Below, in pieces: positions 1-64,000 of a stretch of 64,000 nucleotides of DNA. The position numbers were made by a program, and so were the translations under genes. Origin of the DNA: Nitrospira sp. (GTDB lineage: Bacteria; Nitrospirota; Nitrospiria; Nitrospirales; Nitrospiraceae); contig CP092079.1 of assembly GCA_022226955.1 (NCBI GenBank), forward strand, positions 3,065,043-3,129,042. The letters run 5' to 3'. The notes beneath the pieces were generated by a model. The model was not told the DNA's origin. It worked only from the letters and a program-made list of their open reading frames with translations, and searched no databases. Position 1 is the first letter of the stretch. The number at the start of each line of letters is the position of its first letter.

Positions 1-1002
1 GTAATGACCAGAGGAGCCCGCTGGTGCATTGAGCGGGGGTATGGATGGCATCGCGATCTGGAGCGGATCGAGCAGGGAGGGTGTCTGTCTGGCGCCAATC
101 CAGACGCTGTCAGCGATCATGCGGTGAAGCGGGGGATGAACCAGCTGGGGACACTCGGTTCCGGGAACCATTATCTCGAAGTGCAAGTGGCTGCGAATGA
201 CCGGATTTTCGACCGGGAGACGGCGGCGGCCTTCGGCATTACCGGACAGGACCAGATTGTCGTCATGGTGCATTGCGGGTCGCGCGGATTCGGCCATCAA
301 GTGGCCAGCGACTATCTCAAGATTTTTGAGAAGGCGATGCGGCGCTACGGGATTACCGTGCCGGATCAGCAGCTGGCTTGCGCGCCGTTTCTATCCGAAG
401 AGGGCCAGGACTATTTCGCGGCGATGAATTGCGCCGCCAATACGGCGTTTGCCAATCGGCAGGTCATCACGCACCAGGTTCGCGAGGCCTTTGCCGCGGT
501 CTTCGGCCGTTCGGGAGAAGCGTTGGGCATGGAGCTGGTTTACGATGTGGCGCATAACATTGCCAAAGTGGAACGATATTCCGAAGGCGAGTTGGTCGTG
601 CATCGCAAAGGCGCGACCAGGGCGCTCGGCCCGGGCAGCCAGGATTTGCCGGCTTGCTACCGATCCGTCGGGCAGCCGGTAATTTGCGGCGGCTCGATGG
701 AAACAGGCTCGTATTTGCTCGCTGGCACGGCGCAGGCAACGGACGACACGTTTGGCTCGACGATGCACGGCTCCGGGCGCACGATGTCGCGGACGCAGGC
801 CAAGAAATCAATTCGTGGCGAGCAGCTGCTGCAGCAGATGAAACAGCGGGGCATCCTCGTGAAGGCGGTCTCGATGTCGGGGCTTGCGGAAGAGGCGGGA
901 TTCGCCTACAAAAATATTTCCGACGTCGTGGAGTCGGTCGACCGTGCGGGAATCACAAAAAAAGTAGCGGAACTTAGACCCATTGGCAATATTAAGGGGT
1001 AA
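1..1002 (+). CDS. rtcB: RNA-splicing ligase RtcB, 3' part (cut by window edge)
   Basis: RtcB joins RNA 2',3'-cyclic phosphate or 3'-phosphate ends to 5'-OH ends using GTP and Mn2+, in tRNA and RNA repair. The visible 333 codons carry the C-terminal two thirds of the family. Motifs seen are GSGNHYLEVQ, HCGSRGFGHQ, YDVAHNIAKVE and, near the end, STMHGSGRTMSR, which holds the histidine that is guanylylated in characterised RtcB. The frame is open at base 1, so the ATG at 4 is internal and the gene starts outside the window; family members are usually about 400-480 residues. The 3' end lies just before the PilZ gene, probably one transcript. Confidence 0.95.
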   Translation, partial: VMTRGARWCIERGYGWHRDLERIEQGGCLSGANPDAVSDHAVKRGMNQLGTLGSGNHYLEVQVAANDRIFDRETAAAFGITGQDQIVVMVHCGSRGFGHQVASDYLKIFEKAMRRYGITVPDQQLACAPFLSEEGQDYFAAMNCAANTAFANRQVITHQVREAFAAVFGRSGEALGMELVYDVAHNIAKVERYSEGELVVHRKGATRALGPGSQDLPACYRSVGQPVICGGSMETGSYLLAGTAQATDDTFGSTMHGSGRTMSRTQAKKSIRGEQLLQQMKQRGILVKAVSMSGLAEEAGFAYKNISDVVESVDRAGITKKVAELRPIGNIKG

Positions 1003-1009
1003 CGCAATT

Positions 1010-1375
1010 TTGCGTGTGAGGCCGCTCGTGGAGCATCGTCATCATCCCCGTTTCCCTGTCCAGTTTCGCAGTTCCTTCAGCTCCGCCAACATTGTCTCCG
1101 GTGATGGCCAGCTCAGCGATCTCTCGATCCGAGGCTGTTGCGTCTCCAGTGCGACCGGCGTGAAGCCCGGTACGATACTGCAATTGCGTATCGTACCGGG
1201 CGATGAGCCGTCCATTCAGGTCAAGCAAGCGGTGGTCCGGTGGCGCCGCGACCACAGTTTTGGGTTGGAGTTTACCAGTCTGGCTCCAGATGAGTGGACG
1301 CGGCTTCAGCAGGTAGTGAGAGCGCTCGAGCGGGAGCCCTATCAGCTTGTCGATTCATCGAATGAGGCGGTCTAA
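1010..1375 (+). CDS. PilZ domain protein
   Basis: This is a single-domain protein of about 121 residues. It has the PilZ hallmarks: an arginine-rich HRHHPRFPV segment near the N-terminus (the RxxxR element that grips cyclic di-GMP in the family) followed by LSDLSIRGCCV, matching the D/NxSxxG motif. It probably senses or relays c-di-GMP in the cytoplasm. The frame is open from a TTG at 983 that overlaps rtcB. The TTG at 1010 is preferred because AAGGGG (994-999) sits ten bases upstream and the overlap then disappears; GTG at 1016 is a third option. No output domain is attached. Confidence 0.8.
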   Translation: MRVRPLVEHRHHPRFPVQFRSSFSSANIVSGDGQLSDLSIRGCCVSSATGVKPGTILQLRIVPGDEPSIQVKQAVVRWRRDHSFGLEFTSLAPDEWTRLQQVVRALEREPYQLVDSSNEAV

Positions 1376-1433
1376 GGGCGTCTTCTTTTTGTTGGCCCCG
1401 CGCAACGCAACGTTTCAGAGGAGGTAAGGGTCG

Positions 1434-2153
1434 ATGCTTCGCGCACTTATGATCAGTCTTATCGCGACCGTCCTCATCGGAGGCCTGTTCTATTACGCGC
1501 TGAAGCGGGTGGACGTTTCACAGGAACAACAGCGCGAGACGCAGGCGAGCCAGGCCTTTCAGCAAGAAGCGATGGCTGTGGGCCGGGCGGTCGCCTCTCT
1601 CAGCGCGATTGCGCTCGTGGTGGATGTGGAGAAGGTTCAAGAGGCGTTGGCGGGAACGTGGCAGAGCGGCCATCTCGCCGATACGATTGTCATCGACCAT
1701 GGGAATCGGGTGATGGCCGCGTCCAACGCCGGGTATGTCGGGCAGCAGATTCACGATTCGAATTGGTCTGCCATTCGCGCGCAGAATCGGGAAGTGGTGA
1801 TTCGCGACGAGCCTAGGCCTGGTCAAGAACGGGTGACCGTCATTGAGCCGATCCAGGAGAGAGGATCGACCATTGCTTGGGCGCGGCTCACCTTTGTCCG
1901 GCCGATACAACAGGGCGCGGCGCGCACTCCGCAAGAGCGGTTTGAACAGGTTGGCTTGGTCATGGTTCCGGTGTTTGTCTTGTTAGCGGCAACGATCGGT
2001 CTGGCGATGCGGTTCGCAACGGCACGTTTGCGGCAACACATTCGCGTGGTGGTGACCGAGGCGATGACGGACCAGCCGTCGTTGCGAGACGGTGCGAAGT
2101 CTTTTAGGGATTCTGGGGCTAAGCCTGATGGCGGTAGCCGTACAGCAGCGTAA
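1434..2153 (+). CDS. two-TM membrane protein with extracytoplasmic sensor-like domain
   Basis: The 239-residue protein has an N-terminal membrane helix (about residues 4-22), roughly 150 residues predicted outside the membrane, a second helix (about 178-198) and a short basic, polar C-terminal tail. The arrangement is that of the input half of a chemoreceptor or sensor kinase, with a GYVGQQI-type segment reminiscent of single-Cache domains, but no HAMP, kinase, GGDEF or signalling domain follows. The ATG has a strong GGAGGTAAGG ribosome site. Its last 35 bases overlap the convergent TPR-oxygenase gene. Function unknown; the Cache resemblance is an inference. Confidence 0.65.
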   Translation: MLRALMISLIATVLIGGLFYYALKRVDVSQEQQRETQASQAFQQEAMAVGRAVASLSAIALVVDVEKVQEALAGTWQSGHLADTIVIDHGNRVMAASNAGYVGQQIHDSNWSAIRAQNREVVIRDEPRPGQERVTVIEPIQERGSTIAWARLTFVRPIQQGAARTPQERFEQVGLVMVPVFVLLAATIGLAMRFATARLRQHIRVVVTEAMTDQPSLRDGAKSFRDSGAKPDGGSRTAA

Positions 2154-3816
2154 TGTTGATGCGCCGGCTGAGGTAGTCGTCGCGGAAGGCGACATCGTCC
2201 GTTTCGTGAAAGAGGTCGGAGTTGAACATCACGGCGCGGTTGGCGCGATAGGGCACCCGGATCGTTTGCGCGCCAGCCTGGGCGAGCCATTCGAGAATCT
2301 TCGGTTTATTCTGCTCGCTGTTATAGGCCGCGAAATTCCAATCCGCCGGGGCTTCTTTGTCATAGACTACTAGTCCGCCTTTCTCGGGATTCAGGTTCGC
2401 CTCGTCTGGGGTAATCCAAAAATTCACATTCACGGCAGCGGCGTCGGCATGGATGGAAAGGCCGCGCCTCGCGCTGTCCTGCTTGAAGGCCCAGGCCTGC
2501 GTGAGCCGGTGGTCCTTGAAGATGCTGGGAAAGGCGCGGCGCAATTCTTCCGCAATTTGGAGCAGGAGAGGCGTGGCGAATCCGTCGCCGAGGAACGCGC
2601 CTAGGTAACCGTTGTCGTAGTCTTTTTTCCAAATCGTGGATTCGAGACAAAAGTCGCGCAGGGCGGTCAGGGCCTCCGGCTTGAGCAGGTGGTCGATAAA
2701 TGTGACTTCCGGACGATGCCCGAGGTAGCGCGCTTCGATGGCTTGGACATCGAGCTGTGGGTTCAGGGCTCCGTCCGGCAGCCGTTCGCAAGGGGCGCGA
2801 TAGAGAAATCGATTGAAGGAGGGCGCAATGGCCGTGAGCGCCGCTGGATCGGCGGGACATCGATTTTTCGCGGGGTAGGCCGCTGCCAGGGCAATTTCCA
2901 ATCGTTCCAATGCATCAACGTATGCGCGATGTGATGGATCGAGGCGGCCACGCTCAATGAGCAGCCGGGTTTGTTCGGCATCGTGTTTCAGGCGTGACCG
3001 AAAGAGTGTGGTTTCTTGAACCGGTCCGCCATGCTGGTGCTTTGCCTTGGCCACTTGAGAGAAGCGGGCAATGGCATCGGCGTGATCGCCGTTCCACATG
3101 GCCGCGATGCCCAGGTTGTACAGCGCCTTCGATGATGTCGGCGTAATGCTCAAGGCCTGTTGGAATGAAGCGATGGCCTCTTCGCTCGCGCCCGTTTCCA
3201 GGAGTGCCAGGCCAAGGTTATTCCAGGCTTCGAAATGCGATGGCTTGAGCCGGATGGCTTCCCGGTAGGAGGCGATGGCCTTCCGGACGGCGTTCTGTTC
3301 CTTGAGGGCGACGCCGAGATTGTTGTGCGTGTCGGCATGCGCCGGATTGAGCGCCAGCGCGTTGCGATAGGTCGCAATGGCTGCATCAAGGCGATGCTGG
3401 TCTTTCAGGACATTGCCGAGATTGATCGTGGCATCCACATACTTCGGATTGAGCGCAATGGCCCGTTCGTAGGCGTGGATGGCGGCGTCCGCTTTCCCGG
3501 CTCGTTGCGTGACTACGCCCAGGTTGAACCAATACAGCGGGGAGTTGGGCGTGCCATCGATGGCGTGGGTAATAAGCTCGATTGCCTGATCGAAACTGCC
3601 GACACGATAGGCCAGCAACCCTAACAGATGCAGCGCTTCGGGGTGGCCTGGCGACATGTTCAGGACTAGCTGATAATTTCGCTCGGCTTCCGCCAGCTGA
3701 CCGGCCCGGTGATGACGTTTGCCTTGGTCGAGCAGATTGCGAATGGCGAAGCTGTCCGGCGCCGAGCCTGTTTTGCCCTGTTGCGATTCTTGCCGGCGGC
3801 GATCTGAACGATTCAT
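2119..3816 (-). CDS. TPR repeat protein with C-terminal 2OG-Fe(II) oxygenase-like domain
   Basis: This 565-residue protein begins with a polar tail. Roughly seven tetratricopeptide repeats follow (about residues 30-270, with recurrent ALxLNPxxxD and NLGxxxxxxG patterns), then a linker, and from about residue 370 a double-stranded beta-helix-type domain. That domain keeps an HAD triad (His456, Asp458), a distal histidine (about 537, DLFHETD) and a late RR pair (551-552). This matches the Fe(II)-binding HxD...H and 2-oxoglutarate-binding basic residue of prolyl-hydroxylase-like dioxygenases. No signal peptide is seen. The start ATG has AGGA upstream. The TPR part probably presents a protein substrate, which is unknown. 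Confidence 0.8.
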   Translation of the reverse strand: MNRSDRRRQESQQGKTGSAPDSFAIRNLLDQGKRHHRAGQLAEAERNYQLVLNMSPGHPEALHLLGLLAYRVGSFDQAIELITHAIDGTPNSPLYWFNLGVVTQRAGKADAAIHAYERAIALNPKYVDATINLGNVLKDQHRLDAAIATYRNALALNPAHADTHNNLGVALKEQNAVRKAIASYREAIRLKPSHFEAWNNLGLALLETGASEEAIASFQQALSITPTSSKALYNLGIAAMWNGDHADAIARFSQVAKAKHQHGGPVQETTLFRSRLKHDAEQTRLLIERGRLDPSHRAYVDALERLEIALAAAYPAKNRCPADPAALTAIAPSFNRFLYRAPCERLPDGALNPQLDVQAIEARYLGHRPEVTFIDHLLKPEALTALRDFCLESTIWKKDYDNGYLGAFLGDGFATPLLLQIAEELRRAFPSIFKDHRLTQAWAFKQDSARRGLSIHADAAAVNVNFWITPDEANLNPEKGGLVVYDKEAPADWNFAAYNSEQNKPKILEWLAQAGAQTIRVPYRANRAVMFNSDLFHETDDVAFRDDYLSRRINITLLYGYRHQA

Positions 3817-3900
3817 GGGCGGTTCCTGCGCTGGGTCGATGGGACTATCGACCGTCAGGAGCAGCCTATACGAAAGATGCGCGCGGGGTCAAAGGGCGGG
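3811..3900. repeat. direct repeat copy 1 (promoter/5' end of TPR-oxygenase gene)
   Basis: About 90 bases that include the start codon, 5' leader and promoter of the TPR-oxygenase gene recur, imperfectly, at 4693-4781. The core at 3851-3876 is identical in the other copy; the flanks diverge by substitutions and small indels. The two copies bracket the vapBC pair. Confidence 0.85.
3865..3892 (-). promoter_or_regulatory. putative sigma70 promoter of the TPR-oxygenase gene
   Basis: Read on the minus strand, TTGACC (3887-3892) is followed after 16 bases by TATAGG (3865-3870), about 50 bases before the ATG at 3816. It lies inside direct-repeat copy 1. Assigned by eye from consensus only. Confidence 0.4.
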
Positions 3901-3963
3901 CATCCGCATTGGGCCGAGGATGGGGAGTATTCGAGGGCGTGTAGGGTGGCGTAATGCGGACGA

Positions 3964-4353
3964 TCAGATGGAGGTGGGTGTGTAGAGATGCAGCCCAGGA
4001 ATCTTTTTGAAGTGAGCATCCAGGCTATAGACGCGACAATCGTGCTCAAGTGCCAAGGCCGCGATGAGCAGGTCTGATAGCGGCAAGGTAACCCCTTTGC
4101 GAAGGAGCTGTGCCGAAAGGTCCCCCGTTCGTATCCATGTAGCGGAGGTGACTTCATAGTACCGCAGCGCCAAGAGGGCGTCTGACAGCACCGTTCGTTC
4201 AGAGGGGATTCGACAGCCCTGAAGCAATTCGGCCAGCACCACGCCAACCAAGACCGCTTCATCGGCATCAATCAGCAAGTCGAGGGCGGTCTTTTCCGGT
4301 GAGTCCGGGCGATTGAAGAACGGAATCCAGACGGAGGTGTCAGCGATGACCAT
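3964..4353 (-). CDS. vapC: VapC-type PIN-domain ribonuclease toxin
   Basis: This 129-residue protein is a complete PIN domain. It has an N-terminal IADTSVWIPFF (first acidic residue), VVLAELLQG (conserved Glu in the middle), PLSDLLIAALAL (Asp of the DxxIAA motif) and a late YSLDAHF (last Asp). VapC toxins are Mg2+-dependent RNases that cut tRNA or rRNA when not bound by their antitoxin. The gene overlaps the upstream antitoxin by 14 bases, the usual vapBC arrangement. The active-site acids look intact, so it is probably functional. The RNA target cannot be read from sequence. Confidence 0.88.
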   Translation of the reverse strand: MVIADTSVWIPFFNRPDSPEKTALDLLIDADEAVLVGVVLAELLQGCRIPSERTVLSDALLALRYYEVTSATWIRTGDLSAQLLRKGVTLPLSDLLIAALALEHDCRVYSLDAHFKKIPGLHLYTPTSI

Positions 4354-4579
4354 GTCGGCGGCGCTTCAAGGAGGCTTGATGGCGAAGCTCGGTTGCCTCC
4401 AATTTTTTCCAATCCAAGTCGAGGGAGAGGGTGCCAGTCAAGGACTTGAGTTGATCCAGCTTTTTCCTCCGAATCAATTCTTTCGCCGCCTGGTGAATCG
4501 CCTCGGTTTTGGTTTTCGCGGAGGTCACGTCCATGAGCTCCCGAATAAGTTTTTCGTTGAGATCCAGCGTCGTGCGCAT
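4340..4579 (-). CDS. vapB: VapB-type ribbon-helix-helix antitoxin
   Basis: The protein is about 79 residues. The N-terminal MRTTLDLNEKLIRELM strand-helix and TKTEAIHQAAKEL helix match the type of VapB antitoxin that binds DNA as a dimer and blocks VapC through its C-terminal tail. The frame extends upstream to 4633, but the ATG at 4577-4579 is chosen because it has an AGAGGA site and begins right at the RHH strand, leaving the promoter free. It is probably autoregulated through the paired CATATG sites just upstream. Confidence 0.85.
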   Translation of the reverse strand: MRTTLDLNEKLIRELMDVTSAKTKTEAIHQAAKELIRRKKLDQLKSLTGTLSLDLDWKKLEATELRHQASLKRRRHGHR

Positions 4580-4604
4580 CAATAGATCCTCTGTATATGC
4601 TCGT

Positions 4605-4633
4605 ATCGTATGCATATGATTGGCATATGTCAA
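4605..4633 (-). promoter_or_regulatory. vapBC promoter with paired CATATG operator
   Basis: On the minus strand TTGACA (4628-4633) and TACGAT (4605-4610) are spaced by exactly 17 bases. Two GCATATG units (4612-4618 and 4623-4629) are 11 bases apart, one helical turn, and fill the spacer, as expected for cooperative binding by a ribbon-helix-helix repressor. Confidence 0.7.
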
Positions 4634-4698
4634 TTAATCCTGCGAGCAGATTCCTGATGAGGGAATGGAGCAGTCGGTCGCGGGAAGAGGATATTCAT
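4630..4698 (-). other. 22-codon leader ORF starting at the duplicated start codon
   Basis: Repeat copy 2 carries an ATGAAT start like that of the TPR-oxygenase gene. From 4698 it opens a 22-codon frame that ends with TGA overlapping the vapBC -35 region. It has no similarity to the oxygenase beyond the first two codons. It is best read as a by-product of the duplication; translation is unproven. Confidence 0.3.
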
Positions 4699-4781
4699 CG
4701 ACGGTTCCTGCGCGGTATCCACGGGACGGTCGACCGTCAGGAGCAGCCTATACGAAAGGTGCGCGGAGGCAAAGGGGGCGG
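4693..4781. repeat. direct repeat copy 2 (duplicated promoter region)
   Basis: This is the second copy of the promoter/leader segment found at 3811-3900, on the far side of vapBC and in the same orientation. It contains the perfect palindrome GACGGTCGACCGTC (4725-4738), which is broken in copy 1. A promoter-like TATAGG remains, but its -35 spacing is only 14 bases. Confidence 0.85.
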
Positions 4782-5041
4782 AGCCACTCAGTCCTGGTCA
4801 TTTATGCAGAGGAAAGAGGGTGGTGACAAGGGGGTGCGATTGGCGCGAGTACGGGACTGAAGGCCAAGAGAGTCTGGTTGTGTGATGGGGAGTAGTGTGT
4901 GGGGAGGGGGCACAGTGGCTGTGCCTACTGTGAAAAGCCGGGTGATTAATTGGGCTGAAATAGGTAAGCTGCTAGCCTAATGGAACGCGAAGTCCCCGTT
5001 CCACGTGTGACTGTCTTGATGTGATTTTCAGTGAGGGAGCA
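4782..5041. other. intergenic stretch before the PHP-SMC gene
   Basis: No convincing gene is present. It is G-rich on the plus strand, with small inverted repeats such as CACAG-TGG-CTGTG and GGAACG/CGTTCC (around 4982-5001). It presumably holds the promoter of the following two-gene cassette; no clear -35/-10 pair was found. Confidence 0.4.
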
Positions 5042-7705
5042 ATGACTGAAATGCAACCGCTTAACCGCAGAGGTATGGTTTTTGACGAAGGGGCGCAGTG
5101 GATACGCGCAGACTTTCATCTGCACACCAGGGCCGACCGCGAATTCAAGTATGTGGGTGATGACAACTTTTACAACAGCAACTATGTCGATACGCTGGAG
5201 AAAGCGCACATCCGGCTGGGCGTCATCGCCAATCACAACAAGTTTGACTTCGATGAGTTCAACGCATTGCGCAAGACAGCCAAAAAGAAGGGAATTGCGC
5301 TGTTGCCAGGTGTCGAGTTGTCGGTCAATGACGGAGCCAATGGCATCCACACGCTGGTCGTCTTTTCTGACGATTGGTTAGCTGATGGGAATGACCATAT
5401 CAATCCCTTTTTGACCGTCGCTTTTGAAGGAAAAATTCCCACTCAGTATGAGCAGGAAAACGGACGGTCTTCGCGTTCTCTCTTGGATACCATCAAGAAG
5501 CTGGAAAGCTACCACCGCGACTTTTTTCTGGTCTTTGCCCATGTGGAAGCTCCGAGCGGACTTTGGGCCGAGTTGGACGGAGGACGCCTTTCCGAACTGG
5601 GGCAAAACGAATTCTTCCGGCGTCGAACCCTTGGTTTTCAGAAAGTTCGCACCCACGATGGTGCAGGAAAAGACAAACCTAGCCGCGCCAAGATTCGAGG
5701 CTGGTTGCGAGACTGGTATCCCGCCGAGCTTGAGGGTAGTGATCCAAAATGCATCGAAGAAGTCGGGCGGGGCGAAATCTGTTACCTCAAGTTGGGCGAG
5801 CTGTCTTTTGCTGCGGTCAAGTTCGCCTTGAGCGCTCACGCTTCACATGTTGCGCCAGATCCGCCCAAGCATCAGGCATCGTACATTCGCTGCATCCACT
5901 TCGACGGCGGCATCCTCGACGGACAGACGCTCCACTTCTCCTCCGAACTCAACACGCTCATCGGTATCCGTGGCAGCGGAAAGTCGTCCATCCTGGAAGC
6001 GGTGCGCTATGCCCTCGACATCCCACGGGGCGAGAAGGCGCAGGATACTAAGTACAAAGACGAGTTGATCCGTTATACCCTAGGCAGCGGCGGTAAGGTG
6101 GCGCTCACGGCGTGCGATGTGTATGGGCAAGAGTTCACCATTTCCCGCATCTTCCGTGAAGCGCCGAATGTCTATCTGAACGACAAATTACAGCCCGGCG
6201 TGTCGATTCGGGAAACTGTTCTGCGCCGACCCATCTATTTCGGGCAGAAAGATCTCTCCAGCACCGGCGAAGGTTTCGAGACTGATCTGGTGGAAAAGCT
6301 GGTCGGTGAGAAGCTTCATGCGTTGCGTAGCGACATCGAAACCCAACGCCAGCGCGTACGTGAAGCAGCTCAGCGCTGGCTCAAGCTCAGCAATACCGCC
6401 GAACTCAAACGCGACTTTGAGACCCAGCTCACCGATGCCAACTTCCGTCTGAAGAAATTCGAAGAGTATGGTGTCGCCGACAAGCTCCAGAAGCGCTTGG
6501 GGTTCCAGCAGGATGCCGCTGCGCTCACGCGTCTGAGTGAACGGGCCAACAATCTTGTGCTTGCCTTGGACGGCTTGATTGCCGAGCATGAGGACGAACT
6601 GCACAATGCGATGAGCTACGTATCCAGACAGAATCCGGAGTTCTTCGCCGCGTACTATGTCGAGTTTTCCCACCTCATTACCAAGATGGAGCAGCTCAAG
6701 CAGATCGAGCAGGATGCGCGCGCCATTGTTGGCCGTCTTCAGACGAAGCAGGGCGAGTTCGAAGGCGCGCGCAAGAGCCTTCAGGAAGAGTTCGCGCAAG
6801 TCGAGCGGCAACTGGCTCAGGAACTCAAGCAAACCGGCATGACCGCTATCCAGCCGGATGACTTCCTGACCCAGCAACAGCGCAAGACCAAGGCGGAGCA
6901 GATGCTGGAGGCACTGGCCAAGCAAGAGTCACAGCAGACCAGCATCCGCGATGCGCTGTTTGCTGAAATCGACAAGCTCAACAAGCTTTGGCTGAGCGAG
7001 TTCAACACTATCAAAGCGGAGCTAGACCGTGTGAATGCCAGCCACACCGCCCTGCAGATCGAAGCCGACTTCAAAGGTGATAAGGAAGCTGCCATTAGCT
7101 TCATGCAGCAGCTTTTCAAAGGCAGCAACATCCGCGAAAGCACGCTGCGGGCGGTCATGGAAGGCTACGCCGATTTCGGCGGACTACTGCGAGCGCTGCC
7201 AGGAGCGTTGGCTAAGGCCGGTAGCACGCCCGAGGTCTTTGAAAAGACCTTCATGCAGAATCTGGTCGAGTTTGTCACCTGGCAGGTGCCCAATCGCTTC
7301 GTGATCTGTTATCGCAGCAAGGAACTGAAGCACCATTCGCTTGGGCAGCGCGCTTCGGCCTTGCTGCTGTATGTCCTCAGCCAGCGCCAGAACGACGTCA
7401 TCATCATCGACCAGCCGGAAGACGATCTGGACAACCAGACCATCTACGACGATGTGATCAAGCTGCTGCGTGAGATGAAACCTCACGTCCAATTCATCTT
7501 CGCCACCCATAACGCCAATTTCCCGGTGCTGGGTGATGCAGAACAGGTACTCGCCTGCCAGTACCAGGATGAAAAGGTCGTCGTACGAAGCGGCAGCATC
7601 GACGCCCGCCTGATGCAGGAAGCCATCATTAACATTATGGAAGGCGGCCAGGAGGCCTTCAACCGTCGCAAAGAGGTTTACAATCTATGGAAACCACAGA
7701 GCTGA
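5042..7705 (+). CDS. PHP-domain/SMC-like ATPase (TrlF family; Ppl-type defence candidate)
   Basis: A large 887-residue protein. The N-terminus is a PHP phosphoesterase domain: RADFHLHT (His26, His28), IANHNKFD, LLPGVELS, a GIHTL histidine and an FAHVEAPSG histidine, the usual metal ligands. A Walker A, GIRGSGKSS, lies near residue 307, a Q-loop at YFGQKDLSS, a long coiled-coil middle, then a signature-like HHSLGQRAS and Walker B IIIDQPEDD near 786 followed by FATHN. Proteins of this layout are the TrlF family; a PHP-SMC protein named Ppl was reported as an anti-phage gene. The ATG at 5042 (GAGGGA upstream) is preferred over GTG 5021. The last 19 bases overlap the next gene. Confidence 0.85.
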   Translation: MTEMQPLNRRGMVFDEGAQWIRADFHLHTRADREFKYVGDDNFYNSNYVDTLEKAHIRLGVIANHNKFDFDEFNALRKTAKKKGIALLPGVELSVNDGANGIHTLVVFSDDWLADGNDHINPFLTVAFEGKIPTQYEQENGRSSRSLLDTIKKLESYHRDFFLVFAHVEAPSGLWAELDGGRLSELGQNEFFRRRTLGFQKVRTHDGAGKDKPSRAKIRGWLRDWYPAELEGSDPKCIEEVGRGEICYLKLGELSFAAVKFALSAHASHVAPDPPKHQASYIRCIHFDGGILDGQTLHFSSELNTLIGIRGSGKSSILEAVRYALDIPRGEKAQDTKYKDELIRYTLGSGGKVALTACDVYGQEFTISRIFREAPNVYLNDKLQPGVSIRETVLRRPIYFGQKDLSSTGEGFETDLVEKLVGEKLHALRSDIETQRQRVREAAQRWLKLSNTAELKRDFETQLTDANFRLKKFEEYGVADKLQKRLGFQQDAAALTRLSERANNLVLALDGLIAEHEDELHNAMSYVSRQNPEFFAAYYVEFSHLITKMEQLKQIEQDARAIVGRLQTKQGEFEGARKSLQEEFAQVERQLAQELKQTGMTAIQPDDFLTQQQRKTKAEQMLEALAKQESQQTSIRDALFAEIDKLNKLWLSEFNTIKAELDRVNASHTALQIEADFKGDKEAAISFMQQLFKGSNIRESTLRAVMEGYADFGGLLRALPGALAKAGSTPEVFEKTFMQNLVEFVTWQVPNRFVICYRSKELKHHSLGQRASALLLYVLSQRQNDVIIIDQPEDDLDNQTIYDDVIKLLREMKPHVQFIFATHNANFPVLGDAEQVLACQYQDEKVVVRSGSIDARLMQEAIINIMEGGQEAFNRRKEVYNLWKPQS

Positions 7706-8871
7706 TCGACATCCTCAGCCGTGGCGAGGACAGCCGCCATCAGTTCAAGTCAGACATCACCAATGCCGATGCCTTGGCGGCGGAAATCGTCGCTTTCAGT
7801 AACACCGCAGGCGGGAAGATATTCATCGGTGTGCAAAACGACGGCTCAGTGCTTGGCCTGTCAGGCGCAGCCATTGACCGTTTGAACCAGCTTGTTTCAA
7901 ACAGCGCATCGCAAAACGTTCGTCCCGCTGTGAATCCGTTCACCGAAAACGTGTCGCACCCCAATGGTACGGTGATGGTGATCTTCATCCCTGAAGGCAT
8001 CAGCAAGCCTTATATGGATAAAAACGGTGTTATTTGGGTAAAGAACGGCGCAGACAAACGCCGTGCTACCTCCCGCGAGGAAATCCAACGCCTGTTCCAG
8101 CAGGCGGGGCTAGTGCATGCCGACGAAACGGCCGTGGCAAGCCTGAGCGCGGGCGATGTGGATATGCCCTATTTTGAAGCTTTCTTCGAACAGCAGTTCG
8201 GCGAGCCACTTGCCCGGCACAACCAGTCTCTGCCCCAGTTGCTGACCAATATGAACCTCATGAACCAGGGACAGCTCAATGTGGCCGGAGGCCTGCTGTT
8301 CGCCAAGGCCCCGCATTACGCGCTGCCTGCGTTCATTGTCAAAGCAGTCGTCTTTGTTGGCAATCGGATTGAGGATGAACGCTATCTCGATAGCCGTGAC
8401 ATCACCGGCAAGCTGGCTGACGTGTTCCAGCAGACGCTGGGTTTTATCATAGCCAATACCCACGCTATTCAGGGCGAGCAGGGTTTCAACTCACAAGGCC
8501 AGGCCGAGATTCCGCGCATTGTATGGGAAGAACTGGTGGTTAACGCGCTCATCCACCGAGACTACTTCATCAGCGCCCCGGTGCGCGTGCTGGTGTTTGT
8601 GGATCGGGTCGAGATCATCAGTCCCGGCCACCTGCCCAACAACTTAACCATCGAAAATGTCAAGGCGGGAAACTCCAACATCCGTAATCCCGTTTTAGCA
8701 TCTTTTTCCGCCAAGCTCCTGCCCTATCGAGGCCTGGGCAGCGGCCTGCTGCGCGCTCTGCGAGCCTGGCCCGAGATCGAACTCGTCGACGACCGTAACG
8801 GTAATCTTTTCAAAGCCATCGTGATGCGATCAGGCGTATGGTCATTTGAGCCGGCGCAAGATCGCGCATGA
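7687..8871 (+). CDS. AlbA_2 (Schlafen-like) / HATPase_c_4 domain protein
   Basis: This 394-residue protein opens with an AlbA_2 domain (about residues 10-125; AEIVAFSNTAGGKIFIGVQNDG is the diagnostic stretch, in two adjoining parts). It ends with the GHKL-like HATPase_c_4 fold (about 275-380; ELVVNALIHRDY, SPGHLPNNLT, NSNIRNPVLA, GLGSGLLRAL). Such proteins are often annotated as ATP-dependent helicase-related or transcriptional regulators, and AlbA_2 domains occur in defence loci. The EFK motif of the Schlafen-like core reads QFK here. It starts inside the 3' end of the PHP-SMC gene (19-base overlap), indicating translational coupling and a joint function. Confidence 0.8.
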   Translation: METTELIDILSRGEDSRHQFKSDITNADALAAEIVAFSNTAGGKIFIGVQNDGSVLGLSGAAIDRLNQLVSNSASQNVRPAVNPFTENVSHPNGTVMVIFIPEGISKPYMDKNGVIWVKNGADKRRATSREEIQRLFQQAGLVHADETAVASLSAGDVDMPYFEAFFEQQFGEPLARHNQSLPQLLTNMNLMNQGQLNVAGGLLFAKAPHYALPAFIVKAVVFVGNRIEDERYLDSRDITGKLADVFQQTLGFIIANTHAIQGEQGFNSQGQAEIPRIVWEELVVNALIHRDYFISAPVRVLVFVDRVEIISPGHLPNNLTIENVKAGNSNIRNPVLASFSAKLLPYRGLGSGLLRALRAWPEIELVDDRNGNLFKAIVMRSGVWSFEPAQDRA

Positions 8872-8972
8872 GTGAGCAAGTTGCTTGCACCCTTCTGGGC
8901 CGCACCTTCGATGTGACTTCGGTCGTTAATGGTGGACGTTATGAGTTGCCACCTCGTGCCGTCTGCCGTTGA
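8868..8972 (+). pseudogene. 34-codon truncated third ORF of the cassette
   Basis: An ATGA overlap at 8868-8871 couples a short frame (34 codons) to the AlbA_2 gene. It begins MSEQVACTLLGRTFDVTSV and stops after 34 codons with no downstream continuation. The overlap style is that of a real third operon gene whose remainder has been lost at the island edge. A genuine mini-protein is possible. Confidence 0.4.
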
Positions 8973-9094
8973 TGGGATCACTGTTGGATCCATGCGACTG
9001 ATGAGAGAGTCCCAATCTGGGAATGTGTGTTATTGGCAGTGCGTCAGCTGAGGAAGCGGCTGATGTGAGAATACGTTGAAGGTCTGGTTGGGCT

Positions 9095-10510
9095 CTAGGC
9101 CGCCTCGGCGGTTTGGCGCTTGGCGACTTGACCGAGGATATCCAATGCGGCGACGCGGTAGGCTTCGGCGTAGGTAGGGAAGTTAAAGACGTTGTCGATA
9201 AACGATTCGACCAGCGCGCCTTGTTGCAGGGCCATCTGGCCGATGTGCACCAGTTCCGTGGCGGAGTCGCCGACGACCTGGACGCCGAGCAGCTGCTCGC
9301 CGTTGGGATCGGCGATCAATTTTAAGAGTCCATGACCGGCGCCGGAAATTTGCGCGCGCGCGACTTCTTCGAACTTGGCGCGCCCGACAAGGGGATTGCG
9401 AAATCGTTCGCTGGCCGTCTTTTCATCCAGTCCGATGCTGGCCATCTCGGGAATCGTATAGACGCCGATGGGAATGGTCGAGGCCGCGTCGCCGATCGGC
9501 AGGTTGAGGGCGTGGCGAACTGCCCGGCGGCCCTGTTCCATGGCCTTCGACGCGAGCGCCGGGGCGCCGACCATGTCTCCCACGGCATAAATATGGGGCA
9601 CCGCGGTTTGGCAGAATTGGTTGACGGATAAGCTGCCTTTCGCATCGACGGCAAGGCCTGCGGCGCTCAAATTGAGATCTTCGATGTTGGCTTGGCGGCC
9701 CAAGGCGACCAGCATTTTCTCGCTCTTGATGAATTGGCCGTCGCCAAGCAGCGTGACGACGTTGGCCGCGCCGTCCCACTGAACGCTCTGGATCGATTGT
9801 CCGCCGAGATAATGTCCGCCATGCTGTTCGAAGCTGGCGACGAATTGAGCGACCAACTCGGCATCCATAAACTGCAACGGCGATTTGGCGCGGTCGATCA
9901 AGGTCACCTCGACGCCGAGCAACGCGAAGATGGAGGCATATTCACATCCGATGACGCCGCCGCCGATGATGGCCAGCGATTTCGGCAGGTAGATCATCGA
10001 TAGGAGAGAGTCGCTGTCGAGGATATGTTCGTGGTCGACGGGGATTTCCGCCGGGTTGCGCGGCCGTGAGCCGGTGGCCACCACGAAATGCTCGGCGGTG
10101 AATTGCTGGCAGGCTCCGTCCACGGCCTGCATTTCCACGGTGCGATCGTTGAGGAAACGGGCGCGGCCATGAAAGAGCGAGATGCCGTTGCGTCGCAATT
10201 GTTTGCTCATGTAGGTGTCGTGGGTGTGGACGACTTCCTCCAGGCGGCTGAGCAAGGCGGAAATTTCCGCGTCCGGCTTCAGTTTAAATTCAAACGCCGC
10301 GCTGGCCCGGCGCAGCCGGTCGAGATGCAGGGCGCTCTCGCGCAAGGTTTTACTGGGGATGGTGCCGCGGTAGACGCAGCTCCCGCCGATGCCGCGCTCG
10401 CGTTCGAGCAGCGCGACGCGCTTGCCCGATTTGGCGCCTTGGATCGCGGCTTTTTGCCCGGCGGGGCCGGCTCCGATGATGACGATGTCGAATGCGATTG
10501 GTGTGCTCAT
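9095..10510 (-). CDS. sthA: soluble pyridine nucleotide transhydrogenase (SthA)
   Basis: This FAD-dependent enzyme moves hydride between NADPH and NAD+, usually draining excess NADPH in the cytoplasm. The 471-residue sequence shows the FAD-binding IIGAGPAGQKAA, then GGSCVYRGTIPSKTLRE. In that stretch the second redox cysteine of lipoamide dehydrogenase and glutathione reductase is replaced, which is characteristic of SthA. It also has an NAD(P)-binding IIGGGVIGCEYAS and YAVGDMVGAPALAS. Length fits the family. The start codon overlaps the stop of the upstream HDOD gene by ATGA, so the two are translated from one message. Confidence 0.9.
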   Translation of the reverse strand: MSTPIAFDIVIIGAGPAGQKAAIQGAKSGKRVALLERERGIGGSCVYRGTIPSKTLRESALHLDRLRRASAAFEFKLKPDAEISALLSRLEEVVHTHDTYMSKQLRRNGISLFHGRARFLNDRTVEMQAVDGACQQFTAEHFVVATGSRPRNPAEIPVDHEHILDSDSLLSMIYLPKSLAIIGGGVIGCEYASIFALLGVEVTLIDRAKSPLQFMDAELVAQFVASFEQHGGHYLGGQSIQSVQWDGAANVVTLLGDGQFIKSEKMLVALGRQANIEDLNLSAAGLAVDAKGSLSVNQFCQTAVPHIYAVGDMVGAPALASKAMEQGRRAVRHALNLPIGDAASTIPIGVYTIPEMASIGLDEKTASERFRNPLVGRAKFEEVARAQISGAGHGLLKLIADPNGEQLLGVQVVGDSATELVHIGQMALQQGALVESFIDNVFNFPTYAEAYRVAALDILGQVAKRQTAEAA

Positions 10511-11370
10511 AAGTTCATGGCGTTGACCATCGACAGGGCCTTGTCTTTGCCGGCCAGAAGTTGGTCGATATCGTTAGGGTAGAGGTTAAGATCGGCAAAC
10601 ACGGGATGTTCGCGGAGTTCCTCTTCGGACAGCTGATCCGGGGCGAGGAGATGGGTGGCCATGCGATCCGCGACGCAGGTGAGCAGGCATTCTTGCCTGA
10701 AGGATGTGGCATGGTCATAGTCGGCGTAATAGGCGATCGCTTCCGCTACCTGCTTGGGGAGCCCCCATTTTTCCGCAATCAAGGAGCCGACGCGCGTGTG
10801 GTAGCCCTCAAGGAGCTGTTCCATCATGGCTTTGTCGACGGGGCTCTTGAGCTCTTTCGCGAGATTCGCCACCGTGCGAAGGACAACCGGTTTCCCGATG
10901 CCATGGAGGAGTCCGCAGAGGTAGGCGGTTTCCACGTTCACACGGCGCATCCGGGCGACTTCCTTGCTGAAGGATCCACTGGCCAGGGAATGCCGCCACA
11001 ATAGCTTGATATGGTCTTCGTGGCCGGGCACCTGAAAGGCGCCGGTCTTCAGCGACGCGGTAAACGCAATTTCCGAGAGCAGATTGATGCCGAGCATCGC
11101 CACGGCATGTTGGAGCGAGACGACGGGGCTGCGCGGCATATAGGCCGGTGAATTCGCGATCCGCAGCACGTGCGCGGCTAAGGCTTGATCTTGATGGATC
11201 AGGGCGGACAGTTTTGCGGCATCCGCTGTGGCGTCGCCGGCCAGCGCCATGACTTGACTGGCGACTTGAGGCAGCAGCGGAAGCTCAACTTCGCTTTTGT
11301 CGAGTTTCTGAATCAGGGCCTGTTCTATCTTGTCGGTTGTGGCGGATGAGCTGTGCGTATCGGGGGCCAT
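10507..11370 (-). CDS. HDOD domain protein
   Basis: About 287 residues forming a single HDOD domain: LPLLPQVASQVMALA, LIHQDQALAAHVLRIANS, LLHGIGKPVVLRTV and a later AIAYYADYDHA. HDOD proteins resemble HD phosphohydrolases without the full metal site and act in signalling, often with two-component systems. The frame is open to 11481, but that stretch is basic and low in complexity. The ATG at 11368-11370, with AGGA upstream, is the better start. It precedes sthA with a 4-base overlap; a functional link to redox balance is suggested by position only. Confidence 0.8.
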   Translation of the reverse strand: MAPDTHSSSATTDKIEQALIQKLDKSEVELPLLPQVASQVMALAGDATADAAKLSALIHQDQALAAHVLRIANSPAYMPRSPVVSLQHAVAMLGINLLSEIAFTASLKTGAFQVPGHEDHIKLLWRHSLASGSFSKEVARMRRVNVETAYLCGLLHGIGKPVVLRTVANLAKELKSPVDKAMMEQLLEGYHTRVGSLIAEKWGLPKQVAEAIAYYADYDHATSFRQECLLTCVADRMATHLLAPDQLSEEELREHPVFADLNLYPNDIDQLLAGKDKALSMVNAMNL

Positions 11371-11549
11371 TGGTATCCTGGCGCTCCTGTTGGCTGTCGT
11401 CGGTGTGTTTCTGTGACGTGTCTTTGTCGGTCGGTACCGAGGGAAAGTTAAGCGGGGATTGGCCTGGCGTGACAAGCCCATGGAGGCCTGACTATACTGT
11501 GGGTGTGAATGCCGTCATTGCGGGGAGGGTGATGGAGGGAGATAGGCCT

Positions 11550-11981
11550 ATGAAATATCGATGGATTATTGGCCTGGTGGCCACCGGATTCGGGATGATG
11601 TCCCTGTGCGTCGAAGCTGGTGAGCAGCCGGTGACGCCGGGTACGATTGCCAAAGAGGCTCGGGAGACTGTCGAAGCGACGGTGCAGTATACGGCTCAGG
11701 AAAAAGAAGCGTTTCAGCGAAAAGCCCAGGAGCAACTCGCTGAGATTCAGAAGCGGATGGCAGCGTTGCAGGCCAAGGCCGATAAGGCGTCGGCTTCGGC
11801 CAGAACGGAGTTGCAGCAGTCGATTCATGAGCTTGAGGCGAAGAAAGAGGCAGCCAGGAAGCAACTCGACGGACTTGCGTCAGTTACCGATGCAAAATGG
11901 AATGAGATGAAAGCCGGGGCGCATGCCGCGATCGAAGAGATGAATCAGTCCTACCGACGACTACGTGCTCAGTTTGAGTAG
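11550..11981 (+). CDS. secreted coiled-coil protein
   Basis: This 143-residue protein has a cleavable-type signal (MKYRWIIGLVATGFGMM, likely cut near VEAGE). The rest is an almost continuous amphipathic alpha-helix rich in Glu, Lys, Ala and Gln, with heptads, so it should form a periplasmic coiled coil. ATG at 11550 is chosen because it begins the signal and has GGAGGGA nine bases upstream; an in-frame ATG at 11532 is also served by GGGAGG. It precedes the HdrB-like gene by 18 bases. It resembles small stress-associated coiled-coil proteins, but no function is assigned. Confidence 0.7.
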   Translation: MKYRWIIGLVATGFGMMSLCVEAGEQPVTPGTIAKEARETVEATVQYTAQEKEAFQRKAQEQLAEIQKRMAALQAKADKASASARTELQQSIHELEAKKEAARKQLDGLASVTDAKWNEMKAGAHAAIEEMNQSYRRLRAQFE

Positions 11982-11999
11982 GCCAGCATCGAGGGGAAA

Positions 12000-12896
12000 A
12001 TGGCATTGAGGTTCGCGTTATATCCGGGCTGCGCGGCGAAAGGCGCGACGCCGGAGTTGTATCAGTCGACGATGGCTATTATCGGTCGATTGGGCATTGA
12101 GGTGGTCGAATTGGCGGCGTCATCTTGTTGCGGCGCCGGCGTTGTGACGGAGGCGGAACCGGATGTCGCCTTAGCCTTGAATGCGCGGAACTTTGCCCAG
12201 GCTGAGCAGCTGGGTTTGGATGTGATGACGATTTGCGGGACTTGCCAGGGAGTGATGGGGGCAGCGAACAAACGCCTGAAGACCGAGCCTGGCCTGCTCG
12301 ATCGCATCAATCATGTCTTGGAACCGGAAGGCATCGTCTATCGCGGAACAGTACAGGTTAAACATCTGCTCTGGATTGTCGTGCGTGAGATTGGGCTTCG
12401 CCAGCTTGGCGCGCAGGTGGTGAAGTCGTTGCAAGGCCTGCGCATTGCGCCGTTCTATGGCTGCTATATCCTTCGCCCCTCATGGGATCTGGGCGTGGAC
12501 GATCCGGAGAACCCGGCTTCGCTGGAGCAGGTGATCCGAACCTTGGGCGGGGAGGCGGTGGCCTATGCGGGGCGCACGAAGTGTTGCGGGTTTCCGATCA
12601 TTCTTGAAAAGGAAGCTGTGGCAATGGCCATGGCCGGAGCCAATATGAAGGAGGCTAAGGAGCAGGGAGCCGACTGTATGGTGACGCCCTGCCCGCTCTG
12701 TCATATGAGTCTGGATATCTATCAGGACCGGGCCGGGCAGGCGGTGAATACCGCGTTGAATCTCCCTATTCTCCACTTGCCGCAGCTCCTTGGTTTGGCA
12801 ATGGGGATTCCTTCCAAAGAGTTGGGTCTTGCGCGCCATTTGATCCCGGTCGATTCGATTGTCAGGCGCATTGAGTCGTCAGTTCATCGTTCTTAG
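12000..12896 (+). CDS. HdrB-like CCG-domain iron-sulfur protein
   Basis: A 298-residue protein with two cysteine-rich CCG domains. The first has YPGCAAKG, ASSCCGAG and ICGTCQG; the second has YGCYILRP, TKCCGFPI and PCPLCHMS. This is the layout of heterodisulfide reductase subunit B and of the SdhE-type subunit of some succinate/quinone reductases, where the CCG motifs bind unusual 4Fe-4S clusters at a disulfide or membrane-interacting site. No HdrA, HdrC or SdhA/B genes sit beside it, so its partner is elsewhere. ATG 12000 has a GAGGGG ribosome site. Confidence 0.85.
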   Translation: MALRFALYPGCAAKGATPELYQSTMAIIGRLGIEVVELAASSCCGAGVVTEAEPDVALALNARNFAQAEQLGLDVMTICGTCQGVMGAANKRLKTEPGLLDRINHVLEPEGIVYRGTVQVKHLLWIVVREIGLRQLGAQVVKSLQGLRIAPFYGCYILRPSWDLGVDDPENPASLEQVIRTLGGEAVAYAGRTKCCGFPIILEKEAVAMAMAGANMKEAKEQGADCMVTPCPLCHMSLDIYQDRAGQAVNTALNLPILHLPQLLGLAMGIPSKELGLARHLIPVDSIVRRIESSVHRS

Positions 12897-12916
12897 TTGA
12901 GGAGGTTGCTACAGAG

Positions 12917-13234
12917 ATGAAGATCGTGAGTCTTTCCGACTATCAGCAGTTCAGCCAAGAGAAGATGAAGAAGAACAACCTGTTTCAGTCGGAGCGGTTC
13001 TTCTGCGATATCTATTGCTTTGAGCCAGGGCAGGAACAGAAGGGGCATATCCACGGCGATCAAGATAAGGTTTATCTTGTGCTCGAAGGTCAGGGGACAT
13101 TTCAGGTCGGTTCAGAGAAGCAGGTGCTGGGGCCTGGGCAGGGGACCATGGCTCCGGCCGGAGAAGAGCACGGAGTGAAGAATCATACGGCGCAGCGGTT
13201 GAAGGTGCTGGTGTTTGTAGCCCCCAATCCGTAG
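12917..13234 (+). CDS. single-domain cupin protein
   Basis: A 105-residue beta-barrel cupin. The first motif is GHIHGDQDKVYLVLEGQG (two His plus later residues) and the second is PAGEEHGVKN (third His), so a metal site is likely. Small cupins of this kind range from isomerases to sugar- or metabolite-binding regulators; nothing here fixes the substrate. It lies 20 bases after the HdrB-like gene with a GAGGAGG site and is probably in the same operon. Confidence 0.8.
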   Translation: MKIVSLSDYQQFSQEKMKKNNLFQSERFFCDIYCFEPGQEQKGHIHGDQDKVYLVLEGQGTFQVGSEKQVLGPGQGTMAPAGEEHGVKNHTAQRLKVLVFVAPNP

Positions 13235-13263
13235 GTGCGGACGACGACCAGGGACGAATGCCG

Positions 13264-14031
13264 TTACTCGGTTCGCAGAGGGATTTTCACACTGATCGCG
13301 CCGGCGAGGTCTCCTTCCTGGGCGCCTTCTTTCGGATATCCTGAGATATCCCATTCCCCTTTAGGCGCTCCGTGGCACGTCAGGCATTCCTGTCGATAGT
13401 AAACCGGCATTATTACCCGCAATGTTTTGCCCGATTCGGTCAACTCGCTGACATAGGTTTCGCTGTTCGGCCGTCCAGATAACCACTGAAGGACGGAGGA
13501 TTCGTACTCGTCCGGCTCGTTTTTAAGATTGCGCGGATGGAGGGCAGTCTGCTTGAGCATGACGTGGGACTGTTTGGAAAAACGCGCGGCCGCTTGGCTG
13601 CCGAAGGTCGCGGGAATGAAGTTCTTGTATCCGATCCCGCGTTGATTGATGACGACTTGGGCATCGAGGACAACGGCGGTGCTGGCCTCGATGAGCGCTG
13701 GCAGCAGCGTGCGCGCAAGAGGCGGGATGGCGGCGGGTGTTTGTTTTTCTCCGGACGTCGCCCTCAGGTCGATGCCGGTTCGCGCTCGAAAGATATCGAA
13801 CATCTGCTGCTCAAATACCTCCGGCGTAAATCCCTTCTCTCCTTTATGGATATCGTCTATCAGCACTTGATTTTGCTCGATTGCCAGGCGGCCGGCCTGG
13901 AGCAGTTTCGCCAGCAGCCGTGCCGTTTCTTCCGCCTCGGCGCGGAGTTGTTCTTGTGGCGAGGCTTGCGCGGAGGGCAAGCCGGTCGACAGGGACAGGA
14001 TGATGAGTGCGAGTCCTATGCTGCGTAGCAT
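13264..14031 (-). CDS. DUF3365 (Tll0287-like) periplasmic c-type heme protein
   Basis: The protein is 255 residues with a signal peptide (cut near SAQAS). The DUF3365/Tll0287-like domain resembles a PAS/GAF sensory fold and is found alone or at the front of histidine kinases. A single CLTCHG near residue 218 is a classical CxxCH heme c attachment site, so heme-based redox or gas sensing, or electron transfer, in the periplasm is likely. No kinase is attached. It is the last gene of a four-gene minus-strand set, 18 bases after the substrate-binding lipoprotein gene. Confidence 0.85.
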   Translation of the reverse strand: MLRSIGLALIILSLSTGLPSAQASPQEQLRAEAEETARLLAKLLQAGRLAIEQNQVLIDDIHKGEKGFTPEVFEQQMFDIFRARTGIDLRATSGEKQTPAAIPPLARTLLPALIEASTAVVLDAQVVINQRGIGYKNFIPATFGSQAAARFSKQSHVMLKQTALHPRNLKNEPDEYESSVLQWLSGRPNSETYVSELTESGKTLRVIMPVYYRQECLTCHGAPKGEWDISGYPKEGAQEGDLAGAISVKIPLRTE

Positions 14032-14049
14032 GCAATTTCCCTTTCGGGG

Positions 14050-15108
14050 TTAATGCGGTGATGATTTCCTGCAGGTGCCTTGCGCATAATGAGCCGGCAT
14101 TTTTTGCACGTCAAAGGGGAGCCCTTCCGACGAGGCCCGTCTCGGGTAGGCATAGGACTCGTCGATCCATCGCTTCCGCATGCGATCGAGCCGGCCCGAT
14201 TCCTGAAGCTCGTGAATGACGCCATTGATGAACCAGCGTAACTTGTAGTTTTCTTCCGCCATCACCACGGCATAATCGGCTTGTGTGAGCCAGAGCGGTG
14301 TGTGGTCATTCCGTGTCAGTAGCTGCCAGTCCCGCTGAGTTGTTTTCACCATGAAATCGAGGACCGGGTGCGCGCCGAAGATTACATCGATAGGCGGCGA
14401 GGCCCCGGCGGCGGCGTGCTCGAAGGCTGCGGGGAGTGAGTCGCAGAGAAGCAATGCGCCGGCGGAAGTTATGGATTCAGCATACAGGTGTGCGTCCGTG
14501 TTGTCCTGCGCGGCGACGGTCAGGCCGTCTAGGAGGCGCTCGCGCGTGCGAGCGCCTTTGTTGGCGTCGAGACGTGTCTGGATGAGGTCAATGACTTCCG
14601 GGCGTGTGGCGATGGCGCCGATGCCTCCGTGAGAAAAATACGGAGTGGAATAGGCGAATCCGGATCGGCCAGGCGCCGGAGTTCCGGCTGCGACGGCGGA
14701 GACGAAGAAATCCAATTGTCCTTCGTTCAACAGGAGAAAGAGATCCCGGAAGCGAATCAGGTGCAAGGTGGGAACTACTGGGCTGCCGCAATGAGTCGAG
14801 AGCGCGTCACTCACGGCTTTCACCAGTTCGGTATCGAGTCCGGTCACCCGGGCGCCTTCATCGGTCCAGATGGCGGGAAATACGAATGGGCGGAACGGTT
14901 CCACGGCCATACCGACCTGGACTTGCTGCCGCCGGCAGATTTTGTCCAGCTCGTCGGTTGTCACGGGATAAATCTTCTGCACGGCGTCGAAGAGCAAACC
15001 GCAGCCGCTTAGCAGCGAAAGCATGAGCAGGAGAGCGAACGCGGAGAATGCCGGGCGCCCTCCATGCCGGAAGAAGGCTGCAAGGCAGCGCAGGCCGTGC
15101 GTCTTCAT
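14050..15108 (-). CDS. periplasmic solute-binding lipoprotein (SBP_bac_3-like)
   Basis: About 352 residues. A signal with lipobox LLSGCG is followed by a family 3 extracellular solute-binding fold: VGMAVEPFRPFVF at the start, TGLDTELVKAVSDAL, FRDLFLLLNEGQLDFF, and ALLLCDSLPAAF later. Such proteins bind amino acids or similar small ligands, but no ABC permease genes are nearby, so it may be a sensor or orphan receptor. The frame opens at 15171 inside the upstream gene; the ATG at 15106-15108 removes that overlap and starts closer to the signal. Confidence 0.7.
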   Translation of the reverse strand: MKTHGLRCLAAFFRHGGRPAFSAFALLLMLSLLSGCGLLFDAVQKIYPVTTDELDKICRRQQVQVGMAVEPFRPFVFPAIWTDEGARVTGLDTELVKAVSDALSTHCGSPVVPTLHLIRFRDLFLLLNEGQLDFFVSAVAAGTPAPGRSGFAYSTPYFSHGGIGAIATRPEVIDLIQTRLDANKGARTRERLLDGLTVAAQDNTDAHLYAESITSAGALLLCDSLPAAFEHAAAGASPPIDVIFGAHPVLDFMVKTTQRDWQLLTRNDHTPLWLTQADYAVVMAEENYKLRWFINGVIHELQESGRLDRMRKRWIDESYAYPRRASSEGLPFDVQKMPAHYAQGTCRKSSPH

Positions 15109-15140
15109 GGCATGCTGGCAGATTATCCGCAGCAGCCGGT

Positions 15141-15773
15141 TTAATATCGGAATCCGGTTAGAAACAGCCATTGCTGGGACTCTCCCGACTCTCCTAGGAA
15201 GTGGACGTCATATTGTGTGAACTGCAGGCTCAGGTCCAGGGAAATTCCGCGAGCCACCGGGAAGCGCACGCCGGCCTGGCCGCCGTAGAGCAGGCCTGGC
15301 GAGGGGCGCCCTTGCCCTGAGATAACGGTGCCGATGAGCGCGCCGACATAGGGCACAGCGCGGTCTTCGAGCGGACCGAAAAATACATGCTTGAGCAATC
15401 GGCCGATTGGCATGGTGGACGGGAAATTCAGAAGGTCCAACACATTGTTCCACCGGGGATTAAGGAATACGGCATGTTGATCGGTTTTGAATTCATCGGT
15501 GTGGATGCTGAAATATTGATATCCGGCCCGGAGTTCTCCGTCGCCATATCGCAACGCGGTGATACCGGCCTGGAGGGTAACTTCCCGGTCCTTCGGCGCA
15601 AAGGTTTGCTGGCGCAAGGCGATGTCGAAGCTGAACGGCCGCATGGGCAGTATTTCCAGCAGCGATTCTTGAGCCTGGACCTGAAAGGGAATGAGGAGTG
15701 CTAGCGCAAGGGCACAGAGACAGAGGTGAAGCCGTCCGCCATGAAATACGGAGTGTTGGTTTCTGATTGGCAT
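15141..15773 (-). CDS. predicted outer-membrane beta-barrel protein
   Basis: A 210-residue secreted protein (signal cut near QVQAQE). It has alternating hydrophobic/polar strands such as LRAGYQYFSIH, LLYGGQAGVRF and LSLQFTQYDVHF, and a C-terminal phenylalanine/tyrosine (LTGFRY) typical of proteins inserted by the Bam machinery. The small size and shape recall PagL/acyloxyacyl-hydrolase-like barrels, but no catalytic signature was identified. Twenty bases separate it from the upstream small secreted gene. Confidence 0.65.
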   Translation of the reverse strand: MPIRNQHSVFHGGRLHLCLCALALALLIPFQVQAQESLLEILPMRPFSFDIALRQQTFAPKDREVTLQAGITALRYGDGELRAGYQYFSIHTDEFKTDQHAVFLNPRWNNVLDLLNFPSTMPIGRLLKHVFFGPLEDRAVPYVGALIGTVISGQGRPSPGLLYGGQAGVRFPVARGISLDLSLQFTQYDVHFLGESGESQQWLFLTGFRY

Positions 15774-15792
15774 GTCTGTTCGTCGGCCGCGG

Positions 15793-16164
15793 TTACGGTG
15801 TGTTGGTATGGAGAGGCGACAGCTCTGCGGTGATGCACGATTTCATGATTTCAGCCCGGCACTGATTTCCGGCAATCGCGCTATTTGCGATCGCGGTTAG
15901 GCGCTCCTCGGCGAGCTCTTGTCGGACCAGATCGATCAGCAGATGGTCTGGCATCAGGTTCGGATCCACCTGGAGAACGCCGGCGTGCTGTCGAAGGGCT
16001 GTCATTACGGTTTCCCGCACTGAAGGACAGTCGGAGCCGCTTAGCATGAGCGCGATTCGGTCTCGCGCCGGTTCAGAATATGCGGCCTCGGGTATAGCAA
16101 AGAGGAGGCAGAGACCGATCAGGCGAAGTACAGATCTGTTTAACATAAGCTTTTCGTGAGCCAT
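15793..16164 (-). CDS. small secreted protein, HMA-like fold without CxxC
   Basis: A 123-residue precursor with an N-terminal signal (cut near AAYSEP; alternative ATG at 16146). The mature part has the spacing of a heavy-metal-associated ferredoxin-like domain: CPSVRETVMTALRQHAGVLQVD followed by a helix and strand, in two adjoining blocks. The metal-binding CxxC is reduced to a single cysteine. Two further cysteines lie near the end. The HMA likeness is by eye. It is first in the set of four secreted proteins downstream of nirK, separated from nirK by a strong hairpin. Confidence 0.5.
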   Translation of the reverse strand: MAHEKLMLNRSVLRLIGLCLLFAIPEAAYSEPARDRIALMLSGSDCPSVRETVMTALRQHAGVLQVDPNLMPDHLLIDLVRQELAEERLTAIANSAIAGNQCRAEIMKSCITAELSPLHTNTP

Positions 16165-16182
16165 TGCGGCAGCGATGATAGG

Positions 16183-16210
16183 CTCCGGCTGGTCGAATGA
16201 CCAGCCGGAG
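16183..16210 (-). terminator. strong hairpin after nirK
   Basis: A perfect 12-bp stem, CTCCGGCTGGTC and its complement around the loop GAAT, lies 14 bases past the nirK stop. No T-run follows on the minus strand, so it may be a terminator needing a factor or an mRNA 3' stabiliser. Confidence 0.65.
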
Positions 16211-16223
16211 CGCGTGAAGACTC

Positions 16224-17186
16224 TTACTTCTTTGCGGGAAGTTCCCAGGGAACCATGGGCATCAAATTCGTCGAGGGCTTGGCATCGGGAGATGCCACGA
16301 GCACGGCGATGGCGCCACGGAGGGCGCCGGTCAAGGAGTGCGTGACCAGCGGATAGGCTCCGGCCGATTCCACCACCACGTCGAAGGTCGCGGCGCTGCC
16401 CGGTCCGACCACATAGGTCTGCACGCCGGTCAACTTATTGGCGGGATTGCCGCTCTCATACACATTGTCCCAGATCTCGCCGATGGGGTGGAACGAAGAG
16501 AACTCGTTCGGGCCGGCATTCACGAAATAGATGCGCACGCGCTCGCCTGGCTTGGCATCGAGCTTGCCGCCGCCCGTCACGAACGGGTGATACTTGAAGA
16601 TGCCGCCGTTGAACATCATGCCGTCGAACTTCCGGTCGAACATCGCTTGCACGTCGCCCGGGTTCTTGAAGTATTCGGATTGAACCAAGACATATTCACG
16701 ATCCGCCTTGGGCAAGGCGCTGGCGTCTTTCGGGTCCACGATGATGGCGCCGAACATGCCACGCGCGATGTGCTGAATCATGGGCGGCGCGCCGCAGTGG
16801 TAGAAGAAAATGCCGGGCTTTTTGGCCACGAAGGTAAAGTTGTGGGTTTCGCCCGTATTGACGGATTTGTAGTTCTTCAAGAAATCGACTTCCGCGGCAT
16901 GGAAGTCCATGGCGTGCGGATTTTTATTCGTGGCGGGGTTGGTCAGCGTAAAGTTGATCGTATCGCCTTCGGTCACGCGGACGACTGGGCCTGGCATGGT
17001 GCCGTTGAATGTCCAGGCGGCATATTTCTCGCCACCGCCGTCGATGATGATGTCGGACTCCACCGCGGTCATGTGCACGTCATGGGTTTTCGCGGATGCA
17101 GAGGACGGTTGTCCTAGCAAGCCGGCAAGTGCGATCGCAGCGACTCCTGCGAGCGTCGTAACCCGTTGTGATTGTTTCCCCATCAT
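16224..17186 (-). CDS. nirK: copper-containing nitrite reductase
   Basis: NirK reduces nitrite to nitric oxide in the periplasm. The 320-residue product has a Sec-type signal (cut near SASAKTHD) and two cupredoxin domains. Copper ligands are visible. HAMDFHAAEVDF gives a type 1 His, the catalytic Asp and a type 2 His. FYHCGAPPMIQHIARGMFG gives a type 2 His, then type 1 Cys, His and Met. Near the end come FHPIGEIWD and THSLTGALRG, with the last type 2 His. The ATG at 17186 has AGGAG upstream; the frame runs on to 17309 without a better start. A Crp/Fnr gene lies directly upstream, with an FNR-like box between. Confidence 0.93.
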   Translation of the reverse strand: MMGKQSQRVTTLAGVAAIALAGLLGQPSSASAKTHDVHMTAVESDIIIDGGGEKYAAWTFNGTMPGPVVRVTEGDTINFTLTNPATNKNPHAMDFHAAEVDFLKNYKSVNTGETHNFTFVAKKPGIFFYHCGAPPMIQHIARGMFGAIIVDPKDASALPKADREYVLVQSEYFKNPGDVQAMFDRKFDGMMFNGGIFKYHPFVTGGGKLDAKPGERVRIYFVNAGPNEFSSFHPIGEIWDNVYESGNPANKLTGVQTYVVGPGSAATFDVVVESAGAYPLVTHSLTGALRGAIAVLVASPDAKPSTNLMPMVPWELPAKK

Positions 17187-17315
17187 TGCAGCGCTCCTCT
17201 CGGTAATGGTTGGTCGAACTTCTGCCGTCGAATGTGCCGGCTGTCCTTTAGTGCAAAGGTCACAGATACACGTCGACTGTGCGTGTGAGGATACGGATGA
17301 TGCAGTCAAAAGAAT

Positions 17316-17329
17316 ATGACGTGCATCAT
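17316..17329. promoter_or_regulatory. FNR/DNR-type box upstream of nirK
   Basis: ATGAC-GTGC-ATCAT keeps the TGA(C)-N6-TCA core and spacing of the TTGAC-N4-GTCAA class, with the outer T/A pair swapped. It lies about 130 bases before the nirK ATG. A regulator of the matching family is encoded next door. Confidence 0.5.
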
Positions 17330-17370
17330 GTTTTGAAAATATCTAGGGAAGGTAGGGATTCGCTGGGAAA

Positions 17371-18138
17371 TCAGGCGGAGGCTAGGGCTTTGAGCCCAGC
17401 GAGATCGCGAATAATGAGGCGGGTCGCCGTTCCGGACACCAGGCGCTCGCGTTTGAATCGACTCATGATGCGAATGGCGGTCTCTGTCGTCGTGCCGACC
17501 ATGTTGGCCATATCTTGGCGGGTCAGCCGCATGGGGAGAGCGATGCCTTGCGGGTCTTTCACGCCGTTCTTCGTCGCGAGCTCCACCAGAAGCGAGGCCA
17601 ATCGCTGGTCGGCACGGTCGAGGGCAAGGATTTTGGCTTTCTCTTGAGCTTCGTTGAGGCGGGTGCCGAGATGCTTGATGACTTCAATGGCGGCGTCGGG
17701 ATTGCGCCGCAGCATGTCGAAGTAGGATTTCTTATTCATGCGCAGGATGCTGACATCGCCCATCGGCTGCGCAGTGCCTGGATGGAAGGCCCCCTCAAAC
17801 GCCGCCGCGTCGCAGCAAAAGAGATCGCCCGGCATCAGCATCTTGAGGGTGCATTCTTTTCCTTCCGGGCTCGACTTGACGCACTTGACCGTGCCCTCCT
17901 TTACGATGTGGAAGTATTCGGTCGGGTCGCCCTCCCGGAAAATGACATCGCGTTTCGTATAGCGCCGCTCGGTCAAGTCCTGAAGCACGCGCCGGCGGTC
18001 TGTGCTGGAAAGGATCTTAAGCAGAGGAATATGGTTGAGCTCATCCGAGGGCGATGAGCTCAACCGCTTATCGGGCGATGTGCTTGGCCGCTTCGACAAT
18101 GGATCGCGCTCCGATGCCAAAATGATCGACGAGTTCAT
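17371..18138 (-). CDS. Crp/Fnr family transcriptional regulator
   Basis: A 255-residue regulator with a cyclic-nucleotide-binding-like beta-roll (IFREGDPTEYFHIVKEGTVK, then MLMPGDLFCCDAAAFEG), a long dimer helix, and a C-terminal winged helix with LTRQDMANMVGTTTETAIR. The N-terminal cysteines that hold the FNR iron-sulfur cluster are absent, so it is closer to Crp/NnrR/DNR types. The ATG at 18138 lies within the end of tkt. TTG at 18061-18063 would start just before the folded domain and sits inside a strong inverted repeat. Its position upstream of nirK suggests control by nitrogen oxides or oxygen. Confidence 0.82.
   Translation of the reverse strand: MNSSIILASERDPLSKRPSTSPDKRLSSSPSDELNHIPLLKILSSTDRRRVLQDLTERRYTKRDVIFREGDPTEYFHIVKEGTVKCVKSSPEGKECTLKMLMPGDLFCCDAAAFEGAFHPGTAQPMGDVSILRMNKKSYFDMLRRNPDAAIEVIKHLGTRLNEAQEKAKILALDRADQRLASLLVELATKNGVKDPQGIALPMRLTRQDMANMVGTTTETAIRIMSRFKRERLVSGTATRLIIRDLAGLKALASA
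18033..18065. repeat. 13-bp perfect inverted repeat at the tkt/regulator junction
   Basis: GGTTGAGCTCATC (18033-18045) and its exact complement (18053-18065) enclose a 7-base loop. It starts three bases past the tkt stop on the minus strand and lies in the 5' part of the regulator frame. There is no T-run, so it is not a classical terminator. Confidence 0.8.
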
Positions 18139-19933
18139 CCGGCTTACCGCTGTGGGGAATGACCCGAACGGCGAGCTTGTGGACTTTCACGCCTTCGTCG
18201 CTGACCGCGCTCAAGACGGCATCGCCGAGCCCACCGTGCGCGTAGTGGTCTTCAACGGTCAGCAGGCGGCCGTGGGTGGCGCGCGCGTTGGCGATGAGGG
18301 CGGCTTGGTCTATGGGCGCGATGCTGTAGAGGTCCATCACCCGCACGGCGATGCCAGCGGCCTTTAGCTGGTCGTGGGCTTTGAGGGCTTCGAACAGTGT
18401 GACTCCGGCCGCGACGATTGTCAGCGCATCGTTGGCGCTTTGGCGGATCGTCTTGCTGCCTCCGATGGGGAAGGTCTCGTCCGGTCCGTAGAGCACCAGC
18501 GATTTCGGGCGCCCTGCGCGAATGTAGACCATGCCTTTATGGTTAGCGGCCGCTTCGACAAGACGATAGGTACAGGTGGCGTCCGACGGATAGAGGACGA
18601 CGATGTCGGGCTGTGCCGCCATCATGGCAATGTCTTCCAGTCCCATTTGGGATGGGCCGTCTTCGCCGATGCTGACTCCCACGTGGGTTCCGACGAGCTT
18701 GATATTGGATTCGCTGATGGCCGCCATCCGAACGAAGTCGTACGCGCGCGTGAAGAATGCGGCGAAGGTGGCGACAAAGGGGACTTTCCCGCAGGCGGCG
18801 AGGCCTGCGGCCGCACCCAGCATATTCTGCTCGGCAATGAAGTTTTCAAAGAATCGATTCGGGAATTTCTTGCCGAACTTGTCTGTATAGGTGGAGTTTT
18901 TCACGTCCGCGTCCAGGCCGACGACAGAAGAGTTTGCCCCGCCTAATGCCTCAAGCGCCACGCCAAAGGCTTCTCGCGTGGCGGCGGCGTCGCCTACTTT
19001 ATAGGGGGACGGGGGCATCGCAGTTTTCGTCACTGGCGCGGCGGTCGTTGGAGCCAGTCGATTGATCTGCACGGTCCCGTTGCCGGGTTTGAGTTGCTTG
19101 GTCAGTTCCTCGATGGCCTTTTGCGTCTCTTCGCCCTTGGGAACCGGCTTTCCATGCCAATTGGGGCTGTCTTCCATGAAGGAAAGACCGTGCCCTTTGA
19201 AGGTTTTAGCCAATAAGACCGTCGGCTTGCCTTTTGTGCGGGACGCTTCATCGAAGGCGGCAAGGAGCGCGGCGATGTCGTGACCGTCGACCACGATGGC
19301 ATGCCAGCCGAAACCGGACCAGCGCGCGCGATAGCCTTCCATGTTGTGTTGCAGCATGGTGGGGTCGCTTTGTCCGAGCCGATTCACATCGACGATGGCG
19401 CAGAGATTATCCAGGCCATGATGCCGGGCCACTTCAGCCGCTTCCCAATTCGATCCTTCGACGGATTCGCCATCGCCCATCAGGACGTAGGTTCGATGAT
19501 CGTACTTATCGACGAACTTTGCGTTCAGGGCAATGCCGATGCCGACGGGGAGGCCTTGTCCAAGCGAGCCCGTGGCCATATCGACAAAGGGGAGCCGCGG
19601 CGTCGGGTGGCCCTCGAGATCGGACGCCAATGTTCGTAATTTCAAGAGGTCGCTCTTGGGGAACAGGCCTGCTTCGGCCCAGGCTGCGTAGAGCAGAGGG
19701 GCGGCATGCCCTTTTGACAGAATGAATCGATCGCTGTTCGGCGCTTTGGGGTTTTTCGGATCGTACCGCATGACGGAGAAGAAGAGGGCCGCCACGATGT
19801 CGGCAGCGGAACAACAGCTGGATGGGTGGCCGCTGGCCGCTTCAGATGTGGCGCGAACACTTTCGATTCGGAGTTGCGTGGCCTTGTTATGGAGAGCGTT
19901 GAGGGTTTCTGGGGATAGGGCTGCACTGGCCAT
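18068..19933 (-). CDS. tkt: transketolase
   Basis: Thiamine-diphosphate enzyme of the pentose phosphate and Calvin-type sugar rearrangements. The 621-residue length and sequence match the shorter, vertebrate-like transketolase type rather than the ~660-residue E. coli type. Seen are RFILSKGHAAPLLYA, the ThDP motif GDGESVEGSNWEAAEVARHH, FKGHGLSFMEDSPNWHGK, and in the C-terminal half EQNMLGAAAGLA (catalytic Glu) and GEDGPSQMGLEDIAM. Both halves are in one chain. The start has an AAGGAG site. Confidence 0.93.
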   Translation of the reverse strand: MASAALSPETLNALHNKATQLRIESVRATSEAASGHPSSCCSAADIVAALFFSVMRYDPKNPKAPNSDRFILSKGHAAPLLYAAWAEAGLFPKSDLLKLRTLASDLEGHPTPRLPFVDMATGSLGQGLPVGIGIALNAKFVDKYDHRTYVLMGDGESVEGSNWEAAEVARHHGLDNLCAIVDVNRLGQSDPTMLQHNMEGYRARWSGFGWHAIVVDGHDIAALLAAFDEASRTKGKPTVLLAKTFKGHGLSFMEDSPNWHGKPVPKGEETQKAIEELTKQLKPGNGTVQINRLAPTTAAPVTKTAMPPSPYKVGDAAATREAFGVALEALGGANSSVVGLDADVKNSTYTDKFGKKFPNRFFENFIAEQNMLGAAAGLAACGKVPFVATFAAFFTRAYDFVRMAAISESNIKLVGTHVGVSIGEDGPSQMGLEDIAMMAAQPDIVVLYPSDATCTYRLVEAAANHKGMVYIRAGRPKSLVLYGPDETFPIGGSKTIRQSANDALTIVAAGVTLFEALKAHDQLKAAGIAVRVMDLYSIAPIDQAALIANARATHGRLLTVEDHYAHGGLGDAVLSAVSDEGVKVHKLAVRVIPHSGKPDELVDHFGIGARSIVEAAKHIAR

Positions 19934-20131
19934 CGGAACTCCTTTCAGAAATTGAATGCATAGCAGGTTGCCGGCGCATGCTTCTCTATCAGTCAGAGAT
20001 CGGCAGGAACGCGGCGGGACTTGAGGCTAACAAAACGATAAGAGGGAGTCAATGAAGGGGGCTCGCGATCTTCTTCCTTGAGTTCAGGAAATCTCAAAGA
20101 CGAAGATCGCAGCCAGAGGTGGAGACTTCAG

Positions 20132-20530
20132 CTAGGCTTGAGATGAAGGCGTCACGGTCGAGACTTCGCTTGAGCAGGCGCTTTCGAGGCCATTGTAGGC
20201 ACTGACCGTAAAGTAGTAGCGGGTGTTGGGTTGAAGGTCTGAAATTGTGGCGTTCGGTGACTCGACAAATTGGGCCGATTCATATGAGCAAGAGCCAGAC
20301 TGTCCGGGAGACTGTCGTCCATAGTGGACATAGTATCCGATGATCGATGAATTCTGTATAGGGTTCCATGCAAGCGAGGCAGTTGGGAGCGCCGAACTTG
20401 AGGGCATTGAGACGGAGGGCGATCCTTCCCCGCCACCGCCGCCGCCACAGCCAGTTAGCAATGCGCAGATAGTCAAGAGCGTGCATGTGGATAACGCACG
20501 AATGGATTGGTTTCTCAGTTCATTTCTCAT
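20132..20530 (-). CDS. fibronectin type III lipoprotein
   Basis: A 132-residue precursor. The signal ends in the lipobox ALLTGCG, followed by a glycine run and a single FN3 domain (ASLAWNPIQNSSIIGYYVHYG, ISDLQPNTRYYFTVSAYNG in pieces). It should be anchored to a membrane and exposed outside the cytoplasm. FN3 domains mediate binding; the partner is unknown. ATG 20530 has GGAAG upstream and is preferred over a TTG at 20548. The gene stands alone between tkt and the TauE gene. Confidence 0.75.
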   Translation of the reverse strand: MRNELRNQSIRALSTCTLLTICALLTGCGGGGGGEGSPSVSMPSSSALPTASLAWNPIQNSSIIGYYVHYGRQSPGQSGSCSYESAQFVESPNATISDLQPNTRYYFTVSAYNGLESACSSEVSTVTPSSQA

Positions 20531-20976
20531 GTAACGGGCTTCCTTCAAATTTGGTGGGAGGTTGGGACTACAACCTCAAAGTGTTGGACGGTGCGGGCTG
20601 TTTGCCAGAGGCGTTGAGCTAGCGCTCAACGCAACAGCCGTCATGATGAGCAATATGAAAAGGATCATTGCAGATACTCCATTTGTCGGGAGTACAGAGC
20701 AATATATGAGCCAAACGGATATCTATCGCTAATCAACCATGAATATTGGTGTTCTGAAAGGAATTTCGTTTTTGCGTTGCGCAGTCTGAAGGGTAGGGCC
20801 TTCAGATGGCTGAGAGAGATAACGGTTTTTAACGAAATGTATTTAGTTTGAAGTGTAGGGAAATCCCTTCATTTCTGCATCAGCCTTTCAGGATTGAGAG
20901 GTAAAGGCGTAACTGAAGATACGCGGCGAGAGACCAATAAGAGGTGAGTCTGTCTTGGTTCGAAAATAGGGAAGAT
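20531..20976. other. AT-richer intergenic stretch with a compound hairpin
   Basis: No gene with a plausible start and composition was found. Apart from the hairpin at 20596-20639 and a weak GCCTTT/AAAGGC pair (20883-20908), no recognisable signal is seen. Confidence 0.4.
20596..20639. repeat. compound hairpin in intergenic DNA
   Basis: The inner perfect stem GCGTTGAGC/GCTCAACGC with loop TAGC (20611-20632) is enclosed by GGCTGTT (20596-20602) and AACAGCC (20633-20639), with an 8-base bulge on the left side only. It could be a structured RNA or a transcription stop; no T-run is present. Confidence 0.6.
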
Positions 20977-21810
20977 TTATGGAACGGCGCGGGTTTGAAA
21001 GTATCGATACAGAAGAAACGCATTGAGCAGCACAACGATTGAAAGAATGCTGTACGTAGTAAAGGTGCTGGCAAGTTGTAGCTCGACGAGCACTCTTGAG
21101 AGCCCGAATCCGACGACGACGGCATCGAAGCTCATGCAGAGCCGTCGGAATGTTTCCGGATCCATCCAGCGGATCAAGAACGCGCCGAGCGGAATACCGA
21201 GTAAGACGCTCGGCACGATGTAGGGCATGACCTCCATGCTTTCGACGCTGTAAAATCCGATGATGCCGTAGGCGATTGCGGTCAGCGCCGCTTCTGCGAC
21301 CCGGATGACGCCTAGCGCCGCACGGAAATCTTGCTTTTCATATCCCTGATTATTAAACAGCAGCGCCAGCGGCGGCCCGGAGATGGTCGTGACGGAATAG
21401 AGCGTGCCGATGCCGACTCCGAACGGGACGCCGATGGTTTTTTCGGCCTTGATCGGTTTGCGGATGCCAGCGGCTTGCAGGAGGATCAGGGGTAACAGCA
21501 TGGCATAGGTGGTGAGCTTCACCCAGGCCGGTTGCACTAAAGAGAGGATGTAACTGCCGATGGCGACACCCACGGCAAGGCCGATCAGAATCGGCACCAC
21601 CCGGCGGAGAATATTGGGGATGTTTTGGCGGTTCAGAAAAAGGACATAGCTATTCAGGACCAGCTCGACGAGCACCATGGCTGGATTCAAGATGCGATTC
21701 GTATAGAAAATGAGGGCCACCGGCATCGTGATCGAAGAGAAGCCGTAGCCCAGCGCGCCATTAACGGTTGCCGCAACGAAGGTAATGAGAACAAGGACAA
21801 TCTGATCCAT
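20977..21810 (-). CDS. TauE/SafE (TSUP) family membrane transporter
   Basis: A 277-residue protein with about eight hydrophobic helices and the family's duplicated half structure: AATVNGALGYGFSSI at the start and SGPPLALLFNNQGYEKQDFRA in the middle. TSUP proteins export or import sulfite, sulfoacetate, taurine-related or other small anions. It lies 14 bases downstream of an Rrf2 regulator on the same strand, so the substrate probably relates to the signal that regulator senses, plausibly a sulfur compound. Confidence 0.85.
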   Translation of the reverse strand: MDQIVLVLITFVAATVNGALGYGFSSITMPVALIFYTNRILNPAMVLVELVLNSYVLFLNRQNIPNILRRVVPILIGLAVGVAIGSYILSLVQPAWVKLTTYAMLLPLILLQAAGIRKPIKAEKTIGVPFGVGIGTLYSVTTISGPPLALLFNNQGYEKQDFRAALGVIRVAEAALTAIAYGIIGFYSVESMEVMPYIVPSVLLGIPLGAFLIRWMDPETFRRLCMSFDAVVVGFGLSRVLVELQLASTFTTYSILSIVVLLNAFLLYRYFQTRAVP

Positions 21811-21824
21811 GGGTATCTCTTGGG

Positions 21825-22259
21825 TTATCCCTTGCGGTGACTCGATGCGAAATCATTGAGCGTGCAGTTGTCGAGGATGTCGGCGATGGCATCGCGGACC
21901 GGACCCATGACGTGCTGAACGGGACATTGCGCCTTGTCTGCATAGGGGCAATCCCGGCACTTCTGGTAGGCCGTCTTGCTCACGCAGCCGATCGGAGCGA
22001 GCGGGCCGTCCAGGATGCGGATCACCTGCCCAACGGTGATCGCTTCAGGGGGCTTGATCAAGGTATAGCCGCCTTTGAGGCCGCGCCGGCTGGCCAGCAA
22101 TCCTGCCCGTTTCAAGGCGAGAAGAATTTGTTCTAAAAATTCTATGGGGATGTGCTGGCGCTTCGCAATTTGATGGCGCTGGAGCGTCGTCTGTTCGTAA
22201 GCGAGCGTGAGCTCAATGAGGGCGCGGAGTCCGTATTCGCTTTTTTTGGAAAGCTTCAC
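21825..22259 (-). CDS. Rrf2 family transcriptional regulator
   Basis: A 144-residue protein with an N-terminal winged helix (MKLSKKSEYGLRALIELT; LEQILLALKRAGLLASRRG; GGYTLIKPPEAITVG) and, after residue 90, cysteines in GCVSKTAYQKCRDCPY and AQC. Cysteines here bind an iron-sulfur cluster in IscR, NsrR and RirA, though spacing differs among subfamilies. It is probably autoregulatory and controls the adjacent TSUP gene. A perfect palindrome lies 22 bases upstream of the start. Confidence 0.85.
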   Translation of the reverse strand: MKLSKKSEYGLRALIELTLAYEQTTLQRHQIAKRQHIPIEFLEQILLALKRAGLLASRRGLKGGYTLIKPPEAITVGQVIRILDGPLAPIGCVSKTAYQKCRDCPYADKAQCPVQHVMGPVRDAIADILDNCTLNDFASSHRKG

Positions 22260-22280
22260 GCCTTGTCTTTCTAAAATGAA

Positions 22281-22293
22281 TTGACTTAGTCAA
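22281..22293. promoter_or_regulatory. palindromic operator upstream of Rrf2-TSUP
   Basis: TTGACTTAGTCAA is a perfect 6-1-6 palindrome, 22 bases from the regulator start; its minus-strand half TTGACT could double as a -35 element. Probably the autoregulatory site of the Rrf2 protein. Confidence 0.55.
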
Positions 22294-22548
22294 GTTTTCG
22301 CACAGTAATGGAGACCGACCCGATTCGTCAAGCTCCTGGCTCCTTGCAGGATAGGGACATCATTCAGCCAATCTGTCGATGCACCACTCCATTTCTTTCT
22401 CCGAAAACTCTTCCGAAAACGCGATGCAACTCTTTGATCCATGAGGGAATGTTGCTTGACAGCATGAAAGCATTCTTGTTAGCTTGGCACGCTATTTTTA
22501 TTATCGTTAATACATAGGCCTTCTCTAGACTTAATCGGTGGATCTTTC

Positions 22549-23490
22549 GTGAATTATCAGGACCTCATTCTTACATTAAGCCGGTTTTGGGCGGATCGAG
22601 GCTGTGTCATCCATCAGCCCTATGACATGGAAATGGGGGCGGGGACATTCCACCCAGCCACCTTCCTGCGTTCTCTTGGGCCGGAGCCCTGGCGAGCTGC
22701 TTACCCGCAACCCTGCCGCCGGCCAACTGACGGCCGGTATGGGGAAAACCCAAACCGCATGCAGCATTACTATCAGTACCAGGTGGTGCTGAAGCCGGCT
22801 CCAGACAATATCCAGGAGCTGTATCTCGAAAGTTTGGCTCAGTTAGGCATCAATCCCAAACAGCACGACATCCGATTCATTCAAGACGACTGGGAGTCCC
22901 CCACGCTCGGGGCCTGGGGATTAGGATGGGAAGTCCGGCTGGACGGGATGGAGATTACCCAATTCACCTATTTCCAGGAAATCGGTGGAATCGAGCTGGC
23001 TCCGATCACCGGCGAGATTACCTACGGCACTGAACGCATCGCGATGTATCTGCAGCAGGTGAACAACGTCTATGACCTCGCCTGGACCGATCAGATCAAG
23101 TACGGCGATATCCATCACGAGACCGAAGTGCAGGGCTCGCGCTATAACTTTGAAGAAGGCGATGTCGAGATGTTGATGCGAGCTTTTCAATCCCACGAGG
23201 CCGAGTGCAAACGGCTGCTCGCGCAGACGGACAAGCGCTTGACCTTGCCGGCGTACGACTACTGTATTAAGTCCTCGCATGTGTTCAATTTGCTTGATGC
23301 GCGCGGCGCCATCAGTGTGGCCGAGCGCACCGGGTACATCGCGCGGGTTCGCGCTCTAGCCCGGCAATGTGCCGAACGATACATCGAAGAGCGAGCCGCC
23401 ATGGGGCATCCGCTCCTCACTCGTGCGGCGAATCAGAAAACATCATCGGCTGGCCGCGCGCGATCAGCCGCGGGAGCCAAACGGTCGTAG
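22549..23490 (+). CDS. glyQ: glycyl-tRNA synthetase alpha subunit
   Basis: The alpha chain of the bacterial alpha2beta2 GlyRS holds the class II catalytic core for glycine activation. The 313-residue product begins at GTG 22549 ([14 protein letters not shown]) with GGTGGAT upstream. It keeps [33 protein letters not shown] and [12 protein letters not shown]. The C-terminal 20 or so residues (polar, basic) extend past the usual end. glyS follows 17 bases later. Confidence 0.95.
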
Positions 23491-23507
23491 CCGTTCACAA
23501 AGTACCT

Positions 23508-25688
23508 ATGCCGAAAACCCAGACACCATCCCGCGCCCGCGCGAAGATTGTCACGAAGAAAAGTGCCGGCCGGTCTGCGCCAACGACGGCAGAGTTGTTG
23601 TTGGAGATCGGAGTCGAAGAGCTGCCCTATCAGTTTATCGCTCCCGCGCTGGCCCGCTTGAAAGAATCCGCCGAGCAGTTGCTTACTGAGCAGCGTCTCT
23701 CGTTCCAGGCGGTCCGCACACTCGGGACCCCCCGGAGGCTGACACTTGTGGTTGAGGGAGTGGTCACGCAGCAGGCGTCCGTTCTGAAGGAAGCGATGGG
23801 GCCGTCCAAGGCGGTAGCGTTCGATCAGACGGGGCAGCCGACGAGAGCCGCCGTGGGATTTGCCGCCGGGCAGGGCGTGGCGGTGCAGGATTTGGAAGTT
23901 CGGCAGACGCCGAAAGGCGAGTATCTCTTTGCGGTCAAACGCGAAGAGGGCCGGTCGTCGAAAGCTGTCCTCACAGAACTTCTGCCGCAACTTGTCTGCA
24001 AGCTGGCATTCCCGAAGGCGATGAAATGGAATGAGGCCGGCGTTCGCTTTGCGCGGCCGGTGCGCTGGCTGGTCGTCCTGTTTGGCGGTGCGGTCCTGCC
24101 GATCGAGGCGGCCGGAATCAAGGCGGGGAATCGGACGCGGGGCCACCGAGTGCTTGGATCGAAACAAGGCGTGGTGGTTCGGGATTGCGCCAGCTACGTG
24201 AAGGCACTGGAGAAAGACGGGGTCATTCCCGATCCTGAACGCCGCCGGGCGATCATCTCCGAGCAGATTGCGACCTTGTGCCAGAAGACGGGATTTGTGC
24301 TGAATCAAGATGCCGCGTTGCTCGATCAGGCGGTCTATACGACGGAATGGCCTCACGCGATCGTTGGATCGTTCAAGGATCTGTATCTTGATGTGCCTGA
24401 AGAAATTTTGATCACGTCGATGAAAGAACATCAGGGATTTTTCTCGCTCCGTCATAAGACGACCGGGAAGCTGATGGCGCAGTTCATCGCGGTGGCGAAC
24501 AATCGCGTCAAGGACATGGGCCTCATCCGCGAAGGCAATGAGCGAGTGTTGGCAGCGCGGCTAGCCGACGCCAAGTTCTTCTATGACGATGATCGGACAA
24601 TCGCGCTGCGCGATCGAGTTGAGAAGCTTCAAGGCATAGTTTTTCATCAAAAGGCAGGAACGCTCTATCAAAAAACATTGAGGATGATTGATCAAGTTAC
24701 TTTGCTTGCGTCAAAACTTGGTTTGGATCCTGACGGTCAAACTGCTTGCCGATATGCTGCTGAACTCAGCAAGACGGACTTGCTTTCCGGAATAGTTGGC
24801 GAATTCCCGACTTTGCAGGGAATTATGGGCGGATATTATGCTGCTCATGATGGTGAACTAGCCAAAGTGGCTTCTGCCATACGAGATCACTATCTTCCTC
24901 GTGGTATGGATGAACGGTTGCCGGAAACGCTAGAAGGGAAAATCCTGTCTCTTGCGGACAAGCTCGACACAATTTGTGCGTTCTTTCGTGCGGGAATTAC
25001 ACCTCGTGGCTCCGAAGATCCTTATGCCCTTAGACGACACGCTCTTTCTATCGTTCGTATAATTGTCGAGGGAAAGCTAAGGCTAGATTTGAGTGCGGCA
25101 ATAGACACAGCCGATGAGATTGCGGAGAGGGATGTAAAGAGTACAGGGGCAATGCTTGATGACCCTCGCCAATTTATTTTTGAGCGGTTTCGTTTTTATT
25201 CTGGAATGCTGCATATAAAACGAGATGACGTTTTGGCTGCAGTTTGCAAAACGGCATATTCGAGAAGACCACTTGACTTAGTCGACATGCTTGAGCGGAT
25301 GAAGGCGCTGGAATCTGTAACAACGAAACCGGAGTTCGATCCGTTGATCGTCGGATTCAAGCGCGCCCATCGGCTGGTTGAAAAAGAGCAATGGGATCGT
25401 CAACCGGTGGCTTCGGCGATCTTTCAGGATCCTACCGAGTCGGCGCTCCATACGGCCGTATCCGAGGAGCGTGAAAACATGGAGGCCTCGATGCAGGCGA
25501 GCGACTACGGCAAGGCGCTGGAGTCTCTTGTTCGTCTCAAGCCGGCCATCGATGCGTTCTTTGCCGCAGTGATGGTGAATGCCGACGACAAGGCCGTGCG
25601 TGGCAATCGACTGTCTCTCTTGAAAGAAGTAGATGAGGTCTTCCTATCGTTCGCGGACTTCTCGCAGATTGTGGTACAAGGGAGTTAG
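23508..25688 (+). CDS. glyS: glycyl-tRNA synthetase beta subunit
   Basis: The beta chain binds tRNA-Gly and completes GlyRS. The 726-residue product starts at ATG 23508 with a lysine/arginine-rich tail of about 25 residues before LLLEIGVEELPYQFI. It continues through MKEHQGFFSLRH, NRVKDMGLIREGNERVLAARL, an HD-like segment and the C-terminal anticodon-binding-like domain. The frame extends upstream into glyQ, but that would overlap it. The middle of the gene (about 24630-25320) is much richer in A+T than either end although the protein reads as a normal GlyS throughout, a sign of a recombinant segment. Confidence 0.95.
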   Translation: MPKTQTPSRARAKIVTKKSAGRSAPTTAELLLEIGVEELPYQFIAPALARLKESAEQLLTEQRLSFQAVRTLGTPRRLTLVVEGVVTQQASVLKEAMGPSKAVAFDQTGQPTRAAVGFAAGQGVAVQDLEVRQTPKGEYLFAVKREEGRSSKAVLTELLPQLVCKLAFPKAMKWNEAGVRFARPVRWLVVLFGGAVLPIEAAGIKAGNRTRGHRVLGSKQGVVVRDCASYVKALEKDGVIPDPERRRAIISEQIATLCQKTGFVLNQDAALLDQAVYTTEWPHAIVGSFKDLYLDVPEEILITSMKEHQGFFSLRHKTTGKLMAQFIAVANNRVKDMGLIREGNERVLAARLADAKFFYDDDRTIALRDRVEKLQGIVFHQKAGTLYQKTLRMIDQVTLLASKLGLDPDGQTACRYAAELSKTDLLSGIVGEFPTLQGIMGGYYAAHDGELAKVASAIRDHYLPRGMDERLPETLEGKILSLADKLDTICAFFRAGITPRGSEDPYALRRHALSIVRIIVEGKLRLDLSAAIDTADEIAERDVKSTGAMLDDPRQFIFERFRFYSGMLHIKRDDVLAAVCKTAYSRRPLDLVDMLERMKALESVTTKPEFDPLIVGFKRAHRLVEKEQWDRQPVASAIFQDPTESALHTAVSEERENMEASMQASDYGKALESLVRLKPAIDAFFAAVMVNADDKAVRGNRLSLLKEVDEVFLSFADFSQIVVQGS
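24630..25320 (+). other. AT-rich mosaic segment inside glyS
   Basis: Counted 60-base lines give 37% GC at 24661, 42% at 25141 and 42% at 25201, against 58% at 24481 and 60% at 25501. Codons shift to A/T endings over the same stretch while the reading frame is intact. Boundaries are estimated by eye to within some tens of bases. Confidence 0.75.
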
Positions 25689-25703
25689 TAGAGGTATGGC
25701 CTT

Positions 25704-26213
25704 ATGGCGCAAGAGTTCCCATCGCAGGCTGGCCTGGCAGAACCTGGGAATGAGGCGCTGCGTTCCACTCGTGTGCAGCGCTATGCGCGGATCGTCACGA
25801 TTGTCCTGATCGTACTCTGCAACGGGATTTTCCTGTTTGGCATGTGGGCGAGCGGTGTCAACCTCGATGAATTGGCCAATACGCAAGATCAGTTCAATTC
25901 TCAAAGCGATGTCTGCCTTCGTCTCAGTTGGCAGCGTCTTGCCGGATCGACTGAGCCGATCCGTCTTTGCTCCGAATGGATCAATCTCTCGGATCCGACG
26001 GGCAAGCCTCATGTGCTGGACAAAAACACCAAAGTACGGCAGGGTTCCGATGGGCGCTACTATGTGGATCATGGCATCAAGGCCGATTATCGTCTCGTGG
26101 GAGTGGTTGGATTTGTCGTGGCGGTCATCGTCTTCGGGATGCTGACGCGCCGGTATTTGGTTAATCGATACCGGCGTCAACTCGAAATGGATGCAAGCAG
26201 ACCAGTCGTCTAG
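25704..26213 (+). CDS. two-TM membrane protein of unknown function
   Basis: A 169-residue protein with a hydrophobic helix at about 30-50 (IVTIVLIVLCNGIFLFGMW) and another at about 132-152 (VGVVGFVVAVIVFGMLT). About 80 polar residues with two cysteines lie between, probably in the periplasm. No family recognised. It sits between glyS and ppdK on the same strand, 15 and 31 bases from them, so co-transcription is likely. Confidence 0.7.
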   Translation: MAQEFPSQAGLAEPGNEALRSTRVQRYARIVTIVLIVLCNGIFLFGMWASGVNLDELANTQDQFNSQSDVCLRLSWQRLAGSTEPIRLCSEWINLSDPTGKPHVLDKNTKVRQGSDGRYYVDHGIKADYRLVGVVGFVVAVIVFGMLTRRYLVNRYRRQLEMDASRPVV

Positions 26214-26244
26214 GTTCAGTGGTTGATCGCAAAGGAGAGCTGGC

Positions 26245-29121
26245 GTGGCAAAGAAATACGTGTACTACTTCGGAGATGGCAAGGCGGAAGGTACGTCCAA
26301 CATGAAAGAGCTGTTGGGCGGCAAAGGCGCCGGCCTGGCGGAGATGACCAATTTGGGCATTTCCGTGCCCCCCGGATTCACCATTACGACAGAAGCCTGC
26401 GTGGAATATTACAAGCTGGGGAAGAAGTATCCGCCGGGGATGTGGGATACGGCCCTCGCGGCGTTGAAGCGCGTTGAGCGGTCGATGGGCATGGGATTTG
26501 GCGATCCGGAGCGGCCCTTGCTGGTCTCCGTGCGTTCCGGCGCGCGCGCGTCGATGCCGGGCATGATGGACACCGTGCTGAACGTCGGCCTCACGCTCAA
26601 GACGGTCGAAGGGCTGGCGGCCAAGACGAAGAACGAACGGTTTGCGCAGGACAGCTATCGCCGGTTCATCACGATGTTCGGCAGTATCGTCATGGGCGTG
26701 CCGCGCGAGCATTTCGAAGCGATCCTGAATCACAAAAAAGAAGAAATGGGCGTGAAGCACGAGACGCAGCTCGATGCCAGCGCGCTGCGCGATCTCGTGG
26801 AGCGATTCAAGTCGCTGGTCAGGGAAGAGACGGGCAAAGAGTTTCCCGATAATCCCAACGATCAGCTGAAGCTGGCGATCGATGCGGTGTTTTCCTCCTG
26901 GAATGGCGCGCGCGCCATTACCTACCGCCGGCTGAACGGCATTCCCGATCATTGGGGCACGGCGATCAACGTCGTGGCCATGGTCTTCGGGAACATGGGC
27001 GACACGAGCGGCACCGGTGTCGCGTTTACCCGCGATCCCAATACCGGCGAACGAAAATTCTTCGGCGAGTGCTTGATGAACGCGCAAGGCGAAGATGTCG
27101 TGGCTGGAATCAGAACGCCGCTGCCGGTGACGGAACTCGGCCGGACCGTGCCTCCCGCCTATAAAGAATTGGAACATACCTACAAGCGCTTAGAGAAGCA
27201 TTACCGCGACATGCTCGACCTGGAGTTTACGATCCAGGAAGGCAAGCTCTATATGTTGCAGACCCGCGTCGGGAAACGCACCGGCATTTCCGCCGTGCGG
27301 ATCGCCGTCGAGATGGTCAAGGAAGGCTTGATCTCCAAGCGCGAAGCGGTGCAGCGGGTCGGGCCGGATCAACTCGCGCAATATCTCTATCCGATCTTCG
27401 ATACGCAAGCGGAAGCGGGTTCAACGCCGTTGGGCAAGGGATTGCCGGCCGGGCCTGGCGCGGCGGCGGGCAAGATCGCGCTGACGCCTGATCGCGCCGT
27501 CGAGATGAAGGCGGCCGGAGAGCGGGTCGTACTGGTCCGCGATGAAACCAGCCCCGACGATATTCATGGCATGAACGCGGCGACCGGCTTCGTGACGGCG
27601 CGTGGCGGGATGACCTCGCATGCGGCGGTGGTGGCGCGGCAGATGGGCAAAGTCTGCGTCGCTGGTTGCGAAGCCGTCGAAGTCATCGACAATCAAACGG
27701 TGCGGATCGGCTCGAAAGTATTCCGGGAAGGCGACTATCTGTCCGTGAACGGCTCCACGGGCAATGTTTACGACGGGGATATTCCCGTCATGGAGTCCGA
27801 GATCATTCAGGTGGTGCAGGGCAAGCTGGATGCGGCGCAGTCGCAGAAGTATCAGTTGTTCTCGACCATCCTCTCCTGGGCGGACAGTGTGCGGACCATG
27901 AAGGTGCGGGCGAATGCCGATGTGCCGGACCAAGCCAAGATCGCCCGTGGCTTCGGCGCCGAGGGAATTGGGCTTTGCCGCACGGAACACATGTTCTTTG
28001 CGGAAGACCGCATTTCGATCATGCAGAAGATGATTTTGGCGAGGACCACGGAAGATCGGGAAAAGTATCTGGAGCAGTTACTGCCGTTGCAGAAGCAGGA
28101 CTTCATCGGGCTCTATCGCGAGATGGAGGGTTTCCCGGTCACGATTCGATTGCTCGATCCGCCGTTGCATGAATTCTTGCCGAAGCGCGAAGAACTGATG
28201 GTGGAAATCGCTCAGTTGGAGTTGACCGGTGCGGACGCCGCGAAGTTGGAGGAGCAGCGCCGGTTGCTCGCCCGCGTCGAGGAATTGCACGAGTTCAATC
28301 CGATGCTGGGGTTGCGTGGCTGCCGGTTGGGCATCACGATGCCGGAGATCACCCGCATGCAGGCGCGCGCCATTATCGAGGCGGCCTGCGAACTGGCGAA
28401 GGAAGGCAAGAAGATCGTTCCGGAGATCATGATTCCGCTGGTCGGCATGGTGGCGGAAATGAAATCGCAGAAGGATCTTATCCGCGAAGTCGCGCAAGAG
28501 ACGATGAAGCGCTACAACGTGAAGCTGTCGTATCTCGTCGGCACCATGATCGAATTGCCTCGCGCCGCGGTAACCGCCGAACGGATTGCGGAAGAGGCCG
28601 AGTTCTTCTCCTTCGGAACGAACGATTTGACTCAGACAACATTTGGATTCTCCCGCGACGACGCCGCGAAGTTCATCGATTTTTATAAGACCGCGAAAAT
28701 CATGGACGCGGATCCGTTTGCCACGCTCGACCGCGAAGGCGTGGGGTCCTTGATGAAGACGGCGATCGTCGGTGGACGCCAGGCGCGGCCTGGGATCAAG
28801 CTGGGCATCTGCGGCGAACATGGCGGCGATCCGAGTTCCGTCGAGTTCTGCCATCAACTTGGGTTGGACTATGTGAGCTGCTCGCCATTCCGTGTGGCGA
28901 TTGCACGGCTGGCAGCGGCTCAGGCCGCCATTGCCGAAAGCGATGCGAAATCCGCGGGGAAGAAATCCGCTCCGGCGAAAGCGAAGGCGCCGAAGGCTGT
29001 GAAGACTATGAAAGCAGCGAAGCCTGCGCGCCGTGTGAAGAAGGCGGCCCGGTCGACGAAGGCCGCCAAGGTCGTCAAGGCCTCGCGCCGGCCGGCCGCA
29101 ACCACCCGCAAGAAACGGTGA
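26245..29121 (+). CDS. ppdK: pyruvate phosphate dikinase with a histone-like basic tail
   Basis: PPDK interconverts pyruvate, ATP and Pi with PEP, AMP and PPi, and supplies PEP in autotrophs using the reductive TCA cycle. The 958-residue product contains the N-terminal ATP-grasp part (GGKGAGLAEMTNLGISVPPG), the swivelling-domain phosphohistidine (GGMTSHAAVVARQMGK, near residue 453) and the C-terminal TIM barrel (FSFGTNDLTQTTFGFSRDD; GICGEHGGDPSSVEFC). The family normally ends near AAAQAAI. Here about 60 more residues follow, nearly all Lys, Ala, Arg, Ser and Pro with AK/KK repeats, like histone H1. GTG start with AAGGAG. Confidence 0.95.
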   Translation: MAKKYVYYFGDGKAEGTSNMKELLGGKGAGLAEMTNLGISVPPGFTITTEACVEYYKLGKKYPPGMWDTALAALKRVERSMGMGFGDPERPLLVSVRSGARASMPGMMDTVLNVGLTLKTVEGLAAKTKNERFAQDSYRRFITMFGSIVMGVPREHFEAILNHKKEEMGVKHETQLDASALRDLVERFKSLVREETGKEFPDNPNDQLKLAIDAVFSSWNGARAITYRRLNGIPDHWGTAINVVAMVFGNMGDTSGTGVAFTRDPNTGERKFFGECLMNAQGEDVVAGIRTPLPVTELGRTVPPAYKELEHTYKRLEKHYRDMLDLEFTIQEGKLYMLQTRVGKRTGISAVRIAVEMVKEGLISKREAVQRVGPDQLAQYLYPIFDTQAEAGSTPLGKGLPAGPGAAAGKIALTPDRAVEMKAAGERVVLVRDETSPDDIHGMNAATGFVTARGGMTSHAAVVARQMGKVCVAGCEAVEVIDNQTVRIGSKVFREGDYLSVNGSTGNVYDGDIPVMESEIIQVVQGKLDAAQSQKYQLFSTILSWADSVRTMKVRANADVPDQAKIARGFGAEGIGLCRTEHMFFAEDRISIMQKMILARTTEDREKYLEQLLPLQKQDFIGLYREMEGFPVTIRLLDPPLHEFLPKREELMVEIAQLELTGADAAKLEEQRRLLARVEELHEFNPMLGLRGCRLGITMPEITRMQARAIIEAACELAKEGKKIVPEIMIPLVGMVAEMKSQKDLIREVAQETMKRYNVKLSYLVGTMIELPRAAVTAERIAEEAEFFSFGTNDLTQTTFGFSRDDAAKFIDFYKTAKIMDADPFATLDREGVGSLMKTAIVGGRQARPGIKLGICGEHGGDPSSVEFCHQLGLDYVSCSPFRVAIARLAAAQAAIAESDAKSAGKKSAPAKAKAPKAVKTMKAAKPARRVKKAARSTKAAKVVKASRRPAATTRKKR

Positions 29122-29176
29122 CGGTCCGCAGGCACGATCTTCATGACATGGCGCTGGTTTTGCGCCGTGGGGCGAA

Positions 29177-30325
29177 ATGATGCCGCAGGTAAGATCGGAC
29201 GTTTCGCAGATCGTTCAGCATCCGGATCTTCACTACATGACGCTGGCTCTTCGTCTTGCCGCGAAGGGCCGTGGAAAGACCAGCCCCAACCCGATGGTTG
29301 GGGCGGTCGTCGTCTCAAAAGGCCGCATCGTCGGTCAAGCCTACCATCGCGCCGCCGGGCGTCCTCATGCCGAAGTGCTCGCGCTTCGCCAGGCCGGAGC
29401 TCTGGCGCGTGGAGCCACGCTCTACGTGACGCTTGAACCATGCAGCCATCTGAAGAAGCGCACCCCTCCCTGTGTCCCAGCCGTCATTCAATCGGGCATA
29501 CGGCGTGTCGTGGCGGCCATGCGCGATCCTAATCCAGCCGTCAGCGGAAAAGGCCTTGCGCAATTGCGCCGAGCCGGATTGTCCGTCACGGTTGGCGTGG
29601 CTCAAAATGAAGCGGAATCGTTGAATCGAGCCTACAGTCATTGGATGGTTACCAAGCGGCCGTATGTGACGCTTAAGGCTGGAATGACGTTGGACGGACA
29701 GATTGCAACCGCCAGAGGCGAGTCCAAGTGGATTACGGGGGTGCAATCGCGGCAAGAGGTGCATCGCCTGCGTCGCGCAATGGATGCCGTGATTGTGGGA
29801 ATCGGAACGGTACAGAAAGATAACCCCTCGCTGACGGCGCGCCGGCCGCCAGGTCTCACGGCTCTGGCGCCGACCCAGCCGACGCGGGTGGTGGTCGATA
29901 GTCGGCTGCGCATTGCGCGCAGGGCCAACATTCTCATGCAGCAATCTCAGGCAAAGACGATTGTCGCGACGACGAAGGCTGCGCCAGCTGCGCGGCGTCT
30001 GGCGCTTGAGCGGCGTGGGATTGAGGTGCTGTCATTGCCGAGCCGTGGAGGTCATGTGTCGCTGAAACATCTGCTCACGGCCTTGGGGCAACGCGGGATG
30101 TTGTCGGTCATGGTCGAAGGAGGCGGGGAGCTAAATGCCGCCTTTCTCAAAGCCAACCTGGTGAACCATGTGCGGTTGTACGTGGCGCCGACGCTTCTCG
30201 GCGGCATGCAATCAAAAGGTGTGATTGGCGGTGTGAGCCCGCGCCGGTTGGCCGATGCCTGGAAATTGAAGCAGGTGCGGACCAGAGTGCTGGGGACAGA
30301 TGTGGTTGTTGAAGGCGATCTATAA
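29177..30325 (+). CDS. ribD: bifunctional riboflavin deaminase/reductase RibD
   Basis: RibD carries out the deaminase and reductase steps from the GTP cyclohydrolase II product toward ribitylaminouracil. The 382-residue chain has the zinc deaminase domain (HAEVLALRQAG and LEPCSHLKKRTPPC, giving His and two Cys ligands plus catalytic Glu) and a reductase domain (TLKAGMTLDGQIA; SVMVEGGGELNAAFL). ATG 29177 and 29180 are adjacent candidate starts. It lies in the plus-strand run after ppdK; ribE is 3.6 kb further on, separated by three other genes. Confidence 0.94.
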   Translation: MMPQVRSDVSQIVQHPDLHYMTLALRLAAKGRGKTSPNPMVGAVVVSKGRIVGQAYHRAAGRPHAEVLALRQAGALARGATLYVTLEPCSHLKKRTPPCVPAVIQSGIRRVVAAMRDPNPAVSGKGLAQLRRAGLSVTVGVAQNEAESLNRAYSHWMVTKRPYVTLKAGMTLDGQIATARGESKWITGVQSRQEVHRLRRAMDAVIVGIGTVQKDNPSLTARRPPGLTALAPTQPTRVVVDSRLRIARRANILMQQSQAKTIVATTKAAPAARRLALERRGIEVLSLPSRGGHVSLKHLLTALGQRGMLSVMVEGGGELNAAFLKANLVNHVRLYVAPTLLGGMQSKGVIGGVSPRRLADAWKLKQVRTRVLGTDVVVEGDL

Positions 30326-30332
30326 TCTAGCC

Positions 30333-31649
30333 ATGGCAAATGTCTTCACGATGAGGCGCGCAACTCAGTTCGGATATGCTCTGCTGGCCTGGTGCTGTTT
30401 TGCCGCAGCGGGAGAGTCTGTCTGGTCCGCTGAACCCTCGCCCGCGAATCAAAGTCTCACCGGCGAAGTGATGTCGTATCTCGATGAGACGGATAGCACG
30501 AAGGCAGAGTCGTTGTTGCGACAAGTGTTGGCCAATCCTGATGCCACTATCGACCAGGTCAGCCGCGCGATTCAGACAGGCCGAACCTATCGGCCTCAGC
30601 CCGTTGGGACAATGGCGGAAGAGCAGATCGCGGTGCGTGAGCGCACCTACCACTATGCGCTCTCGGTTCCGCTGACGTACCAGCCGGACAAGGGCTATGG
30701 TCTGGTTGTTTGTCTGCACGGTGCGGGATTTTCCGGCGAGGCGTATTTGGAGCGATGGCAGAGCCGTTTAGGCGACGACTATATTCTTGTCTGTCCGACC
30801 TATCCGGCGGGCGCTTGGTTTACCAGGCAGGCGGAGCATCTTGTCCTGGCAATGATCGAACGGGTGCAGACGCAGTATCACATCGATCCGGACCGCGTAT
30901 TTCTGACAGGTATGTCGAATGGCGGGATTGGAACCTGGTTGATTGGGATGCATCAGGCTCCGCGTTTTGCCGGCATTGCCCCAATGGCCAGCGGACTCGA
31001 CAGCGTGCTGATGCCGTTTCTCGCCAATTTACGGACGACACCCGCGTACATCATTCATGGAGCCAAGGATCAAGTCATGCCGGTGGAGTTGAGCCGGACG
31101 ATCTCGCGCGAGCTGGCGGCCATCGGCTACCCGCACATCTACCGTGAACATGAGCGCGAGCATCCCATGGCCGGCGGACATTTTTTCCCGCGCGAGGAGC
31201 TGCCCGACCTGGTGACCTGGTTTAACGCACAGCGCCGGAACCCGCTGCCGACAGCGCTGACGGTCGTCCGCGAGGCCAGTCATTTTCAAGCGTTCGGCTG
31301 GGTGCGCATCGATGCGACCGATCCGATCGCCGCGTTTGCGGAGGATCTGGTGTCCAAGCGCGATGAGCTGACCAGACAGAAGCGCTATGCCAGGCTGGAC
31401 GTCTCGGTCACCGCGCCCAATCGCATCGAAGTCGAGACGGGGCTGGTGCAACGCTACACGCTGTTTCTGAACGATCAATTGGTGGATCTTTCGAAGCCGG
31501 TTACGGTGGTGACGAACCAGCAGGTGTCATTCGAGGGGCCGGTCACGCCGTCGGTTGAGACCTTGCTTCGTCAAGCGCGCGCGCGCAAAGATTCTCGCCA
31601 GCTCTTTACCGTGCAGTTGCCTATTCAGGCCTCGAAGCCTGCGCCATGA
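30333..31649 (+). CDS. secreted alpha/beta hydrolase (esterase/PHB-depolymerase-like)
   Basis: About 438 residues with a signal peptide (cut near SVWSAEP). An alpha/beta-hydrolase domain follows: VVCLHGAGFSGEAYLERW (oxyanion region), nucleophile elbow TGMSNGG (GxSxG), IIHGAKDQVMP (Asp) and EHPMAGGHFFP (His). Together these form a full catalytic triad. An ~100-residue extra C-terminal region is rich in beta-type residues. Likely an esterase or peptidase acting in the periplasm; substrate unknown. The start lies 7 bases after ribD with no clear ribosome site, suggesting coupling; ATG at 30351 is an alternative. Confidence 0.75.
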   Translation: MANVFTMRRATQFGYALLAWCCFAAAGESVWSAEPSPANQSLTGEVMSYLDETDSTKAESLLRQVLANPDATIDQVSRAIQTGRTYRPQPVGTMAEEQIAVRERTYHYALSVPLTYQPDKGYGLVVCLHGAGFSGEAYLERWQSRLGDDYILVCPTYPAGAWFTRQAEHLVLAMIERVQTQYHIDPDRVFLTGMSNGGIGTWLIGMHQAPRFAGIAPMASGLDSVLMPFLANLRTTPAYIIHGAKDQVMPVELSRTISRELAAIGYPHIYREHEREHPMAGGHFFPREELPDLVTWFNAQRRNPLPTALTVVREASHFQAFGWVRIDATDPIAAFAEDLVSKRDELTRQKRYARLDVSVTAPNRIEVETGLVQRYTLFLNDQLVDLSKPVTVVTNQQVSFEGPVTPSVETLLRQARARKDSRQLFTVQLPIQASKPAP

Positions 31650-31753
31650 GCGGTGGCGCTGCGAGCAGGCTGGTGATAAAGTCCGCCAGCGGCGTTCTCG
31701 CGTCGTTCAGAGGCTCACCGTATACAAGCGTCAACTTGAGGCGAAAAACCTAT

Positions 31754-31861
31754 CCGCTCGCATGTGATCGAAGCGAGCGGGTCAAGCCAAGCTTGGTATG
31801 TACCTCCTCGCCTCTTTGCTCGCTGCGGCCTTGCCTGTGGAACGGCGCGTCTTGGCGCGCC
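31754..31861. repeat. two hairpins in the gap before a secreted-protein gene
   Basis: CCGCTCGC (31754-31761) pairs with GCGAGCGG (31773-31780), and GGCGCG-TCTTGG-CGCGCC forms a second hairpin at 31844-31861. The 224-base gap is open in one frame but lacks coding character, and looks like an interspersed intergenic repeat unit (inference). Confidence 0.5.
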
Positions 31862-31873
31862 GGGGTTGGGCGG

Positions 31874-32674
31874 GTGAGAACCGCAGCCTTTCTGAACGGC
31901 CTGCGGGGCATCCTGGCGCTCTTGCTCGTCACCATGTGGTCCGGGCAGGCTCAGGCGGAATCCTGTCACATCGCGCCGCAGCATGCGGGCGTTGCCTTCC
32001 CCGTCGATCGTATTGACTCTGCATGGGGATGCCGTCTTCAGCCGATCATCGACGACTTTACGACCGCCAACAAAATCGGACCGATCCAGACGCCGCTGCC
32101 AGAGTCGGTGTATGTCTATCTACTGGATCGTCCGCCGGTCGCTGCCGCGCTCGTGAACCGCTTGGAGTTAGGATTATATAAAGCCGAAGCGCGCGGTCCT
32201 GGTCTGTACTGGGGAGACGATGGAGAAGGGAGCGTCGGATTCGTCGAGCTGGTCTATCAGGATTCGAACCATCGTGTGTATTATCTCGAAGGGACGCACC
32301 ATAGTACGCTGCTGCCGAATGTCGCCGGCAAGGCGGTAGTGCTGCTCAGTATGGTGGCGGTGAAAGATGCCGCCGGGCAGGAGGCTGTCGAGACGACGCT
32401 GGTGTCTTATACGAGATTGGACAATCGTGTCTTGGCTGGACTCGTCTCGCTCCTGCGTCCGCTCGTCGGACGCACGGTGTCGCGCAAACTCACGAAGGGA
32501 GTCGAGGCGGTGAATCAGCTTGGGTTGGAAATGCGGCGAGATCCCGACCGTGTCTTGTTTGAAGCGACCGATCCCCCGCCATTACCGCCTGAAGATGTGG
32601 CCTTCTTGAAGCAGGCGCTCGCGACGATGTCCCATCCTAGCAACATGCATGAAAAGGAACCGGTCGGGCGATGA
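31874..32674 (+). CDS. secreted protein of unknown function
   Basis: The open frame begins at 31646, but the first 76 codons cover hairpin-rich DNA. The GTG at 31874 opens directly onto a signal peptide (RTAAFLNGLRGILALLLVT, cut near QAQAES), giving 266 residues. The mature part starts with two cysteines and has no recognised domain; a lipid-binding fold of roughly 200 residues is possible. Its stop overlaps the start of the MFS gene by ATGA, so the two are probably expressed together. Confidence 0.65.
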   Translation: MRTAAFLNGLRGILALLLVTMWSGQAQAESCHIAPQHAGVAFPVDRIDSAWGCRLQPIIDDFTTANKIGPIQTPLPESVYVYLLDRPPVAAALVNRLELGLYKAEARGPGLYWGDDGEGSVGFVELVYQDSNHRVYYLEGTHHSTLLPNVAGKAVVLLSMVAVKDAAGQEAVETTLVSYTRLDNRVLAGLVSLLRPLVGRTVSRKLTKGVEAVNQLGLEMRRDPDRVLFEATDPPPLPPEDVAFLKQALATMSHPSNMHEKEPVGR

Positions 32675-33840
32675 CGTCTTCACGCAGCTTTCTCTTGATC
32701 TGCACCGTCGGCATCTTTTGTTTCATCAGCTACAACATGGTGCGTATGCCGGTGCTGGCCCTGTTTGCCGAGCATCTTGGGGCAGGCCCTGAGCGGATTG
32801 GGCTGATTGTGTCTGTCTCGACGCTGACCGGCGTGCTGCTGAAACTGCCATCCGGCGCCTTGTCCGATATCTATGGCCGGAGATTGTTGCTGCGCATCGG
32901 CGTCGTGGCGTTCGGTCTACCGCCGTTTTTCTACCTGTTTATCACGGACCTGAATAGCCTGACGGCGTTGCGATTCGTGCATGGCATGGCCACGGCCATC
33001 TTTGCTCCGAGCGCATTAGCCACGGTCGCAGAACTGTATCGCGAACGCCGAGGCGCGGCGCTGGGGACCTACACGGCCTGCACGCAGTCCGGGGCGTTGC
33101 TCGGGCCGTTTGTCGGCGGGTATCTCGCCCATGTCGCCGGCTTCGATCTGGCATTCATCACAGCTGGGGTGTGCGGCTGTATCGCAATTGTGTTGTTTTA
33201 CAGTTTGCACCTGGATGTAGCCACGCCGTTGGTGCCGCAGAAAGGTCTGCGACCGGTGCTGGCGGAAATGTGGAAGGGCTTCGCCATTGTCGCGCGCAAC
33301 CGAAAGGTGTTGATCACTAGCGCGACCGACGGCGCGAAGATGATTGCCAATGGCGCGCTCATGGCGTTTCTGCCGCTCTATGGCCTCACCGTGGGATTGA
33401 ATCCCGGCGAAGTCGGGTTGTTATTCACGGTTCAAGCCGGTACGTCATTTCTTTCCAAGCCAATCATGGGGCGCGTTTCCGATCGGGTCGGGCGGCAGCC
33501 GTTGATTATGGTCGGCCTGCTGATTTGCGCGGCTACGTTCGTCTGTATTCCCCATGTCTCGATCTTTGCCGTCTTGCTGCTGCTCTCAGCCGGATTCGGA
33601 TTCGGCGAAGCCGTTGTGTCGTCTTCATCCTCTGCTTTTGTCGCGGATAGTTCAGAATTCAAGACGCTCGGAGCAGGCATGGGCATGCAGGGCACCATCG
33701 GCGACATCGGCCATGCCAGCGGGCCGTTGCTGGCCGGTATCTTGATAGCCAATATGAGTTATGCTGGAGCCTTCACAATTATCGCGAGCCTGCAAGTGCT
33801 CGCGGCCATGGTCTTCTGGATCACGATGAGGAATCGATAG
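32671..33840 (+). CDS. MFS transporter
   Basis: A 389-residue protein with twelve predicted helices. The major facilitator loop 2-3 motif appears as GALSDIYGRRLLLRIG, with a related GRVSDRVGRQPLIMVG in the second half, and TACTQSGALLGPFVGGYLA matches the helix-5 antiporter-like motif. Probably a drug- or metabolite-efflux permease of the inner membrane. Coupled by ATGA to the preceding secreted protein gene; ribE follows after a 70-base gap with its own promoter-like sequence. Confidence 0.88.
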   Translation: MTSSRSFLLICTVGIFCFISYNMVRMPVLALFAEHLGAGPERIGLIVSVSTLTGVLLKLPSGALSDIYGRRLLLRIGVVAFGLPPFFYLFITDLNSLTALRFVHGMATAIFAPSALATVAELYRERRGAALGTYTACTQSGALLGPFVGGYLAHVAGFDLAFITAGVCGCIAIVLFYSLHLDVATPLVPQKGLRPVLAEMWKGFAIVARNRKVLITSATDGAKMIANGALMAFLPLYGLTVGLNPGEVGLLFTVQAGTSFLSKPIMGRVSDRVGRQPLIMVGLLICAATFVCIPHVSIFAVLLLLSAGFGFGEAVVSSSSSAFVADSSEFKTLGAGMGMQGTIGDIGHASGPLLAGILIANMSYAGAFTIIASLQVLAAMVFWITMRNR

Positions 33841-33858
33841 GCCGATGCTATCCGATGC

Positions 33859-33864
33859 TATAAT
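33859..33864 (+). promoter_or_regulatory. TATAAT element before ribE
   Basis: A perfect TATAAT lies 46 bases before the ribE start, inside the direct repeat GATGCTAT-CC-GATGCTAT. No good -35 box is seen. There is no FMN riboswitch between this element and ribE. Confidence 0.35.
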
Positions 33865-33910
33865 GTCGCCGCGATCAGTGAATGATACAGACCATCACGA
33901 GGGATAACTG

Positions 33911-34567
33911 ATGTTCACCGGTATTGTCGAAGAAATGGGCGCAGTGATTTCGGTGGAAAAGACGCTGGCTGGGACGAGGATGACGCTGCTCGCTTCTGCC
34001 GTGATGAGCGATCTTAAGATCGGCGACAGTGTGAGTGTGAACGGGATTTGTCTGACAGCTGTCTCCAGGCACGAGAGCAGCTTTGCGGTGGAAGTGTCTC
34101 CGGAAACGCTTTCGGTGACCACGCTGGGATTACTGACGGCAGGCACGCCGGTCAATCTCGAACGGGCCATGAAGCTGAGCGAACGCATCGGCGGGCATCT
34201 AGTCGCAGGACATGTCGATGGCGTCGGCACGATCCGCAGTCGGCAGCAAGATGGGAATGCCGTGGTCTTCACGATTGAAGCGCCTCAGGACATTCTCAAG
34301 TACTGCGTCGTGAAGGGTTCGATCACCGTCGATGGCATCAGCCTCACAATCAACGACGTGACCAATCACGGCTTCTCCATCGCCATCATTCCGCATACCG
34401 CCAAAGTGACGACGTTAGGCCTGAAACAGGTCAACGATTCCGTCAATCTTGAATCAGACCTCATCGGCAAATACGTCGAACGCCTCCTCCAAGAGCGGGG
34501 GCAGGTCTCACCAAAGCCGGCTCCGGTGATTGATAAGGACTATCTCCAGAAGCGGGGATTGATTTGA
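33911..34567 (+). CDS. ribE: riboflavin synthase alpha chain
   Basis: Riboflavin synthase dismutates two 6,7-dimethyl-8-ribityllumazines. The 218-residue protein has the two lumazine-binding barrels: MFTGIVEEMGAV with SVSVNGICLTAV in the first, GGHLVAGHVDGVGTI with SITVDGISLTIND in the second, and a C-terminal trimerisation helix. Length fits the family. Part of its 3' region (34400-34467) recurs in diverged form at 35598-35665 beyond the low-GC gene that follows. Confidence 0.95.
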   Translation: MFTGIVEEMGAVISVEKTLAGTRMTLLASAVMSDLKIGDSVSVNGICLTAVSRHESSFAVEVSPETLSVTTLGLLTAGTPVNLERAMKLSERIGGHLVAGHVDGVGTIRSRQQDGNAVVFTIEAPQDILKYCVVKGSITVDGISLTINDVTNHGFSIAIIPHTAKVTTLGLKQVNDSVNLESDLIGKYVERLLQERGQVSPKPAPVIDKDYLQKRGLI

Positions 34568-34642
34568 GTGTTCGCTGTGAGGTGGTTAGAGAAACCGTCT
34601 TAGAGATTGATTCTACTTGAGAAAGAAAGTGGGAATTAGATT

Positions 34643-35467
34643 TTGAGCTCGGATGATATTTCGGTAGAAATGATCAAGGAGTGTCTTGAGAGGTCAGGTT
34701 ATTTGTTTGAGTCAAAGCTCGTTCGTTCGCTTACTGAGCAGGGCTATTTCGTTGAGCCCAATCAAGTAATACGAGATCCTCGCACAGGAAAATCTAGAGA
34801 GATCGATTTGATTGCCGAGTACTTTGACTATAAGGCTGAGCGAAAAGGTGTTAGTGTTCGGACGCTTTTTGTTGTTGAGGCTAAGAATAATAAGTTTCCG
34901 TTTATCCTTACTACAGAAAGGCCAAACTCTCCAGGTGCTGACTTTGAAAGCTACATTAAGTATGTCTGTACTCCCGGTGCCAACCCTTTCATCGACCAGC
35001 TCGATCTATATGAAGAAAAAGGTGCTAATTGGGACAATCTCTATTCCCAGTATTGCGGTCTAACACGAAAAGGTAATAGTGGGGAGCTCATGGCATCTCA
35101 TTCTGAGGACATGTATGGCTCTTTGCTAAAGCTTTCAGAATATATAGAGAATGATATTAATCTGTGGCGTTCTCGGGACGAGGATCGCTATTGGCGCTTG
35201 GTTTTTTGGCAACCAATGCTTGTTTTGAGCGGTAGCCTTTTAGCTGTGCATGTGACAGGAAGCGGAGAAACTGAACTTCAGCAGATTTCAATGGGGCGTC
35301 TAGAGTTTCATTGGCATGTTGATGATCAATTGAGGACCACGGTGATTGAGGTTTTAACGGAGCAGTGTTTCTTTGAGCGACTGAGGGTAATTAGGGAAAA
35401 AGATGATGAGTTAGAGGGCATGCTACACGAAGTTTATCAACAGCACAGAAACCCTGGCGCAGTGTGA
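34643..35467 (+). CDS. low-GC PD-(D/E)XK nuclease-like protein
   Basis: A 274-residue protein in a strikingly AT-rich stretch (35% GC counted in the 60 bases from 34861). Residues 20-85 resemble a restriction-endonuclease-like core: an early Glu, REIDLIAEY, then a beta strand ending in FVVEAKNN, i.e. the D...ExK catalytic pattern. The remainder is unassigned. The likely start is TTG 34643; ATG 34670 is the alternative. No methylase or partner is adjacent. The composition and the duplicated ribE end beyond it point to recent transfer; a defence or mobile-element role is an inference. Confidence 0.6.
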   Translation: MSSDDISVEMIKECLERSGYLFESKLVRSLTEQGYFVEPNQVIRDPRTGKSREIDLIAEYFDYKAERKGVSVRTLFVVEAKNNKFPFILTTERPNSPGADFESYIKYVCTPGANPFIDQLDLYEEKGANWDNLYSQYCGLTRKGNSGELMASHSEDMYGSLLKLSEYIENDINLWRSRDEDRYWRLVFWQPMLVLSGSLLAVHVTGSGETELQQISMGRLEFHWHVDDQLRTTVIEVLTEQCFFERLRVIREKDDELEGMLHEVYQQHRNPGAV

Positions 35468-35520
35468 GTGAGGCTTTTTTCGCTGGGAAAGATGAAGGGG
35501 AGTATTCTTCTAATGGGGCC

Positions 35521-35537
35521 AGGCATGAGTATTGACT
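35521..35537. repeat. 17-bp repeat, copy A
   Basis: AGGCATGAGTATTGACT occurs here and identically at 37754-37770, just beyond the upstream end of the IS110-family element. Confidence 0.7.
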
Positions 35538-35597
35538 TGCAATTGGACCAGAAATCGAGAGGCGTATTGAGCAGTATGTTGCGTGATCTTGCGCCAA

Positions 35598-35665
35598 GCC
35601 AAAGTGACGACGTTAGGTCTGAAACAGATCAACGATCCCGTTAATCTCGAACCCAACCGCATCGG
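35598..35665 (+). pseudogene. diverged fragment of the ribE 3' region
   Basis: Sixty-eight bases align without gaps to ribE 34400-34467 with roughly nine or ten mismatches, several of them synonymous, and in the coding sense give KVTTLGLKQINDPVNLEPN against KVTTLGLKQVNDSVNLESD. After this the similarity stops. It is therefore a remnant of a related ribE allele, not a recent exact duplication. Confidence 0.85.
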
Positions 35666-35755
35666 TGGCAAACAACAACTTTCTTCGCATTGCAACCGTA
35701 TAAAGGCAACCCGATGGCCCTGCCGTACGGTATCGTTCGCACAGGCTGCCAGCGC

Positions 35756-36328
35756 TCACAGTCTCGCTAACATTTTGTCGAGTAATTGTTTGACGCTCTT
35801 TGCGGCAAGAAGCTTGGCTCGCTCTCTATGCGCAAACTCAAGGGTGACGTGAGAAAACTCTTTGTGGCCAGTGCAACTCACGGCATAGATTCGTTTCCCC
35901 GCCTTCTCTGGCCAGGACATGGTCTCGCAATCCACTCCCTCGATGACGAACTGTTGCGCTGAAGGATCAGTGCCATTTTTTTCTTGGTCATCGAGCGCCT
36001 CGGCCATGTTGTCCCACGCCTTTTTATCGATCCGATCTGTAGTCGTCACCACCGACCAACTTACCGGAAACGCCGCATACTCCACAGCCATCTCGTTTGA
36101 ACAACTATCCACCCGGATATCAGTGGTTACTCCGGGCACCTCACCCTTCTTCACGAACACTGGATCAGTAGGCATCAACCCTTGTGTGGTGAGCGTAATG
36201 CCAACTGTCTTTAACTCTTGGGGCGTCAGAAGCCCACACACTCTCGTGGAATCAAAGGCATCAACACTCCAGGGCGTACCGAATAGCAGGACCATCACCG
36301 TTGGGAAAACAAGTCGAACCAGTGTCAT
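35756..36328 (-). CDS. secreted protein of unknown function
   Basis: A 190-residue precursor with a signal peptide (TLVRLVFPTVMVLLFG, cut near VDAFDS). The mature domain has four cysteines (CGLLTPQEL, VDSCSNE, VDCETM, VSCTGH) that could form two disulfides. The pattern of an opening CGLLTxxE and regular beta strands is shared by small DUF3558-like secreted proteins, but this is not certain. ATG 36328 has a good AAGGAG site; the frame continues upstream to 36415. Confidence 0.65.
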   Translation of the reverse strand: MTLVRLVFPTVMVLLFGTPWSVDAFDSTRVCGLLTPQELKTVGITLTTQGLMPTDPVFVKKGEVPGVTTDIRVDSCSNEMAVEYAAFPVSWSVVTTTDRIDKKAWDNMAEALDDQEKNGTDPSAQQFVIEGVDCETMSWPEKAGKRIYAVSCTGHKEFSHVTLEFAHRERAKLLAAKSVKQLLDKMLARL

Positions 36329-36604
36329 GTCACAACTCCTTTTCTTATTCCGAATGATTCGGTGATGGTATTCCATGAATTCCTGGACTTCAACCATGGG
36401 GATACGGATCGCCAATTAGTGAGCGATTGCTCCACTTCCCATCGCCATCGAAGCACCAATTCGATCCTGAACATTCTGAGTCGTGCCATCCTGGCGCATG
36501 GTTGACAGGTTTCAGTGCCGCCCAACCCTGCACAGGGAATCTCCTAGAGGCCTGAGATTTTTGGGCAAACCATTATTGAGTTCAATCTGAGGGTGTCTAA
36601 TGGG

Positions 36605-36638
36605 GTCAGCAACTGTCTTGAACATCAAGACGGCTGAC
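36605..36638. terminator. long hairpin at the transposase stop codon
   Basis: GTCAGC (36605-36610) and GTCTTGA (36615-36621) pair with TCAAGAC (36625-36631) and GCTGAC (36633-36638) around a 3-base loop. The transposase stop is inside the stem. It may limit read-through or protect the transcript end. Confidence 0.55.
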
Positions 36639-37569
36639 TGGCCGCTTCTCGCCATGATGTTCCACTCCTCAGCATTGCGTTGAGAATCGTCAGGAGTTTC
36701 CGCATACAGGCCACGAGGGCGACCTTTTTGGCTTTCCCCCGTCCACACAACCGCCGATAAAAGAGCTTGATTGTGGGGTTATACCGTGTGGCCACGATCG
36801 CCGCCATATACAACGTGGCACGAACCTGAGCTCGTCCGCCCCACACCATCCGTTTTCCATGCAGCGTCCCACTGTCCCGATTGAGCGGGGCCACCCCCGC
36901 CAAGGCCGCAACTTGCTTGTTTGTCAGCGTGCCCAGCTCCGGTAAGTTTGCCAGTACGGTGGCGGTCAGCACGGGACCCACCCCAGGGACACTGCGCAAG
37001 AGATCGTCTTTTTCCTGCCAGATCGGACTTGCCTGGATCGCCTGCGCCAGTGCTGTGTCGAGCTGGGTACGCTCACGTTGGAGCCAGGCCACATGGGTGC
37101 GGAGACTCTTGCGGATGGCCGGCGCCGCCGTCCGCAGTCGATTCTTCTCCGCCGTCAGCATTTCGATGAGTTGCCGTCGTCGGGTTGTGAGGGCCGCCAA
37201 CTCCTGCGTCTGGGCGTCAGGGAGCGGACGGACCGGCGGGCGAATGGCCTCGGCGAAGTGCGCCAGAAGGTGGGCATCGAGCGCATCGGTTTTCGCCAAC
37301 TGGCCCGTGGCTCGCGCAAAATCCCGAACCTGCCGAGGATTGACCACGACGACGGGCAGGCCGTCGGCGGCAAGCGCGCTGGCCAGACACAGTTCAAGGC
37401 CCCCGGTGGCCTCCAGCACAATGCGCACCGGCGCCAGCCGCCGCAGTTGCGCCGCCACGGTGCCAACACCATGTGGATCATTCGGCGCGGAGAAGGGCGT
37501 CCCGGGACGCCCGGCCACATCGAGTTGGGATTGAGAGACATCGATTCCAACAAACACCGGTGTGCGCAT
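36625..37569 (-). CDS. IS110-family transposase (DEDD recombinase)
   Basis: A 314-residue protein with the RuvC-like DEDD domain: FVGIDVSQSQLDVA (first Asp), VLEATGGLEL (Glu) and LAKTDALDAHLLA (last two Asp). The C-terminal Tnp20-type domain follows: LLRSVPGVGPVLTATVLANL, AGVAPLNRDSG with the catalytic serine region, and RATLYMAA. All four acids are present and the gene is unbroken. The ATG at 37569 has an AGGAGG site; the frame runs on to 37686 only by chance. IS110 recombinases are guided by an RNA made from the element's non-coding end. Confidence 0.92.
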   Translation of the reverse strand: MRTPVFVGIDVSQSQLDVAGRPGTPFSAPNDPHGVGTVAAQLRRLAPVRIVLEATGGLELCLASALAADGLPVVVVNPRQVRDFARATGQLAKTDALDAHLLAHFAEAIRPPVRPLPDAQTQELAALTTRRRQLIEMLTAEKNRLRTAAPAIRKSLRTHVAWLQRERTQLDTALAQAIQASPIWQEKDDLLRSVPGVGPVLTATVLANLPELGTLTNKQVAALAGVAPLNRDSGTLHGKRMVWGGRAQVRATLYMAAIVATRYNPTIKLFYRRLCGRGKAKKVALVACMRKLLTILNAMLRSGTSWREAASQPS

Positions 37570-37744
37570 AGACACCTCCTGAATGGCCCAACCTTGCGAT
37601 GCGGGCTTAGCGCCCACGCAACTGTTCGGGCTGCATCGGTAAAGAGGCGTGACGACCCGCGCTGACCCACGGTCTCCAGGGACCACGGCATGATCGATCT
37701 GTCACGCCCGGTATCGTGTTGCCCCAGCATGAGAGGCCAACCCT
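37570..37744 (-). ncRNA. candidate IS110 bridge RNA region
   Basis: About 175 non-coding bases precede the transposase start, the place and size of the bridge RNA in the IS110 group. GGCGTGAC and GTCACGCC (37646-37653 and 37701-37708) can pair, closing a 47-base region with further short complementary tracts (GGTC/GACC). RNA expression and the target- and donor-binding loops are inferred from the family, not shown. Confidence 0.45.
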
Positions 37745-38003
37745 AAAGATACAAGGCATGAGTATTGACTGGCGGACGTGTCGGATCGAAACGTGGAGTG
37801 TCTACGTGGTTGAGGCGCGAGAGCAGGTGCGCGAGATCAGTGCTAAATGGGTACAGAATGAGAGTGAAGGGCGGTCCCATGACGTGCTGCCTTATGCATC
37901 GGGCTCAACTCAACGCCGGAATTTCTCCATTGAAACGGTCTTGTTGACAGGGATGGATTACGTCAGCATCACAGCGCCAGGTGCTCATTTGAATAGCTGT
38001 CCG
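37745..38003. other. gap between the IS110 element and the RelE pair
   Basis: An open frame crosses this stretch on the plus strand but overlaps the toxin gene, lacks a ribosome site and has no recognisable domain; it is treated as non-coding. It contains copy B of the 17-bp repeat. Confidence 0.4.
37754..37770. repeat. 17-bp repeat, copy B
   Basis: Identical to 35521-35537. It begins nine bases outside the tentative upstream border of the IS110 element. Confidence 0.7.
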
Positions 38004-38291
38004 CTACTCCTGCTCGCCAAGTCGTTGCGCGATGTCTTCATACACCGTTTTGCGGTGCCGAATTCCTAAGATCCAGACCCCATTCCTCTCGATCTTGTAG
38101 ACCACACGGTAATCCCCAACCCGCAACTTCCAGTAGCTTTTCAGAGTCTTTCGAAGAGGCGCTCCGTACTGGTGAGGAGCTTGAGTCAGCCGCGATTCGA
38201 TTGCGGTTGCGATTCTTCGATGGAGGTTCTGTGGAATGCCAGGGATGTCTTCGTCAGCGATGGCGGGGTGATAGCGAAGTTCGAAAGGCAC
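38004..38291 (-). CDS. RelE/ParE-type toxin
   Basis: A 95-residue toxin of the RelE/ParE fold: ELRYHPAIADEDIPGIP at the start, a helix with RRIATAIESRL, then LKSYWKLRVGDYRVVYKIE and VWILGIRHRKTVYED, the usual basic residues and closing helix. RelE types cut mRNA on the ribosome, ParE types block gyrase; sequence alone does not decide. GTG start directly abuts the antitoxin stop (TAAGTG), so translation is coupled. Confidence 0.82.
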   Translation of the reverse strand: MPFELRYHPAIADEDIPGIPQNLHRRIATAIESRLTQAPHQYGAPLRKTLKSYWKLRVGDYRVVYKIERNGVWILGIRHRKTVYEDIAQRLGEQE

Positions 38292-38540
38292 TTACTTCCT
38301 CGATCGTTTGAGGTGCGGCCACACTTGGGAGTGCGACAGCGCTTTTTTACGATCAAGGGTCTGTTCTCGCTCTTGGGCCAGTCCGGAGAGGGCTTGATCT
38401 TCTTCCGTCTCCAGCGCTTCTTTGACGAGATCTCGCACTTTGAGTGAGAGGGACACTCCGTCCCGCTTGGCCCAGCGGCGGAGCCCTTCGTAGACCGGCC
38501 CTTCCAGAACGACGTTGACGCGAGGATTGGTTGTCGGCAT
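38292..38540 (-). CDS. antitoxin of the RelE/ParE pair
   Basis: An 82-residue protein with an N-terminal strand (TNPRVNVVLEGPVYEGLRRW) and helix-turn of ribbon-helix-helix type, followed by a charged C-terminal tail likely to wrap the toxin. ATG 38540 has GAGGAAG upstream and is preferred to the earlier in-frame ATG at 38582. Gene order antitoxin-toxin with no gap is typical. Confidence 0.75.
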   Translation of the reverse strand: MPTTNPRVNVVLEGPVYEGLRRWAKRDGVSLSLKVRDLVKEALETEEDQALSGLAQEREQTLDRKKALSHSQVWPHLKRSRK

Positions 38541-38723
38541 GGTTTCTTCCTCAAGATGTTTACGTGAATCGGAGTGTAGCATATGTGATGGACCGAGACA
38601 ATGTCAGGCTGTTGTGCTCGTCGCTGTTTGAGAGAATGGCGGAAGCCTCGTTGTCATTCTTGATCTTGAATGTAGTGCCGTGACCTGCCCCGAAGAAGTG
38701 CTGCATCGGCATGGTAGCTGATG

Positions 38724-40616
38724 CTATTCCTCGATCGTCGAAATATCTCCGGGGTCTTGCCCGAGTTCCTTCGCTTTCAAGACACGGCGCATGATTTTTC
38801 CTGAGCGTGTCTTGGGGAGCGACGGTACGATATCGATTTCCGACGGCACGCCGATTTTCCCCAGTTCCGCCATCACTTGATCTTTGATCGATTGAATCAA
38901 GGCGGGGCTTTCGTCTTCGCCTTGTTTCAGAATGATAAAGGCTTTGATGGACTCACCGACGAGTTTGTGCGGTTTGCCGATCACCGCTGCTTCGGCGACG
39001 GCAGGGTGGCTGACCAGGGCGCTCTCGACTTCGGCGGTACCCAGCCGGTTGCCGGCCACTTTGATCACGTCGTCGGCGCGACCCATGAACCACATATAGC
39101 CATCGGCGTCTTTGTGGCACACGTCGCCGGCGGTGTAGCAGTTCGGAATCGTATTCCAATAGGTCTTGTAGCGTTCCGGGTCTTTATAGATGGTGCGCAT
39201 CATGGAGGGCCAGGGCTTCTTGATGACGGCAAAGCCGCCGGCGTTGGCGGGGAGGCTGTTGCCGGCGCTGTCCACGACATCCGCTTCAATGCCGAGGAAG
39301 GGACGTGTGGCGGAACCAGGCTTTAAGGCCACCGTGGGCAACGGCGTGATGAGGATCGCGCCGGTTTCGGTTTGCCACCAGGTGTCCATGATCGGTTTGT
39401 CGCCGCCGGTTGCGCGATGGAACCATTCCCAGGCTTCCGGATTGATGGGTTCACCGACGCTGCCGAGGATGCGCAAGGTTGAGAGATCATATTTCTTGGG
39501 CCAGTCTTCTCCGTAGCGCATGAGCAGGCGAATCGCCGTTGGAGTGGTGTAGAAAATCGAGACGCCGTAGCGCTCGATTAAGTCCCACCAGCGGCCAGGA
39601 TTGGGATAGTCCGGTTTGCCCTCGGCAGTGAGGATCGTCGCACCGTTCAGCAGCGGGCCGTAGACGATATAACTGTGGCCGGTAACCCAGCCGGGGTCGG
39701 CGACGCAGAAATACACGTCATCGTCTTTTAGATCGAATACGTATTTCGTGGTGATGTAGGTGCCGACCATATAGCCGCCGTGGACATGCACGACGCCCTT
39801 TGGCTTGCCGGTGGTGCCAGAGGTGTACAAAATATAGAGCGGATCTTCGGCATCCAGCTTCACCGCATCGCATTCCGTGGATTCGCCCTTGAGCCATTCG
39901 TACCAATCGAGTTCCTTGGGCGCGGCCAGCGCGACTTCCGGTTTCTGCCGGCGTACCACGATGACGTGCTCGACTGTCGGGCAGGTCTTCAGAGCTTCGT
40001 CCACCACTGTCTTCAGAGGAATGACTTTGCTCCGGTCAAAGCCGACATCGGCGGTAATGACCACCCGCGCTTCGGCATCCTGCACGCGACTGGCGAGAGC
40101 CGGGGCGCTGAAACCGGAATAGACGACGCTGTGAATGACGCCGATGCGGGCGCAGGCCAGCATGGCGACGATCTGCTCGGGGACTTTCGGAAGGTAAATG
40201 GTGACGCGGTCGCCTTTCTTCAGGCCTAGTTTTTTGAGGGCGTTGGCGCAGCGATTGACCTCGCGGTAGAGCTGGCCGTAGGTGAAGACGCGCTCGGCAT
40301 CGTGTTCGCCGACCCAGATGACGGCAACTTTGTTCTTTCGTCCGTTTTTGATGTGGCGGTCAAGGCAGTTGTAGGAGATGTTGCAGGTGGCGCCCACGAA
40401 CCATTTGGCGAAGGGGTAATTCCATTCCAGCACCTTGCTCCAGGGGGTGAACCAGTCGAGTTCCTTGGCGACGCCACTCCAGAACGCCTCCGGATCGGCA
40501 ATCGACTTTTTATATTCGGCCTCGTAATTCTGAATATGGGCTGCGGCTTTGGTTGTGGCGCTTGGCTGGTAGGTTCGGCTTTCCTTGAGCAGGGTCTCGA
40601 TATTGTTGTCACCCAT
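38724..40616 (-). CDS. acs: acetyl-CoA synthetase
   Basis: AMP-forming acetate-CoA ligase. The 630-residue product contains YTSGTTGKPKGVVHVHGGY (AMP-binding P-loop), DTWWQTETGAILITP, GRADDVIKVAGNRLGTAEVE and PKTRSGKIMRR with the lysine acetylated in regulated Acs enzymes. ATG 40616 with GAGGA upstream is preferred to 40748, which would add an atypical leader covering the promoter. It lets the cell use acetate or recover acetyl groups. Divergent from the caspase-fold gene, sharing a region with a perfect FNR/DNR-type palindrome. Confidence 0.95.
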   Translation of the reverse strand: MGDNNIETLLKESRTYQPSATTKAAAHIQNYEAEYKKSIADPEAFWSGVAKELDWFTPWSKVLEWNYPFAKWFVGATCNISYNCLDRHIKNGRKNKVAVIWVGEHDAERVFTYGQLYREVNRCANALKKLGLKKGDRVTIYLPKVPEQIVAMLACARIGVIHSVVYSGFSAPALASRVQDAEARVVITADVGFDRSKVIPLKTVVDEALKTCPTVEHVIVVRRQKPEVALAAPKELDWYEWLKGESTECDAVKLDAEDPLYILYTSGTTGKPKGVVHVHGGYMVGTYITTKYVFDLKDDDVYFCVADPGWVTGHSYIVYGPLLNGATILTAEGKPDYPNPGRWWDLIERYGVSIFYTTPTAIRLLMRYGEDWPKKYDLSTLRILGSVGEPINPEAWEWFHRATGGDKPIMDTWWQTETGAILITPLPTVALKPGSATRPFLGIEADVVDSAGNSLPANAGGFAVIKKPWPSMMRTIYKDPERYKTYWNTIPNCYTAGDVCHKDADGYMWFMGRADDVIKVAGNRLGTAEVESALVSHPAVAEAAVIGKPHKLVGESIKAFIILKQGEDESPALIQSIKDQVMAELGKIGVPSEIDIVPSLPKTRSGKIMRRVLKAKELGQDPGDISTIEE

Positions 40617-40765
40617 GACGCAGGGTCCTCCTCGATCGATAGTCGCATCGGCACCGGTGAGGTGATTATGGAGAAAGGGGAGACCCTCTGCAACTATACA
40701 TTTGTACGGAGATTGGACCGCTGGACGCGCGAGTTCGCATGACAGCAAGGCAGAGGCCGGCTTTC

Positions 40766-40779
40766 TTGACAGCCGTCAA
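40766..40779. promoter_or_regulatory. perfect FNR/DNR-type box between acs and the caspase-fold gene
   Basis: TTGAC-AGCC-GTCAA, extended to CTTGAC/GTCAAG, matches the family consensus exactly. It lies 56 bases before the 40835 start and about 150 before acs. The regulator at 17371-18138 is a candidate partner. Confidence 0.6.
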
Positions 40780-40834
40780 GGCGCAAGGGTAGGCTCACTT
40801 GAAATCAATGTGGCCACTATCTGTTGGATTTATT

Positions 40835-42205
40835 ATGCGTATGTCTTCTCGCTGTCTGTCTGCTTCAATCCTTGGTCTTGGGCTGTTCTTACTTGCCGGA
40901 TTGAGCGGAGTTCAGTCCGCCTCCGCCCAGTTAGGAAAGCCCGAGGGGCTCTACTATAAATCCTGGGCTATCGTCATCGGGGTTGAGCACTATCTGCTGG
41001 CGCCGCCGATTCCCGGAGCTATACAGGATGCCAAGACGGTGGCTCAGGCCTTTCGGCAGATGGGCTTCGATGAAGTGGTTGAGGTCTATGACCAGGATGC
41101 CAGTTTCAGGCGGCTGCAACAACTCTTGTCAAACATGTTGCCGCGCAAGGTCGGGCGCATGGACCGCCTGGTGCTGTTCTATGTGGGGCATGCTGGGGTG
41201 ACGCAAGATGCCGATGGGAAGGATCTGGGCTACCTGGTTCCTTCGGATGCGCAGGTCAATAATGTCGCCAAGTCCATCACCTTCGACGAGCTCAAGGAAG
41301 TGACCCGTCGCTTAGCGGCGAAACACACGCTGCTCATTCTCGATACCGCAGTCCGTGGGTGGGAAGTCACAGCGCCTCAGCAGTTGTCTCTCGAAGGGCG
41401 GTTGTCGCCGGAGAATGATACGGAACGGCGGGCAATGCAGGTGATTACTGCGGGGGATAAGGGAGAAGTGTCCCAGCGTGCCGGGGATGCGAGCCTCTTT
41501 GTGAAGACGCTATTGGCTGGATTGCAGGGTGCGGCGGATGTGAATAAGGACGGCTGGCTGATGGCCTCCGAGTTGGGAGCCTATTTAGAAAAGGATGTGT
41601 CAAAAACAACGGGCGGACAGCAACATCCTATTTCTGCCAGGCTAGATGGAGATGGCGATACGGTGCTGGTTGAAGGGCGCAAGGCCGCGTTTGTGCTTGG
41701 CGCGGGGCCGCAGACTCCTGCCGAGCGGCAACAGGCGGCCCGGGCGCAATACGATCAGGCGTTTGTGCTGCTCCAGGAAGGGACGCGTGTAGAGGAGGCT
41801 CTGGAGCGGTTGAATCGTTCGATTGAATTGAATCCGGAATTCGGCGATGCCTATGTGCTGAAAAGTTATATCCGGTTGGAGCTGTTGCCTAATCTTGACG
41901 AGGCGCTGGCTACTGGCCGGTTGGCCGCTACGCATGCAGCCACGAACCCCGATTCGCACTACACGCTGGGATTGATTTATGAAAAGCGGGGAAGTTTTCC
42001 GGAGGCCGAGCAGGCGTTTTTGCAGGCGTTAAAAGTAAACGCCGGGTATCAGGACGTCTATTTTTCACTCGGCACGCTCTATGCGGATCGCCTGAAGGAT
42101 CAGGCCAAGTCCGTCGAGGCGTTTCGCCGCTATGTCGAGTTGGGCGGAACCGATTCCCGTGCGCGAGAAGCCGTCAAACAGGCCGATGCTCAGCCGAAAC
42201 CGTAA
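40835..42205 (+). CDS. caspase-fold (peptidase C14-like) TPR protein lacking the catalytic Cys
   Basis: About 456 residues. Signal peptide (cut near SASAQLG), then a caspase-like domain: WAIVIGVEHYLLAPPIPGAIQDA, LVLFYVGHAGVTQ (catalytic His, with GHA for the usual GHG) and LLILDTAVRGWE. In active members the last motif reads LDxCxSG, so the nucleophile cysteine is Ala here. An EF-hand-like DVNKDGWLMASE follows, and the C-terminus has three to four TPRs. It is predicted to be an exported pseudo-protease with a scaffold role. Start uncertain: ATG 40808 and TTG 40799 are in frame upstream. Confidence 0.75.
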   Translation: MRMSSRCLSASILGLGLFLLAGLSGVQSASAQLGKPEGLYYKSWAIVIGVEHYLLAPPIPGAIQDAKTVAQAFRQMGFDEVVEVYDQDASFRRLQQLLSNMLPRKVGRMDRLVLFYVGHAGVTQDADGKDLGYLVPSDAQVNNVAKSITFDELKEVTRRLAAKHTLLILDTAVRGWEVTAPQQLSLEGRLSPENDTERRAMQVITAGDKGEVSQRAGDASLFVKTLLAGLQGAADVNKDGWLMASELGAYLEKDVSKTTGGQQHPISARLDGDGDTVLVEGRKAAFVLGAGPQTPAERQQAARAQYDQAFVLLQEGTRVEEALERLNRSIELNPEFGDAYVLKSYIRLELLPNLDEALATGRLAATHAATNPDSHYTLGLIYEKRGSFPEAEQAFLQALKVNAGYQDVYFSLGTLYADRLKDQAKSVEAFRRYVELGGTDSRAREAVKQADAQPKP

Positions 42206-42282
42206 CCCGCATCATTCATGAATGCGTTTATTGCAAACGCAGATATGCGGCTGTGACGAATCGTCATGAGTAATGCGGGTTA
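42203..42282. repeat. 80-bp palindromic element joining two convergent genes
   Basis: TAACCCGCAT (42203-42212) and its exact complement (42273-42282) close a segment. Inside it are GCGTTT-ATTGC-AAACGC (42224-42240), TGACGA-A-TCGTCA (42254-42266) and the palindrome CATTCATGAATG. The TAA at each end is the stop codon of the gene entering from that side. Confidence 0.7.
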
Positions 42283-42450
42283 GTCTTTTCCCCCGCCCTT
42301 GAGATAGCCCAATCCGATCTTCAGTGCGCGCCGGGTGATTTCTGGCCAGCGCACTTGCGGATATTCCGCCAAGACTGCCGCGGCCTTGGGATCTTGAATG
42401 TCCAAGCTGGCAATCTTAATAATGCCGTCTTCTATTTGAACGTCGGCCAC
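42280..42450 (-). CDS. small protein of unknown function (56 aa)
   Basis: The frame opens at 42549, but the upper part is palindromic promoter-like DNA. GTG at 42448-42450 has GAGGAG about nine bases upstream and gives a 56-residue soluble protein beginning ADVQIEDGIIKIASLDIQD and ending in a basic helix and GGGKD. No family recognised. It is bracketed by two inverted-repeat elements (42203-42282 and 42479-42568). Confidence 0.55.
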   Translation of the reverse strand: MADVQIEDGIIKIASLDIQDPKAAAVLAEYPQVRWPEITRRALKIGLGYLKGGGKD

Positions 42451-42478
42451 AGTGTGTGTCTCCTCTGCAATCGTACAT

Positions 42479-42568
42479 CGCGTGAATTGAATCAGTCTTG
42501 TTCCGTCAACCGTTTGCGCGCCGTTGCGTTGACGGAAATAATGACGCATGTTAGCATGAATTCACGCG
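42479..42568. repeat. nested inverted repeats in a divergent promoter region
   Basis: Outer arms CGCGTGAATT (42479-42488) and AATTCACGCG (42559-42568), inner arms TTCCGTCAAC (42501-42510) and GTTGACGGAA (42528-42537), all perfect, are roughly concentric. It lies between the minus-strand small gene and the lipoprotein operon. Confidence 0.7.
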
Positions 42569-42626
42569 AATTTTGAACCGGTTTGAAGCGCCAGGTTGTC
42601 ATTGCCCCGTCGTGAAGGAGGATCGC

Positions 42627-43193
42627 ATGGTTACATCGCAAGCGCGTTTTACGAGACTGGCAGGCGCTGGGCTTGCCGTTGTGCTCTTGGTCGGACTGGC
42701 CGCTTGCGGTGGTCCTCCCAAGTGGGTGCAAAAGGGGTCGGGCGCGTTCAACGAGAAGGATAGCAAGGCCTTCTATGGCGTGGGTGCGGTGGTCGGGGTG
42801 AAGAATGAGCCGCTGGCATGGGATACGGCGGAGAATCGCGCGCGCGCTGAAATTGCCAAGACTTTTGAAGCGTACACGGGTTATCTGATGCGAGATTACA
42901 CGGCGTCGACGACAGCCGGCGATTTCACCAGAAACACGGAAGAGCAGAATGTCGAGCGGGCGATTAAGACGGTCACCACCGCGACGCTGAGCGGTGTGCG
43001 TCCGGTCGATCGCTATAAAGATGACAAGACCAATACGTATTACGTCCTCACCAGGTTAAATCTCGAAGAAATGAAGAACAACTTGGAGCAGGCGAAAGAG
43101 CTGAATGCGCAGGTGCGCGACTTCGTCAGAAAGAACGCCGATAAGATGTTCGACCGGCTGGAAAAAGAAGAAGACAAGCGCTTGGCGCAATAG
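42627..43193 (+). CDS. LPP20-type lipoprotein
   Basis: A 188-residue lipoprotein (lipobox GLAACG) whose mature part begins GGPPKWVQKGSGAF and carries the LPP20-like core: FYGVGAVVG, an AENRARAEIAKTFEAY helix, and a later DRYKDDKTNTYYVLTRL strand. LPP20-like proteins are envelope lipoproteins of uncertain role. ATG 42627 has a perfect AAGGAGG site. First gene of a four-lipoprotein operon. Confidence 0.8.
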   Translation: MVTSQARFTRLAGAGLAVVLLVGLAACGGPPKWVQKGSGAFNEKDSKAFYGVGAVVGVKNEPLAWDTAENRARAEIAKTFEAYTGYLMRDYTASTTAGDFTRNTEEQNVERAIKTVTTATLSGVRPVDRYKDDKTNTYYVLTRLNLEEMKNNLEQAKELNAQVRDFVRKNADKMFDRLEKEEDKRLAQ

Positions 43194-43241
43194 CGTTCGC
43201 AGGCCGCGTTCGATCAAGATGTTCAGCGGAGGGCTGGTGCG

Positions 43242-43850
43242 ATGGCGATGAAGTCCGGATGGTTGGCGCTGGGGGCGGTGTCGGTGTTGACGCTGGCTGC
43301 GTGCGGGCATGAGACGAAAGTGACGCGGGTCGATGCCGGCGTGGTGACCGACCTCAGCGGGCGCTGGAACGATACCGACTCGCGGATGGTGGCTGAGACC
43401 ATGGTCAAGGAATCGCTCGACTATCCCTGGCTCGGCAACTTTACCCAAGCCAAGCATCGCCAGCCCGTGGTTGTGGTTGGCACGATCTTGAACAGCAGTC
43501 ATGAGCACATCAGCATCCAGACGTTTGTAACTGACCTTGAGCGTGAGCTGACGAATTCCCAGAAAGTGACGTTCGTCGCCGGCAAGGGCGAGCGCGAGGA
43601 GCTCAGGACCGAGCGCAAAGAGCAGGCGATGTATTCCCGCGAGGATACGCAAAAGGCGCCTGGAAAAGAAATCGGCGCCGATTACATGATGAAGGGGACG
43701 ATTTCGACGATCCTCGACGAACTGGACGGGACGAAGGCGGTGTTCTATCAAGTGGATCTTCAGATGATCGACCTGGAGAGCAATGCCAAGGTGTGGTACG
43801 GGCAGAAGAAAATAAAGAAGGTCATCGAAAAGAAACGAACCATTTTCTAG
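43242..43850 (+). CDS. LpoB-like penicillin-binding-protein activator lipoprotein
   Basis: A 202-residue lipoprotein (LTLAACG). The YcfM/LpoB-type domain is seen in SGRWNDTDSRMVAETMV, PVVVVGTILNSSHEHISI, GADYMMKGTISTI and a closing VWYGQKKIKKVIEKK. In enterics LpoB reaches through the peptidoglycan to stimulate PBP1b; in this distant lineage the link to cell wall synthesis is by homology only. Second gene of the operon. Confidence 0.8.
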   Translation: MAMKSGWLALGAVSVLTLAACGHETKVTRVDAGVVTDLSGRWNDTDSRMVAETMVKESLDYPWLGNFTQAKHRQPVVVVGTILNSSHEHISIQTFVTDLERELTNSQKVTFVAGKGEREELRTERKEQAMYSREDTQKAPGKEIGADYMMKGTISTILDELDGTKAVFYQVDLQMIDLESNAKVWYGQKKIKKVIEKKRTIF

Positions 43851-43863
43851 GCTCCAGACTCTG

Positions 43864-45354
43864 TTGAGCCCTCTCCTCTCACGTGTTGCCCCCAGTCTTC
43901 CGGCGCCGTGGCGCGCTGTCCGTTTATCCCTTCGATTCGCTGCCCTTGCCGCGGTGCTGCTGTTGACCGCCTGCGGTCCTTCCGTGAATCGCTATCTGTT
44001 AATCGAGCAGAGTCTGGCGGCAGGCGATGCCAAGCAAGCAGATGCGATTGTGCAACAAGCTGAACAATCCTACGGAGAGAAGAGCCGCCTGTTGTACGGC
44101 ATGGATCGCGGGATGACGCTCCAGCTGGCCGGCGACTACCAGCAGAGCAATGCCGTCTTGGAGCAAGCCGAGGAGGAAGTCGAGCGGCTCTATACGAGAA
44201 CCATTCGTTCCGAGACGGCGGCGTTTCTGACCAATGACAACGCGCTATTCTATGAGGGCGATCCCTACGAACATGTGATGATCAATGTCGTCAAGGCCTT
44301 GAACTATGCCGCGCAGGGGCAGCTTCAAGAGGCGTTGGTGGAAGCTCGCCGGATCGATCACCGGCTCAATGTGCTCACGGATAAGGTCAAGGACAAGGCG
44401 GGTTATCGAGAGGATGGGTTTGCCCGGTATCTGACCGGCATTCTGTATGAGGCGGAAGACGACGTGAATGACGCGTTCATTGCCTATCGGAAAGCCTATG
44501 ACGCCTACGAGGCGAATCGAAGTTGGTCGCATACGCCGGTGCCGGCTCAATTGCGCGCGGATCTGCTTCGGACTGCGGAAGCGCTGCATTTCACCAACGA
44601 GTTTGAAGAGTATCGGCGGCTCTTTCCCGACACGGTCTGGCAGACGAGCGCGGCGCAGCGAGGTCTCGCCCAAGTGGTCTTGATCAGCTATAATGGCCGC
44701 GCTCCCCGCAAGGAGGACCGCTTTCTCGACTTGCCGATCAGTTTGGATGCTTTGCAGCTCGTGCTGTTGAATCGTGGGTTCTCTCAGTCGCCCAGGCATC
44801 AGAACCGGGGTGTCGATAGTGTCTTATATGGCCTCAATGGCCGTGTCGTGCGGGTGGCGTTACCTCGATTAATTACACAGAAAACACAGGTGCCTGTCGA
44901 GCAGTTGACGCTGGTCGGCGAGACCGGCCGGCAGGTGAAGGTCTCTACCGAGTTGGGGCAGAATATTTCAGCATTGACTGACAAAAGCCTGTCCGATCGG
45001 TTGCCCGGCATCGCAGTTAAAGCAGTGGCGCGCGCCGCGGCCAAGTTTGCGATGGCAGAAGGAGCCACGCGCGGGGCGCAGCAAGCGGCGGGGAAAGACG
45101 CAGCGCCGTGGGTCGGACTGCTGGTGAGCCTGCTGACCAAAGGATTCGCGGTGGCCTCGGAAGAGGCCGATAAGCGCAGCTGGCAGACGCTTCCGGATGA
45201 AATTCATATCGCCCGCGTGTGGGTGGAGCCGGGGCAGTATGAGGCGTCGGTGCAGCTGACTGGGCGGGGACCCGGGCCAGCGGCGGAGAGCCGTCGCACG
45301 CTCACGCTTGCTCCGGGGCAAACAATGGTCATGATTCAACGGGTGATTCAATGA
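43864..45354 (+). CDS. COG3014-type lipoprotein with TPR-like repeats
   Basis: A 496-residue lipoprotein (lipobox LLTACG after a long signal). TPR-like helices include LLYGMDRGMTLQLAGDY, HVMINVVKALNYAAQG and FARYLTGILYEAEDDVNDAF in series, and a C-terminal beta-rich part follows with VVLISYNGRAPRKED and a hydrophobic AARAAAKFAMAEG-like segment. This matches the COG3014 family that travels with LpoB/LPP20 genes in many Gram-negatives. TTG start at 43864, 13 bases after the LpoB-like gene. Its stop overlaps the next start by ATGA. Confidence 0.8.
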   Translation: MSPLLSRVAPSLPAPWRAVRLSLRFAALAAVLLLTACGPSVNRYLLIEQSLAAGDAKQADAIVQQAEQSYGEKSRLLYGMDRGMTLQLAGDYQQSNAVLEQAEEEVERLYTRTIRSETAAFLTNDNALFYEGDPYEHVMINVVKALNYAAQGQLQEALVEARRIDHRLNVLTDKVKDKAGYREDGFARYLTGILYEAEDDVNDAFIAYRKAYDAYEANRSWSHTPVPAQLRADLLRTAEALHFTNEFEEYRRLFPDTVWQTSAAQRGLAQVVLISYNGRAPRKEDRFLDLPISLDALQLVLLNRGFSQSPRHQNRGVDSVLYGLNGRVVRVALPRLITQKTQVPVEQLTLVGETGRQVKVSTELGQNISALTDKSLSDRLPGIAVKAVARAAAKFAMAEGATRGAQQAAGKDAAPWVGLLVSLLTKGFAVASEEADKRSWQTLPDEIHIARVWVEPGQYEASVQLTGRGPGPAAESRRTLTLAPGQTMVMIQRVIQ

Positions 45355-46496
45355 GAGCATTGACCAGCCTGAAGCGCGAGGTTCTGTTGCCGCTGGGCCT
45401 GTTGTTCGTTGCAGGAATGGCTTGTTCGAGTTGTGCTTGGTTTGGAGGGAAGTCGAAGCCGGCGTGGGTGGATGGGACGAGCGCAGAGTATTCATCGGCT
45501 CAATATCTACTGGGTGCAGGACAGGCCTCAAGCAAGAGCGCCGCGTCCGATCAGGCGTATGCCGCCGTCTCAAGAATTTTTAAGGCCGAGGTCGCCGCGC
45601 AGGCGAAGGATTGGGAGTCGTATCTACTCATCGAGAACCGGGGGGCAACGAATACCGAGCGGCGGTTGACGCTCGATCAGGTGACGAATGTGTCCACCGA
45701 CAAAGTGCTCGAGAATGTGACGATCCTCGATACATGGTACGACTCGCATCAGAGAATGCACTATGCGCTGGCGGGAATGCATCGCGGCCAGGGCGAGACG
45801 GCGATGATGGATAAGATGCGAGAGCTGGATCGGACGATTGAGGCCGATTTGCTTGAAGCTAGGCAGACCACCGACAAGTTGGCGAAAGTGAGAGACCTCC
45901 GCCGCGCGGCGAAGAATCTGGTGCTGCGTGAAGCCTTCAATGCGGATCTGCGCGTCATCCGATCGTCCGGTCAGGGGACTCCGGCGGCTTATCGCGTAAA
46001 CGAATTAACGAATGAACTGGATCAGTTTCTTTCAACGAACCTGGTGCTTGCGGTCGAAGTGACGGGGGATCATGCGGAGCCGATTCAACGATCGCTCATG
46101 GAAGGACTGATTCGCGAGGGGCTGCATGTGACCGCCCAACAGGCTGGCAGCGAATTGCTAGTGCGTGGCACCGTGCGCATCTGGCCGATCGATGTGCGAG
46201 ACCCACAATTTAAGTATGTGCGGTGGTGCAGCGATTTCGATGTGGTGGAGTCCGCGACGCAGCGCGTGGTCGGCGCGGTGTCGCGCGGAGGGAAGGAAGG
46301 ACATCTCTCTGACCGCGAGGCCACCGGGAAAGCCCTACGGGTTATCCAACAAGAATTTTCCGCAGACCTTGCCAAAGCGATCGCATCTCATGTATTTGGA
46401 GAGGCGCCTTTGCCGGGCCAGGCGCTCTCGCCGGCCGGGTGCCCGAGAGAACCCATCCCGGCGAATCCGGCGGGATCGAGCCCACGCTCATTTTAA
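45351..46496 (+). CDS. second LPP20-family lipoprotein
   Basis: A 381-residue envelope lipoprotein: signal with cysteines at ACSSCAW, then KPAWVDGTSAEYSSAQYLLGAGQ, the LPP20 signature, a helix ASDQAYAAVSRIFKAEV, and a C-terminal extension with a second alpha/beta domain (LLVRGTVRIWPI). It ends in a proline-rich tail. Coupled by ATGA to the COG3014-type gene. The four genes 42627-46496 look like one envelope-maintenance operon. Confidence 0.78.
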   Translation: MRALTSLKREVLLPLGLLFVAGMACSSCAWFGGKSKPAWVDGTSAEYSSAQYLLGAGQASSKSAASDQAYAAVSRIFKAEVAAQAKDWESYLLIENRGATNTERRLTLDQVTNVSTDKVLENVTILDTWYDSHQRMHYALAGMHRGQGETAMMDKMRELDRTIEADLLEARQTTDKLAKVRDLRRAAKNLVLREAFNADLRVIRSSGQGTPAAYRVNELTNELDQFLSTNLVLAVEVTGDHAEPIQRSLMEGLIREGLHVTAQQAGSELLVRGTVRIWPIDVRDPQFKYVRWCSDFDVVESATQRVVGAVSRGGKEGHLSDREATGKALRVIQQEFSADLAKAIASHVFGEAPLPGQALSPAGCPREPIPANPAGSSPRSF

Positions 46497-46515
46497 CGAG
46501 GAGGAACCCAATACC

Positions 46516-46785
46516 GTGACACAGTCTACAAAGAAAACGATGGGTCGCGCCCCACGGAGCCGCGGACGCGGACTGACGAAGCCCGGACGGAAGCTGTCGA
46601 GCCGGATGGCCAAGCGCAAGCTAGGCGACCGGCTGAAGGACGACACGGCGTCGTTCAATCAAGGCAATTTGGCCGATACGCTGCGCAAGCAGGGGTATGA
46701 AGATGTGCCGCTGGACGAGTTGCAGGACCGGCTCTCGAAGCTCCAGGGGCCGCTGGCCGCCTTGATTATGAAGGGGAGGGTGTGA
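46516..46785 (+). CDS. small basic protein upstream of a PIN gene (possible antitoxin)
   Basis: An 89-residue protein from GTG 46516 (GAGGAGGAA upstream). The N-terminal 35 residues are strongly basic (RAPRSRGRGLTKPGRKLSS); the C-terminal half is an acidic helix pair (LADTLRKQGYEDVPLDELQDRLSKL in pieces). It lies 3 bases before a PIN-domain gene, the place of a VapB-like antitoxin, but no known DNA-binding fold was recognised. The frame is open further upstream inside the lipoprotein gene. Confidence 0.55.
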   Translation: MTQSTKKTMGRAPRSRGRGLTKPGRKLSSRMAKRKLGDRLKDDTASFNQGNLADTLRKQGYEDVPLDELQDRLSKLQGPLAALIMKGRV

Positions 46786-46788
46786 CGG

Positions 46789-47232
46789 ATGCCATACTAC
46801 TATTTCGATTCCACGGCGCTGGTGAAGCGCTACAGCATGGAACGGGGCACGCGCGTCGTCAATAAGCTGATGGTCAAGCGCGGGAAAATCGCCATTCTGC
46901 CGACCTGGACCGTGACGGATTTTTACGCTACGCTGTCCAATCGCGCCCAGCAGGGAGAGATCACCCGGGATGATTGTTATTCGGTCTTGTATAAATTTGA
47001 GCTGGAATCCAAAGCCGGCCTCTTTGAATTTATCGCACCGACGATGGGGACGTACCTAGCGACCAAAGAATTGGCCTTGGAGTACCCTTTTCTTCGGACG
47101 CCGCAGATCATGCATCTGGCGCTGGCGCTAGAATTGAAGCCATTGCGCCTGACGGTGGTGAGTGCCGATGCGCAGTTGTTAGCGGCGTCGAAGACGGCCG
47201 GCCTGCACATCATTAATCCGGAAGCCGACTAG
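46789..47232 (+). CDS. PIN-domain protein (VapC-like, non-canonical active site)
   Basis: A 147-residue protein with the PIN fold: YYYFDSTALVKRYSMERGT (first Asp), a helix around WTVTDFYATLSN, RTPQIMHLALALEL and VVSADAQLLAAS. Two positions that are normally acidic are changed: the mid-domain Glu is Asp, and the DxxHLA motif reads QIMHLA, so the metal site may be weakened. With the small gene before it, it may be a toxin-antitoxin-like pair or a domesticated regulator attached to the lipoprotein operon. Confidence 0.72.
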   Translation: MPYYYFDSTALVKRYSMERGTRVVNKLMVKRGKIAILPTWTVTDFYATLSNRAQQGEITRDDCYSVLYKFELESKAGLFEFIAPTMGTYLATKELALEYPFLRTPQIMHLALALELKPLRLTVVSADAQLLAASKTAGLHIINPEAD

Positions 47233-47246
47233 CGGCAGGGACACGG

Positions 47247-47756
47247 TTAGAGACATTGGTATTCGGCGATCATGGAGTCGATCACCTGGCGCCAGTTATC
47301 GGCAGATGCGTAAAGACGCTTGGCCTCCTCAAGGGGGCGGGCGTCTTGCGGCGCGGGCAGATCCGGCTCTGTTACATGGCTGAGACTTGTGCGAGCGAGG
47401 GCCAGGCTGCCGCAGACTCCCGATGACGCTGGCAATTGCCCGCCGGCTCGTCGAAAGAGCGCCATGGCTCGGTAGGTATGTTCTTGCGACCTGAAGAGCG
47501 CTTCCTGGCTTTTGCGGAATGCCGTCTTCCATCCGGCCTCTCGTTTGCCGAGTTGAGCGGCGAGCAATGCGGCCCGCCCCATCATCATCGCGGCTCCATC
47601 TGCATCGTCATTCCCAATCGCATCTTCCGCTTTCGACTGGAGCCGGACCAATTCGGCCTCGTCTCCAACCACCTGTGCCAAGCTGATGACGGACGGCAGA
47701 GTCGAGCCGATCAACAGCAACAACATGAGGATAGTCGGGTGACGCACACCGGTCAT
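47247..47756 (-). CDS. secreted helical protein of unknown function
   Basis: A 169-residue precursor: signal (ILMLLLLIGSTLPSVISL), then a mostly helical domain with GDEAELVRLQSKAEDAIGND, AAMMMGRAALLAAQLGKRE and a final EYQC; cysteines in SSGVCGS and at the C-terminus may pair. No family recognised. Convergent with the PIN gene, 14 bases apart. Confidence 0.6.
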   Translation of the reverse strand: MTGVRHPTILMLLLLIGSTLPSVISLAQVVGDEAELVRLQSKAEDAIGNDDADGAAMMMGRAALLAAQLGKREAGWKTAFRKSQEALFRSQEHTYRAMALFRRAGGQLPASSGVCGSLALARTSLSHVTEPDLPAPQDARPLEEAKRLYASADNWRQVIDSMIAEYQCL

Positions 47757-47917
47757 CGAAGACTCCTTGCAATACGGGAGAACAGACTCGCACTCTACTC
47801 AGCTGTGGCCCGGCTGGCAAGTTGCCACCGTCTTGAATGGGTCAGTATAATCCGCCGTCTTCGGAGGGCTGGTTGGCCTGTCCGGTCGATACCGTCTTTG
47901 TGGTAAGGAGCTGCGCT

Positions 47918-48106
47918 ATGCATTATTGGGTGAAAATCGTATTTGGGGACAATCAGGAATTGCTGGTCAAGGATGCGGTCAGCCACCGGTTGTCGGAAGA
48001 CCAGGAGTTTATTTACGTGGAGTCGCCGAGGGAAATGATCTTGGTTCCGATCAAACAGATCAAGTATCTTTCCTGCGATGCTGCGGTGTTTGCGTCGAAG
48101 AAGTAA
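47918..48106 (+). CDS. small conserved-type protein of unknown function (62 aa)
   Basis: ATG 47918 with a clean AAGGAG site gives 62 residues: MHYWVKIVFGDNQELLVKD, then EDQEFIYVESPREMILVPI and a short end with one Cys. The alternating pattern suggests a small beta barrel or Sm-like/PRC-barrel-type fold, unproven. It stands alone between two minus-strand genes. Confidence 0.6.
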   Translation: MHYWVKIVFGDNQELLVKDAVSHRLSEDQEFIYVESPREMILVPIKQIKYLSCDAAVFASKK

Positions 48107-48146
48107 GCTCCATGGCATGGAGGTGCCTCGTGTGGCGGCGCGGTCC

Positions 48147-48983
48147 TCAGGCGGCGAGTTTCAAGAGGTCCAGCACCGCCTGATTCCATCCGACCGGCCC
48201 GACGCCTTGGGCGCGAATCAGCTGCGGGACATGGATGTCGGGATCGTACGATCCGTCCGGTTTCTGCACCAGCACGGGATGATCCACGGCGAGCAGGAGC
48301 GGGAGATCGTTCAAGCTATCCCCAATTCCCACCGTCTCAATATCGTCTAGCGGTCCATCCATCCTCCATTGACGCTTGTAATAGTGGAGAAGCGTCAGCG
48401 CAGCCTGGCCTTTGTCGGTGAGTCCGGTCAGGTGAAAAAACCGCCCCCCCTTTGTCCACTGCAACCCACGCGCGACGATTTGGCGGCAGACTTCTGTGGC
48501 AATCGAGGCGGGGCCTTGCACGAGGTAGGGCTCGTCGTATTCGCGAAGCGTGGCTTGCCGCGCGGCTTCAGGAGATAATCCGGTCAGCTCGATAATCTCA
48601 TTGTGCGAAAGATCCCCGAATCCGATCAACGGCGTGCCGACGGCGTCCTCGATTTGCTTGAGAACATCGCGCAACATGGCGTAGGGTGTTCCGAGCTCAA
48701 TGACGTGGTAGTTTGCTCGCCGCCGCGCCCGATCGAGCGGGAATCTAAACGTATCGAGCGGCACGAATATGGCGCCGCCGTTTTCCACGATGAACGGGCC
48801 ATGGTGGTTAAGGCGTTGTCGAAGCGGTTCGATTTCCGCGCGGGTCTTGCTGGAGACCAGGACGATGGGAACATGGTTCGCCTGAAGCCGTTCGAGGGCC
48901 GGGCGCGCCGCCTCGAAGGAATAGGTCAGGCTGTCGAGCAGACAGCCGTCCAGGTCTGTAAAGACAAGGTAATGAGGGCGCAT
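48147..48983 (-). CDS. HAD-IIB phosphatase, mannosyl-/glucosyl-3-phosphoglycerate phosphatase
   Basis: A 278-residue HAD hydrolase of the MpgP/GpgP group: nucleophile VFTDLDGCLLD, LVSSKTRAEIEPL (motif II), IVENGGAIFVP and IGDSLNDLPLL (motif IV). It should remove the phosphate from glucosyl-3-phosphoglycerate (or the mannosyl analogue) made by the GpgS-like gene of the same cluster, giving the osmolyte. Start 48983 is seven bases after the upstream stop; ATGs up to 49025 are in frame. Confidence 0.85.
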   Translation of the reverse strand: MRPHYLVFTDLDGCLLDSLTYSFEAARPALERLQANHVPIVLVSSKTRAEIEPLRQRLNHHGPFIVENGGAIFVPLDTFRFPLDRARRRANYHVIELGTPYAMLRDVLKQIEDAVGTPLIGFGDLSHNEIIELTGLSPEAARQATLREYDEPYLVQGPASIATEVCRQIVARGLQWTKGGRFFHLTGLTDKGQAALTLLHYYKRQWRMDGPLDDIETVGIGDSLNDLPLLLAVDHPVLVQKPDGSYDPDIHVPQLIRAQGVGPVGWNQAVLDLLKLAA

Positions 48984-48990
48984 AGAGGCC

Positions 48991-49698
48991 TTAAAGGTGG
49001 CGGACATCATCGTGACTCGGTCCATGCCCTGGCGCGGTCAGTCGGCGTTCAAGAAACGACCTTGCCAGGTCCTTGCCTCCCAACCCGAACGCTAGCGCCG
49101 CGGCGAAGACAATGCCGCCCCAGGTAATGCCGAACCCGACCGCCACAATGTGTTCCGCAATGCCCAGTTGCTCAAGTGCCATGGCGACGCTCAGCAACTG
49201 GATTGTCCAACGGGCCGCCGAAGCCATCAACCGGGCTGGCGGAAGGCCGGCATTGACTGCGGCGATCAGAACTCCCTGCGCGACAAAGTTGGAGATGAGG
49301 TAGCCCGTAATGCCGATCAGCGTGGCGATGACGAGATGCGGAATATAGGCGATTGTCGCGTGGGCCAATTGGCTAAGGGAGTCGATATGCAACGCCTCAA
49401 GCGAGGCAATCGCCGCGAAAAATAGAATCAACCAGTGGATCGTCCGTCCGATGAGATAGGAGGGAGCCGACTTGATTCCTCCTCGCAGGAAGGTGGAAGT
49501 TAGGCCCAGCCGGTCGCTGGCTCGGTCGAGTCCGATCACGCGGAGGAACCGCTCGACGGCGTGACCGGCAAACCAGGCGGTGGCGACGCCGGCGAGCAGC
49601 AGCAGTCCCATGGCCAATACATTGGGGATGATATCCAGTGTGTGCCGGCCGAGGACCGTGATGGGTTCCAGTAACGTCTCGATCCATTGTGAATTCAT
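48991..49698 (-). CDS. mechanosensitive-channel-like TM protein (MscS_TM repeats)
   Basis: A 235-residue integral membrane protein with about five helices. Repeated conserved-TM-helix units (VLAMGLLLLAGVATAWFAG; IPHLVIATLIGITGYLISNF; GGIVFAAALAFGLGGKDLA) occur in MscS-related proteins, but the cytoplasmic beta domain is missing. Placed within the osmolyte cassette, it probably helps sense or relieve turgor. Its stop lies next to the phosphatase start. Confidence 0.8.
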   Translation of the reverse strand: MNSQWIETLLEPITVLGRHTLDIIPNVLAMGLLLLAGVATAWFAGHAVERFLRVIGLDRASDRLGLTSTFLRGGIKSAPSYLIGRTIHWLILFFAAIASLEALHIDSLSQLAHATIAYIPHLVIATLIGITGYLISNFVAQGVLIAAVNAGLPPARLMASAARWTIQLLSVAMALEQLGIAEHIVAVGFGITWGGIVFAAALAFGLGGKDLARSFLERRLTAPGHGPSHDDVRHL

Positions 49699-49738
49699 AA
49701 TGGTCTCCTTTCCTCCTCATGCCGGGCCTGGCTGCGGC

Positions 49739-51019
49739 TCACGACCATCGTGTCACGAGATAGTTCTTCTGCGACTCGAAGGCTTGGCACAAGGCTTCGA
49801 TATGGTGTTCCGCTTCGCGGGTGGTCAGTCCCTGCGTTTGCAGAACGAATGAGGCAGTGCGGCCGAGATAGAGCGGTGTGAGCGCTTTTAATAGGTGGTC
49901 TTTCGGCAGCACCCCGGCGTGATAGGCGAGGGCGGTATCGTAGATCACCTGGACCCAGAGGGCATCCGGCATTTGGAAGGCCGATGCAGACAGGTTCTGC
50001 AACGCGTGGAGTTGGGTCAGGCTCTCTTCCGAGAGCATGCGGCTCCAGATGGGCTGGAGGTCTTGCAGCCCTTGCTGAAAGACCTCCAGCATCCGGTCGA
50101 CTTTTACCTGGATCGGTTCCACGCCCGTTTCGTATTGAAATCCGAAGAGCGGCACCGGCTGAGACGCTTTCACCGGGATCCACGTCAAGGGATGGGTCTC
50201 CATCAAACTGAACAGCGCGCCGGTAACTTGAGCCAGCATGGCGGACAGATCGGATGCCGGGTCCTTGGGGTTGTGAATTTTCGCACCCAAGAAGCTTTGG
50301 CAGACGCGCGCGCCGCAGGTCAGGGCTTCGGTCGTCATCCAGATATCGATGCCGAAGCGGGCCACGTCGGATTCCCAGACATGTTTGTTCAGGTAATGCT
50401 TGGCCAGCTCGCCAGAAAATCCGAAATCGCCTCCGATCGGCTGGCGCACTTGATAGCCGTACAGCGCACGGGTTAACGGATAGGCGATGCTATTCGTAAT
50501 CGTCCCGTCGTACTTATGGCGCTGATAGAAGGGCGCGACGTAGTCGAAGCCTTCTTGTGCAATGGGACGCAGGAGCAGTTCCATCCACTCGGGCGTGATG
50601 CTGCGAAGGTCTGAGTCGACCACCGCGCAGGCTTGGACATTCAGGCGCTTGGCGATCTCGAAAATTGTGCGGAACGCGCTCCCCTTGCCGGGGACTCCAT
50701 GATAAGGCGTGACGATGCGATGAAGCGGGCTCTGCCGGTCGCCGATAAACAGCACATCGAAATCGACTAAGGTGTCGGCGACAATCGACGGAGTCCCGTC
50801 CGTCGATCCTCCGTCGGAGTTCACCAAGACGGCCCGCCGCTCCGGGAAGTATTTCGCCAGGCCCGCTCGGATGGCCCGCACGACATGCGCGATGGTGTCG
50901 GCATTGTTGAAACTTGGAATTCCGACGAGCAGGTCCGCGGTGCCGATCTGCTCGACGGCCTGTTCGGTCTGAACTGCAAGAGGAGTGACGGTCGTATTGG
51001 TCATGGGTGTCGTCTGCAT
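49739..51019 (-). CDS. GT2-type glycosyltransferase (glucosylglycerate-synthase-like)
   Basis: A 426-residue GT-A enzyme: LVGIPSFNNADTIAHVVRAI, NSDGGSTDGT and the metal-binding VVDSDLRSI, with a helical C-terminal half. It is predicted cytoplasmic. The neighbourhood (GpgS-like, MpgP/GpgP-like) suggests a sugar-glycerate product; some bacteria carry both the two-step GpgS-GpgP route and a one-step synthase, and this could be the latter. Starts three bases after the GpgS-like stop. Confidence 0.72.
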   Translation of the reverse strand: MQTTPMTNTTVTPLAVQTEQAVEQIGTADLLVGIPSFNNADTIAHVVRAIRAGLAKYFPERRAVLVNSDGGSTDGTPSIVADTLVDFDVLFIGDRQSPLHRIVTPYHGVPGKGSAFRTIFEIAKRLNVQACAVVDSDLRSITPEWMELLLRPIAQEGFDYVAPFYQRHKYDGTITNSIAYPLTRALYGYQVRQPIGGDFGFSGELAKHYLNKHVWESDVARFGIDIWMTTEALTCGARVCQSFLGAKIHNPKDPASDLSAMLAQVTGALFSLMETHPLTWIPVKASQPVPLFGFQYETGVEPIQVKVDRMLEVFQQGLQDLQPIWSRMLSEESLTQLHALQNLSASAFQMPDALWVQVIYDTALAYHAGVLPKDHLLKALTPLYLGRTASFVLQTQGLTTREAEHHIEALCQAFESQKNYLVTRWS

Positions 51020-51022
51020 CGG

Positions 51023-52291
51023 TTATAACGTCTTTGTGAAAGGGGTGTGTTGCTGGGTGTGGGCCAGCTCGCTGGCCGGTTCCCATTCGTGGTCGCTCTC
51101 GACGGCATCGATCAACAGTCCAAACACATCGGGGACGGCGGCGACGACGCGACTCCAATTAGAGATCATCGGGACGCCCAGAGGATCTTCCATGAAACTC
51201 TGGGTGGCGAGTTTCATGCCTTTCAGAAACGCCTCGACGGCGGTGCGTTCCTGATGGCGGTCGAACTGGAGCGAGTTGATCGTCGCATCGTGTTCATAGC
51301 GACTGATCGCATCTTGCGCGGCTCGGAGATAGGTGGCGCGGAGCGTTTTCAGCAGGCCGTCCGAGAGAATAACGCCGTCGCTGGCCAAGTTTCGAAAGAG
51401 CGCTTTCGTAATATCGACCGACATTTTTAACAGGCCGGCCTCGGGATTATCCGCGGAGAGATCTTGGTGCTTATGCTCGTAGGCATCGGCAATATCGACC
51501 TGGCAGACGCGGCGGAGGGCGCAGTTGCGGTACACCTCGGCGAGGACGCCGACTTCGAGGCCCCAGTCTCCCGGAATGCGGTTGATCCAGGCGAGATCGC
51601 TGACCATGGCGCATTCACCGGCGAGCGGATAGCGAAAGCTGTCCAGGAAGGTTAGGAGGGAGTGGGTGCCGACCAGCTGTTGGAGGCTGCGGAGGAGCGG
51701 CGTGATGAACAGCCGAGTCACACGGCCGTGGAGACGGTCGGTAATCCGGCTGTAATAGCCTTTGGCGAATTCGTAGCCAAGATTGGGATTGGCGATGGGA
51801 TAGCAGAGCCGGGCGAGGTACTGCCGGTCATAGCTCATGATATCGCAGTCGTGCAGCGCGAGCACTTTGCTCTGGTGACGGGCGAGGACATAGCCGAACG
51901 CGGTCCAACAGCCGCGGCCTTTGCCAGCCAGGCCGACGTCGATGGCATTGTCGGTCAGGAGTTTCAAGATGTGTTGAATACGGCTTCCGTCGTTCCAGAT
52001 CACGCGGACCCGCTGCGGGAGAATTGAAAAGTATTCTTTGGCCAGGCGAAACTCCAGCGCCGATGCCCGATCCAGCGAGATGACAATCTCGTTCACATAG
52101 CGCACCTCGGTCAGCGTATCGACGATCTTCCTGAGCGCCGGCCGCTGGAGCTCCGAATAGAGAGACGGCAGGACGAGGGCAATCGGATTTGTCGCGGCAT
52201 GCTGTTGGAGTTCCGCTTCAAGCTGTTCGAGGTTCGGTTTGCCGAGCCGATGCAGCACGGTTACGACGCCGTTTTGATGAAAGTCAGACAT
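51023..52291 (-). CDS. gpgS: glucosyl-3-phosphoglycerate synthase (GT81-like)
   Basis: A 422-residue GT-A transferase: LVLPSLYSEL, GKGRGCWTAFGYVLA, metal-binding LHDCDIMSYD, RYPLAGECAMVS, GLEVGVLAEV and DIADAYEHKHQDLS. This is the layout of GpgS/MpgS enzymes, which join a nucleotide sugar and 3-phosphoglycerate. Glucosyl specificity is favoured by the GT81-type motifs but is not proven. First gene of the minus-strand osmolyte operon, behind a ~500-base structured leader region. ATG has GGGAGGA upstream. Confidence 0.82.
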   Translation of the reverse strand: MSDFHQNGVVTVLHRLGKPNLEQLEAELQQHAATNPIALVLPSLYSELQRPALRKIVDTLTEVRYVNEIVISLDRASALEFRLAKEYFSILPQRVRVIWNDGSRIQHILKLLTDNAIDVGLAGKGRGCWTAFGYVLARHQSKVLALHDCDIMSYDRQYLARLCYPIANPNLGYEFAKGYYSRITDRLHGRVTRLFITPLLRSLQQLVGTHSLLTFLDSFRYPLAGECAMVSDLAWINRIPGDWGLEVGVLAEVYRNCALRRVCQVDIADAYEHKHQDLSADNPEAGLLKMSVDITKALFRNLASDGVILSDGLLKTLRATYLRAAQDAISRYEHDATINSLQFDRHQERTAVEAFLKGMKLATQSFMEDPLGVPMISNWSRVVAAVPDVFGLLIDAVESDHEWEPASELAHTQQHTPFTKTL

Positions 52292-52791
52292 GCGATTCCT
52301 CCCTGTCTGTCATGGGCGAGCAAGCGGGATGGAATGGGGGAGATTCTTGCTCGCCTTCTTAGAAAATAAGAAGCAATGCTCGCGCCGCTTCGGTTCCCTC
52401 ATGTGGGTCGTGGCGATGGGTAACAGCAATGCCTTGATTTCCTGGCGGTATTACAGTGGAACATCCTTCCTTGCCGGGCGGCCATGGAGAGGGATGTCTG
52501 TGTAGCCAGTGAAGAGGCGACGGTGAAAGCCTTCACCCCAGCCACCTGCATGGGAGAGAGACCTTCACGGAAATCGAAATGACTTCGTCCGCGAGGCACG
52601 ACCACGCGGTTTCTCTGCGGCGAGGCTGTTGGTTACCCAACAGGCGTCGATATGTATCGATAGGATAGCAAGTGGGGCGGCGTCGATGAACTAGGCAAAT
52701 CCCGTGGATAAGAAGAAGAATACCCTAGATTGGATGGCGAGGTGCGCATCTGTCCAGGCTGTGAGATGCAGTGCATAATATGGAGAGCCGA
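52292..52791 (-). promoter_or_regulatory. long structured leader region of the osmolyte operon
   Basis: Five hundred bases without a gene. On the minus strand it folds into CTGTTGG-GTAA-CCAACAG (52626-52643, GNRA loop), CCGCG/CGCGG, GGTGAA-GGCT-TTCACC (around 52522-52537) and an ACATCC/GGATGT stem. This looks like a cis-acting RNA, but no known riboswitch class was matched; it also must hold the promoter. Confidence 0.4.
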
Positions 52792-53106
52792 TTACGCGCT
52801 CAATTTAAGCCCCATCATGCCCAGCACGATCAGGAGCAGCGACAATAGCCGGAGTGGCGCGACGGATTCTCCAAAGATGACCATGCCCAGCAGCGCGGTT
52901 CCGACGGCTCCAATTCCAGTCCAGACGGCGTAGCCCGTGCCGACAGGAATGGATCGCAGCGCCTGCGAAAGAAAATAGAAACTCGCGATCATGGCGGCGA
53001 TAGTTCCGAGACTGGGCCATGGACGGGAAAATCCTTCCGTGTATTTCAGGCCGATCGCCCAACCCATTTCAAGCAGTCCCGCGAGGATCAAGTAGACCCA
53101 TTCCAT
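52792..53106 (-). CDS. sugE: SMR-family guanidinium exporter (SugE/Gdx)
   Basis: A 104-residue four-helix protein of the small multidrug resistance family. [19 protein letters not shown] holds the central glutamate, and [12 protein letters not shown] and [10 protein letters not shown] are the Gdx-type signatures. Gdx proteins swap guanidinium for protons across the inner membrane as antiparallel dimers. No guanidine riboswitch was seen before it. Confidence 0.9.
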
Positions 53107-53185
53107 CGGTTCCGGTCCTTCCTCTGAAGATGTCGGCAGGGGTTATCCGATCTCGCGACGCGCATGGTCGCGAGATCGGAGCCGG

Positions 53186-54307
53186 CTATCGTTCGAAAAT
53201 CAGCATGACATAGGCGAGAAAAATTAGCAGGTGCACCGCTCCGAGCAGGATGTTTGTGCGGGCACTGGCAAAGGTCAGGAGACTGAGCCCGAGCGTCAGC
53301 AGCAACAGGGTCATGCCGACGGGGTCGAGCCCAAGGACGATGGTCTGGTCCATGACAAACCCGACGGTCAGGACTGCGGGGATCGTCAGACTGATGGTGG
53401 CTAGGACCGATCCCAATAACAAATTGACGGAGCGCTGGAGTTGATTGCTCATCGCGGCGCGCACGGCGCTCATCGACTCGGGCGACAAGACCAGCACGGA
53501 TACGAGCACCCCAGCTAGGGCCGGGGGTGCGTGCAACTCATGGATAGCGTGGGTGATAGGGACCGCAATCTGGCCGGCGAGGATCACGACCGGCAGCAGG
53601 TGCGCCACCAGCAACAGCATCAGGTGTGCCGCCGAGCGGTCTTGATCGCCGGAGGCGCAGTGCCAGTAGGAGGCTTCTTCCCGTTCCGGCGAGGCCGGCG
53701 CGATGAAATAGTTGCGATGCCGGGAGATCTGCATGGCGAGGAAGACCGCGTAGAGCCCGATCGACATAATGGTGAGCACGACCGATTGGCGAGGCGACAA
53801 GGTCGGGCCTGGGGAAGACACTGTGAAGTTGGGCAGGACCAGGCTCAGCACGGCCAGGGGGATGATCACCGCCAGAAAGGCGTTTGCCCCTTGCAGGTTG
53901 TAGGTTTGTTCGTGATACCGCAATCCCCCCAGCAAGAGAGAAAAGCCGATCATGCCGTTCAGTGCAATCATGACGACGGCGAACATCGCATCCCGCGCAA
54001 GCGAGGGATTGCCTTTGCCGGTCAGCATGACGGCGCTGATCATCATGACTTCAATGCCGGTGACGGCCAGCGTCAGAATGAGCGTGCCTCCCGGCTCGCC
54101 CATTTTTGTGGCCAAACTCTCGGCATGCCGGACGACCGCAAAGGCCGACAGCAGAATGACCGCAAACAGCCAGGCGAACATGAGCGCGAACCACAGGGGA
54201 TTCGACAGGTCCCCCAGCCATCTCTGTCCGAAGATGAGAAAAGCCACCGAGGTGCCGCCGCTCACGAAAAGCGACCATTCCTGTTCGATGGTGGGAGTGA
54301 GCTTCAT
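53186..54307 (-). CDS. chaA: ChaA-type cation/proton antiporter
   Basis: A 373-residue protein with eleven predicted helices. The duplicated alpha-repeats of the CaCA family appear as GEPGGTLILTLAVTGIEVMMI and LSPESMSAVRAAMSNQLQR. ChaA exports Ca2+, Na+ or K+ for H+ at alkaline pH or high salt. Near the osmolyte cassette and metal efflux genes, it fits an ion-homeostasis role. Confidence 0.88.
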   Translation of the reverse strand: MKLTPTIEQEWSLFVSGGTSVAFLIFGQRWLGDLSNPLWFALMFAWLFAVILLSAFAVVRHAESLATKMGEPGGTLILTLAVTGIEVMMISAVMLTGKGNPSLARDAMFAVVMIALNGMIGFSLLLGGLRYHEQTYNLQGANAFLAVIIPLAVLSLVLPNFTVSSPGPTLSPRQSVVLTIMSIGLYAVFLAMQISRHRNYFIAPASPEREEASYWHCASGDQDRSAAHLMLLLVAHLLPVVILAGQIAVPITHAIHELHAPPALAGVLVSVLVLSPESMSAVRAAMSNQLQRSVNLLLGSVLATISLTIPAVLTVGFVMDQTIVLGLDPVGMTLLLLTLGLSLLTFASARTNILLGAVHLLIFLAYVMLIFER

Positions 54308-54397
54308 GGTCTGGCGGCTGCCGGATGATTCGTCACGAAAGGCCTGTCATGTGTAGGTTACTTGAACGGTTCGACGATCCGATGTGCCGTCCCTGGA

Positions 54398-57300
54398 CTA
54401 ATGCTCTTTCTGAGCAGCGTCGAGGGTGGGGAGGCTGTCTGCCGGCTGAGGGCTCTGTTGCGCAGAGCCTTCAATCCATCGATAGAGGATCGGAAGGACG
54501 ATCAACGTCAGCAAGGTGGAGCTGACGAGTCCGCCGATGACGACGATCGCCAAAGGGCGTTGTACCTCCGAGCCGATTCCATGGGCAAATGCGAGGGGAA
54601 CCAACCCGAGCAACGCGACCAGTGCGGTCATGAGGACCGGCCGCAGGCGCAGCAAGGCTCCGGACGTCACCGCCTCGTCCAGGGAGGCGCCTTCCTCGCG
54701 CAGGGCATTCATGCAGGAGACCAGCACGATTCCGTTCAGCACCGCTACGCCGAAGAGGTTGATGAAGCCGATTGAGGCCGGCACGCTGAGATATTCCCCC
54801 GTCAGCCAGAGCGCGACCACTCCGCCGATCAATGCGAAGGGGAGGTTCAAAATAATGAGGGTCGCCTGACGCAGCGAATCGAAGGTGGAGTACAGCAAAA
54901 GGAAGATCAGTCCAATGGTGATGGGCACGATGAGCCGGAGTTTGGACATGGCTCGTTCCATATTTTCGAACGAGCCTCCCCAGGCGACGGTGTATCCGGC
55001 GGGAAGCGCCACCTGGGTGGCGATTTTCTCCTGCGCTTCAGCGACCAAGCTGCCGATGTCGCGCCCCATCGTATTGAACCCGATGGAGACATACCGCTGA
55101 AGTTTTTCCCGGCTGATCCGTCCTGGTCCTTCCTCCAGGCGGACCTGTCCAAGGTCGGCGAGGGGAATCAGCGCCCCGTCCCCGCCGGTGACCAGAATGT
55201 TGCTGATCGTTTCGGCGCTGTCTCGGTATTGCTCGGGAAAGCGGACGACTAGGTCGAATCGTTGCTGCCCCTCATAGACGCGCGTCGCGGCTTCGCCGCC
55301 GATTGCGGTGCTGATGATGTCCCGGACATCGGACACGTTGATGCCATGACGCGCAATTTTTCCGCGATCGATGTCGATGGTGAGATAGGGCTGCCCGAAG
55401 AGCTGCTCGATCTTGATGTCCCGCACCCCGCGCACGGTGTTCAGCTGGCTGGCGATTTCTTCGGCCTTGCTGCGCAGGACTTCCAGGTCGTCTCCGAAGA
55501 GCTTGACGGTGGCTTCTGTCCGGACGCCTGAAATCAGCTCATCGACCCGCTGTTGAATGGGCTGGCTGATGAGGAAGGTCGCGCCCGGGATATTGGTCAG
55601 CCGCTCGCGGAACTTCTGCATCAGTTCGGGCATGGTGCGCGCGGTAGTCCATTGGTCCAAAGGACGGAGGCGGACTACAGGATCGCTCTCGTTCGGTTCC
55701 TGCGGATCGTTTCCCAGTTCGGTGCGGCCGATCTTCGAGACCACCATCTCCACCTCGGGGAATTCCATGATGGCCTGCTGCATGCGTTTTTCGATTTCGA
55801 TCGAGGCGGGCAACGAGACGCTCGGCAGTCGAATCGTTTGCGGGGCGACGCTGCCTTCGTTCAGGATCGGGATGAACTCACTGCCCAAAAGCGGAAACAG
55901 CGCCAGGCTGCCGAGCAGCGAGCCGACAGCCATGCCCAGCACCAGCGTTCTGTTCGCCAGTGCCCATCGAAGCGACGGCTCATACAGACGTTTGGCCGAG
56001 CGAACGATCCAAGGATCTTCTTCACTGCCGCGAGTTAACATGAGAGAGCAGAGGACCGGCGAGAGCGTCAGCGAGAGCGCCAGAGAGATCAAGAGCGCGA
56101 TCATAATGGTGTAGGCGAGCGGCTTGAACATCTTGCCTTCCATCCCCTGCAGGGACAGCAGTGGCAGAAACACCAGAATGATAATCAGGATGCCGAAGAC
56201 GACCGGCTGGCCGACCTCTTTGACCGCCCGGGTAATCAGCTCAAGGCGCGGGATCGCCGCGGAGGTATGCTCCGAGAGATGCCGGTAGACGTTCTCGACC
56301 ACGACCACGGAGCCGTCCACGATCATGCCGATGGCGATGGCCAGTCCGCCCAGCGACATGAGATTGGCGGTGAGCCCGACCTGGTTCATCACGATGAACG
56401 TGCCCAGGGGGGCGAGCAGCAGGGTCGCGACGACGATCAATGCGCTGCGCAGGTTGCCGAGGAAGAGGACCAGCACCACGACGACCAGGACGACGCCTTC
56501 GCCCAGTGACTTATAGACCGTGTTCAATGCGGCGGTGATCAATTCGATGCGGTCGTAAAACGGGACAATACTCAGGCCTTCCGGCAGAAGGTTGCGGGCA
56601 TGGATGTCGGCAATGCGCGCCTTGATGCCTTCGACGACGTCGCGGGCGTTTCCGCCGCGCAGCATCAGGACGATCCCCGTCACCACTTCGCGGTCTCCGT
56701 TCAGCACGGTGGCGCCATGCCGGACCGCGTGGTCGATCAACACCTGCGCCACGTCGCCGACAAAGACCGGTGTGCCGCCGGTTTCCTTGATCACGATGCG
56801 TTCGACGTCTTCGAGCGACCGGATCAAGCCGATGCCGCGGACGATATATTTTTCGTCATGCTTTTCGAGAATGTTGCCGCCGGCGTTGGCGTTGTTGCTC
56901 GAGACCGCATTGAAGACTTCTCGAAGCGTGAGGTTGTATTTCCGCAGCAGGGCTGGCTCGACCAGCACTTGATACTGTTTGACGAAGCCGCCCATGGAAT
57001 TCACGTCGATCACTTCCGGAGTGCTTTTCAGCATCGGCCGGATGACCCAGTCCTGAATCGTACGTTGATCGATCAGGCTCTGGTGCGTCACAGCCTCGTC
57101 CTGGGCGGGGACGCGGGAGTCGGCCAGGTAATACTGGAACACCTCGCCCAACCCGGTGCTGTTCGGCACCAGTGTCGGTTCTACACCGGGAGGCAGCACG
57201 TCGTTCGCTTCAAGCAGCCGTTCGAGGACTAACTGGCGCGCAAGGTTGATGTCCATCGAATCGTCGAAGACGATGGTGATGAGCGAGAGGCCGACCTTGG

Positions 57301-57556
57301 TCAAGGAACGCATTTCCGTCAGGGCGGGGACGCCGGTTAGCTGGAGTTCGATCGGGTAGGTGACCAGCCGTTCGACTTCGGCGGGGGACAATCCCGGCGC
57401 TTTAGTGACGACTTGCACCAGCACGCTGGTGACATCGGGAAAGGCATCGATCGGAATGGTTCGAAAGGAGTAGAGCCCTCCGATGCCGAGCAGGACCGCG
57501 ACGAGCACGACGAGCATGCGCTGGCGGAGTGAAATGTCGAGCAGGCGGGCAACCAT
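54398..57556 (-). CDS. czcA: CzcA-family heavy-metal RND efflux pump
   Basis: A 1052-residue RND pump with the usual two large periplasmic loops and twelve helices. The N-terminus (SLRQRMLVVLVAVLLG, IPIDAFPDVT) is family-typical. The helix-4 motif is IAIGMIVDGSVVVVENVYR, with the Asp and Glu of the heavy-metal (HME) group. Substrate (Co/Zn/Cd, Cu/Ag or Ni) cannot be set with confidence. Its ATG overlaps the adaptor stop by one base (TGATG), third gene of a TolC-adaptor-pump operon. Confidence 0.92.
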   Translation of the reverse strand: MVARLLDISLRQRMLVVLVAVLLGIGGLYSFRTIPIDAFPDVTSVLVQVVTKAPGLSPAEVERLVTYPIELQLTGVPALTEMRSLTKVGLSLITIVFDDSMDINLARQLVLERLLEANDVLPPGVEPTLVPNSTGLGEVFQYYLADSRVPAQDEAVTHQSLIDQRTIQDWVIRPMLKSTPEVIDVNSMGGFVKQYQVLVEPALLRKYNLTLREVFNAVSSNNANAGGNILEKHDEKYIVRGIGLIRSLEDVERIVIKETGGTPVFVGDVAQVLIDHAVRHGATVLNGDREVVTGIVLMLRGGNARDVVEGIKARIADIHARNLLPEGLSIVPFYDRIELITAALNTVYKSLGEGVVLVVVVLVLFLGNLRSALIVVATLLLAPLGTFIVMNQVGLTANLMSLGGLAIAIGMIVDGSVVVVENVYRHLSEHTSAAIPRLELITRAVKEVGQPVVFGILIIILVFLPLLSLQGMEGKMFKPLAYTIMIALLISLALSLTLSPVLCSLMLTRGSEEDPWIVRSAKRLYEPSLRWALANRTLVLGMAVGSLLGSLALFPLLGSEFIPILNEGSVAPQTIRLPSVSLPASIEIEKRMQQAIMEFPEVEMVVSKIGRTELGNDPQEPNESDPVVRLRPLDQWTTARTMPELMQKFRERLTNIPGATFLISQPIQQRVDELISGVRTEATVKLFGDDLEVLRSKAEEIASQLNTVRGVRDIKIEQLFGQPYLTIDIDRGKIARHGINVSDVRDIISTAIGGEAATRVYEGQQRFDLVVRFPEQYRDSAETISNILVTGGDGALIPLADLGQVRLEEGPGRISREKLQRYVSIGFNTMGRDIGSLVAEAQEKIATQVALPAGYTVAWGGSFENMERAMSKLRLIVPITIGLIFLLLYSTFDSLRQATLIILNLPFALIGGVVALWLTGEYLSVPASIGFINLFGVAVLNGIVLVSCMNALREEGASLDEAVTSGALLRLRPVLMTALVALLGLVPLAFAHGIGSEVQRPLAIVVIGGLVSSTLLTLIVLPILYRWIEGSAQQSPQPADSLPTLDAAQKEH

Positions 57557-58788
57557 CAGACTTGTTTCTTCAAGAACTCGGATTTCAAAATAAAGGCGCC
57601 GTGCGTGACGACCGGCTCGCCTTCGGCGAGGCCTCCGAGGATGGTGCTATGGGTGCCGTTGGATTCTCCGACTTGGACTTCGCGGACTTCATACTCCGTC
57701 GCGGTGCGTTGCACGAAGACGAAGGTCCGGTTCTGGTCTCGTTGCAGCGCGGATTCCGGGACGGCCAGCCGGTCCGGTTGCGATTCAGAGAAGAGACGGA
57801 TGGTGGCGAACATCTCCGGTTTCAGCCGTCCCTCGGGGTTGGGGAGTTCGAGCCGTACCTGCATGGTGCGCGTGGCGGGATCCAGGATATCTCCCACGTA
57901 GGTGATTGTGCCCTTGAAGGTTTCCCGCGGATAGGCATTGACGCGCACCTCCGCCTGCAGGCCGCCGGCGGCATGGATGGCGTGGACAAACGGAATGTCT
58001 TTTTCAGGGATGTTGGCGCGCACCCAGACTTCAGAGAGATCGGCGAGCACGAACAACTTTTCCGTGGTCTCGACGACTTCTCCCCTGGTCAGGTTGCGCC
58101 CGATGATGCGTCCGGCGAAAGGGGCCACAATCGGCACATGGGAACGGATGTCCCGGCTCTTGTCGAGCCGGCGAAACTCGCTGTCGCTCATGCCGAGCAG
58201 CTTGAGGTGGTCGCGCGCCTCATGGGCTTCCGCCTGCATGCTGAGCAATTCCGCGTGCCGGCGCTGCGCTTCCGCCTCGCCGATCACTTGTTCTTGCAAC
58301 AGAAATTTGGCTCGCGCATAGGCTTGTTCGGCGACATGGAGTTTCGCTTGCGACTTCAGATAGGCGGATTGCGCCAGACCCAGGTTGCTGCTGTAGAGAA
58401 TGGCCAGGAGGGCATTGGCTTCGACCTGTTGCCCCAAGTCTGCATAGACATCCACGACTCGCCCGCGGACCAGGGTGGTAATGTCCGCCATCGCGCGCTC
58501 GTTCGGTTGCAAGATCGCGGGAAAGTCCCGATAGGTGCGGAAGTCGCTTCGAGACGCCGGTTGAGCGACGAGCCCGATTCTGGAAATCTCCTCCGCGGAC
58601 AGGGTAATCAGTCCGGGCGCATCGGCCGCCACGGGCGTCTTGACCGCCACGGCATCGCTAGGAGACTGGTCGCATCCGGCGGCGATTGCGGCCAGGCAGA
58701 GCAGGAGGCCGGCGGTCAGGCGAAGCCCCGCTTCCCTGGCCATCGACCGCCTGTTCCTCTGTATGCGCCCAGCTTGGAGTATCGTCAT
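57556..58788 (-). CDS. czcB: RND efflux periplasmic adaptor lipoprotein (CzcB-like)
   Basis: A 410-residue membrane-fusion protein: lipobox IAAGCDQ, barrel-sandwich halves (VVDVYADLGQQVEANALLAIL; APFAGRIIGRNLTRGEVV) around an alpha-hairpin, then GTITYVGDILDPATRTMQVR. It links the RND pump to the TolC-like channel. The ATG at 58788 overlaps the upstream stop as ATGA; ATG 58743 with a GAGGA site is a shorter alternative that begins nearer the signal. Confidence 0.9.
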   Translation of the reverse strand: MTILQAGRIQRNRRSMAREAGLRLTAGLLLCLAAIAAGCDQSPSDAVAVKTPVAADAPGLITLSAEEISRIGLVAQPASRSDFRTYRDFPAILQPNERAMADITTLVRGRVVDVYADLGQQVEANALLAILYSSNLGLAQSAYLKSQAKLHVAEQAYARAKFLLQEQVIGEAEAQRRHAELLSMQAEAHEARDHLKLLGMSDSEFRRLDKSRDIRSHVPIVAPFAGRIIGRNLTRGEVVETTEKLFVLADLSEVWVRANIPEKDIPFVHAIHAAGGLQAEVRVNAYPRETFKGTITYVGDILDPATRTMQVRLELPNPEGRLKPEMFATIRLFSESQPDRLAVPESALQRDQNRTFVFVQRTATEYEVREVQVGESNGTHSTILGGLAEGEPVVTHGAFILKSEFLKKQV

Positions 58789-60071
58789 AGTGTTCCACCG
58801 ATCGCTCGTTCAAGGTGTGCCAAGGAGACGGATAATTCATACCGCGCTTGGGCGTAGTCCATCTGGATTTGGCGTTGGACGCGCTGGGCATCGAAGACGT
58901 CCAAGAGGCTTGAAGCGCCTTGCTGAAAACTGAACTGCGCGAGCCGCAAGGCCTCTTGAGCCTGTTTCAACAGCCCTTTGTCGAATACGTCGATGAGCGC
59001 GGCCGTGGTGCGCGCATCTTGATAGTGCTGGAAAATGGCTCTCGCCAGCTCGTTGCGCGTTCGCAGCAATTCGGCTTCGTGATGCCGCTTGGACCCCAGC
59101 GACGCGGCGATTTCTCCTTCCCGGCGGTACCAGAGCGGCATGGGGATCGACAGGCCTCCTTGCACCGCTTCCCGGCCGATCTCGCGCCAGTAGCTGCCGC
59201 TGACGGTCACGCTGGGAATTCTCGATTGCCGCTCGAACTCGATTTTCCAGTCCGATTGTTCGACCGATTTCAACAGCCGTTGAATCGACGGATGCTCGGT
59301 GCCCATGCGAACGATCAATTCATCCAGGTGGACTTCCTTCGACATGCCCATGAAGTCGCCCTGAATGACATAGGTCGGTCCGAGCGCGCCGCCGGTCAGC
59401 GTGTCCACCACGGCTCGATTAACGCGCACGGCGTTCTCCGCGCGGGCGAGCTGTTGACGAGCTTTCAGCACTTCGACTTCGGCTTTAATCGATTCGAATT
59501 GCGGCGCTTCTCCCGATTTCACGCGGGCCTTGACGATTCGCGTGACGCTTTCGACCGTGTCGAGATTTTGCTGCGCCAGCGCGGCATCCCGCTGGGCCAG
59601 CAACAGGTCGTAGAATGCGACCTTGACTTGGGTGGTCAGCTGTAAGCGGGTTTCCGACATGCCGGCGTTGGCGGTTGCCAGTCCCGCGTCGGCCACCTTC
59701 TGGCGCGCCGCGCGCATCGCCGGCCATTCCAACGGCTGTCCGATGGTCACATTGTATTCAGTGAGCTTTTCGCGGGCGAGGGATTCCCGGATATCGGCGC
59801 GACCGTTGTCACGGACTTCGCCGTACCCCATGTAGCCGGTGACGGTCGGGTTTGGATACGCGCCGGCGGCGGTCTGTTGACCGCGCTGTTGATCGATGGT
59901 GCCTTCTGCGGACGAGACCGCCGGATTCTTTGCCAAGGCCAAGTCGAGGATCGAGTCGAGGGTATAGGCGGATGGGGCCGGCTCCAACGCGAAGCTGGGC
60001 GGCGCCGGCAGCGCGATGGCATACAGCGCGGCGCTCAGGCCGATGCGTGAAAGAACAGAGTAAATTCTCAT
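58785..60071 (-). CDS. czcC: TolC-family outer-membrane efflux protein (CzcC-like)
   Basis: A 428-residue secreted protein: signal (cut near PSFALEP), SILDLALAKNPAVSSAEG at the first helix, two coiled repeats and a closing YELSVSLAHLERAIGG typical of the OEP family. It provides the outer-membrane duct of the efflux system and leads the three-gene operon. ATG 60071 is preferred to 60095. Confidence 0.9.
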   Translation of the reverse strand: MRIYSVLSRIGLSAALYAIALPAPPSFALEPAPSAYTLDSILDLALAKNPAVSSAEGTIDQQRGQQTAAGAYPNPTVTGYMGYGEVRDNGRADIRESLAREKLTEYNVTIGQPLEWPAMRAARQKVADAGLATANAGMSETRLQLTTQVKVAFYDLLLAQRDAALAQQNLDTVESVTRIVKARVKSGEAPQFESIKAEVEVLKARQQLARAENAVRVNRAVVDTLTGGALGPTYVIQGDFMGMSKEVHLDELIVRMGTEHPSIQRLLKSVEQSDWKIEFERQSRIPSVTVSGSYWREIGREAVQGGLSIPMPLWYRREGEIAASLGSKRHHEAELLRTRNELARAIFQHYQDARTTAALIDVFDKGLLKQAQEALRLAQFSFQQGASSLLDVFDAQRVQRQIQMDYAQARYELSVSLAHLERAIGGTL

Positions 60072-60114
60072 GTACGGGACTCCGGTGAGAACCACGAGTA
60101 TAGCAGGTCCATGG

Positions 60115-60573
60115 TTAGGTGGGACGCGCGGAGACGATGATTTTTGCCGTGGGCGTCATGCTCCTCAACGGATCCTTGGTATCGAGCCAGACGTTGTAGT
60201 GGATCGATCCGCTGCGAGTAAAGCAGAGGCTGACGTAAGCGTTCGGTGGAACAGTGGCGGTATCGTCGAACGAGCCGAAACGAGAGAAGCCTGTTTGGCA
60301 GGAGACGCTCGATCCGGAGAGATGGCTGAGCAGGCTGATGGTGACCGGCTCGTCGCGCAGATTTTGCCAGCGCACTTCGTCGCCGATATGGACATCCAAG
60401 CGGGATGGAGTCACGGCATCCTGAATATGGATGTAGCGGGTATGCCCTGGAGCGGTGTCGATCGATGCGGTCGCGCAAGCGGCCACAAAACAGGCTCCGA
60501 GGAATACCCCTCCTAGCCGGACGGCGCGGATTGCGCGATGCGTGATGGAGCGCACCGGATGTCGTCTGTGCAT
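60115..60573 (-). CDS. cupredoxin-like lipoprotein
   Basis: A 152-residue lipoprotein (lipobox VAACATA after a basic start). The mature part resembles a cupredoxin: YIHIQDAVTPSRLDVHIGDEVRWQNL, then a late SLCFTRSGSIHYNVWLD, in which Cys and His have roughly the spacing of type 1 copper ligands; the usual Met is not evident. Directly upstream of the metal-efflux operon on the same strand (43 bases), so it may bind or sense the exported metal. Confidence 0.6.
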   Translation of the reverse strand: MHRRHPVRSITHRAIRAVRLGGVFLGACFVAACATASIDTAPGHTRYIHIQDAVTPSRLDVHIGDEVRWQNLRDEPVTISLLSHLSGSSVSCQTGFSRFGSFDDTATVPPNAYVSLCFTRSGSIHYNVWLDTKDPLRSMTPTAKIIVSARPT

Positions 60574-60627
60574 GTCGTGCCTTTCTTCACAGGGCCAGCG
60601 CTGGGTATTCGATGGGTCGAACGGGTC

Positions 60628-61020
60628 TCATCGTTCCTTGAGCAGCGCCGTGATCGATGCGAGCAGCCTGTCGAGTTCGTACGGTTTATGGATCGTCTGG
60701 TCGGCGCCGAAGGATGCCGCCACAGGCAGCAGATTGGTATGGCCGCTGCCTCCGCTCATGGCGATCAGTTTGATTGCCGGGAACTCCCGCCGCAAGGCGA
60801 GGATCGTTTCCAGCCCTTCTTTTCCTGGCATGAACAGATCCACAATGGCGAGCGCGCACCGTTCTTGTTTGGCGAGCGCCAGCCCGGCATTTCCGTCTTG
60901 GGCTTCTCGAACGGTATATCCGACTTCGCTGAGTGCCAGCTTGAGGAGCTTGCGAATATCCGGATCGTCATCAATGACGAGGATGATTTGTGCGTTCGGC
61001 TGATCGGTTCGGTCGGTCAT
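60628..61020 (-). CDS. receiver-only response regulator
   Basis: A 130-residue CheY-like domain: VIDDDPDIRKLL (acid pair), AIVDLFMPGKEG (phospho-Asp), LIAMSGGSG (Ser switch) and HKPYE (Lys). All key residues are intact and no output domain follows. It may act by protein interaction. First of a minus-strand run of signalling genes. Confidence 0.88.
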   Translation of the reverse strand: MTDRTDQPNAQIILVIDDDPDIRKLLKLALSEVGYTVREAQDGNAGLALAKQERCALAIVDLFMPGKEGLETILALRREFPAIKLIAMSGGSGHTNLLPVAASFGADQTIHKPYELDRLLASITALLKER

Positions 61021-61317
61021 GTCTGCGTCTCTCTATCCGTCGCGCTCCTACATTAGGGGAATCGGAAGTGCTTTTTTCTGGGGTCATGTGGGCGCGTCGT
61101 GAATAGTTCATGGACATAGCTTGGGCGGTTCTGTCGGCGAGTCCTGCCTTCTCAGGAGGACCTGGGGCAAGCGACAGGGCAACGGACTCAATAGGGTATG
61201 TGTGCGGCATTATGGTGTATCCAGAGTCAGACCAATGGGTGAGTCATCTCTATCGACGAACCCCGTTCAGGATGGCACCGCGCAGGAGTCGATGCCACGC
61301 GATTCGTCGGCAGGTCT
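61021..61317. other. gap in the signalling cluster
   Basis: About 300 bases with no supported gene or clear signal; short frames here lack ribosome sites and domain content. Confidence 0.3.
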
Positions 61318-61824
61318 TCATCGCCCATTGATCTGACTGTGCGGGATCGGCGGTGTGGATCCTCTCAAATCCGGTAGTGTTGCGTGGAATGCCGAGGTGC
61401 ATTTGCGTTTTAAGAGCTCCTGGTCGAGCGGTTTCACGATGTATTCCTGCGCCCACAGGCGGACAGCACTCCGGAGTTTGTCGATATGCGGCACCCGCGC
61501 CATGACGATCACCGGAATGGTGGGATGGCGATCTTTCATTTCCTGTAGAACGGCCATCCCGCCGAGGATCGGCATATCCATTTCAAGCAGCATTCCGGCA
61601 AAGGCTGTAGCTGGAGATGTGCGAGCGAGTCGTGTGAGTCCAGAGACGCCGTTATTTTCCCCCTCGGCGTCGAATCCCCACTGGGTCAACTGGGCGCAGA
61701 CCGACAATCGGATGGCATCATCGTGATCGACTACCAGAATGCGCCGACGGGCTACAGGCTCTGCTGTTGTGCTGAGATCTTGTGCTGTCATTGAGTTCGG
61801 CTGGAGTGGGGCCGTCGCGTTCAT
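61318..61824 (-). CDS. degenerate receiver-domain protein (phospho-Asp replaced by Glu)
   Basis: A 168-residue protein: a polar N-terminus, then a receiver fold with VVDHDDAIRLSV (acid pair kept) and VKPLDQ (Lys kept). The phosphorylation site reads GMLLEMDMPILGG, giving Glu where Asp is expected four residues before Pro, and the Thr/Ser switch (VIVMARV) is Ala. It cannot be phosphorylated in the usual way and may mimic the active state. No output domain. Confidence 0.75.
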   Translation of the reverse strand: MNATAPLQPNSMTAQDLSTTAEPVARRRILVVDHDDAIRLSVCAQLTQWGFDAEGENNGVSGLTRLARTSPATAFAGMLLEMDMPILGGMAVLQEMKDRHPTIPVIVMARVPHIDKLRSAVRLWAQEYIVKPLDQELLKRKCTSAFHATLPDLRGSTPPIPHSQINGR

Positions 61825-61959
61825 CGCGGGCCTTTCTGAACAAAAGACTCGTGCAGTTTTTGGGCAGCCGGCCTTTGACCGCGTGCGCAGCGTTTCCCGC
61901 GGTGCGTTCCCATTCGGCCGGTGTTTCTCTGTGTGGTGAGAGCCATGCAGATCCGTGCT

Positions 61960-62211
61960 TTATGTCGAGATTCTCATCGTGATGGCTGTTTGAGGAATCT
62001 CATGAGGCTGAGTATCCGGCATGTGCCTTACGGGAGAGGGCGCTAGGCCGCGTCCGAACGTGACAAGTTGCTGGTAGAATCGCTCGCAGTCAGGACAATA
62101 GGTTTCTTTGATCTGAAGAAGCTCCACTCGGAGCGGAGACCCTTCCAATAACCGTGACTCCTGATCCATTGCGCGTCGACAAAACCCGCAACGCGTCATG
62201 TTGATAGCCAT
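61960..62211 (-). CDS. small zinc-ribbon-like protein
   Basis: ATG 62211 (AGAGGA upstream) gives 83 residues with MTRCGFCRRAM and KETYCPDCERFY: two CxxC pairs about 27 residues apart, a probable Zn ribbon, followed by a flexible tail. The frame is open to 62421, but that part is Arg-rich chance coding. No family name; it may be a small regulator or rubredoxin-like protein within the signalling cluster. Confidence 0.6.
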   Translation of the reverse strand: MAINMTRCGFCRRAMDQESRLLEGSPLRVELLQIKETYCPDCERFYQQLVTFGRGLAPSPVRHMPDTQPHEIPQTAITMRIST

Positions 62212-62263
62212 GGCAATATCCTCTCGACGAATCCCATCGTGTGTGTCGTTGCGCCGGCGTTGT

Positions 62264-62701
62264 CTATCGGGCCGGCGGTCCTTCCGTCGTTGCCGTTGAT
62301 CGACTGGCTTTCGCCGGTGAAGCATAGGGCTCGGGGGAAAAGCCGTTGAGCAGAGGCCGCAAAGTGCCGACCAAATCGCTGGTCTCGCCTTTAACCAGAT
62401 AGCCGGATGCTCCCGCCGCAAAGGCCGAGGCCCTGTAAGAAGGCTCGGTATTGGCCGTCAGAAAAATAATCCGGGTATGGGGGGCGATGGTTTTCAGAAT
62501 TCGCGCAGCTTGGAGACCGTTCATTTTCGGCATATTAATATCGGAAATGACCACATCCGGTTGCAGTGCCCGGGCATATTGCAAAAGTGTTTCGCCATCC
62601 GCCGCTGCGCCGACGATTTTAAATTCCGGCTCCAGAATGACGCGGAGGAGTTCAAGGATTTGCGGGTGATCGTCGGCCAGCAGAATACGCGTCCGTTTCA
62701 T
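62264..62701 (-). CDS. receiver-only NarL-type response regulator
   Basis: A 145-residue protein: ILLADDHPQILELLRVIL, VVISDINMPKMNG (phospho-Asp), IIFLTANTE and GYLVKGE match the NarL/FixJ receiver. Instead of the LuxR helix-turn-helix a polar tail of about 25 residues follows, so it is naturally or secondarily output-less. Confidence 0.85.
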   Translation of the reverse strand: MKRTRILLADDHPQILELLRVILEPEFKIVGAAADGETLLQYARALQPDVVISDINMPKMNGLQAARILKTIAPHTRIIFLTANTEPSYRASAFAAGASGYLVKGETSDLVGTLRPLLNGFSPEPYASPAKASRSTATTEGPPAR

Positions 62702-62878
62702 AGCACGCCTCCATGGAGATAATGAGTACAGAATGCATACGCGCGCCTGGTATACCCATGCTCCGTAGTCGATATTTTAAGCCCAGGAAAGAGGAGGGAG
62801 TACTAGATAGGTCCCCAGGTAGAGCTGGGGAAATCCCTGGGCTTAGGTTGAATGCGCTGAGTCGCGAGGAGGCAAGCG

Positions 62879-63520
62879 TTACGATGAAATGAGTCTGTGG
62901 GTCAGTGCGTAGCGGGTGAGTTCGGCGGTGGTGTGGAGGTCCAGCTGATCCATTAATTGGGTCTTGTGAAATTCGACGGTTTTAGGAGAGATGTCGAGTG
63001 CGGTGGCAATTTCTTTGACCGTGTTCCCTTCAGCCACCAATTGCAGGACTTCCCGCTGGCGGGGTGTCAGCGCGTCGCCGCGTTTGGTGGATGGCGTGCG
63101 ACCGGTTACAGCCGATTGCACCAATCCTTTGGCAATGAGCGGGGTAATATAGGTGTGCCCGCCCATTACAGCCTGGATCGCCTGGACCAGCTCTGACCCC
63201 GCCGAGCGTTTGAGCAAGTAGCCCGTGGCGCCTGCTTTAAAGGCCTCGGTCACATAGGCCTGGTCGGCATGCATGGTGACGAAGATGATTCTGGTATTCG
63301 GCAAATCTTTATGGAGTTTGCGGGCGGCGTCGATGCCATTTAGGTGCGGCATGGAGATATCGAGCGTCACAATGTCCGGCTGGAATTGCTGGGCCAGCTT
63401 CAACAGCGTGCGCCCGTCCTCAGCCGCGCCGACAATGTCGCAGCATTCCTCCAGTAATTTGCGATAGCCGTCGAGGACCAGCGTATGGTCGTCGGCCAGC
63501 AGGACTCGGGGTGTTGTCAC
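62879..63520 (-). CDS. NarL/FixJ-family response regulator
   Basis: A 213-residue regulator: receiver (LLADDHTLVLDG, VTLDISMPHLNG, FVTMHADQ, YLLKRSAG) and LuxR-type DNA-binding domain (LTPRQREVLQLVAEGNTVKEIA, then SPKTVEFHKTQLMDQL). All functional residues are present. Its ATG overlaps the kinase stop (ATGA at 63517-63520), a cognate pair. Confidence 0.93.
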   Translation of the reverse strand: MTTPRVLLADDHTLVLDGYRKLLEECCDIVGAAEDGRTLLKLAQQFQPDIVTLDISMPHLNGIDAARKLHKDLPNTRIIFVTMHADQAYVTEAFKAGATGYLLKRSAGSELVQAIQAVMGGHTYITPLIAKGLVQSAVTGRTPSTKRGDALTPRQREVLQLVAEGNTVKEIATALDISPKTVEFHKTQLMDQLDLHTTAELTRYALTHRLISS

Positions 63521-64000
63521 GTTTCCTCCATCAAGGGAATGCTGGCTTGCAGCTTGGTGCCGGTGCCGTTGTCGGAGTCGATCGTCAACGTGCCTCCAAT
63601 CAGGGCCACCCGCTCTTTCATGCTCAACAAGCCGAGGCCTCCGGATTCAGTTCGCCGAGGGTCCGGAGAGAATCCTACACCATTATCAGTGATGGTGAAG
63701 AGCAGGCCTATGCTGGATTGAGTCAAGGCCACGTCGATCCGCGACGCTTTTGCGTGGCGGACGACATTGGTCAGGCTCTCTTGTGCGATGCGATACACGC
63801 AGGTGGCGATGTCCTGAGAAACCGTCTTTGGCATATCGTGGCAGGTGATGTGGGTGTCGAGATGGTTGCGGGAGGCGATTTCCTCCACCAGCCGCTGAAG
63901 GGCGATCGAGAGGCCGAGATCGTCAAGAATCGACGGGTGGTAGTGATAGGCGAGATGGCGCACGTCTTCGGACAGTTCGGCCACGCGGTCTGAAATTAAC
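63517..64000 (-). CDS. sensor histidine kinase, C-terminal part (cut by window edge)
   Basis: The frame is open to the right edge; the visible 160 codons hold the end of a HisKA_3 dimerisation region (LAYHYHPSILDDLGLSIAL) and the ATPase domain: YRIAQESLTNVVRHAKAS (N box), TDNGVGFSP (G1) and GGLGLLSMKERV (G2). It is the NarX/DegS-type kinase for the adjacent NarL-type regulator. The GTG at 63984 is internal to the real gene; sensor domains lie outside the window. Confidence 0.9.
   Translation of the reverse strand, partial: LISDRVAELSEDVRHLAYHYHPSILDDLGLSIALQRLVEEIASRNHLDTHITCHDMPKTVSQDIATCVYRIAQESLTNVVRHAKASRIDVALTQSSIGLLFTITDNGVGFSPDPRRTESGGLGLLSMKERVALIGGTLTIDSDNGTGTKLQASIPLMEET

Follow-up and report, generated by a model that had tools for sequence, protein, structure and literature searches.

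The stretch of Nitrospira sp. contig CP092079.1 analysed here (64,000 nucleotides, referred to as the window) contains a further copy of trlF-trlG, a gene pair described in Photorhabdus in 2020 under the name "temperature restriction locus" (PMC7554251), so that what a preliminary description had taken for an undescribed two-protein system is not new. This pair behaves as a cassette that switches host defence system, with many independent insertions, and because it turns up again and again within anti-phage DNA-modification systems of many kinds, TrlFG is probably a back-up self-shutdown switch in phage defence. On balance we favour a reading in which TrlG would be the effector, of the Schlafen type, that arrests growth, the ATPase TrlF would be its sensor or restrainer, and the module as a whole would provide a back-up abortive defence.

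Both genes are located on the plus strand. The first, trlF (5042..7705, 887 aa), codes for a protein in which a PHP-type phosphoesterase domain is fused to an ABC ATPase of the SMC/Rad50 type that contains coiled coils; its ATG at 5042 is preceded by GTGAGGGAG and an alternative GTG start is found at 5021. The second, trlG (7687..8871, 394 aa), codes for a candidate growth-arrest effector with a Schlafen/AlbA_2 and a GHKL-like (HATPase_c_4) domain. The 19-base overlap of the PHP-SMC and AlbA_2/HATPase_c_4 genes, already noticed in the preliminary description, is exact in the ORF coordinates (7687..7705, plus strand), has the same length in many relatives and measures about 13-22 bases in others. 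Both reading frames are intact, and the dN/dS of about 0.07-0.09 against relatives, together with the ~82% DNA identity shared with copies from other phyla (proteobacterial ones included) along 3.75 kb, places them far from chance ORFs. The third frame described downstream (8868..8972, plus strand, 34 aa) does overlap trlG by ATGA but is not a conserved gene: it had no Pfam, NCBIfam or PADLOC match, tblastn against the fetched loci gave no convincing match outside the window, and a homologue was absent from every one of these loci. The peptide bears no resemblance to HsdS, and an HsdS remnant was discarded as well. In the type I copies of the pair, hsdS begins at an ATGA that corresponds to the start of this frame.

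The pair is part of a 5.2 kb insertion (3901..9094) that contains vapBC and trlFG and is absent from three relatives of the same genus with intact flanks, in which the equivalent of window positions 1-3900 is joined to that of 9095 onward with no insert between them. The island between core genes that had been proposed is therefore real, and the window trlFG has been horizontally acquired. The neighbouring toxin-antitoxin pair had also been correctly recognized; vapBC (3964..4633, minus strand; vapB 4340-4633, vapC 3964-4353) matches the Pfam families VapB_antitoxin and PIN. It is flanked by an 89-bp direct repeat (3811-3899 and 4693-4781, 81% identity), the first copy of which is part of the core flank. 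Typical phage cargo is unlikely, since relatives in the phage collection were below 30% identity among the matches listed and viral contigs contained only a few TrlG relatives (50-54% identity).

Modification or restriction genes were not found flanking the window trlFG. A search of the whole host genome detected no HSDR_N (HsdR), N6_Mtase (N6 methylase) or PglZ, and the type III-like methylase domain N6_N4_Mtase appeared only below the cut-off; no type I, type III or BREX system is evident in this genome, and the window copy therefore cannot guard one. Such a copy might be the remnant of a larger R-M operon, of which only the middle survived when the other genes were lost following transfer. 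In near relatives the pair is indeed immediately preceded by hsdR or MmeI-operon genes, the hsdS of the type I copies sits where the window has the third frame, DNA homology to relatives spans 5075 to about 8832 only, and Asp265 is changed in this TrlF (see below). However, with both ORFs intact and at the low dN/dS given above, with closest kin that include stand-alone copies (L007, L013 and L017), and with no hsd remnant found downstream or, in any frame, upstream of trlF (for HsdR), we consider this explanation unlikely.

The protein encoded by trlF belongs to the TrlF family (NCBIfam NF045780, 572 bits against a curated cut-off of 350, residues 17-881). It had been called Ppl/TrlF-like, and only the second half of the name holds, as it scores 139 bits with the Ppl model NF042955, for which the cut-off is 1000. 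Given this assignment, the published phage data on Ppl do not transfer to the window protein, and the anti-phage report invoked for the PHP-SMC gene does not apply to it. Pfam PHP gave no score on TrlF; a PHP fold is supported by the NF045780 family model, by a structural match of the predicted model to the PHP phosphoesterase 3o0f, and by residues H26, H28, H65, E92, H103 and H167, invariant or nearly so in the alignment of 23 relatives. The same is true in these relatives of the ATPase motifs (Walker A GIRGSGKSS, signature HSLGQ and Walker B DQPEDDLD), and the predicted fold matches the heads of MukB, SMC, Rad50, JetABC and Lamassu. Position 265 is Ala in the window copy and Asp in 21 of the 23 aligned sequences.

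TrlF itself could be the effector, as a comparison with Wadjet, Lamassu and Ppl would suggest: its SMC-type ATPase would detect the DNA of phages or plasmids, hydrolysis of nucleic acid or nucleotides would fall to the PHP domain, and TrlG would be the regulator. The strong conservation of the PHP and ATPase motifs would fit such an arrangement, as would the presence of Wadjet JetC and the Lamassu heads among the structural neighbours and of a long form of TrlF (about 950-1040 aa) without TrlG in type I loci (L149, L163 and L157). We find it rather doubtful, however, because the window copy has Ala at the near-invariant position 265 and because of the Photorhabdus mutants: heat-induced growth arrest was lost in TrlG mutants, and the 16 or so distinct arrest-free alleles were in trlG and none in trlF, in spite of trlF being more than twice as long (PMC7554251). 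In the published genetics it is therefore the partner, TrlG, that is indicated as the growth-arresting effector, and not the PHP protein, on which the main line of the preliminary description had centred.

TrlG itself is a Schlafen AlbA_2 protein, as judged from a domain above the Pfam cut-off and a predicted Schlafen-like fold. SLFN_AlbA_2 (PF04326) covers residues 14-127 (5e-21, 75.8 bits against a cut-off of 25.3) and HATPase_c_4 residues 297-361 (Pfam, 2e-13), and the AlphaFold model (pLDDT 84) matched in Foldseek DIP2311 (3lmm), human SLFN5/11/12/13/14 and the SAMD9 tRNase domain. The Schlafen RNases SLFN11 and SLFN13 have three acidic catalytic residues. In TrlG, E14 is nearly invariant, whereas every one of the 34 aligned members has Gln at position 19, the presumed site of a second catalytic acid in Schlafens, which would make RNase activity doubtful. 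At 10 of 11 positions of missense changes in Photorhabdus TrlG the window protein has the same residue, allowing for an inferred one-residue offset after residue 36.

The coupling of trlF and trlG is genuine and ancient. In the window, trlG with its AlbA_2 and HATPase_c_4 domains follows trlF directly, and in a sample of 20 TrlF loci drawn from the whole of the host's phylum (without TrlG as query) 15 had a TrlG-type gene adjacent, as did 45 of 50 overall, counting the short gene of L172 that was scored by eye. Furthermore, the divergences of the two proteins are correlated (rho 0.89; the highest value in 500 permutations was 0.42). The fixed coupling that had been suspected is thus not restricted to one strain, and the expected enrichment of defence genes near the pair was also found. 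Modification-based defence neighbours were present in 12 of the 20 TrlF loci from the host's phylum, whereas among 20 control windows one had them (p = 4e-4); scoring by HMM alone gave 9 of the 20 loci (p = 0.008).

The kinds of systems involved are diverse. The type I R-M loci often include PrrC, as they do around trlFG on enterobacterial plasmids, and each of the 40 E. coli records that were found has type I genes accompanying the pair. It also appears in type III loci with the order mod-trlF-trlG-res (L167, L172), in BREX-1 as pglX-trlF-trlG-pglZ-brxL (L011, L034, L168), in BREX-3 (L023), near a DISARM-like DrmMI/DrmD pair (L165), and in MmeI-helicase-GIY-YIG (L018) and AIPR (L020, L029) neighbourhoods. 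A parsimony count gave 20 changes of partner system on the TrlF tree. Within the limits of the contigs, 22 of the 50 loci, the window copy among them, are stand-alone.

Actually, the sole published phenotype of TrlFG is heat-induced growth arrest (PMC7554251), and the pair might be a stress (temperature) growth-control module, not anti-phage, found close to R-M genes through shared mobile islands. The stand-alone copies and the absence of the usual partners from this genome would agree with this. Still, the pair has many times independently become embedded in operons of R-M and BREX systems, with overlapping frames and a methyltransferase gene on one side and a restriction gene on the other, which makes this reading distinctly improbable, and heat may merely set off an otherwise silent toxin.

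In the abortive back-up reading that we favour, TrlG, a bacterial Schlafen with an AlbA_2 RNase fold and a GHKL-like domain, would halt growth once released, most likely by cleavage of tRNA or other RNA. TrlF, with its SMC-type ATPase and PHP phosphoesterase, would sense the trigger and control TrlG, more probably restraining it than being needed for its toxicity. The trigger is likely to be phage attack in which a defence system based on DNA modification is engaged or put out of action; to such a system TrlFG would add a second, abortive layer in the manner of PrrC and PARIS. More tentatively, TrlFG could be a general guard for modification-based immunity (type I and III R-M, BREX-1, BREX-3, DISARM-like and MmeI-type), in which the TrlF SMC-PHP ATPase senses inhibition or engagement and frees the Schlafen-like TrlG, which then shuts the cell down, and stand-alone copies sense a phage feature directly. 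An anti-phage activity is what we infer for TrlFG; genomic association with defence genes is no proof of function, and our literature search with TrlF and defence terms found no paper testing the pair against phage. The recurrence of one stable pair beside at least six kinds of modification-based defence allows back-up abortive immunity to be put forward as a testable hypothesis for the "temperature restriction locus". This hypothesis would account for the carriage of the locus on conjugative plasmids in Enterobacterales and in Pseudomonas, and it touches on two topical fields, bacterial Schlafens and the guard modules of restriction systems.

Compared with the TRL operon of Photorhabdus laumondii (trlR-trlF-trlG, PMC7554251), the window shares both genes, their order and the domain layout of TrlG (AlbA_2 14-128 and HATPase_c_4 298-365 in Photorhabdus), and differs in host and insertion site; no regulator-like ORF resembling the 79-aa TrlR was found between vapB and trlF. 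A 2025 paper (PMC12255303) reports an RptR-associated "RNA-binding protein + AAA-like ATPase" pair between hsdS and hsdR, which by its description alone matches trlFG; RptR is absent from the window. The type I operon hsdR-trlF-trlG-hsdS-prrC-hsdM of enterobacterial plasmids and E. coli has 81% DNA identity over both genes and an equal 19-base overlap, whereas the window has no local hsd or prrC and its genome no detected HsdR or N6 methylase. Ppl, a single-gene system, has the same PHP plus SMC-type ATPase layout as TrlF, in spite of the low score given above. PARIS (AriA/AriB) and PrrC would be alike in function, with an ABC-type ATPase that controls a translation-blocking effector within R-M or BREX loci, but the window contains neither the TOPRIM AriB nor the PrrC anticodon nuclease. 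TrlF resembles AriA with 36 bits only, over the ATPase, and PARIS membership was rejected as the ATPase partner is an AlbA_2/HATPase_c_4 protein and not an AriB TOPRIM-type effector. Finally, Schlafen proteins in BREX have been proposed as back-up effectors (PMC12839542) and, like TrlG, they combine a Schlafen with a minimal histidine-kinase-like domain and are sited inside BREX loci; they are described with a wHTH tail and a PHP domain is unmentioned in the text, whereas TrlG proteins linked to TrlF are shorter, at about 385 aa, and have TrlF as their neighbour.

The trlF gene (5042-7705, plus strand), which codes for a PHP-type phosphoesterase fused to an SMC/Rad50-type ATPase, belongs to the TrlF family (NCBIfam NF045780, 572 bits with a cut-off of 350); the Ppl anti-phage model gave only 139 bits (cut-off 1000). 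It overlaps by 19 bases its partner trlG (7687-8871, plus strand), an AlbA_2/HATPase_c_4 gene with SLFN_AlbA_2 at residues 14-127 and HATPase_c_4 at 297-361. The window ORFs and the family and domain matches thus bear out the two overlapping genes of the preliminary description. The third frame that it added (8868-8972, plus strand, 34 amino acids) has to be discounted as a gene, since neither a homologue in any of the fetched loci nor a match in the family search was found. This frame starts at the same ATGA at which hsdS starts in the type I copies, and it was also rejected as an HsdS because the peptide does not resemble one.

The pair had been placed in an island between core genes, and this is what the genus relatives show. 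In three of them (G067, G002 and G050) the flanks, with ca. 80% identity on each side, are directly joined (position 3900 to 9095), so that 3901-9094, containing vapBC and trlFG, is an insertion. The GC content is 55-56% in the pair versus 59-62% in the flanks. An 89-bp direct repeat (81%) at 3811-3899 and 4693-4781 brackets vapBC, and its first copy is core intergenic flank kept in the relatives, suggesting that vapBC arrived separately from the neighbouring trlFG. Just beyond the island edge an RtcB-like RNA ligase frame (4-1002) was recognised by eye; being core and present in the relatives, its closeness to a putative RNase is probably a coincidence.

At the DNA level the window pair shares 81-82% identity with plasmid copies from enterobacteria and Pseudomonas, and with copies in the genomes of proteobacteria. 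The coupling extends well beyond one strain: in a sample across the phylum for which only TrlF served as the query, 15 of 20 loci above the family cut-off had an adjacent TrlG-type gene, and 45 of 50 did overall, a figure biased by the many loci fetched via TrlG and including one (L172) added to the automatic count of 44 because its gene is short. Loci without TrlG fall in a deeply branching clade whose TrlF is longer (about 950-1040 aa); L162 is the one member there with a TrlG-type gene. The divergences of TrlF and TrlG are strongly correlated (rho 0.89; highest of 500 permutations 0.42). A second clade contains longer, solo TrlG proteins without TrlF; where these occur in type I operons, the Schlafen-like protein has been put to use a second time, independently. 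Four of these homologues (L063, L082, L084, L088) lie directly 3' of hsdR, and PrrC is also present in the hsd operons of the last two.

The main addition of this analysis is the demonstration that TrlFG, as a cassette, associates promiscuously with modification-based defence loci. It was found within or next to type I R-M that includes PrrC (L004, L005, L009, L016, L019), in the order hsdM-hsdS-trlF-trlG-hsdR (L012), inside or beside type III R-M (L153, L167, L172), between pglX and pglZ of BREX-1 (L011, L034, L168), between pglXI and brxH of BREX-3 (L023, Desulfosporosinus MAG, PADLOC-confirmed), in DISARM-like DrmMI/DrmD loci (L165, and L151 by homology) and directly downstream of an AIPR (abortive infection phage resistance) gene (L020, L029). 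It also accompanies an operon of an MmeI-type methyltransferase, a helicase and a GIY-YIG (T5orf172) protein (L014, L015, L018) that may be an undescribed restriction system. In L165 and L151 the DrmMI and DrmD-like genes are 5' of TrlFG and an XRE/ImmA-like gene is 3'. A PADLOC candidate ATPase (PDC-S06) is found near TrlFG in a Yersinia ruckeri plasmid (L008, 10819-13470).

In E. coli the pair occurs in 38 of 5426 genomes (40 records), and type I restriction genes overlap it in 40/40. The expected defence-gene enrichment was also recovered in the phylum sample, with genes of such defence systems near 12/20 TrlF loci versus 1/20 control windows (Fisher p = 4e-4); the fairer figure is the 9/20 from automatic HMM calls alone (p = 0.008), because controls were picked at round coordinates and extra Pfam and PADLOC checks were made on TrlF loci only. 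Host-system labels require 20 changes on the TrlF tree, indicating that the two genes stay together as the stable unit while host systems are swapped around them; the label "alone" also covers short-contig loci and gives an upper bound on stand-alone copies.

The window copy is horizontally acquired, since its TrlF groups, with good support, among MmeI-linked and stand-alone copies from Pseudomonadota (87% identity to Pseudomonas chengduensis L018), far from the other TrlF of its own phylum. Across the whole genome (one contig, 99.8% complete) no HSDR_N, N6_Mtase or PglZ was found, and the sole N6_N4_Mtase match was sub-threshold. The dN/dS against relatives was 0.07-0.09, with much of the divergence on other branches. 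At TrlF residues 264-270 (about 5831-5851, plus strand) the alignment shows an altered PHP-region stretch: position 265 is Ala instead of the Asp of 21/23 aligned sequences (Asp is also lost in L037) and the near-invariant Arg269 is His. This stretch, low-confidence in the model, may be part of the metal site of the PHP domain, and the PHP site is possibly weakened in this copy.

The TrlF model (pLDDT 76) matched MukB, SMC, Rad50, Wadjet JetC and Lamassu heads, and also a PHP phosphoesterase. For the TrlG model (pLDDT 84) the matches were DIP2311 (3lmm), human Schlafens and the tRNase domain of SAMD9; histidine-kinase-like structures were matched too, at weaker E-values. In TrlG E14 is kept. 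Position 19 is Gln in 34/34 aligned sequences, and we take it to be where Schlafen RNases have their second catalytic acid; nuclease activity is plausible but unproven.

The two window genes are the trlF-trlG pair known from the temperature restriction locus (TRL) of Photorhabdus. There, in stable clones able to grow at 36 C, trlG had been hit by missense, nonsense or IS mutations and, as the authors remarked, the larger trlF by none; deletion of the operon, which is heat-induced, likewise freed growth (PMC7554251). Ten of 11 distinct missense positions have the identical residue in the window TrlG, given an inferred one-residue offset after residue 36. From Photorhabdus genetics, TrlG is the growth-arresting protein, and the absence of trlF mutants argues that TrlF is dispensable for toxicity. 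TrlF would restrain TrlG, the former monitoring and the latter executing. Taken with how the pair is embedded in other systems, this is best explained by a back-up abortive module, for which the trigger, RNA cleavage and phage protection are putative. Stand-alone copies, the window one included, indicate that a resident R-M or BREX complex cannot be a strict requirement for it. Schlafen-plus-histidine-kinase proteins have been listed as back-up effectors of BREX in a text that mentions no PHP domain (PMC12839542). The gene pair of the preliminary description stands as an observation, and its reading as a two-protein defence system stands in part; it is the known trlF-trlG, and the window locus is a new stand-alone member of TrlFG rather than a new system.
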